Assembly (NCBI GenBank): GCA_004322275.1
Contig: SCTA01000008.1
Coordinates: 1-52,718 of the forward strand
DNA from: a bacterium
Lineage (GTDB): Bacteria; Desulfobacterota; Deferrisomatia; Deferrisomatales; BM512
Direction: 5' to 3'
DNA length: 52,718 nucleotides
This document shows, piece after piece, positions 1 through 52,718 of the stretch. Position 1 is the first letter of the stretch. Every line of letters begins with the position of its first letter. The notes beneath the pieces were generated by a model. The model was not told the DNA's origin. It worked only from the letters and a program-made list of their open reading frames with translations, and did no database searches. A program made the translations under genes and the position numbers.

Positions 1-102
1 TTTCACCTGTTTTTGAAGGAATGCGAATGGCGTTTCAATAACCCTGACCCAAAAGTTCAATTAGCTCAGGTAAAACAACTGGTTAGAGACTATTTAGGCT
101 GA
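1..102 (+). CDS. IS1595-like transposase, C-terminal end (partial at window edge)
   Basis: Frame 1 is open from the first base and ends in TGA at 100-102, giving 33 residues. The stretch FHLFLKECEWRFNN is the typical C-terminal signature of IS1595/ISXO2-type DDE transposases (family knowledge, recalled by eye). The rest lies outside the window, so whether the element is intact cannot be judged. The stop codon is followed at once by what looks like the element's terminal inverted repeat. The base composition is AT-richer than the neighbouring chromosome, as expected for an insertion sequence. Confidence 0.75.
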   Translation, partial: FHLFLKECEWRFNNPDPKVQLAQVKQLVRDYLG

Positions 103-121
103 TTATCTAGGACAGCCCCTT
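102..121 (+). repeat. putative right terminal inverted repeat of the IS1595-like element
   Basis: The sequence after the transposase stop reads, on the opposite strand, GGGGCTGTCCTAGATAAT, which resembles IS1595-family ends. The left end is outside the window, so neither the matching repeat nor a target duplication can be shown. Similarity to another copy of a palindromic repeat begins a few bases further on (129), suggesting the element landed at or in that repeat. Confidence 0.55.
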
Positions 122-128
122 AAAAAAA

Positions 129-354
129 GTGCCCAAAAAGTCGGCCCGGGAGGTTCCGCTCGCTCTACGAGCGACCGGTCGCTACGGCGGGGGCGTGAGG
201 GGGCACCCGTTCGCTGCGCTCACTAAGACCCCCCCGCCGCCCTTCCGCCTCCGCTCCCTGCGTCACCTACGGGCCACGGGGAGGACGGAAGGATGGCTCG
301 TCCAAAAACAAGTTAATGGAATGTTTTTGGACTCGAAGGCAAATTGTTTACAAC
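129..354. repeat. long palindromic repeat, family D, copy 1 (without nested insertion)
   Basis: This gene-free stretch shares its left part (129-194) and right part (about 203-354) with 29454-29519 and 29687-29844. In the other copy a 164-bp palindromic element replaces the few bases between the two parts. Visible structure includes CGGCGGGGG (184-192) facing CCCCCCCGCCG (228-239), and a terminal hairpin at 301-331. A 79-residue open frame crosses it, but the codons are just the repeat and it is not a credible gene. It fills the space between the insertion sequence and the gene at 444. Confidence 0.8.
301..331. repeat. 10-bp perfect hairpin with conserved flanks (variable-stem site, copy 1)
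   Basis: The arms TCCAAAAACA (301-310) and TGTTTTTGGA (322-331) are perfectly complementary around an 11-nt loop. GGCTCG precedes and CTCGAAGG follows. The second copy (29791-29820) has the same flanks but a completely different 9-bp stem. Confidence 0.8.
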
Positions 355-443
355 TGTGGGTGCCGTAACAATCGTTCTGGCGCGGCTGCCCGGTCTTGCT
401 GGCCCGAGCGGGTATTTTTTTATACAATGCACGGCTGTAATTA

Positions 444-2018
444 ATGTCAGTGAAGGAGCCGCGCTTGCCGAAGTCTACGAAAGCCGCAGGATTTTTCGCC
501 GGGTTTAAGACCGAGACGGGGAAGGCCGCGCTTCTTGCGCTGGCGCTTGCGGTGCTGACGGCAGTAATCTACGGTCAGACGGCGGAGTTTTCATTCATTT
601 CGCTCGACGACATGAGCCATGTGTTCACCAACCCGCTTTTACAGGACGGCGTCACCTGGCAGGGGCTTAAAACCGCTTTCACCGATTACCGCAGCAATTT
701 CTCCGCCCCTCTAACCATGGCGTCGTACATGGCGGATATTCAGGCCTGGGGGATGGATCCGGGTGCGATGCACCGCACCAACGCTTTTCTCTTCGGGCTG
801 AACGCAATCGTACTCTTTCTCGCCCTCCGTTACGCCACCGGCTCTACCTGGAAGAGCTTTTTCGCCGCCGCGCTCTGGGCGGCGCACCCGCTTCGCGTGG
901 AATCGATCGCGTGGATAACCGAGCGCAAGGATGTGCTGGCGGGGCTCTTTTTCATGCTGGCTCTGTGGTCGCACGCCGCCTTCGCAAAGACCGGCAAGCT
1001 GCGCTGGCAGGTTTCTACCTTTCTGGCGATGCTGCTCGGGGTGACGGCGAAGCCTGTCGCGGTGGTCATCCCCGCCGCGCTCCTTCTGCTGGATTTCTGG
1101 CCGCTGGGGAGGTTCTACGGGGAGGGCGACGGAATCTTCCTCCGGCGGGCCGGAAAACTGCTCCTTGAAAAGGCCCACCTCTTCGCCCTTTCAGCGGTCT
1201 TTGCCGGGCTCACCGTCTACGGCCAGACCGCGCAGTATTCCATCGAGTCCCAAAGGTCTCTTTCAAACGTTCTGGGAGCGTCGATCACCTATTGGAGGTA
1301 TCTGGCGAGAACATTCCTGCCCGGAGAGATGGTGCTGGAGAACGCTCCTAAGTGGGCTCCGGATCAAATCGGTCTGGCCGCGCTGGCCCTAACGGGGCTT
1401 CTGGCGGTAAGCGTCGCGGCGTGGCTGCTCCGGAAGAAAAGCCCTGAGTTCTCCTTCGGCTGGTTCTGGTTTCTCGTGATCCTCACCCCCAACAGCGGCC
1501 TTATTTCCGTCGGCGTGCAGGGTTATTCCGACCGCTACTCCTACCTTCCGCACGTCGGCCTTTTTATCGGACTCGTTTGGGCCGCCGCCAGGCTTGGGAA
1601 ACGGTATCTTCCCGATCCGCGCCTCGCCGCCCTCCCCGGAGCCCTCCTGCTGGCCCTTATGACGTATGCGAGCTGGAATCTCACCGGCTACTGGCAGGAC
1701 ACCCTCACTCTCTTTAGCCACGTAGACGAGGTGTACGAAGGCAAAAACGCGCTCGCCAAAAACAGCCTCGCGAGCGAATACGTCATCCGCAACGAACCGG
1801 AAAAGGCCCTTGCGTACTATCTGGAGGTCAGAAAGCTGAATCCCCACTACCCGTACCTGAAGTTCAACGTGGCGGTCGCGCTGCACAGGCTGGGAAGGGG
1901 GCAGGAAGCCCTAAGGGTGCTGGACACGGATTTGAGCACGAACGAAAGGGACAAACAGAGGGTGAACCTGCTGAGGGAAGAGATAATCAGGAGTATCGGA
2001 GAAGGGAAGAGAGGCTAA
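444..2018 (+). CDS. TMTC-type multi-spanning membrane protein with C-terminal TPR (putative GT-C glycosyltransferase)
   Basis: The 524-residue protein has a first membrane segment at about 28-44, then an acidic pair D55-D56 in the loop, then many further membrane spans and a soluble tail from about 430 that reads as tetratricopeptide-like helices. The phrase HPLRVESIAWITERKDVL and the following segment are hallmarks of bacterial relatives of eukaryotic TMTC proteins, whose animal members are O-mannosyltransferases of the GT-C fold. By analogy it may move a lipid-linked sugar to an exported acceptor; this is inference. A paralogue lies at 22865-24379 on the other strand. The ATG at 444 has no clear ribosome site, whereas AAGGAG sits six bases before an in-frame TTG at 465, so translation may begin there. 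Confidence 0.75.
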   Translation: MSVKEPRLPKSTKAAGFFAGFKTETGKAALLALALAVLTAVIYGQTAEFSFISLDDMSHVFTNPLLQDGVTWQGLKTAFTDYRSNFSAPLTMASYMADIQAWGMDPGAMHRTNAFLFGLNAIVLFLALRYATGSTWKSFFAAALWAAHPLRVESIAWITERKDVLAGLFFMLALWSHAAFAKTGKLRWQVSTFLAMLLGVTAKPVAVVIPAALLLLDFWPLGRFYGEGDGIFLRRAGKLLLEKAHLFALSAVFAGLTVYGQTAQYSIESQRSLSNVLGASITYWRYLARTFLPGEMVLENAPKWAPDQIGLAALALTGLLAVSVAAWLLRKKSPEFSFGWFWFLVILTPNSGLISVGVQGYSDRYSYLPHVGLFIGLVWAAARLGKRYLPDPRLAALPGALLLALMTYASWNLTGYWQDTLTLFSHVDEVYEGKNALAKNSLASEYVIRNEPEKALAYYLEVRKLNPHYPYLKFNVAVALHRLGRGQEALRVLDTDLSTNERDKQRVNLLREEIIRSIGEGKRG

Positions 2019-2093
2019 TTGGAAAAATTAAGTATACTGAGTCATCCCCCCTCTCTTCAATAGATGCGTTACGCTACATCGCACCCTGCCCGG

Positions 2094-4418
2094 CTATACA
2101 AGATTGAGGCGGCGGTCTTCGCGGAGGAGTGTCTCCATCTCTTTCGTCGGCACGGGGCGGCTGAAGTAAGAGCCCTGTATCTCGTCGCAGTCCTGTTTGC
2201 GCATGAGATCAACCTGCTCCCTGGTTTCCACGCCTTCGGCGACGACTTTTAAATGCAGGCTATGGGACATGGCGATTATTGCCCTGGCTATCGCTTCGTT
2301 GTCGCGTTTGGTGGTTATGTCACGCATAAAGGACTGGTCTATTTTCAGCTTATCGAAGTGAAAACGCGACAGGTAACTTAGACTGGAGTAACCTGTGCCG
2401 AAATCGTCCATCGTAAGGCATACCCCCAGCCTTTTCAGCTCATCAAGTATTGCGGCGGCCTCGTCCGCGCCCCGCAGTACCATGCTCTCGGTTATTTCTA
2501 TATCCAGGCAGCAAGGATCGAGACCGGTTTGCCGCAAAACGAGGTCTACCAGACCGGCGATGTTGATATGTCTCAATTGCCTGACCGAGAGGTTGACCGC
2601 GACGGGGATGGGCGGCAATCCTGCTTCCTGCCAGGCTTTGTTCTGAGCGCAGGCGGTCCTCAGCACCCATTCCCCTATGGGCTCGATCAGGCCGGTCTCC
2701 TCGGCAAGAGGAATAAAGTTTCCGGGAGATACAATGCCCAGCTCCGGGTTTCGCCAACGTACCAGGGCCTCCATGCCGGTTATTCTGCCGGTACCGAGAT
2801 CGACCTTGGGTTGATAGAAAAGTATCAGCTCTTCACGTTCGAGAGCGCGACGCAAATGTTTTTCCATGGTCATGCGGGCAAAAGAAGTAACATTCATGTC
2901 TTCTGTGAAGAAACCGTAGGAATTGCGGCCCTGCTCTTTTGCCCTGTACATGGCCACGTCGGCGTTTTTTAGAAGCGTTTGCACGTCTTCGCCGTCTTTG
3001 GGAAAGATGCTGATGCCAACGCTGCAAGTGACAATGATCTCGTGCTCTTTTATCTTGATGGGCGCGGACACCTTTTCCAGTATCTTGGCCGCGATCTGCG
3101 GGATATGGGCGGTCACCTCATGCTGGGTGATGACCGCGACAAACTCGTCGCCTCCCTGACGGGCCACAGTGTCACCGGATCTGATGCAGCTCGTCAGGCG
3201 TTTGGCCACTTGTTGCAGGAGCAGGTCGCCGTGATCGTGGCCCAGGCTGTCGTTGATAATTTTGAAATTGTCGATATCGATGAAGAGTACGGCCACCTCC
3301 TGATGGTTTCGGTGCGAGACGAGAAGCGCCTGGCGGATACGGTCCGTGAGCAGGTTACGGTTGGGGAGATCGGTCAGTTCGTCGTGTGTTGACAGGTATT
3401 CCAGTTGCTCCTCGTATCGCTTGCGATCGGTTATGTCCTCCAGAGTCTCCATTACCGCTACCAATTCCCCTTCGGGGTTGCGTGCCGGAGCGGCTTTGAA
3501 ATTGATGTAGCGCCTTCGCCCGTTGAGGTTCTCGAACCATTCCTCGGCCCGAAGACCGCCCGGTATGAAGCTGGATTTTTCGATGGAGCCGTATTGATGG
3601 TGCGAGGCCACAACGTCGCCGTCTGCGACCAAATCGGCCAGGACAGGCCTTTTTTGCACGTAAAATGCTTTCCACGGCTCATCAAGGCCCATCATCGCCT
3701 CCGCACGGACTCCGGTGAGCTCTTCACATGCCTTGTTCCATATAAGGATCTTGTGTTCCGGACTTATGACGAATAGGGGAACCTCGCTGGTCTGCAAAAT
3801 ATTTTCAAAGAACATCTTTTGTTCGGCCAAGAGCCTCTCTGCGGTTTTTCTCTCGGTGATGTCGTGTATTATGGCGATGAACATCGTCACCCCACCCTGG
3901 CTGAGCTTGCTTATCGAAACCTCGGTAAGGAAACATACTCCTCCCTTGCGGCAGCCGGTGGACTCCCTCCTCGTCGTGCCGCTTCTACCCGTCCCCTGCG
4001 CCAGAAAGGGGAAATCCCCGAAGCCGGGGATGATCCGGGTGATTTTCTGTCCCATCACTTCTCCCGGTGCGTAGCCGAACATTTTTTCGGCGGCAGAGTT
4101 CAGAGACTCGATGTTTCCCCGCTCGTCGAAATAAATCACCGCGTCTTCAATGTAACCCAGAGCGGCTTTGGTGCGGGCCACCTCCGTCAGGGCTTCGGTT
4201 CTTATCGGCATGACAATAAGGCGCCAGATGAAGGGAGCACTCAAAGTAGCCAGCAAGGCTGAATCGCCTAGACTCGACAGGTAAACGGAATCCTGCTCTA
4301 CCAGGTGAGGGAGAAGCACCATTACGATTGACTCCGCCACCATTATTATCAAGAGCAGTTTGGTCAACAGCACCAACGGGTTAGGAGACCGTTGGTGAAG
4401 CACTGCATTTGTTTCCAT
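2094..4418 (-). CDS. membrane-anchored PAS-PAS-GGDEF-EAL c-di-GMP signalling protein
   Basis: The 774-residue protein has two membrane helices near the N-terminus (about 13-40 and 48-68), two PAS domains (about 80-190 and 200-330), a GGDEF domain (about 340-500) and an EAL domain (about 515-770). GGDEF is intact and is preceded at the usual five-residue distance by RSGD, the RxxD product-inhibition site. The EAL part keeps MEALVRW and DDFGTGYSSL. Both cyclase and phosphodiesterase activity are therefore possible; which dominates cannot be read from sequence. The start is the ATG at 4418 because GGAGG lies seven bases before it; a longer open frame to 4466 lacks such a site. It converges on the TMTC gene with only 75 bases between their stops and no obvious terminator. 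Confidence 0.93.
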   Translation of the reverse strand: METNAVLHQRSPNPLVLLTKLLLIIMVAESIVMVLLPHLVEQDSVYLSSLGDSALLATLSAPFIWRLIVMPIRTEALTEVARTKAALGYIEDAVIYFDERGNIESLNSAAEKMFGYAPGEVMGQKITRIIPGFGDFPFLAQGTGRSGTTRRESTGCRKGGVCFLTEVSISKLSQGGVTMFIAIIHDITERKTAERLLAEQKMFFENILQTSEVPLFVISPEHKILIWNKACEELTGVRAEAMMGLDEPWKAFYVQKRPVLADLVADGDVVASHHQYGSIEKSSFIPGGLRAEEWFENLNGRRRYINFKAAPARNPEGELVAVMETLEDITDRKRYEEQLEYLSTHDELTDLPNRNLLTDRIRQALLVSHRNHQEVAVLFIDIDNFKIINDSLGHDHGDLLLQQVAKRLTSCIRSGDTVARQGGDEFVAVITQHEVTAHIPQIAAKILEKVSAPIKIKEHEIIVTCSVGISIFPKDGEDVQTLLKNADVAMYRAKEQGRNSYGFFTEDMNVTSFARMTMEKHLRRALEREELILFYQPKVDLGTGRITGMEALVRWRNPELGIVSPGNFIPLAEETGLIEPIGEWVLRTACAQNKAWQEAGLPPIPVAVNLSVRQLRHINIAGLVDLVLRQTGLDPCCLDIEITESMVLRGADEAAAILDELKRLGVCLTMDDFGTGYSSLSYLSRFHFDKLKIDQSFMRDITTKRDNEAIARAIIAMSHSLHLKVVAEGVETREQVDLMRKQDCDEIQGSYFSRPVPTKEMETLLREDRRLNLV

Positions 4419-4549
4419 AAAGAGCCTCCGGCCCTGACTTGTACCCCACGCATTCGGTCTCACCAACCATCAGTTAAACCATACCGCTAAATTCCGGCAT
4501 GTCACGTTTCCCTTGATCGCCATGGGCGTTTGGAGTCAGCCAAGTCGCG

Positions 4550-4617
4550 TAGGATGAGCTTAAGCCCATCAACTCTACGTTTTTATTGATTAATTTGATG
4601 GGCTTAAGCCCATCCTA
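4550..4617. repeat. inverted repeat, 23-bp arms with one mismatch
   Basis: Arms 4550-4572 and 4595-4617 are complementary apart from one position, around a 22-nt AT-rich spacer. Each arm contains GGCTTAAGCC or a near copy, itself a palindrome. It lies upstream of the PAS-GGDEF-EAL gene, in the gap before the AT-rich lipoprotein gene. It may be a small non-autonomous element or a relic of the transfer of that gene. The remaining gap (4419-4549 and 4618-4852) holds no gene that I can support. Confidence 0.75.
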
Positions 4618-4852
4618 TCAATCTGACCCAAAGTACATACCCTAGTTATTTTATTCTGAAGTGCTATTATTTATTTTGGCGGTAAAAGTAAGGTTGTAGA
4701 AGGCGGCTCAACTGTGAGGGCTCTGTTCGTGAAAGTCCCTATTGCAGAGGGCAGCTTACCATCTGAGCTATGGTGCCGCCTACCTTGCGGTGAAAAAGTG
4801 GGCGGTGCAATGTTGCTCCCTTGACGAAGGAGAAACAAAAGGAGGGGCGGAT

Positions 4853-6076
4853 ATGAGAAAAAAAATTAATATATTTGTGGCGTTATTTATTTGCATTATC
4901 TTATTAATGCTCCAAGGTTGCAACGAAAGGGTAAGCGTCCCTCCTTGGGAACAAGATAACAATCCTGAGGTAAAAATAACAGCAACACCACAAGTCGGTG
5001 GAAGTGGAATAGAATACTCATTAGTTCCTGACCAGTGCCCTAGTCCTTGCCGAGTCTATGTTCCCGTTGGAGCAGAGTTTGGCATCTCAGTGAATGCTTA
5101 CAACCCCGGCGGAGTAAAGAGTTTATCAATATTGGCAACAAATGACGCCGATGGACAGATTCTCTATTCAGTTGAAGAAACATCCTCCCCAGATTCTAAT
5201 AACAAAGTCCCAAAATCTCTTTTCATTATTGGCCATAATGGAGCGGGTGGTTTTGGCAACCAGAGAATACATTTTAAACTAGATAGCATGTCAAGTAATG
5301 TGACGGTAAAAGCGACTGCATTAAATTATAATGGCATGTCAACTACCATGATAGCTTACTATCGTCCTCTAGGGAGGATTAAGGCGACACTCGAGGTATC
5401 TAAGAAAATTATACAACCTGGCGAAGAAGTGAGGTTAACTTGGGATACTGAATATGCCCACTGGCCGATAGAGTTAGTAGATGCAACCCAAGGAATCTCG
5501 CTCAATCCGCCTAACGAATCACATTTTATGACTATCCATCCAAGCGCACCACAGACAAAATATGTTCTAAGGGCTAGTAATTTTATATATGAACATTGTG
5601 CCGCTGAGGATAAGATGACTTGTCCAGGTGCAGAACATATAGAGAAAAGTGTTGTTGTAGCTCAAGGAAGCCAACCACCGGATACCTCTCAAAACAATGA
5701 GCCGATACGTATTGAGCTCATAGGTCAACCCACGGCCCCTGGTATCAATATCCAAATTCGACCCTATAAAAGCGAACCATTCATGAGCACTGTCAAACTC
5801 CAGCAAATTGAGTTTCCGTTAGACAATATTAGTATCTTCTTGGTTGGAGGGATCAAGCTACCTAAGCTATACCAAACTACAAATGATTGCCTTGACCCTG
5901 CCAAGTACGTATATTTGCCTCCAGGCGGTCGCACGACACCGCAACAGATGAAGGAGGTCTATGGATCGGAAACACCAACGTTTTATTCTGGCAGTTATCT
6001 AATTGCCTGTGTTGAACCAAAAGATATAGACCAAAAAATTGATTCCGTGGGTGTGCTTATCACTCGTGCCCCTTGA
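4853..6076 (+). CDS. lipoprotein of unknown function, AT-rich
   Basis: The 407-residue protein starts with a short basic segment, a hydrophobic core and the lipobox LMLQGC, so it should be lipid-anchored. The mature part reads as beta-rich Ig-like material (around residues 180-260 a segment like KKIIQPGEEVRLTWDT) with several cysteines. I do not recognise a family. The start is the ATG at 4853, preceded by AAAGGAGGGG at good spacing; the frame is open further upstream but without a better site. Base composition and codon choice are clearly AT-richer than both neighbours, and the gene stands alone between two inverted repeats (4550-4617 and 6106-6171), which suggests horizontal acquisition. 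Confidence 0.75.
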   Translation: MRKKINIFVALFICIILLMLQGCNERVSVPPWEQDNNPEVKITATPQVGGSGIEYSLVPDQCPSPCRVYVPVGAEFGISVNAYNPGGVKSLSILATNDADGQILYSVEETSSPDSNNKVPKSLFIIGHNGAGGFGNQRIHFKLDSMSSNVTVKATALNYNGMSTTMIAYYRPLGRIKATLEVSKKIIQPGEEVRLTWDTEYAHWPIELVDATQGISLNPPNESHFMTIHPSAPQTKYVLRASNFIYEHCAAEDKMTCPGAEHIEKSVVVAQGSQPPDTSQNNEPIRIELIGQPTAPGINIQIRPYKSEPFMSTVKLQQIEFPLDNISIFLVGGIKLPKLYQTTNDCLDPAKYVYLPPGGRTTPQQMKEVYGSETPTFYSGSYLIACVEPKDIDQKIDSVGVLITRAP

Positions 6077-6105
6077 AAATGGTTGGTAGATGTCGGTGCC
6101 GTGGT

Positions 6106-6171
6106 CGGATTGAGGAACGAAAATCCGACGCAACACATTGTATTTGTTGGATTTTCGCTATGCTCAATCCG
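6106..6171. repeat. imperfect inverted repeat after the lipoprotein gene
   Basis: CGGATTGAG and CGAAAATCC (6106-6126) face GGATTTTCG and CTCAATCCG (6149-6171), with small unpaired bulges. There is no run of T after it, so a classical terminator is doubtful. Similar hairpins are common as dispersed intergenic repeats. Apart from it and the promoter below, 6077-6395 holds nothing I can name. Confidence 0.6.
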
Positions 6172-6328
6172 GCCTGCAATTGTTATTGCCCTCGGCGGTT
6201 GGGACGGCCGTTTGAACAAGACCTCTCGCATAACGAAAAAAATCTGTTAAGTTATTCATAACGGAAGAGGTTTGACAGCGCCCGGCGGGCGTTTTCCCGA
6301 GGCCGGGACGGGGCCGGACCGGAAAATA

Positions 6329-6356
6329 TTGACTTATCCGTCTTTTCGTGCATAAT
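6329..6356 (+). promoter_or_regulatory. sigma-70-like promoter for the Bax-like gene cluster
   Basis: TTGACT (6329-6334), a 16-base spacer, then CATAAT (6351-6356). Transcription should begin near 6363, so a GTG at 6348 cannot be the translation start and the start must lie downstream. Confidence 0.6.
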
Positions 6357-6395
6357 ACGAAATCCTTTAAAGCGGCTGAAAGGCCCGGAGGTTTT

Positions 6396-7442
6396 TTGGA
6401 TTCGAGGATAAGTGAAGGGGCAAAGAAGCCGGGCAGGTTAATGACCGCCCTTAGGCCCCTTGTGATAATTATCGGAATGGCGCTGGTCCTTTACATCGCC
6501 GCGCCCGAAAAAAGCATCCCGGTCGCCGAGCCGGAGGCGGCCGGAGTTCCCGTCGCAGCCGTAGTTTACGAGCCGCAAAGGGATTTTTTCGGTCTGCACC
6601 CCTCCGATCTCTGGACGCTCGACAAACTCGTCGCTTCCGTCTGGTCGAAGGTGGAGGACAAGAACGGCGTTCCGGGTTTCGCGCCCCTTTCGATTCCCAG
6701 GGGCATCGACGAACTCCCCGCCAAGAAGCGCAAATCTCTCTTCATCCAGTCCCTCATCCCCCACATCGTCGCCGCAAACGAGAAGATCTTCGAGCGCAGG
6801 CAAGGCCTGCTGGAGATACTTGGCCACCTCGAAAAGGGAAACGTGCTGGGCGAGGTGGAGAAGGTTTTTCTGGAGGAGAGCGCCAGATGCTACGAGATGG
6901 TCTCTTTCAGCGCCAGATGGCTTAAGAACGACCCGAAGAAGGTCATAAACGGCCTTTTGAAGAGGGTGGACGTTGTTCCCCCGAGTCTCGTCGTCGCCCA
7001 GGCCGCCAGCGAATCCGGCTGGGGGGGCTCGCGCTTCGCCATAGAGGGGAACAACCTCTTCGGCCAGTGGTCTTTTTCCCCGACCAAGGGAATCATCCCC
7101 GCCGGTCTCGACGCCGGAGCGAATATCTCTCTCGCAAAATACCCCTCCATAGCCAAGTCTCTGGATTCCTATCTCACGAACATAAACACCTTCACCGCCT
7201 ACAACGATTTTCGGGAGATACGCCACAAGCTGCGGCAGAAGGGCGAAAAGCTCGACCCCGAGGCGCTGGCGCAGGGCCTTTTGAATTACAGCACCCGGCG
7301 CGAGGGGTACGTCTCGGACATACTGAAAATCATCCGCCAGAACGACCTTGCCCGCTACGACGATGCCTATCTGGTTCCCCTGCTGCCGCACAGCATCCCC
7401 GGCTCGGTGGCTGTCAGTGAGCACGGCTACCAGAATCTCTAA
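6396..7442 (+). CDS. Bax-like exported glucosaminidase-domain protein
   Basis: A membrane or signal segment (RPLVIIIGMALVLYIAAP) is followed by a glucosaminidase-type domain (PF01832 family, as in E. coli Bax). The segment AAQAASESGWGGSRF contains the expected catalytic glutamate (ESGWG), and GNNLFGQW follows it as in the family. The likely role is hydrolysis of peptidoglycan glycan strands in the periplasm. The frame is open from a GTG at 6348, but the promoter there argues against it. A TTG at 6396 has GGAGG just upstream, and an ATG at 6441 is the other option. The deacetylase gene follows after nine bases, consistent with one transcript. Confidence 0.85.
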   Translation: MDSRISEGAKKPGRLMTALRPLVIIIGMALVLYIAAPEKSIPVAEPEAAGVPVAAVVYEPQRDFFGLHPSDLWTLDKLVASVWSKVEDKNGVPGFAPLSIPRGIDELPAKKRKSLFIQSLIPHIVAANEKIFERRQGLLEILGHLEKGNVLGEVEKVFLEESARCYEMVSFSARWLKNDPKKVINGLLKRVDVVPPSLVVAQAASESGWGGSRFAIEGNNLFGQWSFSPTKGIIPAGLDAGANISLAKYPSIAKSLDSYLTNINTFTAYNDFREIRHKLRQKGEKLDPEALAQGLLNYSTRREGYVSDILKIIRQNDLARYDDAYLVPLLPHSIPGSVAVSEHGYQNL

Positions 7443-7451
7443 AGGTTCTTC

Positions 7452-8504
7452 TTGCGCGCCTTTGTAAGGGGTCTATCCTCCCTCATCCTCCTGTTTCTCT
7501 TCGCTTCCGGCGCTTTTGCGGGCGGGGACGTGCGCGTCCTCATTTATCACCGCGTCGGAGACAGCCGCTATCCCTCGACAAACGTCGCTACAGAGCTTTT
7601 CAAGACCCAGATGGAGTGGCTCCGGGAGGCGGGCTTCACCGTCATTCCCACCAAAAAGCTCGAAGGATTTTTGCTTCGGGGAGAAGATATCCCGGAAAAG
7701 AGCGTCGTAATCCATTTCGACGACGGCTACCGCTCCGTCTACCGCAACGCCTGGCCGGTGCTCAGGAAGATGGGTTATCCCTTCGCCGTGACCGTGCCGG
7801 TTTACCCCGTCGAGCGGGGGTGGAGCGACTACGCCACCTGGGGAATGCTCCGCGAGATGGCGAAGGACGGAGTGGAAATTGCCGCCCACGGCTCGGAGCA
7901 CTCGCGCCTCGGCTCGCCGAAAAAGGGAGAGAGCGGGGACGGTTATCTGGCCAGAGTCCGCGACGAGGCCGAGGCTTCGATGAGGGTGCTGAAGCGGGAA
8001 GGATTCGATCCCGCCTGGATAGCCTACCCCTACGGCGAATTCAACGAGACGGTGACAAAAGCCGCGAAGAGCGCCGGGTACAGTTACGCCTTTACGCAGG
8101 ACCCTGGCCCCGTCGCGCGGAACGTGGACAAATTCGAGATACCGCGCTTCGCGGTTGTCGGAGCGGTCTCCGATTTTGGCCTCTTCAAGGAGAGGATGGG
8201 GTACGAGCCCCTCGTACTCAAGAGTTTCGACCCCGTTCCGGGAACGGCCGCGGGCGGGAGGGTGAAAGGGTTTTCGGCGGCCGTCGAAAGCCCTGAAAAA
8301 TACCTTCCCGGCGAAGTAAACGTCTTCCTCAGCGAGGCCGGAAGGCTGAAGGCTTCCTTCGACCCCTCCACGGGGATTGTAAAAGCCGAAGGAGCGGTAT
8401 TGACGAAGCGGATAAACAGGTTGATTATTACCCTTAAATCGAGAACCTCGGGCCGTTACGCTTTCGCTTCCCGGCTGGTTCTCAACCCTGAAAAAAACGA
8501 TTAA
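7452..8504 (+). CDS. exported polysaccharide deacetylase (NodB domain)
   Basis: The 350-residue protein has a signal peptide ([13 protein letters not shown]). A NodB/carbohydrate esterase 4 domain follows: HFDDGY gives the metal-binding aspartate pair, HGSEH is the metal-binding H-x3-H motif, and YPYGEF is a later active-site strand. It probably removes N-acetyl groups from an envelope or extracellular polysaccharide; the substrate is not visible. About 80 C-terminal residues beyond the catalytic domain look like a small beta domain. The start is a TTG with AAAGG six bases upstream. It lies between a Bax-like hydrolase and a periplasmic cyclophilin, which fits an envelope-maintenance group. 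Confidence 0.9.
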
Positions 8505-8515
8505 AGAGGTTGAAA

Positions 8516-9091
8516 ATGAAGAGAATTCTGTCGGCGGTCCTTTTCTGTTTCCTTGTCTCCTCCGTTGTCTTCGCCGCGGAAGGCGCAAACCCGAAGGTAG
8601 CCCTCGATACCAGCCACGGCAAAATAGTCATCGAACTCTATCAGGACAAGGCTCCGGTCTCGGTGAAGAACTTCCTCGATTACGTCGATTCGGGTTTCTA
8701 CGATTCCACCGTCTTTCACCGCGTCATCAAGGGCTTCATGATACAGGGCGGCGGGTTCACCGCCGATATCACCCCAAAGAGCGGCCAGAAGCCCGCGATA
8801 AAGAACGAAGCCGGTAACGGCCTTAAAAACCTGCGCGGAACCCTCGCGATGGCCCGCACCGGAGTCGTAGACAGCGCCACAAGCCAGTTTTTCATCAACT
8901 CCGTCGACAATGCGTTTCTTGACCACAAGAACGAGTCTGTGCAGGGCTTCGGCTACGCCGTCTTCGGGAAGGTAATCGAGGGGCTCGACGTGGTGGACAA
9001 GATTTCCAGCGTGCCGACGGCGACGGTCAAGGGGTTCAAGGATGTGCCGTCGCAGGAAGTGGTTATCAAGAAGGCAGAAAGGCTGAAATAG
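8516..9091 (+). CDS. ppiA: periplasmic cyclophilin-type peptidyl-prolyl cis-trans isomerase
   Basis: The protein has a signal peptide ([17 protein letters not shown]) and a complete cyclophilin domain. [15 protein letters not shown] contains the catalytic arginine, and SQFFINS and [12 protein letters not shown] match the rest of the fold. It speeds proline isomerisation in exported proteins. The start is the ATG at 8516, six bases after AAAGAGG; a TTG six bases earlier is in frame but overlaps that site. It follows the deacetylase gene by 11 bases, probably in one transcript. The symbol reflects the exported type; exact orthology to E. coli ppiA is not shown. Confidence 0.93.
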
Positions 9092-9093
9092 GA

Positions 9094-9120
9094 CCGGCTT
9101 CCTCTTTCGGCGAAGGGCGG
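9094..9120. repeat. 27-bp direct repeat just after the ppiA stop
   Basis: This 27-bp sequence (beginning CCGGCTTCCTCTTTCGG) is identical to 14152-14178, and in both places it follows a stop codon closely. At 14152 it forms one arm of a long hairpin; here the downstream pairing is less regular. The remainder of the gap to 9270 holds no gene. Confidence 0.85.
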
Positions 9121-9270
9121 CGTTGCGCCGGATACGTTCCGGATTCAGTAAGGGCGCATACCCGGTAATCCGGCGGCCTTGTAAAGGCCCTTCCGGTGTG
9201 CTACCCTGACTGGGTGGTAAAATGCCGTAAAATCAGGAAATTCCGGCTTTTTTGAACGCTGGAGGGCAAT

Positions 9271-9591
9271 GTGTCTCCGGACAACGACGCTTCTGACAGG
9301 GATACAAAAAAGGGTTCTTTGCCGCCGGCTGATTTCTCCGGTTTCATCGTCAGCCTCGCGCAGGCGGCCGCGATACACCTCGGAGAGGTTCCAGACCCCT
9401 CCACGGGCGTAAAATCGCGCAATATCGCCCAAGCCCGTTACTCCATAGACCTTCTGGACATGATCGCCGAAAAGACCCGCGGCAATCTCGACACGGAAGA
9501 GCAGATGCTCATCGAACGGCTCCGCAGCGATCTGAAGATCATGTTCGTGCGGGCTTCCAAAAGCCTGGCCGGGGTAAAAAGTGAGCCATAA
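9271..9591 (+). CDS. DUF1844 family protein
   Basis: The 106-residue protein matches the small DUF1844 family: LPPADFSGFIVSL, then HLGEVPDP, and a helical C-terminal half with EKTRGNLDTEE. Members are short, soluble and common in deltaproteobacteria and related phyla; no function is established. The start is a GTG with GGAGGG a few bases upstream. Its last 11 bases overlap the start of the TPR membrane protein gene, so the two are translationally coupled. Confidence 0.88.
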   Translation: MSPDNDASDRDTKKGSLPPADFSGFIVSLAQAAAIHLGEVPDPSTGVKSRNIAQARYSIDLLDMIAEKTRGNLDTEEQMLIERLRSDLKIMFVRASKSLAGVKSEP

Positions 9592-11401
9592 GGCGGCCGG
9601 AGGAGCCAAAATCAACCGAATCCGGCTTAACTGGCTGAAACCGGCTTTGGTTATGGCGGCTCTTTTCCTCGGAGCAAACGCCCTTGCGCTGCCGGCGGAG
9701 TGGAAGAGACTCGCCGAGGACCCCGGCGACGAGGCGAAGCTCGCCCTGGCGATAAGCCACGAAAAGGTGAGGGGCGGCTTCTCCGACATGGTTCCCCTCG
9801 CCAACGCCTTTCTCGAAGAGGCGAAGTCCGCGCCGTCTCCGGAGATAGCGGCGAAGTATCTCAAGGGAGCCGTCCTTTGCGCCCCCTCGGAGCCTCTGGT
9901 TCACGCCGCCACCCTTAAAAACGCCGTCGCCCTTTCGGACTGGGATACCGCCTTTCGCTCCGGAAAGCACCTTTTCGACACCCTCTGGTCCGACCCCTGG
10001 TTTCTTATCGCCCTGCCGGTCCGTCTTTCTCTCGCCTTTTGCCTTGCGGGCACGATAGCGGCGGCAGGTTTTCTCATAACCCTTTTCCCCTACTATTTTT
10101 CGATATTTTTCCACGATTACAGAGATCTCTTCCCCGTGCGGTTCAGGCGGTACCTGCCTAACGCTTCCCTGGCCCTCGGGGTTTCCGTGGTGCTTGCGTT
10201 CGTGCCGGGGATACTGGCGCTCTTTTTGCTGGCGGCTTTCCTTATCGCCGTCTACCTGCCCAGAAAAATTCTAGTCCTCTTCACCGCGGTCCTTGTCGTT
10301 TCGGTCCTCTCCCTCTCCGTGCTGAATTACACCGCGCGCCTTACCGGAGCGCCCGGGGAGAGAAGCTTTCTGCTTTACAGGGTTTCCAAGGGGGATTTCG
10401 GGAGCGACCTCGAAAGAGAGGTGGCGGCCGCTTTCTCCGAGAACGAGTCCGAAAGGATGCTTTTGGATTCCATTCTCGCAAGAAGAAGGGGCGACCTGGA
10501 TTCGGCGCTTCAAAGCGCGCGGTTCCTTTTGATTAAAGAGCCTGAAAACGACCTTGCCCTAATGTACGTCGGCAACATACTTCACAGGCAAAAAGACCCC
10601 GTCGGCGCAATAGGGGTCTACGAGGAGGCCGTAAAAGCCGCACCTGATAACTGGATGGCTTTCTACAACCTTTCGATGCTCTACACGCTGCGCCTGAATC
10701 TCGTCAACAGCCAGACGGCCATGCAGGCGGCGGAGGCTCTCGACGCCAGGGCCATGCAGAAGTATGAGATAAGCGCGCCGGTGATACCGGGAGAGATAAA
10801 CCTGGCCGAGCCTCACCTGCCTGTCAGCCTCATCTACAGCCAGCTTTCCCGGCCGGTGGAGACCTCCGGCTGGCTTTCCGACGCCTGGCGTCTCTTCGGC
10901 GTCTCAAAGTTCAAATTCACACCCTATTATCTCGCCGGACTCATCCTTGTGGTGATGGGGCTCGCCTGGGGGGCGAATCGCAGCCGTCTTTCGGTGCGGT
11001 GCATAAGCTGCGGCTCGATAAAGTGCCAGAAATGCCACCCGCGCGGCAGGTCGCCGCTCCTTTGCGACGCCTGCTGGTCGCTTAAAAACGCTTCAAACAT
11101 GGATGAGACGAACTTAAAGAGAAGACGCGAGGCCGTGCAGGCCTGGACCCGGAAGTTTTCGAGGTTCAGGAAGGCCGGTTCCATCCTTTTTCCGGGATTC
11201 AGCAGGTTCATCGCCGAAGGAGGAGGGGTTTTCAACGTTATCCTCGGCCTCGTCTGGGCGTTTTCCCTGGCCTGGTTCCTCTTCTCCCTGTTTGCCCCGC
11301 TTCCGGTTTATTTCTACGGCGCAGCCTCCTTCCCGTGGGGCGCTTTCGTCATACTGACGCTTTGCCACGTCATTTCCATCCGCACCGGCGAACGGCTCTA
11401 G
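9581..11401 (+). CDS. TPR-containing multi-spanning membrane protein with cysteine cluster
   Basis: The 606-residue protein has an N-terminal signal or anchor segment and a soluble helical part. Several membrane spans lie at about 135-235, and a TPR-like helical region at about 280-385. Another membrane span near 445-462 is followed by a cysteine-rich knot (CISCGSIKCQKCHPRG, then CDAC) and two terminal spans. The cysteine pattern looks like a small zinc ribbon; one CQKCH in it formally matches a heme motif, but its place after a membrane helix among other CxxC pairs favours zinc. The GTG start overlaps the DUF1844 stop, and the DUF4388 gene follows after 12 bases. Function unknown; probably a membrane scaffold. 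Confidence 0.7.
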   Translation: MSHKAAGGAKINRIRLNWLKPALVMAALFLGANALALPAEWKRLAEDPGDEAKLALAISHEKVRGGFSDMVPLANAFLEEAKSAPSPEIAAKYLKGAVLCAPSEPLVHAATLKNAVALSDWDTAFRSGKHLFDTLWSDPWFLIALPVRLSLAFCLAGTIAAAGFLITLFPYYFSIFFHDYRDLFPVRFRRYLPNASLALGVSVVLAFVPGILALFLLAAFLIAVYLPRKILVLFTAVLVVSVLSLSVLNYTARLTGAPGERSFLLYRVSKGDFGSDLEREVAAAFSENESERMLLDSILARRRGDLDSALQSARFLLIKEPENDLALMYVGNILHRQKDPVGAIGVYEEAVKAAPDNWMAFYNLSMLYTLRLNLVNSQTAMQAAEALDARAMQKYEISAPVIPGEINLAEPHLPVSLIYSQLSRPVETSGWLSDAWRLFGVSKFKFTPYYLAGLILVVMGLAWGANRSRLSVRCISCGSIKCQKCHPRGRSPLLCDACWSLKNASNMDETNLKRRREAVQAWTRKFSRFRKAGSILFPGFSRFIAEGGGVFNVILGLVWAFSLAWFLFSLFAPLPVYFYGAASFPWGAFVILTLCHVISIRTGERL

Positions 11402-11413
11402 AGGTAAAAAGCC

Positions 11414-12388
11414 ATGTCCTTTGAAGGCTCACTGGAATCATTCGGAATAGGCGAGATATTCCAGCTCATAGCCAGTCAGGCCAAGACGGGCGTCCTGGAG
11501 ATAACCACGGAAGAGGGTTCCGCGATAATCCGCTTCGTGCGCGGCCAGATCTTCGACGCAATCCCGCCGACCAAGGACCCAAACAGCGCCATCGGCGTGA
11601 TGCTGGTGCGGGCGGATCTGATCACCAAAAAGCAGCTCGATTACGCGCTGGACCTCCAGCACAGGAATCTGAGGAGGCTCGGCGATACCCTCATCAGGAT
11701 GGGAGCGATACGCACCAGCGAGTTTCAGGCGATGCTGGCCCTCCAGAGAAGGGAACTGGCCTTCGGTTTCCTTCGGCTCCGGCGCGGCCATTACAAGTTC
11801 ACCCCCTCGGACGTGGATTACGAGGAGGGAGTCGATACCCTGATGAACGTCGACGCCGTCCTCATGGAGGGGTCAAGGCAGCTTGACGAGTGGCCTGCGG
11901 TACTGAAAAGAATTCCCTCCGACAAACTCGTCTTCAGGGTGGTCGAGGGGAAGACTCCTCCCGAAGGGTCGCCCGAGGAGGACGTAGAAGTCTTCCAACT
12001 CGTCAACGGCGAGCGCACGGTAAGAAAGATTATCGACGTAAGCAGGCTCGGGGAGTTCTCCGCCTGGGATTCCATGGCCAACCTCTATGACGGCGGTATC
12101 ATAGAGGCGGTGCGCGAAACCCGCGCGGCCAAGCCGCAGGCGGAAAAAAAGCCCGTCAAGCTGCTCGAAGCCACCTTCGCGGATACCGCCCTCTCGGCCG
12201 TGGCGCTTTTCGCCACCCTCTTTTTTCTCGCCACCGCCATCTTCAGGGGAGGTCTCCTCAACCTCTCCATATTCTCCATACCTGTGGACGCGGCGAGGGA
12301 GTACCATTCGCTCGAAGCCAGAAGCCTCAACTGGAGCCAGAGAATGCCGGCGAAATATCCCCCGGCGAACGTTCCCGAGCGCAAGTAA
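11414..12388 (+). CDS. DUF4388 (PATAN) domain protein with C-terminal membrane helix
   Basis: The first about 120 residues match DUF4388/PATAN: MSFEGSLESFGIGEIFQLIA, then GVLEI and RFVRGQIFDA. Such domains accompany bacterial signalling systems, often next to two-component or GTPase proteins, as interaction modules. A second, less clear helical part follows to about 235. A hydrophobic span (ALSAVALFATLFFLATAIF) near 255-275 then anchors it, with about 45 residues on the far side. It belongs to the run starting with the DUF1844 gene. Role inferred as a membrane-tethered signalling adaptor. Confidence 0.82.
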   Translation: MSFEGSLESFGIGEIFQLIASQAKTGVLEITTEEGSAIIRFVRGQIFDAIPPTKDPNSAIGVMLVRADLITKKQLDYALDLQHRNLRRLGDTLIRMGAIRTSEFQAMLALQRRELAFGFLRLRRGHYKFTPSDVDYEEGVDTLMNVDAVLMEGSRQLDEWPAVLKRIPSDKLVFRVVEGKTPPEGSPEEDVEVFQLVNGERTVRKIIDVSRLGEFSAWDSMANLYDGGIIEAVRETRAAKPQAEKKPVKLLEATFADTALSAVALFATLFFLATAIFRGGLLNLSIFSIPVDAAREYHSLEARSLNWSQRMPAKYPPANVPERK

Positions 12389-12433
12389 AACCAGCTTGTC
12401 TGACGGCGCAGGGACGCAAGAACCCCACCGGAC

Positions 12434-13207
12434 ATGATAACCGTAGCCGAAAACCTCACAGTAACCGATCCCCGCGTGCAAAGGGGCGTCCTGGAAAGGG
12501 ACGCCGGTCTCATAGCGGCCGTCGCCCGCGAATGCGCCGGGACCGACTTTCTGGACGTGAACCTGGGCCCCGGCTCGCGCGACTTTGCCGGGAAACTCGA
12601 CTTCGTACTCTCGGCCCTTGAGGGTGTCTGGGAGGGCGGCATCTTTATCGATTCCACCGACGCGAAGCTCATGGAACTGGCAGCGAAGAGATGGGGCGGC
12701 CCGGTGGTGCTGAACGGCTACGCCGGAGGAGGCGGCAGGGAAGGGGTTCTTGAGGTATCCGCCCGGTACGGTCTGCCTCTGGTGATTTTCCTGATGGACA
12801 AAACCGTTCCCGCGAGCGTCGAAGAGAGGCTCGCCCTTCTGGCCGTCCTCGTCGGCAACTGCCAGAGCGCGGGGATACCCCTTGAGAGGATTATAGTGGA
12901 CCCGGTGGTCGCCCCGATGGGGTGGATGGACGGTCAGGCCAGAAACGCCGGGCTCATCGAAGTCCTCCGGCAGATTCCGCAGCTTTTCGGCGAGCAATTG
13001 CAGAGCATCGTGGGCCTCTCGAACCTCGTCACGCGCTCCACGGGGGGAAAGAGGGTGGATTTCATGATGGAGGTCTTCCTGTCCATGACGGCGGGGGCGG
13101 GACTTACCCACGTAATGCTCGACGCCCGGAGCGAGAGTCTTCTTCGCACGGCAAAGGCCATTTCCGTTCTCAGGGGGGAGCGCGCCTTCGCTCCCGGAGA
13201 ATTCTGA
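12434..13207 (+). CDS. pterin-binding (AcsE/MtrH-like) methyltransferase-family protein
   Basis: The 257-residue protein looks like the TIM-barrel pterin-binding family that includes dihydropteroate synthase and methyltetrahydrofolate:corrinoid methyltransferases. Visible landmarks are DFLDVNLGPGSRD near residue 37, FIDSTD near 72, VLNGYAGGGG near 91 and GLSNLVTRS near 192. The absence of folate-synthesis neighbours and the DVNLGPGSRD motif favour a corrinoid-linked methyltransferase over dihydropteroate synthase, but I cannot show the corrinoid partner. Its stop overlaps the next ATG by one base (TGATG), so it is coupled to the Ppx/GppA gene. Confidence 0.65.
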   Translation: MITVAENLTVTDPRVQRGVLERDAGLIAAVARECAGTDFLDVNLGPGSRDFAGKLDFVLSALEGVWEGGIFIDSTDAKLMELAAKRWGGPVVLNGYAGGGGREGVLEVSARYGLPLVIFLMDKTVPASVEERLALLAVLVGNCQSAGIPLERIIVDPVVAPMGWMDGQARNAGLIEVLRQIPQLFGEQLQSIVGLSNLVTRSTGGKRVDFMMEVFLSMTAGAGLTHVMLDARSESLLRTAKAISVLRGERAFAPGEF

Positions 13208-14139
13208 TGGCCCTTTTTGCGTCGGTCGATCTCGGCTCAAACACCTTCCGCCTTCTGGTTGCCGAAACGGAATCCCCCTCCCGCCTGAGAACAGTTGAAA
13301 TCAGGCAAAAGGTGGTGAGACTCGCCGAAGGGCTGGCGAAAAGCGGGATTCTTTCGGAGGAGGCGCTTTACCGCGCGCGGGAATGCCTGAAAGAGTTTTC
13401 CGGCTTTCTCGACGGCCTGGGAGTAAAAAACCGCGTGGCCGCTCTTGCCGCCTCCGGGAGAAGGGCGGCGAACGGCGAAGAATTCCGCGCCGAAGCCGAA
13501 AGGATTCTCGGCGGAAGGGTGATAATTCCGGCTGGAAGGGAGGAGGCTCTGCTCTCCTTCAGGGGCGCCCTTTCGCTCTGCCCGGATTTGGGAGAGGAAA
13601 TTCTCTTTCTGGACATCGGGGGCGGCTCCACCGAAATAGTGCGGGGAAAGAAGGGGGAGCAGCCCCTTGCCGAGAGCGTCCCGGTAGGCATCGTAGGCTT
13701 CTGGGAGGAGCTCGGCCTCCCGGAGACGCTGAAATCCGAAGACAGGAAAAAACTCCTGGAGGCTGCGCGTCTCACGGCCTCCGGTTTTCCGCCGGGGGAG
13801 GTTTTCGGCGTGGATTTTCGCCGGGGAAAGCTCGTCGCCAACGCCGGCACCCCCATGACGCTGGCTGCCCTCTTCGCGGGCGCCGATATATCCAAAGCCG
13901 GAGCTCTCAGCGGCGCCGAAATCCCGCTCGCCTTTGTTTCCGCTACCCTCGTTTCCCTTTCAGGGATGAGAAGCGAGGAGCGAAGGGCGCTAAGGGAGAT
14001 GGAGCCGGGCAGGGAAGACCTTGTCCTGGGCGGTATCGCCCTCCTTATCGCACTTATGGAGCGCTACGGAGCGGAGTCTTTTGTCGCGAGCGACGGGGGG
14101 CTGGCGGAGGGGTTGCTTCTAAATGCTTTTGCGGAGTAA
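13207..14139 (+). CDS. Ppx/GppA family phosphatase (exopolyphosphatase)
   Basis: The 310-residue protein has the ASKHA-fold landmarks of exopolyphosphatase / pppGpp phosphohydrolase: ASVDLGSNTFRLLVAE at the start and LDIGGGSTEI near 138. Length matches the short form lacking the HD-type C-terminal domain. It should hydrolyse polyphosphate or pppGpp in the cytoplasm; sequence alone does not tell which. A longer open frame extends upstream, but it runs through the preceding gene in a wrong frame; the ATG at 13207, overlapping that gene's stop, is the real start. Confidence 0.9.
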   Translation: MALFASVDLGSNTFRLLVAETESPSRLRTVEIRQKVVRLAEGLAKSGILSEEALYRARECLKEFSGFLDGLGVKNRVAALAASGRRAANGEEFRAEAERILGGRVIIPAGREEALLSFRGALSLCPDLGEEILFLDIGGGSTEIVRGKKGEQPLAESVPVGIVGFWEELGLPETLKSEDRKKLLEAARLTASGFPPGEVFGVDFRRGKLVANAGTPMTLAALFAGADISKAGALSGAEIPLAFVSATLVSLSGMRSEERRALREMEPGREDLVLGGIALLIALMERYGAESFVASDGGLAEGLLLNAFAE

Positions 14140-14151
14140 AACTGTTTGGGT

Positions 14152-14273
14152 CCGGCTTCCTCTTTCGGCGAAGGGCGGTGTCGTTTCTCGGGCGCGGGTC
14201 TTGGCGTATAAACGATACTGCCTGCGACCGCGCGCCCTGCGGACTCCTTGCCCTTCACCGAAATAGATTGCCG
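14152..14273. repeat. long imperfect hairpin after the ppx stop
   Basis: Outer arms 14153-14176 and 14250-14273 pair with few mismatches (both end in GAAGGGC or its complement). An inner stem GGGCGCGG (14190-14197) faces CCGCGCGCCC (14228-14237). The left arm carries the same 27-bp sequence as 9094-9120. It could end transcription or stabilise the mRNA 3' end; there is no T-run. Confidence 0.75.
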
Positions 14274-14377
14274 GAAGAATAATCTTCCCATTGCTGACAT
14301 CGTTTAACTCGGTCCTATAGCGTCGTCTCGGTCAACCAGTTGAACGATGATTTCTTACGGAAAGAGAAAACCTCAAA

Positions 14378-15648
14378 TTGTCCGGTTCCCGTAAAAAGTT
14401 TTTCTTAATCCTCCTCGTTCCCGCTCTCGGAGCCGCCCTAGCGGGCGGCGCTTCGCTGGCGGGCTCAACCGCGTTTCGCCAGAAGCCGCCGATGGAGATG
14501 CCGTCGGGACCGCCGCTTGGCCTTGAGCTTATCGACGAGGTGATGGAGATAGCCCGGAGCCAGTACGTAACCGAGCCCGACAGAGGCAAGATGGTGCGCG
14601 ACGCGCTGGCGGGAATGGTCGGCGGGCTCGACCCCTATTCCGCCTACCTGACCCCGGAACTTCTGGACGAGGAGGAGGGGTGGATAGATGGCTCCTTCGT
14701 GGGCATAGGCATAGAGGTCGCGCCGGAGGGAAGGGGCATCACCATAATCACCCCGATAGAAGGCGGTTCCGCCAGGAAGGCGGGAATACTGGCCGGTGAC
14801 GTTATCGAGGAGATAAACGGCGACCCGGTGGCCGAAATGTCTTACGACGAGGCTATGGTGAAGCTCCGGGGGCCGGAGGACACCAGAATCGATCTGGGCA
14901 TCCGGCGGGGCGAGGAAGAAAAGCTCAGAAACTACAAGCTCGCCCGCGTGAAGATAAACCTGAGGAGCGTCTACCTCGAAAGCGCCGGAGGAGTTGACAT
15001 TATCCGCCTTACCTCCTTCCAGCGCACGACCGTCGAAGAGTTCACGAAAGCGATTGACGAGCTGCGCGAAAAAGGCGGGCTGAAGGGGCTGGTTCTGGAT
15101 CTTCGGGACAATCCGGGCGGGCTGGTCGATCAGGCAGTCAAGGTGGCCGATATCTTCCTGAAAGAGGGAACCATAGTCTCCACAAAGGGAAGGGTCGAGC
15201 GGGAAAACGCCCTCTACGTCGCGAGGCGGGAGGGGAGCGAGCCTGACTGGCCGCTTGCGGTAATCATAAACAGGGGGTCGGCGTCGGCGGCGGAGATACT
15301 CGCGGGAGCGCTCAAAGACAGGGGAAGGGGGCTGGTCACCGGGGAGAAGAGCTTCGGAAAAGGCAGCGTCCAGTCGATAATCGACCTCTCCGACGGCAGC
15401 GCCCTCCGGCTCACCACGGCCCACTATTTCACCCCTTCGGGAACCTCCATCCACAAGAACGGCATTCCACCCGACGTTGTAGCCCAGTGGCAAAGGGGCG
15501 GCGAGGACGCTCCGGGGGACTCCTCCGAAAGTTTTGAGGGCGCGGGGAATTTCAAGGGCTACGACCTTGAAGGCGACCCCCAGCTTAAAACCGCCGTGAC
15601 TCTCCTTCTGGAAGGGCGCTGCCCCACCTTTGAAACGGCCTGGGTACA

Positions 15649-15652
<4 letters not shown>
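14378..15652 (+). CDS. ctpA: carboxy-terminal processing protease (S41 family)
   Basis: The 424-residue protein has a signal peptide or anchor (KKFFLILLVPALGAALAGG), a PDZ domain at about 100-185 (GIGIEV, GILAGDVIEEINGDPV) and the S41 protease core. The serine is in GSASAAE and the lysine in SFGKGSVQS, spaced as in the family. It works in the periplasm on exported proteins, often peptidoglycan hydrolases. The start is a TTG; no ribosome site is convincing, but the signal peptide begins right after it. Its stop overlaps the next ATG by four bases, a pairing with YibQ-type genes that is widespread; the usual envC-like gene is not upstream here. Confidence 0.92.
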
Positions 15653-18149
<2,497 letters not shown>

Positions 18150-18153
18150 ACAT

Positions 18154-18253
18154 GGCTTCGGCTTTTGCCGCGGGGCGAAGCCTGCCCTCGGAATCTTTTA
18201 CCGGGGGTCGCTTCTCGCTCGCGCTCTTCGCCCGGCGGCAAAAATCCTGTGCC
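18154..18253. repeat. long imperfect hairpin after the serS stop
   Basis: Arm 18154-18180 (GGCTTCGGCTTTTGCCG...) faces 18226-18253 (CTTCGCCCGGCGGCAAAA...). It begins five bases after the serS stop, the same placement as other members of this palindrome family. The rest of the space up to 18356 holds nothing I recognise. Confidence 0.7.
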
Positions 18254-18356
18254 GTAGGTAGAAATAGTAAGTAGAGGGTTGGCTCGGCCCGTCGATACGA
18301 TAAAATCTTGATTGTGTAATGTTATAGTTGCGGCGACCAGAAACCATAGAACATGG

Positions 18357-19617
18357 TTAATGTTGTATTGAGTCTGAGAGTAAATGCACCCCGAGGAGTC
18401 TTCGCACCGTTTTTTCGCGTTCTATCCCTATGCGTTTTTTAATATTATCATACCGACCAATATAAGATTTAATGAGCCCGTCTATTATAGGGTCTATATG
18501 TTCTATTGCTTGTCGATCTGTGCAAAATGAGTACTGGTTTCCCCATCCTTTAATAATATTGTTTACATGGTATAGGGTATCAACAAGTGTCGTACGGTTT
18601 ATTGCTAAATTAGCAGGGTTCTTGCGCATATCAGCAATGCTATTATTGAATAGGTCGGTTACTGTTTTTACCATCCTAGCTCTTGATTCTCTTGATGGTG
18701 CGATAAGACCCGGTGCTATTTCGCAACCCAGAAAGCGAAACTTTTTACTTGTGGCCCCACACTCTGTTTTCGATCTATCATCAAGGCCATACGCCTCTAA
18801 CCCGTGCCCTTGCAATATTTTAAGTGCTTTGTTGTATGCCTTATGTCCATCATCCTTACTTTTAGCAAGTATTATAAAATCATCGACATATCTAAGGCAG
18901 GCTACATTGTCTTTATTCATTTCTATGTCAAAATCATGAAGTAAGACATTACCCAAAAATGGAGACAAACAACATCCTTGAGCGACTCCAATTTCATTTA
19001 TGGGAAAAAGGTTTGCATTTTTGCCAAGTTGGTCAAGATTAGACAATTCTGTAGTGATGGCGTGCTCTAAGAGCACCAAAAATTTTTCATCGTCCGGTAG
19101 TATTTTTTTTTAAAACTTCCAAAACGGTAGGCTTTGGAATCTTGCAAAAAAATGATTTTATATCGGAACGAATAAAATAGGATGCACCATCTTGGACATG
19201 ACGGTAGGACGACAGAACAGCGTCCCTAGTTGATATTTTTTGATCTGGTATCTTTATACATCCAAAACTGGTTTTTACATCTATATACTTTTGTACTTCT
19301 TTCCTAGATTGCAAAACATCTAATATAGCTCTTTTAACAACCCTATCTCCAATTGTGCTTATTACTATTGGTCTAAGAGATTTTTCCCCAGGTTTTTTAA
19401 TCGTAACCCCTTTTGAGGGGGAAAATTCATACTGATTTTTCCGTAGGTTATTAGAAATATCATTCAAATTTTTTATAAAATTTTGCTCGAATTTTTTGAC
19501 ATTCTCTTTTGTTTCTTTTGAAGAGCCTTGGCTAAGTCCGTTTTCACGGACTACCTTCCACGCTTCATAAAGTAAACTTTTATTCTTAATTTTTGTGTAT
19601 AGAGGATTTTTAGACAA
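18357..19617 (-). CDS. solitary reverse transcriptase (UG/DRT-like candidate), frameshifted at an A9 run
   Basis: Joined across one frameshift, this encodes about 419 residues of reverse transcriptase and no added endonuclease domain. Motifs in order are LRPIVISTIGDRVVKRAI (block 1), RSDIKSFF (block 3, catalytic Asp), VAQGCCLSPFLGN (block 4), CLRYVDDFIIL (block 5, catalytic YVDD) and KFRFLGCEI (block 7). The retron hallmarks I know are not visible, and YVDD rather than YADD argues against a standard group II intron protein. The N-terminal style (YEAWKVVRENGL) recalls stand-alone defence RTs; class is not assigned. The frame breaks at nine adenines (19103-19111 on the plus strand); removing one base gives VLKKILPDDEKFLVLLEH and an intact protein. 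Start is a TTG at 19617. Base composition is far AT-richer than its neighbours, indicating transfer. Confidence 0.85.
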
Positions 19618-19800
19618 GAAGCACTCTCTGTGATACCGAGCCCTATCGATTAACTCACGGCTCAGCTGTTAGAAAGCTTCACCCTGAGGGGGTACCTACT
19701 TGAGGCACTTCCCACCCGAGGCTCGATTTCTGAGTCTCGGAGCATTCTCGATGTTGTGCGACGCGTTGCTGCGTCCCGCTCCATGAGGATGCCAGAATGA
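19618..19800 (-). ncRNA. structured leader / candidate noncoding RNA upstream of the reverse transcriptase
   Basis: The 183 bases between the promoter and the RT start fold by eye into several helices (minus strand). Helix I is CATTCT (19799-19794) with AGAATG (19748-19743), enclosing GACGC/GCGTC (19775-19760). Helix II is CCGAG-A-CTC with GAG-C-CTCGG (19740-19716). A short ACCC/GGGT stem lies near 19690-19681. Helix III is GAAGC (19680-19676) with GCTTC (19622-19618), enclosing GAGCC/GGCTC, and it closes directly beside the TTG start. There is no open frame in it. Defence RTs of the DRT2, DRT3 and DRT9 types use an adjacent noncoding RNA as template or cofactor; assigning that role here is inference. 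Confidence 0.5.
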
Positions 19801-19807
19801 CACTTGT

Positions 19808-19837
19808 CCTATAACATAATTTTGGATGGAATGTCAA
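19808..19837 (-). promoter_or_regulatory. sigma-70-like promoter with extended -10 for the reverse transcriptase
   Basis: On the minus strand TTGACA (19837-19832) is followed after 18 bases by TATAGG (19813-19808), which is preceded by a TG one base upstream, the extended -10 form. Transcription should start near 19801 and give a leader of about 184 bases. Confidence 0.6.
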
Positions 19838-19841
19838 GTAT

Positions 19842-19855
19842 TGTGGTCGACCACA
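19842..19855. promoter_or_regulatory. perfect 14-bp palindrome abutting the RT promoter (operator candidate)
   Basis: TGTGGTCGACCACA is a perfect palindrome that ends four bases upstream of the -35 box of the RT promoter. Such placement suits an activator or repressor site. No regulator gene is adjacent. Confidence 0.4.
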
Positions 19856-19991
19856 TACCTACCCCCAAGATGTTGTAGAGCAGTGGCTTTGCCAAATGAA
19901 ATATAAAGATGAAACTCACCTGCTTCGAGTGTTTAATCGCTCAACCACAACCTACGCTCGTATGACTTTTCTCCGCCGTCGGATATGACTC

Positions 19992-20111
19992 CCGGCGCGG
20001 TTTTCCGTTCCCGGCAAGGAATCCCGCAGCGAAAGGGCGAGCCAGTAGCAGCGCTACGGCGAGCCCTTGAGCGAGGACATGACGAAGCCGGGGGCGGAAA
20101 GGATGCGCCGG
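19992..20111. repeat. long palindromic repeat, family B, copy 1 (without nested insertion)
   Basis: Ends CCGGCGC (19992-19998) and GCGCCGG (20105-20111) and the following bases pair into a long imperfect stem. The centre carries CAGTAGCAGCGCTACGGCGA (20043-20062). Read on the minus strand it begins 10 bases after the stop of the Omp85-like gene. The reverse complement matches both flanks of 28605-28863, where a 163-bp element sits in the middle. The interval 19856-19991 holds no gene. Confidence 0.85.
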
Positions 20112-20121
20112 ACTAGAAGGG

Positions 20122-21372
20122 TTACATCTCCCACGGATACTGGAAAAAGACGCTCGGCTGGAACCCTTCATGTCCCGTAGCCAAGTCCACCCTGTAGATA
20201 AGGCCCGAGCCGGTAACGAGGCGGATGCCGGTTCCGTAAGCGGAGCGGGAGATGTCCCAGAGGTCGCTCCGAAGGTCGGCGACGGAGCCTATCTCGTAGA
20301 AGAAGGCGATCTGGATCGCGGTGCGGATGTCCTTCATGATGAAGATGTTAAAAGGCGTCCGCTCGTCGGTGAGGTTCCAGCGAAGCTCGTTGCCTATGAA
20401 CTCGGCGTGCGCGCCCCTGTAGCGCCCCTCGGGGTAGGCGCGGAGCCTGCCGTACCCTCCGAGGGCGGTCGCGGTTCCGAAGGTGTTTTCCGCCACGATG
20501 TTGTCGATGTACTGCTCGCACTCTTGCCTGTCGGAAAGGTCGGTTATCGAGCCGCAGTCAAGTCCCTGTTCGTCGGCGATTACGGCGGGATCGGTCTCTC
20601 CCTTGCTTATTACGTAGGCGTCGGAGCGAAAGTAGTTGAGCACCCAGGTGCTTCTCTTCCCCAGCGGCAGGTAGCCCGTAGCGTTGAAGTCGATGAAGTA
20701 AAAATCCGGCCCCGAGTCGCGCGGCGGATTGTGCCAGTAACTCGATTCCAGCCGCAGGCCCCTTCGCGGGTCGGTATAGTCGTCGGTGAGATCGACGCGA
20801 GCGCCGTAGATGGCCGTAGTGATGTGCTCCTTCGGGGTACCCTCGGCTTCTATTATTACGTCGCCGTCCCGGTCGCGCACGGCGCTGAGGCGGGTTGTTC
20901 CCGCGTAGTAGCCGAGGTAAACCTCGAACCTCCTGTCCGCGAAGGTCGCCGTCAGACGCGACCCCCCGAAGACGGAATCCCCCAGTTCCGCGAGCACGTA
21001 GTCGTTTTTTTCGGTATCCATTCCGCGCTTGGCGTAGGACTGGATAGTGGCGTTACTGAGGTGCGCCGCGCCGAGGTCCAGAATCAGGCGCTCTTTTACA
21101 AGCTCCACGCTGTTTATGCCTAGGGCTTCCCCGTCAACGTCTCCCGCGAAAAAGGTTCCCATAAGGTCGGTGGTCGAGCCCCCTACGTTGGTGGTGGCTC
21201 CCAGGACCCCGTAGCCGGAGCCTATTCCCGGCAGGTCGAAGACGTAGGGAAATATCGCGTAACCGGAATCGTTCGAGTACTGGAGCCGCCGCCTTTCGGG
21301 GTATATGCCGGGGTCGCAAAAGGCCGTCGAAGCCGTCAGGGCCAATAATACTCCGATAACCGCGTGTTTCAT
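20122..21372 (-). CDS. outer-membrane beta-barrel protein (Omp85/bacterial surface antigen-like)
   Basis: The 416-residue protein has a signal peptide (HAVIGVLLALTASTAFC) and alternating hydrophobic strands throughout with many aromatic residues. The C-terminal half resembles the PF01103 surface-antigen barrel shared by BamA and TamA: DDYTDPRRGLRLE, GGYGRLRAYPEGRYRG (with the RGYP-like turn) and GTGIRLVTGSGLIYRVDLATG. No POTRA domains precede it, so it is a short barrel rather than BamA. A small pair C-x-C residue set (CGS...ECEQ) may form a disulfide. Start is the ATG at 21372, six bases after GGAG; the open frame further upstream has no signal. It may export or insert envelope proteins; role unproven. 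Confidence 0.78.
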   Translation of the reverse strand: MKHAVIGVLLALTASTAFCDPGIYPERRRLQYSNDSGYAIFPYVFDLPGIGSGYGVLGATTNVGGSTTDLMGTFFAGDVDGEALGINSVELVKERLILDLGAAHLSNATIQSYAKRGMDTEKNDYVLAELGDSVFGGSRLTATFADRRFEVYLGYYAGTTRLSAVRDRDGDVIIEAEGTPKEHITTAIYGARVDLTDDYTDPRRGLRLESSYWHNPPRDSGPDFYFIDFNATGYLPLGKRSTWVLNYFRSDAYVISKGETDPAVIADEQGLDCGSITDLSDRQECEQYIDNIVAENTFGTATALGGYGRLRAYPEGRYRGAHAEFIGNELRWNLTDERTPFNIFIMKDIRTAIQIAFFYEIGSVADLRSDLWDISRSAYGTGIRLVTGSGLIYRVDLATGHEGFQPSVFFQYPWEM

Positions 21373-21489
21373 CAAGGCTCCGGGATTCAAACTTGCGAAA
21401 GAAGAAAAGACGGGCGGCAATCACATGATCGCCGGAATGAAGAGTAACGCCAGGGGGGAATTCACAAAAGACTTATTTTCGGCAGGCCG

Positions 21490-22650
21490 TCAACCGCACA
21501 GGACTCCCGCAGATTTCATTTCAACCTTGTCGAGGCTTAAATCTTCTTTCGCCGGAGGCTGGACGGCGCTCTGGAGCGCTGCCGGAACCGGGTCGTCCTG
21601 ATGCTGTCCTATCCTTATCAGGTTGAAGGCTTTTTGCCGGGCCAAAAAAGCGTCGGCAATCCGTGGGTCGAAGGCGGTTCCCCTTCCTTTCGCGATGATG
21701 CCGATGGCTTCCTCGTGGCTCATGGACTTCTGGTAACAACGGTCCGAGGTGACCGAATCGTAAACGTCCGCCACGGAAACGATGCGGGCTGAAAGCGGAA
21801 TATCCTCCCCCGCCAGCCCTCTCGGGTACCCGGAGCCGTCCCAGCGCTCGTGGTGGTTGAAGGCCACCTCCTTGCCCAGAGTGAGAAAGCTCCTCTCAGT
21901 GAGTTTGTTTTCGATGGCGCCGAGGGCTTCTCCCCCGAGGGTGGTGTGGATCTTTATCGCCTCGTACTCCTTCGGAGTCAGTTTGCCCGGCTTCTGGAGG
22001 ATGGCGTCGGGGATGCCGACCTTGCCGATATCGTGGAGAATTGAGGAGAGGCAAAGGTCCTCCACGTAAACCGGGGTGATGTAAGAGCCGAAATCAGGGT
22101 GTTTCGTCAGCTCCTCGGCGAGCACCCTGCAATACTCCTGTATCCTGTCCAGATGTTTTCCCGTCTCCTCGTCGCGGAATTCGGCCAGTTTGGCGAGCCC
22201 CAGAATCGTCGCCGTGCGGGCGTGCTTGAGCTTTAGGAGCGAGTCGTAGAGCTCTCGGTTGAGTTCCTTTGTCTTGCTGTAGGAAGTTTTGAGCTTGTCG
22301 TGCTGGATGCCGACGAAAAATCCTACGATAAGAAGAAAGCTTCCCCATCCGATGAGATGCGCGAGAAGATAGGCGTTAGTCGGCGGAAGCACGAACTGGG
22401 CGGGGTATAGTATCGTATACAGCGCCACCAGAAGGACGCAGAAGAAAGCGCCGAGAACGGAAAAACGCAGGCCGACGTAGTAGCCCGCCAGCACCACCGG
22501 CAGGTAAAAGAAATTTATGAAGGCTACCTTGTTTGGGAGAAAGTAGGTGATGACCATTACCGAAAGCAGGGTTATGAGGACGAACAACTGCTCGAAGTTG
22601 CCGCGTATGTAGCGCTTGACTCTGGGGAAGTACCTTCTTTCGTAGCTCAT
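21490..22650 (-). CDS. membrane-bound HD-GYP domain c-di-GMP phosphodiesterase
   Basis: The 386-residue protein starts with about four membrane helices (residues 20-115), a coiled-coil linker (about 115-145), then an HD-GYP domain. SSILHDIGKVGIPD carries the HD pair, and NHHERWDGSGYP carries the metal ligand and the GYP triad, both intact. It should hydrolyse c-di-GMP. No known sensor domain is recognised; the N-terminal helices may form one. The start is the ATG at 22650, preceded by a purine-rich GGGGGA; 15 extra upstream codons are open but unconvincing. Confidence 0.92.
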   Translation of the reverse strand: MSYERRYFPRVKRYIRGNFEQLFVLITLLSVMVITYFLPNKVAFINFFYLPVVLAGYYVGLRFSVLGAFFCVLLVALYTILYPAQFVLPPTNAYLLAHLIGWGSFLLIVGFFVGIQHDKLKTSYSKTKELNRELYDSLLKLKHARTATILGLAKLAEFRDEETGKHLDRIQEYCRVLAEELTKHPDFGSYITPVYVEDLCLSSILHDIGKVGIPDAILQKPGKLTPKEYEAIKIHTTLGGEALGAIENKLTERSFLTLGKEVAFNHHERWDGSGYPRGLAGEDIPLSARIVSVADVYDSVTSDRCYQKSMSHEEAIGIIAKGRGTAFDPRIADAFLARQKAFNLIRIGQHQDDPVPAALQSAVQPPAKEDLSLDKVEMKSAGVLCG

Positions 22651-22864
22651 CGGGCTTTCCCCCGGTTCGCTCCCGCGAAGGCACCGGCAAAACAAAAAGC
22701 GCGGTTCCCCGTTGCACCCGTTTCACATGACTTCTTCGCGATAGTTATCTTTGCCATACTTTAGACTATCGCCGTTTCCTCCGATGGCAACCTCGGCACC
22801 GGCAATGAGCGAAAAATCACCATGAGCCAACCGTTAAGCCGGACCGAGAGAGGTCCCTTCCGCC

Positions 22865-24379
22865 TCATCGCCCTGGCTTTTCCGCCCTTGCCCTCATCAC
22901 CGTCGAGATCATGCTGCGCACGGCTGCGTTTTGCGGATTGGCGGCGAGCTCAAGCCGTAGCGCTTCGAGCGCCTCGTCGTATCTGCCGAGCTTGTAGAGG
23001 GCGTAGCCCCTGTTGTGATTCAGGGAAGGAAAGCGCGGCTCGACCTGCCTGAGACGGTCAAGCTGCGAAAGAGCCGTCGCCGGGTCGTTGCCGTAGAGGC
23101 TGGCCGTGGCGAGGCAGTTCAGCGCCAGCGCGTTTCTTCCTCCGTAAATTTCGTCGATATGACCGAAAAGAGTGTAGGTGTTCTTCCAGTAGCCCGTAAA
23201 AGTGACGCTGGCTACGGCGAGAACGGCGACAAGCGCCGCGCCCGGCAGGAGCAGGTTTTTCTCGCTGAGCCTCACCCTTCTTGCGAGGTGCGCGGTTCCC
23301 CACACAAAAGCAATCGCGAGGCCGATGTGGGGGAGGTAAGTGAACCGGTCGGAGAAGGACTGCATCCCCGCGGGCACTATCCCGCTGTTGGGAAAAAGCA
23401 ACAGCAGAAACCAGAACCAGCCAAAGGCGCCTTCGGGTGCCCGCCGCCGGAACCTGAAAGCCAGGAAGGTGATCGCCACAAGAGAGGCGAAAGAGACGAT
23501 CGCCGCAAGCGCTCCTGCCGAGGAGGTGGGGGTGTCGTACTGGAGAATCAAGTCATTGGGAAAGAAGGTTCTTCCGAGATATTTCCAGTACGCCGTCGCG
23601 GCGTTGGCCAGCCCGTAGGAAAACTGGTATTCATGCACCTTGGGGTTGTTTATCAGCTGGTTGTAGAGGGTGATTGCGACGAAAGAAAACGAGAGGGCGA
23701 AGAGCGGCGCCTTTTCAAGTAAAAGGGTTTTGAATCCCTGAAGTTTTTTCTTCCCATCCTCCGTGGTGAAGCGCCCCAGGGGCCAGAAATCGAGCAGCAG
23801 AAGCGCTACCGGCAGAACCACAAGAATCGGCTTTGAAAGAATTCCCAGAACAGCGGAGATGATCAGGGTGGCGTACCAGCCGGGGGTTTTTGTGCGCGTA
23901 TAGAGAAGATACGACCAGAGCGCGAGGATGAAAAACAGCCCCGAAAGCACGTCCTTGCGCTCCGTCACCCAGGCCACGGATTCGACGCGGAGGGGATGCA
24001 TCGCAAAGAGGGCCACGGCGAAAAAGCTCCTCCGCGTAGAGCCTGTGGCCGAGCGGAGGAAGAGAAAAAGGAGGATGACGCTGGCGAGGTAGAGGATTAC
24101 GTTCGTCCGGTGGAACACTCCGGGCTCGGGGCCGAAGAAGCTTACGTCGGCCATGTACGACAGCCAGGTCAGGGGAATCCAGTGGCCGCCGTAACCGGAG
24201 GAGAAGGAGGTCTTTACGCTTTCCCATCTGAGCCCGCCGGTGACCAACGGGTTTTTGGTTATGTAAATATTGTCGTCCCAGGTGAGGAGCTCAAACCCCG
24301 TCGTCCGCCAGTAGACCGCCAGAACCAGCGCCGCCAGCAGAGCCGCGAATATCGCCGTCGAATGTTTTTTAAAGGTCAT
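22865..24379 (-). CDS. TMTC-type multi-spanning membrane protein with C-terminal TPR, paralogue of the gene at 444
   Basis: The 504-residue protein shares the whole plan of the protein at 444-2018. A first membrane helix is followed by the acidic pair D35-D36 in LTWDDNIY, then SYMADVSFFG, HPLRVESVAWVTERKDVLS, PVALLLLDFWPLGRF, many spans and a TPR-like tail (from about 420). It is closer than its paralogue to the common bacterial form (WDDNIYI, HWIPLTWLSYM). The GT-C fold suggests transfer of sugars from a lipid carrier; acceptor unknown. It is divergent from leuS, with 193 bases between their starts. Confidence 0.8.
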   Translation of the reverse strand: MTFKKHSTAIFAALLAALVLAVYWRTTGFELLTWDDNIYITKNPLVTGGLRWESVKTSFSSGYGGHWIPLTWLSYMADVSFFGPEPGVFHRTNVILYLASVILLFLFLRSATGSTRRSFFAVALFAMHPLRVESVAWVTERKDVLSGLFFILALWSYLLYTRTKTPGWYATLIISAVLGILSKPILVVLPVALLLLDFWPLGRFTTEDGKKKLQGFKTLLLEKAPLFALSFSFVAITLYNQLINNPKVHEYQFSYGLANAATAYWKYLGRTFFPNDLILQYDTPTSSAGALAAIVSFASLVAITFLAFRFRRRAPEGAFGWFWFLLLLFPNSGIVPAGMQSFSDRFTYLPHIGLAIAFVWGTAHLARRVRLSEKNLLLPGAALVAVLAVASVTFTGYWKNTYTLFGHIDEIYGGRNALALNCLATASLYGNDPATALSQLDRLRQVEPRFPSLNHNRGYALYKLGRYDEALEALRLELAANPQNAAVRSMISTVMRARAEKPGR

Positions 24380-24572
24380 GGTTTCACCCGGTTATCGTGA
24401 GCGCCGACAAAGGCTTCACCGGACTTTAAAACATTTACCGGGCAACGTACAATCATTCCTCTCCGGTCCGTGATAACCGTAGCGAACCCCTTACCTTTCT
24501 TGCATGGATTTTTACCTTGTGCTACCGTCCGGCGGGTGGTTTTAATCCGCTTTCGTCAAGGAGTCATGGTCG

Positions 24573-27155
24573 ATGGACCTTAGATATCATCCCGGAGAGA
24601 TCGAGGTTAAGTGGCAGGAGAAGTGGGCGAGGGAGAAGACTTTCGCCGTCACCGAGGATCCTTCCTACCCCGAAGATAAAAGATATTACGTCCTCGAAAT
24701 GTTTCCTTACCCCTCCGGCAAAATCCACATGGGCCACGTCCGCAATTACACCATCGGCGACGTGGTGGCGCGCTACAAGCACATGAAGGGCTTCAACGTC
24801 CTCCACCCGATGGGGTGGGACGCCTTCGGCATGCCCGCCGAGAACGCGGCGATAGAGCGCGGCATCCACCCCGCGAAGTGGACGCGGGAGAACATCGCCT
24901 ACATGCGAAGCCAGCTAAAGCGCATGGGGTTTTCCTACGACTGGGACCGCGAGCTTGCCACCTGCGACCCGGAGTATTACAAGTGGGAGCAGTGGCTCTT
25001 CCTGAAAATGCTGGAAAAGGGCGTCGCCTACCGCAAGAAGACCTCGGTCAACTGGTGCGTGAAGTGCGCGACGGTGCTGGCCAACGAGCAGGTAGAGCAG
25101 GGAGAGTGCTGGCGCTGCTCGACTCCGGTAATTCAAAAAGAGCTTTCCGGCTGGTTTTTCCGCATAACGGACTATGCCGAGGAGTTGCTTGCGTGCATCG
25201 AGAAGCTGGGCGAGGGGTGGCCGGACAACGTGCTTGCCAGCCAGCGCAACTGGATTGGCAAATCCTGGGGCTCCGCCGTCAGCTTTCCCCTTGTGGGTCG
25301 CGAAGGGGCGATAGAAGTATTCACCACCCGCCCCGACACTCTCTACGGCGTCACCTTCATGAGCCTTGCAGCAGAGCATCCGCTGGTCGAGGAGCTTGTG
25401 AAGGGGACGGAGCGCGAGGCAGAGGTAATGGGGTTTGCGAACAGGGTGCGCAACGAAGACAAGATCAAGCGCGCCGCCGAGGATTACGAGAAAGAGGGCG
25501 TCTTCACCGGCGCTTACGTGACCAACTCTCTCACCGGGGACAAGGTTCCCGTCTACGTCGCCAACTTCGTGCTGATGGATTACGGCACCGGCGCGGTCAT
25601 GGCCGTGCCCGCCCACGACCAGCGCGATTTCGAGTTCGCGAAAAAGTACGGCTTGCCTATTAAAATCGTCATCTCCCCGGCGGACTCCGTTCTCGACCCC
25701 GCGACGATGACGGCGGCCTTCGAGGACGACGGAATACTCGTAAACTCGGCGCAGTTTTCCACCATGAAAAACCGCGAGGCGATGGACGCCATAACGGCCT
25801 ACCTCGCCGAGCAGAAGATGGGCAAGCGCACGGTGAACTACCGCATCCGCGACTGGGGTATCTCGCGCCAGCGTTACTGGGGCGCGCCGATACCGGTAAT
25901 CCACTGCGAGAGCTGCGGCGTCGTGCCGGTCCCCGAGAGCGAGCTACCCGTCCGCCTGCCGGAAGACGTGGATTTCCCCGAGGGGCGCGTCCTGCCGCTG
26001 GCGGATATTCCCTCCTTCTGGAAGACGAAGTGCCCCAAGTGCGGGAAGGACGCTCGCCGCGAAACCGACACGATGGACACCTTCGTAGAGTCTTCCTGGT
26101 ACTACACCCGCTACGCCTGCTCGGGCTTCGACGGCGGGATGGTAGACCGCCCCAAAGTCGATTACTGGCTCCCGGTGGACCAGTACATCGGCGGGGTAGA
26201 GCACGCCGTCCTCCACCTCCTCTACTCGCGCTTTTACACCAAGGTGATGCGCGATATGGGGCTCGTGAGCTTCGACGAGCCCTTCACCAACCTCCTCACG
26301 CAGGGAATGGTCTGCAAGGAGACGATGAAGTGCGCCGAACACGGCTGGCTCTTCCCCGAAGAGGCTTCCGCCGAGGGCAAGTGCATCAAGTGCGGCAGCC
26401 CGGTAGAGCGCGGGCGCACCGAGAAGATGAGCAAATCCAAAAAGAACGTCGTCGATCCCGAGGCCCTTATCCGCGATTACGGCGCGGACACCGCGCGTCT
26501 CTTCAGCCTCTTCGCGGCCCCGCCGGAAAAGGGTCTGGACTGGAGCGAGCAGGGAGTCGAAGGCGCGTCGAAGTTCCTCCGCAGGGTCTGGAGGATGGCG
26601 GCGGAAAACAGCGAGTGGCTCACGGCAACCGCCCCCTTCGCGGGCGGCGAGCTTTCGGGGAAAGCCCGCGAGGTGCGAAGAAAGACCCACGAGACGATAG
26701 TGCGCGTAACCTCCAACATCGAGGACCGCTTTCACTTCAACACGGCCATCTCCGCGATGATGGAGCTGGTCAACGAACTGGCGGACTTCCAGCCCGCCGA
26801 CGATACGGCAAAATCCGTCTTCCGCGAGTCGATCGACACCCTCCTTACGCTGCTGAGCCCGATGGTCCCCCACTTCTCGGAAGAGTTGTGGTCTGGCCTC
26901 GGCAACAAGGCCCCCCTTCGCGACGCGAAGTGGCCCGTCGCGGACGAAAAGGCTCTGGTAAAGGATTCCGTGACGGTGGTGGTGCAGGTAAACGGCAAGG
27001 TGCGCGGCAGGGTCGAGGCGCCCGCCGGGGCAGGGGAGCAGGAGGTCACCGCCTCCGCGCTGGCCGACGACAACGTCAACCGCTTCCTCGAAGGTCTGAC
27101 GGTGGTGAAATCCGTCTACATACCCGGAAGGCTCCTGAACATAGTCGTGAAATGA
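24573..27155 (+). CDS. leuS: leucyl-tRNA synthetase
   Basis: The 860-residue class I enzyme is full length. The HIGH-type signature is [16 protein letters not shown] near residue 48 and the KMSKS loop is [13 protein letters not shown] near 617. The large editing insert lies between, with [13 protein letters not shown]. Two CxxC pairs (CVKC and CWRC; later CPKC and CIKC) indicate zinc-binding insertions as in many bacterial LeuRS. AAGGAG lies nine bases before the ATG. Its TGA overlaps the ATG of lptE. Confidence 0.98.
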
Positions 27156-27643
27156 GAATTTTCATCATTCTGCTGACCGCGGCGGCGCTCCTTCTTCCGG
27201 CGGGCTGCGGCTACCGGCTGCTGGGGTCGGGGAAACCCGGCTGCGACGGGCTTTTGATGGGCTCGGTGGACGACCTGACAAGGGAGCCGCTCTTCGGCCC
27301 GCTTCTGCGCGCCTCCCTCTCCTCGGCGATGGTCGAGCGGGGCTGCGAGGGCGACGTGACTCTCGACGTCACCCTCAAGGGCTTCAAAAACGAAGCGAAG
27401 GCCTTCGTCGCCGGGGATTTCGCGAGGGAATACCTTCTCTCGGTCACCGCCGATTTCACCCTCCGGCGCGGAGAAAAGATTCTGGCGAAGGAAACCGGTA
27501 TAGAAGCCTGGCGCGAGTACTACGCCGGAGAGGACGTGAACGCCACGAACGCCAACAAAGACAAGGCGCTCCGCGACCTGGCCGACACCGCCGCCGACAA
27601 GATAATCCGCCGGGCTTCCCTAGCGCTGGGGCTTGGGCGTTGA
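27152..27643 (+). CDS. lptE: LPS-assembly lipoprotein LptE
   Basis: The 163-residue protein has a signal peptide and lipobox (LLPAGC) followed by GYRLLG, as usual for LptE, the outer-membrane lipoprotein that plugs the LptD barrel and helps insert lipopolysaccharide. Sequence beyond the N-terminus is weakly conserved, so the call leans on the lipobox-GYRL start and the classic leuS-lptE-holA order. ATG overlaps the leuS stop by four bases, and the stop overlaps the holA start. Confidence 0.85.
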
Positions 27644-28599
27644 GTCCCTCGCCCGTTGTCTTCATCCACGGCGAGGAATCCTTTCTCGTAGACCGGGAAC
27701 TCAGGTCGATAGAGGCCGCCTGCGGGATAACCTCGCAGGAGGACATGAACCGCCAGGTTTTCGACGCCTCCGAGAAGGACCCCGCCGAGATTATCTCCTC
27801 GGCCCGGACCATGCCCTTCCTGGGGACCGGGAAGCTCCTCATAGTCAAGAACGCGGGCAGCTTCACCGCCTCCCAGTGGGAGACCTTCACCCGCTACCTC
27901 GAACACCCCAACCCCTCGACCACGCTGGTTTTCATAATCGAGAAGGTGGACAAACGCCTCACCTTCTTCAAGACGCTGAAAAAATTATCAAGAGAGGTCG
28001 AATGCAAGCCCCCGGCGGATTCCGAACTTCCGGGGTGGACTTCGAGGATGGCGAAGGAAGCGGGGCTGGAGCTCGATTCGAGGGTCGCGCAGTCGCTCGT
28101 CATGCGCGTGGGTAACGACCTCCAGCTCCTTTGGCGCGAGATACTCAAGCTCCGCTCCTTCGCGGGCGACAAGCGCCTCACCGTGGAAGACGTGGAGCAA
28201 CTCGTCGGGGAATCGCGGGGAACCACCGTTTTCGCCCTCACCGACGCCATCGGGGTGAGGGACCTCCGGGGCGCGATGGGAGCGCTCCGAAAGCTCCTCG
28301 AACTGGGCGAACCCCCGGTGCTCCTCCTCTACATGATAGCGAGAAACTTCAGGCTACTGGCCAAAGCCCGGCAGATTAAGGACGAGGGGAAACGGCTTTC
28401 GCCCGGAGAGGTTGCCTCGAAGATGGGCGCCGCGCCCTTCGTCGCCAGAAAGGCGATGGATCAGGCAGTCAATTGGCCAAGGGAGCAGATCGAGAAGGCT
28501 TTCAGGGCGCTTTTGCTGGCGGATGTGGAGTTGAAGAGCGGGGGAGACGAGGAAGTTGTGGAGAGACTGGTCATCGATCTTTGCGCCAAGAAACGCTGA
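27640..28599 (+). CDS. holA: DNA polymerase III subunit delta
   Basis: The 319-residue clamp-loader subunit opens with VFIHGEESFLVDREL and has the AAA+ fold without a working nucleotide site. PFLGTGKLLIVKN and LVFIIEKVDKR follow in the usual order, with the helical collar domain at the end. The start is a TTG overlapping the lptE stop by four bases; a later start would cut into the first strand. A palindromic repeat follows six bases after the stop. Confidence 0.93.
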   Translation: MSPSPVVFIHGEESFLVDRELRSIEAACGITSQEDMNRQVFDASEKDPAEIISSARTMPFLGTGKLLIVKNAGSFTASQWETFTRYLEHPNPSTTLVFIIEKVDKRLTFFKTLKKLSREVECKPPADSELPGWTSRMAKEAGLELDSRVAQSLVMRVGNDLQLLWREILKLRSFAGDKRLTVEDVEQLVGESRGTTVFALTDAIGVRDLRGAMGALRKLLELGEPPVLLLYMIARNFRLLAKARQIKDEGKRLSPGEVASKMGAAPFVARKAMDQAVNWPREQIEKAFRALLLADVELKSGGDEEVVERLVIDLCAKKR

Positions 28600-28604
28600 A
28601 ATAT

Positions 28605-28863
28605 CCGGCGCATCCTTTCCTCCCCCGGCGTCGTCATGTCCTCGCTAGTGTCCAGTGCGGCTAGTCCCTACCGATTCGGACGCCGCTTCATCCCGAGCCG
28701 CGTTGTCGCTCATCGCCCGAAGAGAGCCTGCTATTCGGGCTCTTCGCTTCTAGCGGCTCGGGCGAATCGACGCCCTCATTGCCGGAAGCTACTAGCCGCA
28801 CTGGACACTGTAGGCTCGCCCTCTCTCTGCGGGATTCCTCGCGGGGAACGGAAAACCGCGCCG
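28605..28863. repeat. long palindromic repeat, family B, copy 2 (split by a nested 163-bp element)
   Basis: The left part (28605-28646) and right part (about 28812-28863) match the reverse complement of the two halves of 19992-20111, from CCGGCGC inward to CCTCGCT and from GGCTCGCC outward to the closing GCGCCG. The middle is replaced by 28647-28809. It begins six bases after the holA stop. Confidence 0.85.
28647..28809. repeat. 163-bp nested palindromic element, copy 1
   Basis: It is bounded by a perfect 19-bp inverted repeat, AGTGTCCAGTGCGGCTAGT (28647-28665) and its complement (28791-28809). Inside is an 86-bp core (28684-28769), itself palindromic: CCCGAGCCGC faces GCGGCTCGGG, and CGAAGAGAGCC faces GGGCTCTTCG. 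The core recurs at 29559-29646. It carries no open frame of note. Confidence 0.9.
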
Positions 28864-28958
28864 CTAAATTCTAAAGACTGCCGGAAGGCGAAGGATAATT
28901 TTCCACGCCGCACCCGTCATAAAATTTACGGCGTCATTCCCGCGGATGCTAATGGGAT

Positions 28959-29036
28959 GGTCGCCCCTTTCCTGAACGGCATCTAAGTGCCAAAGTGGTA
29001 GATGTGCATCACCACTTGAAAGAGAAAGGGGCGACC
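28959..29036. repeat. 13-bp perfect inverted repeat upstream of the IS110 remnant
   Basis: GGTCGCCCCTTTC (28959-28971) and GAAAGGGGCGACC (29024-29036) are exact complements around a 52-base loop that itself contains AAGTGGT facing ACCACTT. It lies directly before the transposase ATG, the left-end position where IS110 elements encode their guide (bridge) RNA; that role is inference here. The preceding bases 28864-28958 show nothing. Confidence 0.6.
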
Positions 29037-29039
29037 GGG

Positions 29040-29363
29040 ATGAAGGTTACGACAATTGGCATTGATTTGGCAAAGAACGTTTTTCAGGTCCACGGGGTAG
29101 ACGGCAGCGGCAAGACGGTTCTGAGAAAGCAGTTGAAGCGCGGCAAGGTGCTTGAATTCTTCGCGAATCTGCCGCCTTGCCTTGTCGGGATGGAGGCTTG
29201 CGGCAGGAGTCTGGGCGCTTCTGGCGTTTGGCAGGAGCTACGAAGCCGAATATCAAGCGGAAGCTGCATAAGGACGAAAACGGAAAACGAAGGAACTCCC
29301 AACGGTTGCGAAGGCGTTAGAGAAGTTGATGGCAAAAAGGTAAGACCAAGGGCGACCATATAG
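29040..29363 (+). pseudogene. IS110-family transposase, N-terminal remnant
   Basis: The reading frame from the ATG at 29040 begins MKVTTIGIDLAKNVFQVHG and continues to NLPPCLVGMEACG, the standard N-terminal RuvC-like part of IS110 transposases with its first catalytic Asp (GIDLAKN). After about residue 58 the family match stops; what follows is out of frame or foreign. A short frame ending LPTVAKALEKLMAKR at about 29337 may be another scrambled piece. Normal members are some 300-400 residues, so most of the protein, including the serine-containing C-terminal domain, is missing. The element should not move on its own. Confidence 0.8.
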
Positions 29364-29436
29364 GGAATTCAGTGACTTTTGTGTGCTTCGCAGGTTTTAC
29401 AGCTGGCGGGGCTTTGCGCGCCCCGCACCCGCGCCC

Positions 29437-29458
29437 CACTTTTTGTCGAGAAAGTGGG
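29437..29458. repeat. 8-bp hairpin at the left edge of the family D repeat
   Basis: CCCACTTT and AAAGTGGG enclose an eight-base loop. In copy 1 this part is missing and the IS1595 end lies there instead. Confidence 0.5.
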
Positions 29459-29522
29459 ACAAAACTCGGCCCGGAAGGAGCCGCTCGCTCTACGAGCGAC
29501 CGGTCGCTGCGGCGGGGGCATT

Positions 29523-29686
29523 GCGTTACCATCGGCCAGGGATGCTGCATTCGTGCCACGCTTCATCCCGAGCCGCGTTGTTGCTCATTGCCCGAAGAGA
29601 GCCAAAGCTATTCGGGCTCTTCGCTTCTAGCGGCTCGGGCGAATCGCGGCACTCTGTGACGACGCCTCCCTGCCGGATGGTAACGC
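29523..29686. repeat. 164-bp nested palindromic element, copy 2
   Basis: End arms GCGTTACCATCGGCCAGGGA (29523-29542) and 29667-29686 are complementary except at two positions. Their sequence is unrelated to the arms of copy 1, yet the 88-bp core (29559-29646) is nearly identical to 28684-28769, differing by a few substitutions and a two-base length change in the apical loop. Confidence 0.88.
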
Positions 29687-29790
29687 TGGGACACCCGTTC
29701 GCTGCGCTCACTAAAACCCCCCCGCCGCCCTTTCCGCCTCCGCTCCCTGCGTCACCTACGGGCCACGAGGGGAGACGAAAAGAAGGCTCG

Positions 29791-29820
29791 CCGATAAGTG
29801 AAATTACATGAACTTATCGG
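29791..29820. repeat. 9-bp perfect hairpin with conserved flanks (variable-stem site, copy 2)
   Basis: CCGATAAGT (29791-29799) and ACTTATCGG (29812-29820) are exact complements. GGCTCG precedes and CTCGAAGG follows, exactly as at 301-331, while the stem itself is different. Confidence 0.8.
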
Positions 29821-29913
29821 CTCGAAGGTAGATTGTTTACAGCTATTGTTATTGTTTGGTGTCGCTACGCTCCACCCAACCACAGCTACAAGGCTCTTCC
29901 ACGGTCTTCCGTC

Positions 29914-30579
29914 TTAGAAGACGTACCCGATGGTAAAAGCGTGAGCGACGAAAAAGGCTTTGCCCTCTTTATCCTTGAGGTAGTCGTAGTAGTAAGCCCA
30001 GGCAGGGATGAGTTTGTAGCGCAAGGTGATGGCTCTCCCCTCGCCCAGCCTGTACCTTGTGTCCGCGAAAAGGTCGAGGCCGATGATTTCGCCCGCGACC
30101 GATATTCTGTTACTGGGATCCGATTCGTCCTCTACATGGACGTTTCCCATGCCGACCAGCAGGCCTCCGCCCAGCGACTGCTCAAACCCCCTCGTTTTTA
30201 AACCGAAGCCGCCGCCGGTGAACCTTCGCGCCAAGTCGAGGGAAAGCGTAAAACCGCTTACGCGCGCCCACCCGGCGTCGGCGTGCAGGCTGCCCAGGTC
30301 GGTTATGAATGCTCCTCCGTCGTACAAAAACGACCCCCTCCAACCGATCACCGGGGCGGGGCCGAAAGCCGCACTCCCGCTTTCGGACCACCTTCCCTCC
30401 TTCTCGTTGTTGACGTAGGCGCTTTCTCTTCCCGAGGTAAACAGTTGTACGCCGCAGTATAACTCGTGCGTTTTCGCGATGACCTCCGCACGGGCGTTGG
30501 GAGAAAAAAGCAGGATGAGAACGATTAGGGTTCCAGAAAATCGCTTGGTCCGTGAACCCAGGATTCTTTCGTCGCTCAT
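29914..30579 (-). CDS. outer-membrane beta-barrel protein of unknown function
   Basis: The 221-residue protein has a signal peptide (GTLIVLILLFSPNARA) and a mature part of alternating strands with glycine-rich turns. It ends in the aromatic pattern FTIGYVF with a C-terminal Phe, the usual signal for outer-membrane barrel insertion. The length suits an 8- or 10-stranded barrel. I do not recognise a family. GGGAGG lies five bases before the ATG, supporting the start. It stands alone between the repeat nest and rsmI; the gap of 90 bases to rsmI shows no terminator that I trust. Confidence 0.7.
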   Translation of the reverse strand: MSDERILGSRTKRFSGTLIVLILLFSPNARAEVIAKTHELYCGVQLFTSGRESAYVNNEKEGRWSESGSAAFGPAPVIGWRGSFLYDGGAFITDLGSLHADAGWARVSGFTLSLDLARRFTGGGFGLKTRGFEQSLGGGLLVGMGNVHVEDESDPSNRISVAGEIIGLDLFADTRYRLGEGRAITLRYKLIPAWAYYYDYLKDKEGKAFFVAHAFTIGYVF

Positions 30580-30669
30580 TAAGACCTCCCTTCTAGAACA
30601 GTATGGTCAGTTTGAGCGGAGTGAAAAACGACAAATTCACCTATATGAATTGCCGGATTTTCACGTCGT

Positions 30670-31536
30670 TCAATCTGGCCTACGTTTCTTTATCCCATTC
30701 AACCTTGAATATAGCTCTTTCACCGGGACGCCGAAGCGGGCGGAGAGTTCTTTGGCGGCGGCCTTGAGGGGTGCGCCGGAGGCGACGGCCTGTTCCATGG
30801 CGCTCTCCAGGGTTTCTTCTTCTTCGGCGGAGATTTCGCCGGTGTTTCCGCGCACTCCCCAGACTACTTCGCCGCGCACTCTGACGGGCCCCTGAAGCTT
30901 TTGGATTATTTCAGAAATCGGGCCGTAAAAGAACTCTTCGTATTCCTTGGTCATCTCGCGGCCGAGCGCTGCGGTGCGGTCGCCGAGGATTTCGAGGGCG
31001 TCTTCAAGGGTTTCGAGGATGCGGTGGGGGGATTCGTAGAAGACCTGCGTCTCTTCGCGCCCGTGAATCTTCTGAAAGAAGTTCCTCCGCTTGCCCCTGC
31101 GGTTGGGGGGGAAGCCGTGGAAGGTGAAGGCATCGGTGGGCAGGCCGGAGGCGGACAAAAAGGCGGTCAGCGCCGAGGGGCCGGGGACGGGGATTACCTT
31201 CAGCCCCGCCTCTCTGGCGAGGCGCACTACGTCGAAGCCGGGGTCGGAGATGCCGGGGGTTCCCGCGTCGCTGAGAAGGGCGATCTTTTCTCCCCTGCGA
31301 AGTCGTTCCACCAGCTCTTTGGCGCGCTCCTTTTCGTTCCAGTCGTGGTAGGAGACGAGGGTTTTTTTGAGCTTGTGGTGCGACAGCAGGCGGGCGGTGT
31401 TGCGGGTGTCTTCGGCGGCGATTACGTCCGCCTCGCCTATGATTTCCAGCGCGCGCAGGGTTATGTCCCCGGGGTTTCCGAGGGGCGTCGCTACCACTGC
31501 CAGAGTGCCTCTAGGGAAGATTTCATAGCTTTTCAT
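30670..31536 (-). CDS. rsmI: 16S rRNA (cytidine1402-2'-O)-methyltransferase
   Basis: The 288-residue SAM-dependent enzyme methylates the ribose of C1402 in 16S rRNA. Family landmarks are all present: LAVVATPLGNPGDITLRA, IAAEDTRNTARLL, LLSDAGTPGISDPG, VPGPSALTAFLSASGLPT, FYESPHRI and GREMTKEYEEF. The ATG at 31536 (MKSYEIF) fits known N-termini, though no ribosome site is visible before it. It is divergent from comM, with a palindromic repeat in between. Confidence 0.95.
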   Translation of the reverse strand: MKSYEIFPRGTLAVVATPLGNPGDITLRALEIIGEADVIAAEDTRNTARLLSHHKLKKTLVSYHDWNEKERAKELVERLRRGEKIALLSDAGTPGISDPGFDVVRLAREAGLKVIPVPGPSALTAFLSASGLPTDAFTFHGFPPNRRGKRRNFFQKIHGREETQVFYESPHRILETLEDALEILGDRTAALGREMTKEYEEFFYGPISEIIQKLQGPVRVRGEVVWGVRGNTGEISAEEEETLESAMEQAVASGAPLKAAAKELSARFGVPVKELYSRLNGIKKRRPD

Positions 31537-31602
31537 GGATGGGAGGTTACCACATCGGAAGAAAAGAGTGAAAAGAAGGCTTTCCAATACGCTTCGGATT
31601 GC

Positions 31603-31719
31603 TGGAAAAACGTCGCGAGAACCCCGGTTTCGAGGAGACGCGGAGCAGACAGTAGCAGCGCTACGGCGAACCTTGAGCGAGCACGCGACGATGAAAACGG
31701 GGTTCGCAGCAGTTTTTCC
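31603..31719. repeat. long palindromic repeat between rsmI and comM (A ends, B-like centre)
   Basis: The outer stem GGAAAAACGTCGC (31603 on) and GCAGCAGTTTTTCC (to 31719) uses the same words as the serS leader hairpin. The centre CAGTAGCAGCGCTACGGCGA (31650-31669), followed by CCTTGAGCGAG, matches 20043-20062 and what follows there. It thus combines pieces of two repeat types. Confidence 0.8.
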
Positions 31720-31732
31720 CCATCCTCAACAC

Positions 31733-31761
31733 TTGACCTTTATTTTTCTTTTAAGTAGGGT
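31733..31761 (+). promoter_or_regulatory. possible promoter for comM
   Basis: TTGACC (31733-31738), a 17-base T-rich spacer and TAGGGT (31756-31761). The -35 is good and the -10 poor, so this is tentative. It lies 30 bases upstream of the start codon. Confidence 0.3.
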
Positions 31762-31790
31762 GACGGCGTTGGGAACGTAAAGGAGGGGGG

Positions 31791-33320
31791 ATGCTTTCCA
31801 GTATTGTTTCCGGGGGCGTTCTGGGAGTAGAGGCCTACAGGGTTTTCGTGGAGGTGGACGTGGCGCGTGCGCTGCCCTCCTTTTCGGTTGTGGGTCTCCC
31901 GGACGGCGCTGTAAAAGAGAGCCGCGACAGGGTCCGTGCGGCGATAAAAAATTCCGGCTTCGCCTTCCCTCAGTACAGGGTGACGGTGAATCTGGCTCCG
32001 GCCGACGTGAAAAAAGAGGGGGCGGGGTTCGATCTCCCCATGGCCCTCGCTGTGCTGGCGGCCGACCCCGATTCGGGTTTTACCGCCGACCCGTCGGTGC
32101 TGGTCGTCGGCGAGCTTTCGCTCGACGGCGCGGTGAGGCCGGTGAGGGGAGTTCTGCCTCTGGCGGTAAGAGCCCTCGCGGACGGTCTCTCAGGTATAAT
32201 GGTTCCGAGGGAGAACGTCGCCGAGGCCGCCGTCGTAAGGGGTCTGGAGGTATACCCGGCCGATTCGCTCTCCCAAGTTGTCGAGGGGCTGAAGACGAAG
32301 TCCCTTTCGCCGGTGCGCATCGACACAGGTTCGCTCTTTAAAAAGGCCTCCGTCCACTCTGAGGATTTCTCCGAGGTGAGGGGGCAGGCCCACGCCAAGC
32401 GCGCGCTTGAAATAGCGGCGGCGGGCGGCCACAATATGCTCATGGTGGGCCCTCCGGGGTCGGGCAAGACGATGCTGGCCAGAAGGATTCCGACGATTCT
32501 CCCCTCGATGACGTGGGAGGAGGCGGTCGAGACCTCAAGGATATACAGCGTCGCCGGGCTTCTCTCCGGCGAGATGCCGCTGATGGCGGCGCGGCCCTTC
32601 AGGTCTCCGCACCACAGCGTCTCCGACGCGGGGCTCATCGGCGGCGGGGCCAACCCGAGGCCTGGCGAGGCTACCCTTGCCCACAACGGCGTACTCTTTC
32701 TGGACGAGCTGCCGGAGTTCAAGCGCAACATTCTTGAGCTACTGCGCCAGCCCCTTGAAGACGGCACCGTAAATATAGTAAGAGCCGTAGGCGCGGTGAC
32801 CTTCCCGGCGCGGTTCATGCTGGTGGGGGCGATGAACCCCTGCCCCTGCGGGTATCTCGGGGACGAAAAGCGCCACTGCTCCTGCCCGCCCTCGGCGGTG
32901 GAGCGGTACGCTTCGAGAATAAGCGGTCCCCTGCTCGACCGGTTCGACATCCGCGTGGAGGTCGGCGCGGTGAAATACCGCGAGATAGCCCACGAGGACG
33001 GTGCGGAGGAACCCTCCTCCGTGATACGGGAGAGGGTCGAGAGGGCCAGAGCGGTGCAGGCGAAGAGACTGGCCCCCCACGGCATCTACAGGAACGCCGA
33101 GATGGGCGCGACCCTGGTCCGCAGGATGGCCAAACCCGAGACAAGCGCCGGGGCGCTTCTCGAACACGCGATGGACCGTATGGGGATGTCGGCGAGGGCC
33201 TATTCGAGGACACTGAAGGTGGCCAGAACGATAGCCGACCTCGACGGAAGAGTTGAAATCAAAAGAACGGACGTGCTTGAGGCGCTCTCCCTGAGAGGCG
33301 CTTCTGGCGCAAGAAACTGA
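31791..33320 (+). CDS. comM: ComM/YifB family Mg-chelatase-like AAA+ ATPase
   Basis: The 509-residue protein has an N-terminal Lon-like fold (residues 1-170; ADVKKEGAGFDLPMAL, GAVRPVRG), an AAA+ core with Walker A GPPGSGKTMLARR and Walker B HNGVLFLDELPEF, and a zinc-ribbon-like CPCGYLGD...CSC segment. A helical C-terminal domain follows. In other bacteria ComM is a hexameric helicase that drives branch migration during natural transformation; its role in this lineage is not established. A strong ribosome site, AAAGGAGGGG, precedes the ATG. Confidence 0.93.
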   Translation: MLSSIVSGGVLGVEAYRVFVEVDVARALPSFSVVGLPDGAVKESRDRVRAAIKNSGFAFPQYRVTVNLAPADVKKEGAGFDLPMALAVLAADPDSGFTADPSVLVVGELSLDGAVRPVRGVLPLAVRALADGLSGIMVPRENVAEAAVVRGLEVYPADSLSQVVEGLKTKSLSPVRIDTGSLFKKASVHSEDFSEVRGQAHAKRALEIAAAGGHNMLMVGPPGSGKTMLARRIPTILPSMTWEEAVETSRIYSVAGLLSGEMPLMAARPFRSPHHSVSDAGLIGGGANPRPGEATLAHNGVLFLDELPEFKRNILELLRQPLEDGTVNIVRAVGAVTFPARFMLVGAMNPCPCGYLGDEKRHCSCPPSAVERYASRISGPLLDRFDIRVEVGAVKYREIAHEDGAEEPSSVIRERVERARAVQAKRLAPHGIYRNAEMGATLVRRMAKPETSAGALLEHAMDRMGMSARAYSRTLKVARTIADLDGRVEIKRTDVLEALSLRGASGARN

Positions 33321-33389
33321 AACGGTAACATGGTATGCTGACAACCATAATTTCTGAACGCAACACCTGTCTTGCGCTTGAGGGATAAA

Positions 33390-33758
33390 ATGGCCAAACG
33401 CAGGATTCTGCCCGGAATCGACGTAGTTTACGACGCAGAAGAGCTCTCTTTCCGCTGTGACGGAGAGCAGATCGAAGACATGGAATTCACCTGGGAGGAC
33501 CTCAAGGACCCGGCGCTTCTGGCTGAAGTCGCCGAGGAACTTGCCGAGTATCTCGACGAGGATGCCCAGGACATCGACAACCCTGTGAGCCTCATAAAGT
33601 CTCGCTTAAAGCAGATAAGACGCTCGCAGACCGCCGACGAGACCACCGGAGAGGACGAAGAGCCTGTCCGCGACGTTGACGAGGAGGATGTCGAGTCCCA
33701 CATAGCCGACGACGAGGACGAGGATGAGGACGAAGATGACAACGACGAGGACTACTAA
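33390..33758 (+). CDS. small acidic protein with Asp/Glu-rich tail, unknown function
   Basis: The 122-residue protein has a short ordered part (MAKRRILPGIDVVYDAEEL, then FTWEDLKDPALLAEVAEEL) and a highly acidic C-terminal third made of D and E with few other residues. No signal peptide or membrane span. The ATG at 33390 has GAGGG five bases upstream; an in-frame TTG 18 bases earlier lacks one. The LOG-family gene follows after six bases, so the two are probably co-transcribed. I do not recognise a family. Confidence 0.72.
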   Translation: MAKRRILPGIDVVYDAEELSFRCDGEQIEDMEFTWEDLKDPALLAEVAEELAEYLDEDAQDIDNPVSLIKSRLKQIRRSQTADETTGEDEEPVRDVDEEDVESHIADDEDEDEDEDDNDEDY

Positions 33759-33764
33759 CCTCCC

Positions 33765-34490
33765 ATGAATGACCGCGACAGGCTTCTGTCACACTTTGTC
33801 GAGCGCCGGGCCAGCCCCGACAGGCGCAGGGAAACCGAGTACCAGTACGCCATAGACGAACTCCGCAGGGGCGATACCTGGCGGATGTTCCGGATAATGG
33901 GCGAATTCGTCGATGGTTTCGAGAAACTCGCGGGCATGGAAGGCGCTGTGACCGTCTTCGGCAGCGCCCGCACGACAAAGAGATCCAAGTGGTACAAGAA
34001 GGCCCACGAGATGGGGGTCAAGCTGGCTCACGCGGGAGTCCCGGTTCTCACCGGCGGCGGACCCGGCACAATGGAGGCTGTCAACAGGGGAGCCTTCGAG
34101 GAAGGCGGTCTCTCGGTAGGGCTGAACATAGAGCTTCCGCACGAACAGCACCCGAACCCCTACCTGACGCGGACCATCACCTTCCGCTACTTCTTCATCC
34201 GGAAGGTAATGCTGGTGAAGTACTCCTGCGCCTTCGTCTGCTTTCCCGGCGGCTTCGGAACCCTTGACGAGTTCTTTGAATCGCTTACATTGATACAGAC
34301 GCAGAAGATAGCGAAATTCCCAGTGATAGCGATCGGCAGCCACTACTGGAAGGGCCTTCTCTCGTGGATGGACAAGGGGCTGGTCAAGAAGGGGCTGATT
34401 GACGCCGAAGACCTTTCGGCCATAACGATAACCGACGATATCGACGAGGCGGTGGAGCTTATAAGACGGGTCTCCATTGCAACCGATTGA
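33765..34490 (+). CDS. LOG-family (TIGR00730-type) nucleotide-binding protein
   Basis: The 241-residue protein has the Rossmann-like fold once labelled lysine decarboxylase. VTVFGSART begins the fold, TGGGPGTMEAVNRGA is the nucleotide loop, and PGGFGTLDEFFE is the PGGxGTxxE signature. Members studied elsewhere cleave nucleoside monophosphates to bases (cytokinin-activating LOG) or act as AMP/pyrimidine nucleosidases. The exact substrate here is unknown. It lies 16 bases before the transketolase-like gene. Confidence 0.88.
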   Translation: MNDRDRLLSHFVERRASPDRRRETEYQYAIDELRRGDTWRMFRIMGEFVDGFEKLAGMEGAVTVFGSARTTKRSKWYKKAHEMGVKLAHAGVPVLTGGGPGTMEAVNRGAFEEGGLSVGLNIELPHEQHPNPYLTRTITFRYFFIRKVMLVKYSCAFVCFPGGFGTLDEFFESLTLIQTQKIAKFPVIAIGSHYWKGLLSWMDKGLVKKGLIDAEDLSAITITDDIDEAVELIRRVSIATD

Positions 34491-34506
34491 TCTGGAGCGA
34501 TAGAAG

Positions 34507-36456
34507 ATGTTGATTGGCAAGGGATTCAAGGAAGAGGAACTTTCCGGCCACAACGTGCGGGAGATACGCAATCTCGCCCGCCAGGTGCGCACGGACATCC
34601 TCAAAATGGCCCAGCTCGCGGGCGGCTGGCCCGTCGGCGGCTCGCTGTCGGTGGTGGAGGCGCTCCTTACCATAATCACCGGCGCGGACATCGACCCCGC
34701 CGATGCCGACAACCCGAAGCGCGACCGTATCGTCGTCTCCCAGGAGCAGGCGGTTCCCGCCTATTACGCCGCGCTCGGCAGGATGGATTTTTTCGATCTG
34801 GACGACGCCATCGGGCTTTTCCGCAAGGCCGGCTCCATCTTCGAGGGAAGGCTTGAGCGCTCGGTTCCCGGCGTCGAATGGGGCGCTGCCCCTCCCGGGC
34901 AGGCTATCTCCGTAGCCTGCGGCCTCGCCCTCTCGGCGAGGTGGCAGGGCCACAAGCCCAACATCTTCGTCCTCATGAGCGACGAGGAGCAGCAAAGGGG
35001 CGAGATAGGCGAGGCGAGGCGGTTCGCCAAGAAGTACAGGCTCAACAACATCACCGCGGTGATCGACGCCAACAACGTGCAGGTCGCGGGCAAGACCTCC
35101 GAGGTAATGCCCCAGAACGTCAAGTATGAATACATCGCCGACGGCTGGGACGTAATCGAGATAAACGGCCACGACCCGGCGGAGCTTTATCAGGCCGTGC
35201 GGCGCGCCAGCCAGATACAATCCACCCCCGTCCTCGTGATAGCCAACACCACGATGGGCGCGGGCGTCTCCTTCATGGAAAACCAGCCCGAGTTCTATTC
35301 CAGGGGTCTTACCGAGGACGAATTCAACGAGGCCATACGCGAGTTAGGTGAATCCCCCGACCTCACCGAGGCCCGCGACTACAGGACGGCCTTCGGGGAT
35401 TTCGATTTCGACATCTCCGCCCCGGAGCCGGAAGCCTGTACGATAGAGACCGGTTTCCCAAGGACCTACGCCGCCGGTTCCGTCCTTTCAAACATCGACG
35501 CCCTCGGGGCGGCCCTTGTTGACGTGGGAGAGGAAAGCTCGAAGGGAGGGCGCAGCGCCCTGGCCGTCTTCGACTGCGCCCACGGGACGCAGACCGGCCT
35601 TGTCCCCTTCGCCCAGAAATTTCACGACAGGTTCCTTCAGTGCGGCCTTTCCAACAGGGCCGCGGCCACCGTTGCCGCCGCGATGAGCATCGACGGGGTC
35701 TGCGCCCTGCTGACCGATTTCGGCATACACTCGATAGGGGAGGTCTACGGCCAGCTTCGGAACGCCGACCACAACCGGACCAGCCTCAAAATCGTGGCGA
35801 CCCACCTGGGCCTCGACGCGGGCTCCGACGGCAAGGGTCTGCACTGCATCGACTACATAGGAATAATCTCCAATCTTTTCGGCTACAACCTCATCCTGCC
35901 CGCCGACCCGAACGAAACCGACCGCGCCTTGCGCTTCATGCTGGCGCAGCCGGGGAACTGGGTCCTGGGGATAAATTCCTCGACGGCAAAGATCATAACC
36001 GACACCGAGGGGAACCCGGTCTTCGCCGGAGCCTACGAGTTCAAGAACGGCGGAGTGGTGCAGGTGCGGCCGGGAGAGGGCGGGGTAATCCTCTCCACAG
36101 GCCACATGCTCCCCAGAGCTCTCAAGGTCTGGGAAACCCTCGACGGTGACGGAATGGCTCCCGAGTTGCTCCACATCCCCTGTCCGCTCTCCATAGACAG
36201 GGACTGCTGCGACGAGGAGCCGCTGCTTCGGGCGCTCCGGAAGGGCAGGGTGATAACCTACGAGGATCACAACGCCAACACCGGCCTTGGCGCGCGCGTG
36301 GCCAACGTAGTGGCGAGGCGCGGAATCTCCTGCAGGCTTCTGACGATGGGCGTAACCAGATATTCCCTCAGCGGAGACTCGCGTGAACTCTACCGGCTCG
36401 GCGGCCTCGACCCCGAAAGGGTCGCGGCGGCCTCGAAGAAGTTCCTGAAGCGTTGA
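34507..36456 (+). CDS. transketolase-like thiamine-diphosphate-fold protein with altered active-site residues
   Basis: The 649-residue protein has all three transketolase domains in order: the TPP domain (1-about 330), the pyrimidine domain (about 340-500) and the C-terminal domain. PGVEWGAAPPGQAISVACG and IINLFG-like spans align well by eye. Several positions differ from working enzymes. The GHPGG loop reads GGWPVGGSLS with Trp41 where His is usual. The GDG motif reads S158-D159-E160, though D159 and N189 (metal ligands) remain. The loop that normally holds the catalytic Glu (GIAEQ) reads GLSNR with Asn383. It may be inactive, bind TPP differently or act on an odd substrate. Neighbours (LOG, HD protein) do not point to sugar metabolism. 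Confidence 0.75.
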   Translation: MLIGKGFKEEELSGHNVREIRNLARQVRTDILKMAQLAGGWPVGGSLSVVEALLTIITGADIDPADADNPKRDRIVVSQEQAVPAYYAALGRMDFFDLDDAIGLFRKAGSIFEGRLERSVPGVEWGAAPPGQAISVACGLALSARWQGHKPNIFVLMSDEEQQRGEIGEARRFAKKYRLNNITAVIDANNVQVAGKTSEVMPQNVKYEYIADGWDVIEINGHDPAELYQAVRRASQIQSTPVLVIANTTMGAGVSFMENQPEFYSRGLTEDEFNEAIRELGESPDLTEARDYRTAFGDFDFDISAPEPEACTIETGFPRTYAAGSVLSNIDALGAALVDVGEESSKGGRSALAVFDCAHGTQTGLVPFAQKFHDRFLQCGLSNRAAATVAAAMSIDGVCALLTDFGIHSIGEVYGQLRNADHNRTSLKIVATHLGLDAGSDGKGLHCIDYIGIISNLFGYNLILPADPNETDRALRFMLAQPGNWVLGINSSTAKIITDTEGNPVFAGAYEFKNGGVVQVRPGEGGVILSTGHMLPRALKVWETLDGDGMAPELLHIPCPLSIDRDCCDEEPLLRALRKGRVITYEDHNANTGLGARVANVVARRGISCRLLTMGVTRYSLSGDSRELYRLGGLDPERVAAASKKFLKR

Positions 36457-36466
36457 GGAACCCCCC

Positions 36467-37000
36467 ATGATCCCCGACAGGGCTCGCTGCCTCGAACTCA
36501 TGGCCGAGGAGGGGATGCCGCCCCACATACGGGCGCACAGCGAGCAGGTGGCCAAAGTCGCCCTCGCAATAGGAAAGGCGCTCCAAAGCGCCGGTGAAAC
36601 CGTCGATCTGGCGCTCATCGAAGCCGGTGCGCTCCTCCACGACATCCGCAAAATCCACTCCATAAACGACGGCGGCAATCACGCCCGTCAGGGCGCCGAT
36701 TTCGTGACCTCAATCGGCTTTACCGAGCTTGCCCCCCTTGTCCTTCGCCACGTCAACCTCGGCGAGTGGGACCCCAAGGGCAGGGTGGACGAGGCTGAGA
36801 TTATCAACTACGCGGACAAGAGAGTCCGCCACGAGGAGATAGTCAGCCTCGAAGAGCGGTTTGTCGATCTTCTGGAGCGCTACGGTGTCTGCGAGGGCTC
36901 CAGGACGCGGATACTCAGGCTTCGGGAGGAGATGGAGATGCTCGAAGCCAAGATTTTCGCGAACCTGCCTTTTAACCCCGAAGCGATCGCGGACCGGTAG
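36467..37000 (+). CDS. HD-domain phosphohydrolase
   Basis: The 177-residue soluble protein has an HD fold: HIRAHSEQVAKVAL (first His), LLHDIRKIHS (the HD pair), and HARQGADF and RHVN with further metal-binding histidines. YADKRV near residue 107 gives the last aspartate. Small HD proteins of this kind hydrolyse nucleotides or phosphoesters; the substrate is unknown. It starts 11 bases after the transketolase-like gene and ends in front of a bidirectional terminator, so it is the last gene of this run. Confidence 0.85.
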   Translation: MIPDRARCLELMAEEGMPPHIRAHSEQVAKVALAIGKALQSAGETVDLALIEAGALLHDIRKIHSINDGGNHARQGADFVTSIGFTELAPLVLRHVNLGEWDPKGRVDEAEIINYADKRVRHEEIVSLEERFVDLLERYGVCEGSRTRILRLREEMEMLEAKIFANLPFNPEAIADR

Positions 37001-37022
37001 GACAAGAGAAAACAGGCAACAA

Positions 37023-37054
37023 AAAAGGCTTTCCGCCGAAACGGAAAGCCTTTT
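37023..37054. terminator. bidirectional rho-independent terminator
   Basis: Perfect 13-bp arms AAAAGGCTTTCCG and CGGAAAGCCTTTT around a six-base loop, with A-rich and T-rich edges. It serves both the HD gene (plus) and the thioredoxin-like gene (minus), whose stops flank it. Confidence 0.88.
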
Positions 37055-37074
37055 GAATTTTAAGGGGGGAAGAT

Positions 37075-37623
37075 TTACTTCAGCGCGGCCTCCACCTCTT
37101 TTTCGAGGGCTTCCTCGGTGGTATTTCCGACGTGGGCGAAAGAGACCTTGCCGTTCTTGCCTATAATGATAAGCGAGGGGGTGCCGCCCACGCCGTAGGC
37201 GTCGGCGGTGAGGTACGCGGCTCCTTCCACCTTCTCCCAGAGTACCTCGAAGCCGAAACCCTTCATGTTCATCAGGGCGTCCACGTTTTTCTTGCGCTTG
37301 GGGCCGTCGAGGTTGATGGTGTAAACGTCGAGGCCCTGCTCCTTGTACTTCTTGCCTATCTTGTCCACCAGGGGGAGCTCTTCCTGGCAAGGCCCGCAGA
37401 AGATCGACCAGAAGACCAGCATAACGGCTTTTTTGCCGAGCAGGTCCTGAAGGGATACGGAATTTCCTTTCAGGCTGTCGAGGGTGAAGAGGACGGGATC
37501 CGAATCCTTCTTGATGAGGTTTGCGGCTCCCTCTTCGGCGGTGACGGCAAGCGCCGAGGTTGCGGCGAAAATTAAAACCGCCGTCAGAGCGGCAAGCAGT
37601 CGAAGTGACCTTGAAAATTTCAT
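37075..37623 (-). CDS. exported TlpA-like thioredoxin-family protein
   Basis: The 182-residue protein has a signal peptide (LRLLAALTAVLIFAATSALA) and a TlpA/AhpC-type thioredoxin fold. The redox site is FCGPC, and the cis-proline is in GGTPSLIIIGK. Expected role: reduce or exchange disulfides in the periplasm, for instance keeping CxxCH cysteines of apocytochromes reduced before heme attachment; the link to the nearby cytochromes is inference. The ATG at 37623 has GGAG and AAGG upstream. A related gene follows on the same strand further up. Confidence 0.88.
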   Translation of the reverse strand: MKFSRSLRLLAALTAVLIFAATSALAVTAEEGAANLIKKDSDPVLFTLDSLKGNSVSLQDLLGKKAVMLVFWSIFCGPCQEELPLVDKIGKKYKEQGLDVYTINLDGPKRKKNVDALMNMKGFGFEVLWEKVEGAAYLTADAYGVGGTPSLIIIGKNGKVSFAHVGNTTEEALEKEVEAALK

Positions 37624-37708
37624 CAAACCTTAACTCCTGAAAAAATTAAAGCACCCAAAAAAACGGCACGGCGCAAGGCTTCCAAAAGCCCCGCCGTCAC
37701 CGGTCAGT

Positions 37709-38227
37709 CTACTTCCCGATGGCTTTTTTGATTACGTCTTCGATTGTCTTTTCGTCGCCGGGCTTGTAGCCGACGTGGTAGAAGAGGATCTTCTTGTCCT
37801 TGCCGATGATGATGGTGGTGGGAAGGACGCTTACGCTGTAGAGGCCGGCGACTTTCCGCTTTTTGTCCAGAATGATCTGGTACGGCAGGTCCGGGAACTG
37901 CTTCTTGACGAAATCCTGCACGCGCTTGGCGCCGAAACTGTCGAGGTCCACGCCGATCGTCACCAGGTCGTCCGGGAACTTTTTTTGGATTGCGGCAAGG
38001 TGAGGCATCTCCTGCACGCAGGAGACGCAGTAGATGGACCAGTAGTCCAGCATGATCACTTTTTTGCCCAGATAGTCGGAGAGGTTGAGTTCCCCTTCGT
38101 ACAGGAGCTGTTCGGTGAAAGTCGGGGCCAGCGTACCTACTTTTTCACTCTCCGCAGCGACGCAGACGGAGATATTGACCAGCAGGAAGAAGGCTAAAAC
38201 AAGCGGCATCACAATTACACGACGCAC
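37709..38227 (-). CDS. exported thioredoxin-like protein with CVSC redox site
   Basis: The 172-residue protein has a signal peptide (MPLVLAFFLLVNISVCVAA) and a TlpA-type fold: GKKVIMLDYWSIYCVSC with the active pair as CVSC, IGVDLDSFG, and the cis-proline in VLPTTIIIGKD. The site differs from the usual CxPC, which should shift its redox potential. The start is a GTG at 38227, five bases after GGAGGA; a longer frame upstream (to 38305) is not supported. It is transcribed with, or just before, the FCGPC paralogue and divergently from the ECF sigma gene. Confidence 0.85.
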   Translation of the reverse strand: MRRVIVMPLVLAFFLLVNISVCVAAESEKVGTLAPTFTEQLLYEGELNLSDYLGKKVIMLDYWSIYCVSCVQEMPHLAAIQKKFPDDLVTIGVDLDSFGAKRVQDFVKKQFPDLPYQIILDKKRKVAGLYSVSVLPTTIIIGKDKKILFYHVGYKPGDEKTIEDVIKKAIGK

Positions 38228-38340
38228 AGATCTCCTCCAAAAATAAAAGGTATCATCCCCATAATATACAGAGTGGCGCGGCCTAAATCCATAGAAGATT
38301 GACATTGCGCAAACTTATCCGCGTCCGGCGCAATTTGAAT

Positions 38341-38369
38341 TTGACCTTTCTGCGGAAACGGCAGATATT
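38341..38369 (+). promoter_or_regulatory. possible promoter upstream of the ECF sigma gene
   Basis: TTGACC (38341-38346), 17 bases, GATATT (38364-38369). It would give a leader of some 150 bases. The 299-base divergent intergenic space (38228-38526) also has a TTGACA at 38299 without a matching -10. No gene or clear riboswitch is seen in it. Confidence 0.3.
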
Positions 38370-38526
38370 TTGTATCAGCCGAAGGTTATTGTCAAACAAA
38401 TCACGCGGGAGTTACTATCGGCATCGCATTCGGCAAACTTTACCCGCGCACTAAAAAATTATATTCCGGGATAATCCCATTTCCACGGCGGCTTTCGGTT
38501 AGCGGCGGTTTTCAGGGAAACTCTAT

Positions 38527-39102
38527 TTGACGGTTGAAAATTTAGCGGACATAGACGCCGAGCTGGCCCAAAAGGCGCTTAAAGGCGACAAAAGGGCATT
38601 CGCGACGCTGGTCGAAAAATATCAGAGCGCCATCTACGGCTATGCCCTGCACTTTTTCCGTCATACCGACGCCGCCGAGGATATCGCGCAGGAAACCTTT
38701 CTTCGGGCTTACCGTTTTTTGCCCACTTACGATCCCTCCCGCAAATTCGTAACCTGGCTTTATTCCATTGCGAGAAACCTCTGCATAGACAGACACCGCG
38801 ACAACGCCAGAAGGGATCTTGTCCCCATCGACGACATCGCGGAACTGGAAATTACCTCGACCTCCTTCGGCGCTGATCCGCTACGCACGCTGGAGAGCAA
38901 GGAAGACAAGGAGGAAATTCTCGCCGCCGTGGCGAAACTGCCGGAAAAATACAGAACCCCGCTTATTCTCTGCTACATGGAGGAGATGTCCTATCAGGAG
39001 ATAAGCGAAGTTCTGGGAATATCTTTGAATAATACAAAAATCCGGATATTCAGGGCAAAGAAGATACTCCTCGAATATCTCGGACTTACGGAGCACCAAT
39101 GA
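38527..39102 (+). CDS. ECF-type RNA polymerase sigma factor
   Basis: The 191-residue protein has the two sigma domains of the RpoE-like class. Region 2 reads FATLVEKYQSAIYGYAL, then DAAEDIAQETFLRAYRFL (2.2-2.3) and TWLYSIARNLCIDRHRDNARR (2.4). Region 4 reads LPEKYRTPLILCYMEEMSYQEISEVLGI. It directs RNA polymerase to specific promoters when released by its anti-sigma factor, probably the zinc-finger protein encoded two genes on. Start is a TTG with a weak GGGA upstream. Its stop overlaps the next ATG by four bases. Confidence 0.93.
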   Translation: MTVENLADIDAELAQKALKGDKRAFATLVEKYQSAIYGYALHFFRHTDAAEDIAQETFLRAYRFLPTYDPSRKFVTWLYSIARNLCIDRHRDNARRDLVPIDDIAELEITSTSFGADPLRTLESKEDKEEILAAVAKLPEKYRTPLILCYMEEMSYQEISEVLGISLNNTKIRIFRAKKILLEYLGLTEHQ

Positions 39103-39692
39103 GCAGGAAGAAATACCTTTTGGGGGCGGTTTTCCTTTCGGCCCTGATAGTATGGGTATGGGCGCCCGTGGCCAACTCCTCCGGCGCGAAGCCGCCCGCC
39201 GCCGAAAATACGGCTAAAAACCCAAAAGATCCGCAGGCGCTCTGGGTTTACCGGCAGTCGATAGCGCTGGGGGTGCCCGAGACCGAACTCCTTACCCTCG
39301 CGGAGGCCTGCCGCGACCAGGGGTTCACTACAGCCGAAACGAGGAGGGTGCTGGGGCTCATCGCCAAGGCCAAACTCTCCGGCCTTCCCCACGAAGACCT
39401 TCTGGCGAAGCTGCGCGAAGGGCTCGCCAAAAAGGCCGGGGCCGAGGCGATAGACGAGGCCCTTTCCGCCAAGGCCAAAACCCTGAAGCGTTCCAAGGAC
39501 CTCGTCGATTCCATGATAATGGAGGGGTGGAACGTGACCGATTACAATCTGGCCATAAAGATAGTCGCCGACGCGATGGACGCGGGCTCCACGCCCCAGA
39601 ACATCCTTTCGGTGGTTCGCGGAGACAAAAAGAGACCCGAGGGGATGCCCGACGTGAAAAAAGTTTTTCATCCCCTTGAGCCCGGCGAGTAA
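39099..39692 (+). CDS. exported helical protein of unknown function
   Basis: The 197-residue protein has a signal peptide or single anchor (YLLGAVFLSALIVWVWAPVA) and a largely helical mature part rich in A, K, L and E, with repeated short helix-turn units (VPETELLTLAEACRDQG, LPHEDLLAKLREG). I do not recognise a family. It sits between the ECF sigma factor and the anti-sigma-like protein, its ATG overlapping the sigma stop, so it is coupled to them and may sense or transmit the periplasmic signal. That role is inference. Confidence 0.72.
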   Translation: MSRKKYLLGAVFLSALIVWVWAPVANSSGAKPPAAENTAKNPKDPQALWVYRQSIALGVPETELLTLAEACRDQGFTTAETRRVLGLIAKAKLSGLPHEDLLAKLREGLAKKAGAEAIDEALSAKAKTLKRSKDLVDSMIMEGWNVTDYNLAIKIVADAMDAGSTPQNILSVVRGDKKRPEGMPDVKKVFHPLEPGE

Positions 39693-39756
39693 CAAAAGCA
39701 AAGCCTTGCCGTATATAAGATAGTCCGTGAACCAATCCTTGATTCAGGAGTCAGAC

Positions 39757-40410
39757 ATGCAGTGCAAGGACATTGAGGCTTTGTGGGTTGCCCGCCTTGA
39801 CGGAGCGGTATCCGCCGATCTGGAATCGGAGATGGGCGTGCATATCGACGGATGCGAAAGGTGCAGGAAATTCGTGGCTTCCATGGAGAAGCTCGAATAC
39901 GCCCTTGAGGTTATCGGCGACGAAAAGCCCGAGGCTCCCCCCTTCCTGAAGGCCAGAATAATGGCCCGGCTGGAGGAGGAGAGGGCGCCCCTCGGTTCCC
40001 GCATTTTCGGTTGGCTGACGGCCCCGCGTCTTATCGCCGCCTCTTTGGTGGCCATAGCCTTTTTCGGAGGGCTGGCCACTCGCGAGATGATGCTCAGGAG
40101 CCCCCTAAAGGATTCTCTGGCGATGCAGAAAGTCGCTTTTGAGTTCGAGGCCCCCAACGCCAGCAACGTAAGTCTTGTCGGCGATTTCAACGACTGGGGG
40201 CTCAGGGACGTTCCTATTTCCGCCAACCAGTCGGGCGGAAGATGGGTTTTCGAGGTCAAGCTCGTGCCCGGGCGCTATCAGTACGCTTTTGTAGTGGACG
40301 GGAAAAAATGGTTGCCTGACCCCAAGGCCGCGGGTATTATCCCCGATGGTTTCGGGGGGCAGAATTCGGTGCTCTACATACAGGGCGGACAAAAGCCGAC
40401 CCTGTTGTAA
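39757..40410 (+). CDS. zinc-finger anti-sigma-like protein with C-terminal CBM48-like domain
   Basis: The 217-residue protein starts with a putative zinc finger of the anti-sigma (zf-HC2) type: VHIDGCERC supplies H-x3-C-x2-C. One membrane helix follows (PRLIAASLVAIAFFGGLA, about 94-112). The outer part (about 130-217) resembles the early-set/CBM48 glycogen-recognition fold: NVSLVGDFNDWG, LVPGRYQYAFVVDGKKWLPD. It would hold the ECF factor inside and bind a carbohydrate or other ligand outside. The ATG at 39757 follows GGAG by seven bases; a GTG ten codons earlier lacks a site. Confidence 0.82.
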   Translation: MQCKDIEALWVARLDGAVSADLESEMGVHIDGCERCRKFVASMEKLEYALEVIGDEKPEAPPFLKARIMARLEEERAPLGSRIFGWLTAPRLIAASLVAIAFFGGLATREMMLRSPLKDSLAMQKVAFEFEAPNASNVSLVGDFNDWGLRDVPISANQSGGRWVFEVKLVPGRYQYAFVVDGKKWLPDPKAAGIIPDGFGGQNSVLYIQGGQKPTLL

Positions 40411-40429
40411 AGCCCCTTAAAGCTCAGGG

Positions 40430-40447
40430 CCGCGGGGCGCGGTTTTT
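40430..40447 (+). terminator. short hairpin with T-run after the anti-sigma gene
   Basis: CCGC and GCGG around a five-base loop, followed by five T. It ends directly at the ATG at 40448, which makes that ATG an unlikely start for the next gene. The stem is short, so efficiency may be low. Confidence 0.45.
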
Positions 40448-40471
40448 ATGGCTACACGAAAGAGAGGGAGC

Positions 40472-42109
40472 ATGAAAAGCCGTCGGAGCAATGCGGCCGT
40501 TACCGGACGCGCCGGACTTTTCCTTAACGTGTCCGTGCTCTTGATTGCGATGCTTGCTCCGGGGGCAAAACCCGCCTTCGCCAACCGGCAGATCGCGGGG
40601 AATCACAACTTTGTCGTCCTCGGCTCGACCGCCTCCGGAATCTGCGACGTATGCCATGCCGCCGGGGGAGGCGCCCAGGGTACGCAGGGGCAGGACAGCA
40701 GCCTTCGCGTTTTTAGGTTTCCCGGAGCCGACGATATAGCGAGATGCTCGGGCAACTGCCACTCCGCGCCTAACTACCCGATAGAAGGCATAACCGTCAG
40801 CGCTCCGCAGCCCAACCACCTCGCTCCGGTTCCCGCCAACCAGCCCAGATGCTTCAACAACACGGTGGGGTGTCATCTCGCCGCCACCTACTGGGACTGC
40901 CTTCTGTGCCACAACCAGACCTTCATGCAAAACACCTTCGGGCAGGCCACCGGCAATGACAGCGCCCTCAACGCACCCGGCATAGATAAGTTCAGGGCGC
41001 TGGCGAGCCACAAGCACACCACCACCTACGCTGCCCCTTACGACAACGCCGCGAACAACTCCTGCCTTAAATGCCACGGCATGTCGGCGGGTACGGCTCA
41101 CCCCGGCGGGGCCACGGACAACACCGGAGTGCTTGTTTACCCCGACAGCGTCGCGGGTCACGCGGCAGGGGAAGCGATAATCCCGTCGAGTCCGACCGAT
41201 CCGGATTACCACGAATATCAGGATTTTTGCCTCTCCTGCCACGACGGCAGGGCCGACGCGGGCGTCCCCGCCGCGATACAGCTCAACGGCGCCAGCGTCC
41301 CGGCCATGCCCAGGTTCGACTACAACGAAGAGTTCCTGAGCGGCGGGAGCAGAACTTTCCCGAGCAATCCTCCCTATCTCGCCCTTTCCGCCACTTCTAT
41401 GGCCAATTACCCCGCGAACAATTACTTTGAAAAGAACGGCCACGGCCGGGCAACGAGCTTGGGCGGCTCGGCCATGAATCTCACCTGCCTCGAAAAGGCG
41501 GGCACGGGCACGGGCTGTCATTCCGTCCACGGCACGGCAAACACGGTGCTGCTGGACGACGAGGGTTTCGTCGCCTCCACTCCCCCCGTTGATACGATAA
41601 GCGAGCTTGGCAACAACGTCTGCATGACCTGCCACCCGAGGAACATTCTGGGAGCGGGGACCGGCATCTCCAAGTTCCACTCCTGGCTGGGGACCGGGGG
41701 AGTGCTTCACGCGGGCCCTGTGGAAAGCACAGTCGTCTGGGGAAGCGCGGCCAGCGACGCGAACATGGAAGTCAACGACCCCGGAACCCAGGTGCCGTCG
41801 CCCACCTGGTACCCTAACGACAACGCGAGGATACTGCCCTTCTACGCCCTGCCCGCCACTTTGGCTACCAGCCGGCTTTACTACGTGACGGGGACGAACA
41901 ATTTCGTCGATAACATGTCCGTCGCCTGCGTTACCTGCCACGATCCCCACGGGACGTCGGATTTTTATCAGGGGTATAACGCCGACACCGGAACTTGCAT
42001 TAAAGATGCGGCCGGCAACTGTTACCAGACCGTCGCGATGCTCAGGAAGTTCATGTCCTCCATAGATTTCGGTGACCCTCTTTGCAGTGAGTGCCACGTC
42101 GAGCCCTGA
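40472..42109 (+). CDS. exported multiheme c-type cytochrome (7 CxxCH, plus wider-spaced motifs)
   Basis: The 545-residue protein has a signal peptide (LFLNVSVLLIAMLAPGAKPAFA). Seven canonical heme sites are visible: CDVCH, CLLCH, CLKCH, CLSCH, CMTCH, CVTCH and CSECH. CSGNCH has three residues between the cysteines, and two long forms (CFNNTVGCH, and CLEK...GCH) might bind heme atypically. The rest is low-complexity loop sequence typical of extracellular or periplasmic cytochromes. The ATG at 40472 has GAGAGG upstream; the one at 40448 follows a terminator-like T-run and has none. It heads the cytochrome cluster. Confidence 0.9.
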   Translation: MKSRRSNAAVTGRAGLFLNVSVLLIAMLAPGAKPAFANRQIAGNHNFVVLGSTASGICDVCHAAGGGAQGTQGQDSSLRVFRFPGADDIARCSGNCHSAPNYPIEGITVSAPQPNHLAPVPANQPRCFNNTVGCHLAATYWDCLLCHNQTFMQNTFGQATGNDSALNAPGIDKFRALASHKHTTTYAAPYDNAANNSCLKCHGMSAGTAHPGGATDNTGVLVYPDSVAGHAAGEAIIPSSPTDPDYHEYQDFCLSCHDGRADAGVPAAIQLNGASVPAMPRFDYNEEFLSGGSRTFPSNPPYLALSATSMANYPANNYFEKNGHGRATSLGGSAMNLTCLEKAGTGTGCHSVHGTANTVLLDDEGFVASTPPVDTISELGNNVCMTCHPRNILGAGTGISKFHSWLGTGGVLHAGPVESTVVWGSAASDANMEVNDPGTQVPSPTWYPNDNARILPFYALPATLATSRLYYVTGTNNFVDNMSVACVTCHDPHGTSDFYQGYNADTGTCIKDAAGNCYQTVAMLRKFMSSIDFGDPLCSECHVEP

Positions 42110-42253
42110 GCGCCATTTTGTTGTTACTCGTTTAAAAATTGGGGTGAGAATTTAAGGGGTAAATGTTAGAATAATTAACTGTTATTTAACGCTCTTTCCC
42201 CGAACCTTGAGTTTTTCGGGCGAGGGGTTGGGCGAATCGCAGTGGAAGGCGTA

Positions 42254-43138
42254 ATGAAACTGCACAAAACCTGTCAATGGATAGCGGTGGTGTGCCTTGC
42301 TTTGGGCGCATCTTTTGCTTTTCCGCGCCTTGTTTCCGCGGCGGATAAAGCCAAACCCTCCGATACTCCGGCCGCGGAAAAGCCGCTTTACGCCGACCTT
42401 GAGGGGCAGGTGGTCGACGAAGGGGGCAATCCCATCCCCGGAGTCGTAGTCAACCTCCTTTACGAGACCTCCCTGGCCGACGAGAACGGAAAATTCCGCT
42501 TCCAGAAGATACCCACCATCCATACCTCCGTCGTATCCCTGCAGGTCGCGAACGACTCCGGCATGGTAATAGGCTGCACCTCTTTTGACATACCGGTCCG
42601 TTATTATCCCGTCGCCGCCAGCGAGGGAGACAGGGTCGACGTGGTCATCGCGGAGCCCGGAGTGGACACCTTCGTGACACTCAAGCTAAAGAGCGTAACC
42701 ATTGACAAGGTGAACGATTACTGCTCGGCCTGCCACACGAAGAATCCCTGCGTCGAGACCACCACTTTCGGCTCCATGATCAAAAAAGACGACAAGAAGC
42801 TGCGTGGACTCATCGTCAAGGAATCGGAGCTACCGAAGGTTCGCGAAAACTTCATGAAGCTCGGCCTCTCCAAGGACAGTTACAGATATATCCGTCATCA
42901 GGATACCCATCCCGATAACTTTGAAATGAACCAGGCAGTGGCGCAGACAGGCGAAAGGGCGGGACTCTTCAAGCAGCCCGAAAAACTTAAAATGCGCGTT
43001 ATCAGGGAAAACAATCAGACTCGCCACTACGTTATCTGCGACTCCTGCCATACGCGCCATCTGGCTACGGAGCAGCGGCAATTCGTAGTCATGGCGTTTG
43101 ATGAAGAGAGCCAGCTCTGCTATCAGTGCCACAATTGA
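42254..43138 (+). CDS. triheme c-type cytochrome with a carboxypeptidase-regulatory-like domain
   Basis: The 294-residue protein has a signal peptide (WIAVVCLALGASFAFPRLVSA). A beta-sandwich of the carboxypeptidase-regulatory/CnaB-like type follows (DLEGQVVDEGGNPIPGVVV, ADENGKFRFQKIP; about 45-130). Three heme sites come last: CSACH, CDSCH and CYQCH. Extra histidines between them could be distal ligands. The sandwich domain usually mediates surface or protein contacts, so this may be a tethered or partner-binding cytochrome. ATG at 42254 follows GAAGG by five bases. The lipoprotein gene begins 11 bases after the stop. The 144-base gap upstream shows only a weak hairpin. Confidence 0.88.
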   Translation: MKLHKTCQWIAVVCLALGASFAFPRLVSAADKAKPSDTPAAEKPLYADLEGQVVDEGGNPIPGVVVNLLYETSLADENGKFRFQKIPTIHTSVVSLQVANDSGMVIGCTSFDIPVRYYPVAASEGDRVDVVIAEPGVDTFVTLKLKSVTIDKVNDYCSACHTKNPCVETTTFGSMIKKDDKKLRGLIVKESELPKVRENFMKLGLSKDSYRYIRHQDTHPDNFEMNQAVAQTGERAGLFKQPEKLKMRVIRENNQTRHYVICDSCHTRHLATEQRQFVVMAFDEESQLCYQCHN

Positions 43139-43149
43139 GATTTGACAAG

Positions 43150-44592
43150 ATGAATAGATTTTCAGGCCGGGCTCTTTTGTCCGCGGCTGTGCTTGCGGGT
43201 TTTTTGCTGTCGGGGTGCGTGCCTGCTCCCGCGGTCGTCAAGGAAGAGAAGGTTCCTGCGAAGGCGGAAGCGCCGGTTGAGGCGAAACCGGTCAAACCGG
43301 CGGCGGCGGTCAGGCCGACGGTTGTAATGCCCCCGCCTCCGCCCGAAAAGAGCGACGCCGAAATTCTGGAGGAGGCCAAGCTCCGCGCAGCCGCCTTGCG
43401 GCCCGTGGTCGATGCCGAGATAGCTATGGTCAGGCCGGGCCCGATACCCGAGCCGGAAGTCAAAAAACCTTCCGCTCCGGTGAAGGAGACGCCCGAGCCG
43501 GGCGCGCAGAGGCTCCGGAAGCCTCCGCCGACGGTCGAGCAGTCCCCGGCCCCCATTGCCGCGGCGGTCGAAGCCGCCGTCACGGTAGCCGCCGCGCCGG
43601 TGGAAACGAAAGCCGCGCCCGTTACGGCCGCCCCGGCGCCGCAGGACGCGAGTCCGGCCAAGGGCAACGGAAGTAACTCCAACGGCGGGGTTTTTACCTC
43701 CGCCGAAGCGCCCGCGCTGACTTCCGTGGCGTCCTACACCACCTCAAACGGCCTTCCGGAGAATCTGGTGACGGCCGTCTACGTGGACGAGAGCGACGCC
43801 TGGGTGGGCACGAACGGGGGAGGGGTGGCGAGGTTCAACTTCGCCGAGAACAACTGGATCATCACCAAAAAGGTCGATGGCCTCATTTCGGATTTCGTTA
43901 CCGACATCGCCAAATACAAAGGGAGGATTTTTGTCGGGACCGACGTGGGGATTTCAATCTGGGACGGCATCGCCTGGCAGAACAAGCAGACGGAAGACAA
44001 GCTGGAGCTTGCCAACTCCACCTTCGCCCCCGGCGAAAACACGCTTTGGCTGGCCGCCCGGAACATGCGCGGCGGGCTGCTTGAGTTCGACGGCGAAAAG
44101 TGGCTGAACAGGTCGAATATCCGCGCGGGAGTCATCCTGAACAACGTTTCGGCGATGGCCTTCGATAAAAAGGAAATATGGCTGGGCACCACCAGCAGAG
44201 GCCTTTACGTTAAAAGAGCGAGAGACTGGGAAATTTTTTCGGTTACCGAAGGAATTGCAAGCAACTTTATATACTCGATCGCAGTAAAAGAAGATAAGGC
44301 CTTTCTCGGAGGGTGCTGCGGTCTCAGTTATTACGACGGTTCGCGCTGGACGATCTTTGACGTTCCCGACGGGCTTTCCCATTCCACGGTTAACGACGTC
44401 GTTTACGACGGCGCAATCGTGTGGCTGGGAACGAAGAACGGGCTTTGCGCCTACAACGGGGAGGAGTTCACCAGCTATTACGCCGAAGACGGCGTATTGG
44501 TAGACAACAGGGTGACTTCGATTTTTGTTCGGGGCGACGAACTGTGGATCGGCACAGCCGGTGGTCTGAGCCGCCTTAAAAAAGGCGAATGA
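43150..44592 (+). CDS. lipoprotein with Pro/Ala-rich stalk and beta-propeller (two-component-regulator-propeller-like)
   Basis: The 480-residue protein has a lipobox (FLLSGC) and a long low-complexity stalk of P, A, K, V and E to about residue 190. A propeller follows, built of repeats like DAWVGTNGGGVARFN, GRIFVGTDVGISIWDG, EIWLGTTSRGLYVK, AIVWLGTKNGLCAYNG and ELWIGTAGGLSRL, the pattern of Reg_prop blades (about seven). It is probably anchored to the outer membrane and reaches out through the stalk. Placed between two cytochrome genes, 11 bases after one and overlapping the next, it may dock or organise them. No heme motif occurs in it. Start ATG at 43150; the upstream open frame overlaps the preceding gene. 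Confidence 0.85.
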   Translation: MNRFSGRALLSAAVLAGFLLSGCVPAPAVVKEEKVPAKAEAPVEAKPVKPAAAVRPTVVMPPPPPEKSDAEILEEAKLRAAALRPVVDAEIAMVRPGPIPEPEVKKPSAPVKETPEPGAQRLRKPPPTVEQSPAPIAAAVEAAVTVAAAPVETKAAPVTAAPAPQDASPAKGNGSNSNGGVFTSAEAPALTSVASYTTSNGLPENLVTAVYVDESDAWVGTNGGGVARFNFAENNWIITKKVDGLISDFVTDIAKYKGRIFVGTDVGISIWDGIAWQNKQTEDKLELANSTFAPGENTLWLAARNMRGGLLEFDGEKWLNRSNIRAGVILNNVSAMAFDKKEIWLGTTSRGLYVKRARDWEIFSVTEGIASNFIYSIAVKEDKAFLGGCCGLSYYDGSRWTIFDVPDGLSHSTVNDVVYDGAIVWLGTKNGLCAYNGEEFTSYYAEDGVLVDNRVTSIFVRGDELWIGTAGGLSRLKKGE

Positions 44593-47500
44593 TGAGTGGA
44601 GTGAAAACCTTGACGAAAAACCTTCTTTCCGGATTCGTCACAAGGGTGATCCCGCAAGTGTTTTTTGCAGCCGCAGTCGCGGCTATTGGTGTTTTATGCC
44701 TTCCCTTCGACGCCCTTGCGGACCATTCGCTGGACAACAAGTGCGTGGCCTGCCACACGCTCCGCTCGACGAACGTGGTTCCCGGGTCGCGCAACGTCCT
44801 TTTCGACCGCGTCAACGACTTTCTCTATCAATCGGAATGGTATTGCGGCGCCGGAGTCTGGGGGAACCTGCTTACCACCGCTTCTACGCCTCTGGATTGC
44901 AGTTACTGTCATGAAGTCGACGTCGCTTTCGAGATACAGATAGCCAAAGGCGGCAAGAGAAACGTCGGCATCGGCGTCGGCTCCGCCCACCCGGTTGACG
45001 TTCTCGGCGACGAATACACCTACGCGGCGAACATCCGCATAGTCTGCAACGACTGCCACAACGGCGCGACCCCCGGCACCCTCGTCCCGGAAACGCTCTG
45101 CACCAAAAGCGCGACCGACGGCTATCCGAACCATCAGAACATGGTCATAGGTGCCGGCAAGGCGCTGCCGGGAGCCAACAACCTCACCGACAATCCGCCG
45201 AGGCTCAGCCTCCCCTACGGAACGGACGTGGACTGGACGAAGGCCACCTTCGTTGCCGCCGACGTTCTCTGCTTTATCTGCCACGACGCGAGCGATTCGA
45301 CCAATCCTCCCTACTCCGGCGCTTCCCTGATCGAGTCGGGGATGAAGAACATAATGGCGGATTACAACCGCACCGGAGGGGGCCACAACACGCCGAATTC
45401 AGGCACGGGAGTCGGCAATGTCGCCAACAAAAAGCTCGCCTGTTACCACTGCCACGACCCCCACGCGTCAACGGATCCGCCTCCCACCGGTACGGCGAAT
45501 AACGAAGCTCTCATCCTGAATCTCGGCGGTATCAACAAGGCGTATCCTTACGGCGCGCCCGGGGACAACGACTTCACCGCCAGCGGTTACATCGCCGGCG
45601 GAACCGCCAACGGCGACGTAAAGGTCTGCGCACAGTGCCACAACGGAACCACCAAGGTCGAAAACGTCGCCGTGATGCAGTGGAACCTTGCATTTCCGGG
45701 CAACTACAAGTTCGCCTTCCATAAAAACGCCCACAACGGCGCGACAAGCTGCCTTACGAAAAACGGCGGATGCCACCAGTCGCCGCACTACAACAACACC
45801 TACGCCTGCCTCGACTGCCACTCCTCCAACACAACCTTCGGCACACAGACAAACGCCAAGCTGCTCGCGGTAAACAACGTCGGCAGCGAGCTTGACCTCC
45901 TGAACGGCATAAAGTCCAAGCACAACCTGAACTACAACCCGGCGCTGCCGCTGAACGTCGTTGCGAACAACGGCTGCCTGGCCTGCCACAACGTACCCGC
46001 CACCCTCCCCAATGACGGCAGAATAGTCGCGCTTCCTAACGGAACCACTTTCGCACCGCCGACTACCCCGATGCCCAACTGGCAGAGCCTTGTCGCCTAC
46101 GACGACTTCTGCATCGGCTGCCATGACGGGAGCGTCGACGCCGACGAAACCATGAGCGGGCTGAAGGCTCCCCGGGTTGAGAAGTATTTCAGAAACGGAG
46201 GCCACGGCAATACCTCCGCTTTCGTCTCCGCCAACCGGGCCGCTAAAATTCCATGCCTGCAGTGCCACGTCTACCATGGTTCCACAGCCTTCAAGCTCCT
46301 TCCGGGCAATGTCCAGACCATTGACGGGAAGGGCAAGGTGGTCAAGGGTTTTGACTACACTCCGCGTACGACAGGCACAACCTTCACTTTGGGTGGGATG
46401 CACGGGACAGAGCCCAACACGACCCGCCTCGACTACACCGATTACACCCTGTCGGGTTCCTCCAACAACGGTCGCCTTACAAACGACAACCGCAAGGCGT
46501 GGAAGTTCGCCGACTATACCAATTCCAATCCCTGGAGCACCTACTACGAGTCCACAGGAAACACCCCACTGCCCACAGATCCCGCAGGCACTGAGGTCAG
46601 CTTCGGCACCTCGGGCGACATGCTCGACCCGGCGAAGGTCCCCTGTGGCAGCAACGCTACCAACGCGCCCAAGCTCGGTTTTTGCAACGCCTGCCATTTT
46701 TCCAACAATTCAACCGACGGCACCGTCGACACCTTGGGCTGGGTCTACACCCACGAAGCCGATCAGGGCGGTGACGACTGCTCCAGCACGCTTTACAAAT
46801 CAACCCTTGACATGCACAAGGACTGCTCAGAGTGCCATGACCCCCACGGCTCGGGTGACGCCGGCAGCAACAATCCAAACTGGTTCATGGTGCGCGGCAA
46901 GATAGCCACAGGCTTCGGGACAGGCTCAGGCGACTGGGATACGTATAATGTAGTATTGGACAGCCCCGCGGGGGATCCGGACGGCATCTTCGCGGGTCCC
47001 GACGGACTCGACGAAATCGACGCCGACAACCGCGACGACATCTGCGCGGTTTGCCATACCACCACGGATCACAACAACAGGGCCGGGGCGGAAATCACAC
47101 CCCACCCCGAGGGCGGCGACTGCACGATCTGCCACGACCACGGCGGCACCAAGGGGGCTCCCTTCACGGGCAACCAGGCCCTGCTCGGTTTCCCGATCGA
47201 CATGCAGCCGGGCTACCCGATCTGCTTTGACTGCCACGGCGGAAACGAACCCGTAGCGGGAGACAAGCCTTACGAGGCTTCCGACGGCGTCGCCAACATG
47301 GTCAACTCCACGCAGTACAATACCTACGGCCACGGCCTCGACACCGCTTCCCAATACCCCGCGCCGAACCGGCTGGGCGCGCGCAACAGCGGCGCGGGTT
47401 ACACCGACGGCACCTCGACGCTCCCGACGGAGTGCACGGTGTGCCATGACGACTCCACTGCGCATCTGCCAAAAGCCTCATCGAATCCCTACCGCCTTAT

Positions 47501-49448
47501 CCCGGCGTACGCCGCCAACACCGACGGCCTCTGCAACACCTGCCACGGCGTCAGCGGCACGGCCTCCAGAATCAACATGCATATCCACTCCAGAGCGATC
47601 ATGGTCGCCGAGGGTTACGGCGGCGTCAGCGCGACCTGGCCGGGTACGAATTACGCTTTCAAATGCGTAGACTGTCACGATCCGCACGGCGACAACCCCA
47701 ACGTTTTCATGGTGAAAAGTCACATAAGCGCTCCCACCGCGGCGGGCGACACCTCCTTCGGGTCCAACCAGTACGGAACTCCGCAGGACAAGCCTAATAT
47801 ATCGCCCGTGCTCTTCGACGACGTAGACCCCACCGACGGAAGAGGGCCGGGCTATCCCATACTCCCTGGCCCGCCTGGCGGCATCTGCGAGGTCTGCCAC
47901 AACCAGACGATTTATTTCAAGCGCGATGGTTCCGCCAATGAGACCCACATGCTGGCGACCCGCTGCGCGACCTGCCACAAGCACGAGGACGGCTTCGCTC
48001 CAAGCGCTTGCAACGGCTGCCACGGTTTCCCGCCCGAGCCGGGAACCTGCACCCCCTCGACCGCAACGGAGCAGAATTACACCGGCGGCGGCGGACCTCA
48101 CCTCGATCACGTAAGGCTTCTGGCCGCGAAAACCGGAGCGGAATTTCCCGCCGTCAACAATTTCGACGCCGTCATGCTCTGCGACCCCTGCCACGGCGAC
48201 GGCTCGGGCTCCAACAACCACAACGACAGCAACAAAGGCATAGGTTGCTGGGATCTCGCGACCTCCAGAGGCTTCGTGAATATCCGGGGCCGTTCGCTGG
48301 CCGATTCCTGGGGAGTGGGCGCTTCCTACGGCGGCTCGGCGTTGCCCACGACTCCTTCGGCCACTTCGATGGACACTGCCGATTCGGCGTGCAAGACCGT
48401 CAACTGCCACGGCACGGACGCAAGCGACAATACGGGCAACGTCGTCAACTGGAACCTTGGAGATTACTCCACCGAGGTCTCGGGCCATTCACCCCCCTCC
48501 GCCGCCAGCGACGGGCAGAATCTTTCCAAGGTCTGCAAGGGTTGTCACGACAGGACCCCGGCGAACATAAAAATATGGGACGACGCCGCGACCCCGGCGC
48601 TCAAATACGGCCCCGCCGGTTCAGGCGCGACAGCTACCTACAACGACGACAAGATAGTGGTTGCCGACAACTATTTCGCCACGCTCAGCGGCTATTCTCG
48701 CGGCGGCCACGGCGACCCGAAGATACAGCTTGAAGACCCTCTGGTAAATTCCGACACCAGCCACGTTACGCCGATAGACTGCACCTCCTGCCACAATTCG
48801 AACAGCGTTACCACTCCGCATTTTCCGGCCGCCGCCGCAAATTTCCAGCGGCTTTTGAACACTCTGCTTGAGGATTCCAACCATACTTCGGGGCTCTGCA
48901 GCGAATGCCATTCCAACACTTCATATCCCGGCCCCCCCGGAAACCTCGTCCATCACCCCAGCCATACCGGGACTAAAGACGCTCCGGCGGCTCTTGTCGT
49001 CCCCAACGTCTCCCAGGAGATAATGAGCAATATCGACGGGACCTTCAACTGGGTAGAGTGGTTTACGGACAGGTGGGAGCAATCCCGGTACGGAGCAGGC
49101 GGCGTGGTGGGGACTTTCACCTATGACGCCAATCCCGACAGGGCCATCGACTGGTGGGACGGCAACCCGGGCCAACTGAACATGAGCCCCACGGTGCCCC
49201 CCAAGTTTCTGAGGAATCCCTTCAACGGCGGCAGCGTGGCGCTGCCCCTGGAGAAATACGTTGTCGGCACAACCAGCACAAACCCCGCAAACGCCAGCAA
49301 CAGGGTGATTTGCGTGACCTGCCACAATCCTCACGGCACGGATCTGAGGGTTTTCGTCACGACGGGCGGAGATTTAACTCAAATTCCCGACAACAATATG
49401 TTGCGCTTGAGAGAGAGTGATAATACATTATGCCATGGTTGCCATTAG
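44589..49448 (+). CDS. giant multiheme c-type cytochrome (27 CxxCH)
   Basis: The 1619-residue protein has a signal peptide near its N-terminus (FFAAAVAAIGVLCLPFDALA). By eye there are 27 canonical CxxCH motifs, from CVACH just after the signal to CHGCH at the very C-terminus, spread about one per 60 residues. CLTKNGGCH and CKTVNCH are possible atypical sites. Many sites are followed by DPHG (CYHCHDPHAS, CSECHDPHGSGD, CVDCHDPHGDN), a motif common in large Geobacter-type cytochromes. It probably carries electrons across or outside the outer membrane. The ATG overlaps the lipoprotein stop; a second ATG follows at once. The very low content of charged residues in long stretches (N, T, S, G, P rich) suits an exposed protein. 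Confidence 0.95.
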   Translation: MMSGVKTLTKNLLSGFVTRVIPQVFFAAAVAAIGVLCLPFDALADHSLDNKCVACHTLRSTNVVPGSRNVLFDRVNDFLYQSEWYCGAGVWGNLLTTASTPLDCSYCHEVDVAFEIQIAKGGKRNVGIGVGSAHPVDVLGDEYTYAANIRIVCNDCHNGATPGTLVPETLCTKSATDGYPNHQNMVIGAGKALPGANNLTDNPPRLSLPYGTDVDWTKATFVAADVLCFICHDASDSTNPPYSGASLIESGMKNIMADYNRTGGGHNTPNSGTGVGNVANKKLACYHCHDPHASTDPPPTGTANNEALILNLGGINKAYPYGAPGDNDFTASGYIAGGTANGDVKVCAQCHNGTTKVENVAVMQWNLAFPGNYKFAFHKNAHNGATSCLTKNGGCHQSPHYNNTYACLDCHSSNTTFGTQTNAKLLAVNNVGSELDLLNGIKSKHNLNYNPALPLNVVANNGCLACHNVPATLPNDGRIVALPNGTTFAPPTTPMPNWQSLVAYDDFCIGCHDGSVDADETMSGLKAPRVEKYFRNGGHGNTSAFVSANRAAKIPCLQCHVYHGSTAFKLLPGNVQTIDGKGKVVKGFDYTPRTTGTTFTLGGMHGTEPNTTRLDYTDYTLSGSSNNGRLTNDNRKAWKFADYTNSNPWSTYYESTGNTPLPTDPAGTEVSFGTSGDMLDPAKVPCGSNATNAPKLGFCNACHFSNNSTDGTVDTLGWVYTHEADQGGDDCSSTLYKSTLDMHKDCSECHDPHGSGDAGSNNPNWFMVRGKIATGFGTGSGDWDTYNVVLDSPAGDPDGIFAGPDGLDEIDADNRDDICAVCHTTTDHNNRAGAEITPHPEGGDCTICHDHGGTKGAPFTGNQALLGFPIDMQPGYPICFDCHGGNEPVAGDKPYEASDGVANMVNSTQYNTYGHGLDTASQYPAPNRLGARNSGAGYTDGTSTLPTECTVCHDDSTAHLPKASSNPYRLIPAYAANTDGLCNTCHGVSGTASRINMHIHSRAIMVAEGYGGVSATWPGTNYAFKCVDCHDPHGDNPNVFMVKSHISAPTAAGDTSFGSNQYGTPQDKPNISPVLFDDVDPTDGRGPGYPILPGPPGGICEVCHNQTIYFKRDGSANETHMLATRCATCHKHEDGFAPSACNGCHGFPPEPGTCTPSTATEQNYTGGGGPHLDHVRLLAAKTGAEFPAVNNFDAVMLCDPCHGDGSGSNNHNDSNKGIGCWDLATSRGFVNIRGRSLADSWGVGASYGGSALPTTPSATSMDTADSACKTVNCHGTDASDNTGNVVNWNLGDYSTEVSGHSPPSAASDGQNLSKVCKGCHDRTPANIKIWDDAATPALKYGPAGSGATATYNDDKIVVADNYFATLSGYSRGGHGDPKIQLEDPLVNSDTSHVTPIDCTSCHNSNSVTTPHFPAAAANFQRLLNTLLEDSNHTSGLCSECHSNTSYPGPPGNLVHHPSHTGTKDAPAALVVPNVSQEIMSNIDGTFNWVEWFTDRWEQSRYGAGGVVGTFTYDANPDRAIDWWDGNPGQLNMSPTVPPKFLRNPFNGGSVALPLEKYVVGTTSTNPANASNRVICVTCHNPHGTDLRVFVTTGGDLTQIPDNNMLRLRESDNTLCHGCH

Positions 49449-49583
49449 GCGCATCTTATTCAGGCAGGGTTTGCATACCCGAGGGGAGTTCCCGGCGGTC
49501 TTGACCGCGTAGGGATTTCTCCGTTTTGGTTATTGATTCTGATTCAGGAGCGGTAGTTTTATGGGTGCAGCAGGAGACATGAG

Positions 49584-52500
49584 ATGAAGACGAAACTGGC
49601 TGTTTTCGCGGCGGTGGCCATTGCGTTTCTGGCAGTGGCTGTGACGGGTGAGCAAGCTTACGCTACTCACTACCCCAACGGCTCTTTGTGCTACGACTGC
49701 CATGCAGTCAGCCGTTCAAGCATACTGAGCGGCACAAGGCTGATAAGGCGATCTCCGAAGACGACGGAGTTGGGATGGACCACCGGCTCGGCGCCGTGTC
49801 TCTTCTGCCACGAGTCCCACGCGGTTTCAGTCGCCCCGGGAGCCGACATGGTCCCGGTGGACGAGCTGTACAGCGACCAGACCCGCTCCAAGCACAGGGT
49901 GATAAAGAATGGCACGACGGGCGGAGACGCCGACTTCGACTGTACGGACTGCCACAACAACGCCGTAAGCTACGTATCGCCGGTCGGAGGCAACGCCAAC
50001 GTTCACGGCGTCGATGCCCTTACGGGTGATTACACCTGGCAGCAGAGCATAGATATCGATCCGGACCTGCCGGTGGTCAACCCGACCGATCCCTACCAGA
50101 CCTGCGCGAACGTAAGCTGCCACAATCCCAATGGAACGACCGTGACGCCCGTAGGAACCCGCTTCGCTCCTCCGTCGCACAACTACACCTACATGGTAAC
50201 GGTAAACGGCGGGCCCGCTCCCGACTCCTGCGGAGATTGCCACGGCACCCACGGCTCACCCGGCGCCGCCTCGATACTTACCCTCCGCGAAGACGGGACC
50301 TCTTCCGACAGCGCGGCAAACCTCAGCCCCTACGTCACCGAGGCAAATTGCGGCCTCTGCCACAACGCGGACGACGGCGGAGTGGCAAGCGTTTACGAAA
50401 CCAAGGGCCACGGCGGAAACGCCTACGCCGGTACTACCGGCTACACAAAAACCATAAACCTGACCTGCAACTCCTGCCACGATCCGAACACGCCCCACGA
50501 CTTTCCAAACCGTCTGAACATGCGTTTTAATATGCCCTTAAAGACCGCCAGCACTTCTGCTCTCACGGGGAAGAATCTGCAATCGGTCTGCACCAACTGC
50601 CACCAGGCGCACCCGAACCACCAGAACGCCACCGGTTGCCTCGATTGCCACGACCCGCACGGTCAGAATCTCGGCGCCAACATAATGATGGTGCGGGAGA
50701 AACTTCCCTTTGACGCCAACGGCGACAAATACTTCACCGCCGCCGACATTGGCTCTACCGGCAATCTGGTTAAAGATACAATGGTATACGCCAGATCGGG
50801 CAGCCGCGACACAGGGGGAACCTTTAACTACTGGCCAAATAATGCGCTGGGCTACAGCGGTTCATCCAATGGTGTCTGCGACAACTACGACTGCCACTCG
50901 AATAGCGCCAGTCCGCCGGAGAAAGCCGTCTGGCCCTTTTCCACATGGGCGCCCGGACACGCCGGCGGCGTAGTTGGCGTCACAGTGGGTGAAAATTGCG
51001 GCAGCTGCCACGCTCACAAGGCAACCGACGGCTGGGTTCCCGGCGCCGCCGTATGCGGCTCCTGCCACGGCTACCCCCCCAACGGCACAGACCAACTGGT
51101 CGACAACCCCGGCGCGATTGGTTTCCACGCTCTCCACAACACTACTCTTGCCTACGGTTGTTCATCCTGCCACTCCGGCAATATCCATAATGATCCTTCA
51201 AAGCCTGGAGGCGCTTGGACGTCTAACACCGGCATACCGATTCCCTCCGCCTATGTGGAGGTCGATTTTTCAACAAATTTCAATCCTGCTGCGGCTTCCT
51301 ACGTATCGGCCAGCAAGACCTGCTCCGGTCTCGTCTGCCATAACCCCGACGACAACTCGATTTACCCGCCCACAGGGAAAACACTCCGAAACGCCACCGC
51401 TGTGGACAAGGTGCCTGACTGGGACGCGGGCGTCACAATAGACACCTGCCAGGGTTGCCATGCCGATTCGGCTGTCGGAAACTCGCACAGGCGCCACGAG
51501 GCCGCCTCTCCCACCGGCTACGGATTCAGTTGCCGCGTGTGCCACTCCACGCTGAATGCGTCCACCAACTCCTATTCAGGTACCCACGCCGACGGCGACA
51601 TGGACCACGACGTTTCACTCTTGGTCATGAACCTCGACAACGCGGGAGCAAACTTCACAGGCCTAACCGGAAGCGCGGCGTACGTCCCCGCCTCCAAGAC
51701 CTGCACGAATCTTTACTGCCACGGCGTTTACACCGGCAATACGCCCGCCGTGACGCCGGACTGGGACGCCGTGACCGGCGGAGCTTGCGGCAACTGCCAT
51801 AGCAACACGGAACTGTCCACCGGCGCGCATCAGGTTCACACCCTCGATACTACCTATAATACAAACTGCAAAATCTGCCACGTTAGCGTAACCGCCGACG
51901 GCACCACCATCGCCGACACCACACTCCACGTCAACGCTTTGGCTGATATTTCCTTCGACACCTCGGACGCGCGCATGGACGTGGCCGACACGTACAGCCT
52001 CGGCGCAAGCTCTTCGCTCGGCGCTCCCTACGGCACCTGCACCAATCTTTACTGCCACGGCACGTACACCGGCAACACCCCGGTGGATACGCCGGACTGG
52101 GCGACAGCGACGACCGCGGATTGCGGCGACTGCCACAGCAACACCACCATGGCCAGCGGCTCGCACACCGCCCACGTCGACAACGCTACGTATAATATCT
52201 CCTGCAACCTCTGCCACAACACGGTCACCACGGACGACGGCGTCACCTTCAACGCCGCCAGCTACGGTACGCGCCATGTTGACGGCAACGTAGACGTTGA
52301 ATTCAACACAGCCAACCCGAAGATCGCCGCTACGACGGCTTATTCGATCAACAACTCGATTATCGACGCCACCTACGGCACCTGCGCCAATACCTACTGC
52401 CATTCTACGGGCGCGGTTGCCTCACCGTGGACAAACACTTCCATAACGTGGAACACCGCCTCCACCTGCGCAAGCTGCCACGCGACCACACCCGCAACCG

Positions 52501-52718
52501 GCAGCCATACAAGCCACATGACCACGACCACCAGCGCCGGCGGCGCCTGCACAGATTGCCACACGGCTGAAACTGATTACGTCAACCACGTCAACCAGAC
52601 CAAGACCATAAAGGCGACACTGACCTTCGCGGCCAACAGCTGCTCCACCAACGCCTGCCACAACAACGGCAAGAACGCCGCACCTCGCACCGCTTACACG
52701 TGGGGCACGGCCATAGGC
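49584..52718 (+). CDS. giant multiheme c-type cytochrome with CxxxxCH/CxxCH domains (partial, runs off the window)
   Basis: The frame is open from the ATG at 49584 (GGAG seven bases upstream) to the window edge, 1045 residues without a stop. A signal peptide (LAVFAAVAIAFLAVAVTG) is followed by 19 canonical CxxCH motifs and seven with four residues between the cysteines: CANVSCH, CDNYDCH, CSGLVCH, CTNLYCH twice, CANTYCH and CSTNACH. The pairing of a CxxxxCH site, a PDW-type segment and a CxxCH site is the Geobacter-type domain described as TIGR01904. Whether the wide sites carry heme is unknown. The last third is built of tandem units. It follows the 27-heme gene by 135 bases and is probably in the same transcript. 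Confidence 0.93.
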   Translation, partial: MKTKLAVFAAVAIAFLAVAVTGEQAYATHYPNGSLCYDCHAVSRSSILSGTRLIRRSPKTTELGWTTGSAPCLFCHESHAVSVAPGADMVPVDELYSDQTRSKHRVIKNGTTGGDADFDCTDCHNNAVSYVSPVGGNANVHGVDALTGDYTWQQSIDIDPDLPVVNPTDPYQTCANVSCHNPNGTTVTPVGTRFAPPSHNYTYMVTVNGGPAPDSCGDCHGTHGSPGAASILTLREDGTSSDSAANLSPYVTEANCGLCHNADDGGVASVYETKGHGGNAYAGTTGYTKTINLTCNSCHDPNTPHDFPNRLNMRFNMPLKTASTSALTGKNLQSVCTNCHQAHPNHQNATGCLDCHDPHGQNLGANIMMVREKLPFDANGDKYFTAADIGSTGNLVKDTMVYARSGSRDTGGTFNYWPNNALGYSGSSNGVCDNYDCHSNSASPPEKAVWPFSTWAPGHAGGVVGVTVGENCGSCHAHKATDGWVPGAAVCGSCHGYPPNGTDQLVDNPGAIGFHALHNTTLAYGCSSCHSGNIHNDPSKPGGAWTSNTGIPIPSAYVEVDFSTNFNPAAASYVSASKTCSGLVCHNPDDNSIYPPTGKTLRNATAVDKVPDWDAGVTIDTCQGCHADSAVGNSHRRHEAASPTGYGFSCRVCHSTLNASTNSYSGTHADGDMDHDVSLLVMNLDNAGANFTGLTGSAAYVPASKTCTNLYCHGVYTGNTPAVTPDWDAVTGGACGNCHSNTELSTGAHQVHTLDTTYNTNCKICHVSVTADGTTIADTTLHVNALADISFDTSDARMDVADTYSLGASSSLGAPYGTCTNLYCHGTYTGNTPVDTPDWATATTADCGDCHSNTTMASGSHTAHVDNATYNISCNLCHNTVTTDDGVTFNAASYGTRHVDGNVDVEFNTANPKIAATTAYSINNSIIDATYGTCANTYCHSTGAVASPWTNTSITWNTASTCASCHATTPATGSHTSHMTTTTSAGGACTDCHTAETDYVNHVNQTKTIKATLTFAANSCSTNACHNNGKNAAPRTAYTWGTAIG
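51321..52718 (+). repeat. tandem protein-domain repeats inside the last cytochrome gene
   Basis: Units start at the CxxxxCH cysteine codons at 51321, 51702, 52038 and 52383, giving periods of 127, 112 and 115 codons. Each runs CxxxxCH, a Trp segment (PDW or TW), CxxCH, HxxH-like spacing, then another CxxCH. The units at 51702 and 52038 are most alike (CTNLYCHG, YTGNTP). The array continues past the window edge. Confidence 0.8.

What the first reader, a model, noticed from the sequence alone, without database searches (positions are those of the whole stretch)
18357..19855. Solitary reverse transcriptase with its own promoter, operator-like palindrome and folded leader: candidate defence RT system
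Seen: an AT-rich minus-strand unit of 14-bp palindrome, TTGACA / extended TATAGG promoter, 183-nt leader with at least three helices, and an RT with intact catalytic motifs (SDIKSFF, YVDD) and no endonuclease or retron motifs. Known: defence RTs (UG/DRT groups such as DRT2, DRT3, DRT9) are stand-alone RTs next to a structured noncoding RNA. Inferred: this could be a member of a known or new UG class in a deltaproteobacterium. No accessory gene is visible nearby, so it would be a single-protein-plus-RNA system.
Basis: partly seen in the sequence, partly recalled or inferred. Interest (0 to 1): 0.82.

Follow-up and report, generated by a model that had tools for sequence, protein, structure and literature searches.

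The report
G2L4 reverse transcriptase beside split gene
The window holds a damaged copy of a known kind of bacterial reverse transcriptase (G2L4, so far described as a DNA-repair enzyme), and its intact relatives elsewhere sit behind two identical ~132-base repeats that cut a small gene into two out-of-order halves, which suggests that the enzyme re-assembles that gene from RNA.

Summary
In detail: an AT-rich minus-strand unit with palindrome, sigma70-like promoter, strongly folded leader (z -3.7) and an RT broken by one frameshift at an A9 run. The UG/DRT reading does not hold: the RT is a G2L4 (group II intron-like 4) RT (253 bits full length to the G2L4 crystal structures, next 64; 100/100 clade). 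The leader is conserved: it aligns end to end with that of L003, and a hairpin before the RT has compensatory changes in five of nine pairs. Unexpectedly, six of seven relatives carry a long leader: promoter, R1, B, R2, hairpin, RT. R1 and R2 are identical over 131-134 bp (four complete pairs), 353-376 bp apart. B holds the end of an ORF, a conserved promoter-like site, then the start of the same ORF; read from R2 into what follows R1, the halves join in frame (112-121 aa, hydrophobic N-terminus). I propose DRT2-like assembly of a hidden gene by strand transfer between the repeats. The window and L003 show a single R (recombined form or assembly collapse). The G2L4 papers I could read describe DNA repair and no such repeats. 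No cDNA or defence data exist.

The parts
18357..19617 (-). G2L4 reverse transcriptase gene, 419 aa when read through; broken by a frameshift (frame 1 19617-19087, frame 2 19085-18357); start codon TTG
   Evidence: PDB G2L4 253 bits over 6-415, next 64; tree 100/100
19103..19111 (-). A9 run where the frame changes; decay, sequencing error or possible transcriptional slippage
   Evidence: all seven relatives keep one frame here
19635..19666 (-). Conserved 3' hairpin just before the RT (GCTGAGCC ... GGGCTCGGT)
   Evidence: 5 of 9 pairs with compensatory changes over six loci, 48 of 54 cells paired
19679..19795 (-). Single copy of the R element: open in the hidden-ORF frame (LASSWSGTQQRVAQHRECSETQKSSLGWEVPQVGTPSG*), stop TGA 19681-19679 directly after R, as after R2 in relatives
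   Evidence: window-L003 leader alignment score 74 (null max 34) and window-L052 34 (null max 32); frames
19612..19809 (-). Structured leader RNA closed by a terminal stem (GGACAAG / CTTGTCT)
   Evidence: z -3.7
19808..19837 (-). Sigma70-like promoter TTGACA-N18-TATAGG (P1)
   Evidence: equivalent site TTGACA-N17-TAGCAT in L003
19842..19855. 14-bp perfect palindrome upstream of P1, possible operator; an 18-bp palindrome lies upstream of P1 in L045 (read directly)
   Evidence: six such palindromes in the window, so weak alone

Best explanation
The gene is a G2L4 reverse transcriptase (shown by homology). G2L4 loci are built around a structured RNA that carries a small gene in circularly permuted, split form: promoter P1, repeat R1, B (C-terminal half, stop, promoter P2, start codon with N-terminal half), identical repeat R2, conserved hairpin, RT (shown by sequence in relatives). 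Inferred mechanism: the RT copies the RNA from near the hairpin through R2, B and R1. The cDNA end made on R1 anneals to the identical R2 and synthesis goes round again, giving tandem [R-B] DNA in which P2 drives an intact 112-121-aa protein with a hydrophobic N-terminus, most likely an abortive-infection effector. In principle this is DRT2 gene assembly, but with long terminal repeats instead of a looped template. The window holds a decayed or recombined member: P1, one R, hairpin, frameshifted RT.
For: Membership. Repeats: R1/R2 identical over 132, 134, 133 and 131 nt in L014, L045, L046, L052; repeat ends seen around masked N in L053; at least 78 nt at a contig edge in L062. They occur on both sides of the G2L4 tree, while R itself differs between distant loci. 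In every locus with a readable pair the frame entering R2 from B continues past R1 to a stop just before the start codon: 121, 121, 115, 116, 112 codons, against 64-80 in the genomic arrangement (in L046 the longest ATG ORF is 123, starting eight codons upstream). Chance of such an ORF per independent locus 0.14, 0.04, 0.045, 0.036 (Fisher about 0.003 by my arithmetic). C-terminal halves of L052, L053, L062 are alike in this frame, p < 0.0005. N-termini share MQKRA (LQKRA in L053) and a hydrophobic stretch. In all six loci with a readable B the best promoter-like site in B lies at the same place, 19-36 nt before the start codon. L014 against L045: R1 100%, B 92-98%, R2 100%, hairpin 98.5%, RT 77.8%. 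G2L4 biochemistry favours strand annealing and snap-back synthesis (PMC12337344).
Against: No cDNA, RNA or phage data. Only eight loci, two of them near-alleles. The coding evidence is mixed: L052-L053 score as well in another frame and L052-L014 better, and L014-L045 show 7 nonsynonymous to 2 synonymous codon changes in the ORF. The hidden protein has no Pfam match. L046 matches the others poorly in B and hairpin. The window and L003 lack B and R1. Published G2L4 work assigns DSB repair and, in the papers I could read, mentions no repeats or RNA partner.
Confidence: 0.5

Rival explanations
1. G2L4 RT is a host DNA-repair enzyme (double-strand-break repair by microhomology-mediated end joining); the leader is a cis-regulatory 5' UTR that controls RT expression, and the repeats are regulatory or a by-product.
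For: Published genetics, biochemistry and structures of the Pseudomonas aeruginosa G2L4 RT (PMC12337344, read). The hairpin lies directly before the RT start.
Against: Does not explain perfect ~132-bp repeats kept at a fixed distance in distant loci, a leader conserved more than the enzyme (92-100% against 78%), the permuted ORF and internal promoter, or carriage in a phage contig between terminase and portal genes and in islands.
Confidence: 0.27
2. The repeats act at DNA level: recombination or end joining between R1 and R2, perhaps helped by the RT, removes B and switches the locus to a single-R form, with or without making a circle that carries the whole gene.
For: Two loci, window and L003, have exactly the P1-R-hairpin-RT arrangement expected of R1 x R2 deletion. 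The L003 contig name (k141) suggests that a repeat under 141 nt could have been resolved by the assembler. G2L4 promotes microhomology annealing (PMC12337344).
Against: L003 is a MAG and the window genome a 45-contig draft; L053 has N in both R copies and the L062 contig ends in R1, so assembly trouble at R is common. Deletion alone is irreversible and gives no reason for a structured RNA.
Confidence: 0.13
3. It is a member or near relative of UG17/DRT10, making tandem-repeat cDNA from a short template in the leader RNA.
For: Second-best PADLOC profile (150 bits); a structured leader of comparable size; C-terminal LGVHLLxDS recalls the C-terminal priming serine of DRT10 (PMC12632851).
Against: No SLATT gene; the generic RT profile scores higher and G2L4 far higher; the serine is alanine or glycine in the Pseudomonas and L046 members.
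Confidence: 0.04
4. It is simply a broken RT pseudogene in the window with no present function.
For: Frameshift at A9, missing B, and no second copy of the RT or its leader in the genome.
Against: Promoter, leader fold, hairpin pairing and catalytic residues are intact, and A9 is a run where polymerase slippage or an assembly error could account for the shift.
Confidence: 0.06

Closest known systems
G2L4 (group II intron-like 4) reverse transcriptase of Pseudomonas aeruginosa, PDB 9d5x and 9d4s
   Same: Full-length homology, AQG motif, short RT-thumb protein without D or endonuclease domain, same clade
   Different: Window copy has YVDD instead of YIDD, a shorter RT3a insert without the RR pair, and a frameshift; the papers read describe no upstream repeats, RNA or split gene
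DRT2 (UG2) with the neo gene
   Same: RT directly downstream of a structured RNA; a gene that exists only after repeated reverse transcription joins template ends (proposed here, shown there in PMC12039810)
   Different: Other RT class; long identical repeats instead of ACA motifs; ORF on the RNA-sense strand with its own stop and a promoter already intact in the genome; units of 353-376 nt not divisible by three, so not endless
DRT10 (UG17)
   Same: RNA-templated repeat addition through repeated sequence A-B-A' is an analogous principle (PMC12632851)
   Different: A-A' is 2-4 nt there and ~132 nt here; SLATT partner absent here
LTR retroelement strand transfer (R regions at both RNA ends)
   Same: Terminal direct repeats on the RNA that would let the nascent cDNA jump from 5' to 3' end
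   Different: No integrase, gag or mobility of the R-B-R unit seen; a logical parallel only, from general knowledge
Diversity-generating retroelements (TR/VR pairs)
   Same: A ~130-bp repeat pair close to an RT gene
   Different: Copies are identical with no adenine changes; RT motif QGCCLSP, not the SQ form

Membership tests
G2L4 RT | Sequence homology and monophyly with the characterised G2L4 RT | tested here: met
   253 bits over residues 6-415, next 64; 100/100 clade with PDB 9d5x
G2L4 RT | YIDD in motif 5 | tested here: not met
   Window has YVDD; the other eight members in the tree have YIDD; a conservative change in a broken copy, so I still file it as G2L4 on homology and clade, as a deviant member
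G2L4 RT | AQG in motif 4 | tested here: met
   GVAQGCCLSP
G2L4 RT | RT3a 9-aa insertion with Arg pair that plugs the active site | tested here: inconclusive
   Insertion largely present but two residues shorter, Arg pair replaced (alignment)
G2L4 RT | No D or endonuclease domain, no intron RNA | tested here: met
   Protein ends after the thumb; no Pfam endonuclease; no Rfam intron
[quoted passage not shown]
   needs bench work
UG17 / DRT10 | UG17 profile as best match and adjacent SLATT gene | tested here: not met
   Generic RT 157 bits, UG17 150 bits; no such gene in ORF lists or annotation
DRT2 | Drt2 profile above cut-off | tested here: not met
   25 bits against cut-off 390, second-frame part only
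DRT2 | Concatemer unit divisible by three with endless ORF | tested here: not met
   Units 376, 353, 361, 367 nt in relatives; ORF ends with its own stop
DRT2-like gene assembly (works like) | ORF complete only after template ends are joined | tested here: met
   112-121 codons after joining, 64-80 in the genome; five relatives; not testable in the window, which lacks B
DRT2-like gene assembly (works like) | Concatemeric cDNA in cells | not testable with these tools
   needs sequencing of cellular DNA
Diversity-generating retroelement | Template and variable repeats differing at adenines | tested here: not met
   R1 and R2 identical
Group II intron | Intron RNA, domain V, and maturase profile above cut-off | tested here: not met
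   No Rfam match; TIGR04416 70 and 84 bits against cut-off 300

The most novel reading that the evidence does not exclude
G2L4 reverse transcriptases are a gene-assembling immune (or inter-element competition) system: they turn a permuted, split gene bounded by long identical repeats into an expressible tandem array by cDNA strand transfer, so the DSB-repair activity studied so far would be a side activity of an annealing-prone enzyme.
Probability: 0.42. Interest if true: 0.92.

Novelty: new variant of a known kind. Interest (0 to 1): 0.77.

Why it matters
DRT2 is the only proven case, among the papers I could read, of a reverse transcriptase that creates a gene absent from the genome as a readable unit. 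A second, unrelated RT class doing the same through long terminal repeats would show that hidden genes are a recurrent strategy. It would also recast a published DNA-repair enzyme with crystal structures, and give a simple genome signature (identical ~132-bp repeats before an RT, ORF in frame only across the repeat) with which to search for more. The strand-annealing bias and active-site plug of G2L4 would then have a natural purpose. An intact locus can be tested directly in a laboratory strain.

Tried and rejected
UG/DRT class membership: UG17 is only a weak second. DGR: repeats identical, motif wrong. Group II intron: no intron RNA. A second copy of the leader elsewhere in the window genome or the L003 genome: none. 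Short A-B-A' patterns in the window or L003 leader in the DRT10/DRT2 manner: no repeats of 7 nt or more, no convincing template. The 13-nt start motif in the window: one two-mismatch site far away, as expected by chance. More homologues: own phylum 395 genomes gave only the window; the L003 phylum gave three more loci; plasmids gave only the Pseudomonas record; phage records and E. coli gave none of the family. Locus of the crystallised G2L4: not found in the collections held. Hidden protein: no Pfam family above cut-off, no phage homologue. Literature: nine papers hold the term G2L4; those I opened (PMC12337344, PMC13015716, PMC4244168, PMC4424553) describe no such repeats. The two further papers I asked for by DOI, meant to be the founding survey of group II-like RTs and the 2022 repair paper, are not held, so prior mention there cannot be excluded. 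A clean empty site for the cassette in relatives was not obtained. Structure prediction of the joined protein was not attempted because it is not contiguous in any DNA.

Full report
OBSERVATION. The unit described is real. On the minus strand the order is palindrome 19855-19842, TTGACA 19837-19832, TATAGG 19813-19808, a leader, and an RT that begins with TTG at 19617. The leader folds far better than dinucleotide shuffles (z -3.7). The RT is in two frames that meet at an A9 run, 19103-19111. Read through as one protein it has 419 residues with SDIKSFF and YVDD. The palindrome is one of six of its length in the window and is weak evidence alone. The unit has G+C 0.385 in a 0.58-0.61 neighbourhood. 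It lies between what I read as serS (ORF 16743-18149) and an outer-membrane-like gene (20122-21420), with dispersed repeats on either side. No accessory gene is visible.

WHAT THE ENZYME IS. Pfam gives only RVT_1 with a weak maturase tail. PADLOC gives a generic RT profile 157 bits and UG17 150 bits, which first suggested DRT10 (UG17 is DRT10: PMC12632851). The PDB sequence search settles it. The window protein matches the two crystal structures called Group II intron-like 4 reverse transcriptase with 253 bits over residues 6-415, the next hit having 64. The Pseudomonas relative scores 402. A profile of seven family members scores 454 against 125 for the best group II intron RT. In a maximum-likelihood tree with RTs from the host phylum the G2L4 set including the window is one clade with 100/100 support; all eight other members have YIDD, the window YVDD, and the outsiders YADD or FADD. 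G2L4 is known as a free-standing, dimeric, annealing-prone RT reported to act in double-strand-break repair (PMC12337344; class described in PMC4244168).

RELATIVES. Seven were found: L003 (Nitrospinota MAG), L014 (P. aeruginosa plasmid, island behind tRNA-Ser), L045 (IMG/VR contig, Pseudomonas-like), L046 (phage contig, between terminase and portal genes), L052 and L053, L062. All have unbroken RT frames. In 395 genomes of the window's own phylum only the window genome scored as family; the lower-scoring hits that were placed in the tree fall outside the clade.

THE LEADER IS CONSERVED. The window and L003 leaders align from promoter to RT (score 74, null maximum 34) although the RTs are 41% identical. 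A hairpin directly before the RT is kept in six loci; five of nine pairs show compensatory changes and 48 of 54 cells are paired. In the two Pseudomonas-type alleles the stretch from R1 to the RT start is nearly frozen (R1 100%, B 97.8% and 91.5%, R2 100%, hairpin 98.5%) while the RT is 77.8% identical and the outer flanks do not align well.

THE UNEXPECTED PART. In L014, L045, L046 and L052 the leader contains two identical copies of a 131-134-bp sequence R, 353-376 bp apart. In L053 the readable ends of R are repeated around masked N, and in L062 the contig ends inside R1 after 78 identical bases. R itself is diverged between distant loci, so each pair is kept identical within its locus. The stretch B between the copies carries, in order, the C-terminal part of an ORF with its stop, a promoter-like site (TTGACG-N16-TAGCAT, TTGAAA-N16-TAAACT, TTGACA-N16-TAAAGT, TTGACA-N16-TATCAT, TTGCCA-N15-TATGCT; the best site in B in every locus), and a start region whose DNA TGCAAAAACGTGC is identical in L014, L045, L052, L053 and L062. 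Translation from that start runs through R2 and stops within a few codons after it. If R2 is instead followed by what follows R1, the same frame runs on to the stop in B: 121, 121, 115, 116 and 112 codons. The chance of such an ORF with B shuffled is 0.04-0.14 per locus. The N-terminal halves share (M/L)QKRA and a hydrophobic stretch, and the C-terminal halves of L052, L053 and L062 are alike (p < 0.0005). Thus the genome appears to hold a circularly permuted gene opened inside R, with R duplicated at the ends. Cautions: frame specificity is clear for L052-L062 and L053-L062 but not for L052-L053 or L052-L014; the two near-alleles differ by seven nonsynonymous and two synonymous codons; and L053 starts with CTG instead of ATG.

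THE WINDOW COPY. Its leader corresponds to promoter, one R, and hairpin. In the R frame it reads LASSWSGTQQRVAQHRECSETQKSSLGWEVPQVGTPSG*, ending like the R2 side of L052 (TPTGV*) and L053 (APTG*). B and the start motif are absent and no second leader copy exists in the assembly. L003 is of the same short type. Either R1 and R2 have recombined, or the assemblers collapsed the repeat; raw reads are needed. Together with the frameshift, the copy in the window is probably decayed.

MECHANISM. Shown: RT class, conserved hairpin, identical repeats, permuted ORF, internal promoter-like site. Inferred: P1 makes the RNA; RT binds it, starts near the hairpin, copies R2-B-R1, and the cDNA end moves from R1 to R2, so that tandem R-B units arise and P2 can express the joined gene. 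G2L4's documented annealing and snap-back activities suit this (PMC12337344). The hydrophobic N-terminus and carriage on phage, island and plasmid DNA suggest a membrane-active effector of defence or competition, which is the weakest step. The closest known principle is DRT2 (PMC12039810). It differs in RT class, repeat length, coding strand, unit length (not divisible by three) and a promoter that is intact in the genome.

VERDICT. The enzyme class is known; the split gene between identical repeats was not mentioned in any paper I could read. I call it a new variant of a known kind, with moderate confidence in the mechanism and high confidence in the repeats and the class.

Noticed in passing
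window 19989-20112: A ~120-bp dispersed repeat with more than 30 other copies (mostly 85-97% identical) in the window genome, on the right flank of the RT unit; origin unknown.
   Followed up: no
window 18154-18230: A ~77-bp repeat with two other copies in the genome, just after the serS-like ORF on the left flank of the unit.
   Followed up: no
window 19103-19111: A9 run, the longest homopolymer in the window, is exactly where the RT frame breaks; a length at which transcriptional slippage is known to occur in bacteria (own knowledge).
   Followed up: partly
L046 1-6073: A G2L4 RT unit sits between phage terminase and SU10-type portal genes, as a cargo gene of a phage.
   Followed up: partly
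L014 5000-12811: Pseudomonas island behind tRNA-Ser with G2L4 RT, recombinase, TIR-domain protein, inovirus-type Gp2 and integrase, on an 847-kb plasmid record that also carries housekeeping genes such as purC, dapA and bamC.
   Followed up: no
L045 3352-3369: 18-bp perfect palindrome GACACATCATGATGTGTC upstream of P1, parallel to the palindrome in the window; possible common regulator site.
   Followed up: no
L068 10454-12667: A 737-aa protein without Pfam or PADLOC match next to the L052 RT unit, in a region with a conjugative coupling protein.
   Followed up: no
L053 from 2830 upstream of the RT: Both R copies are partly masked by long runs of N, as if the repeat could not be resolved or was withheld.
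   Followed up: no
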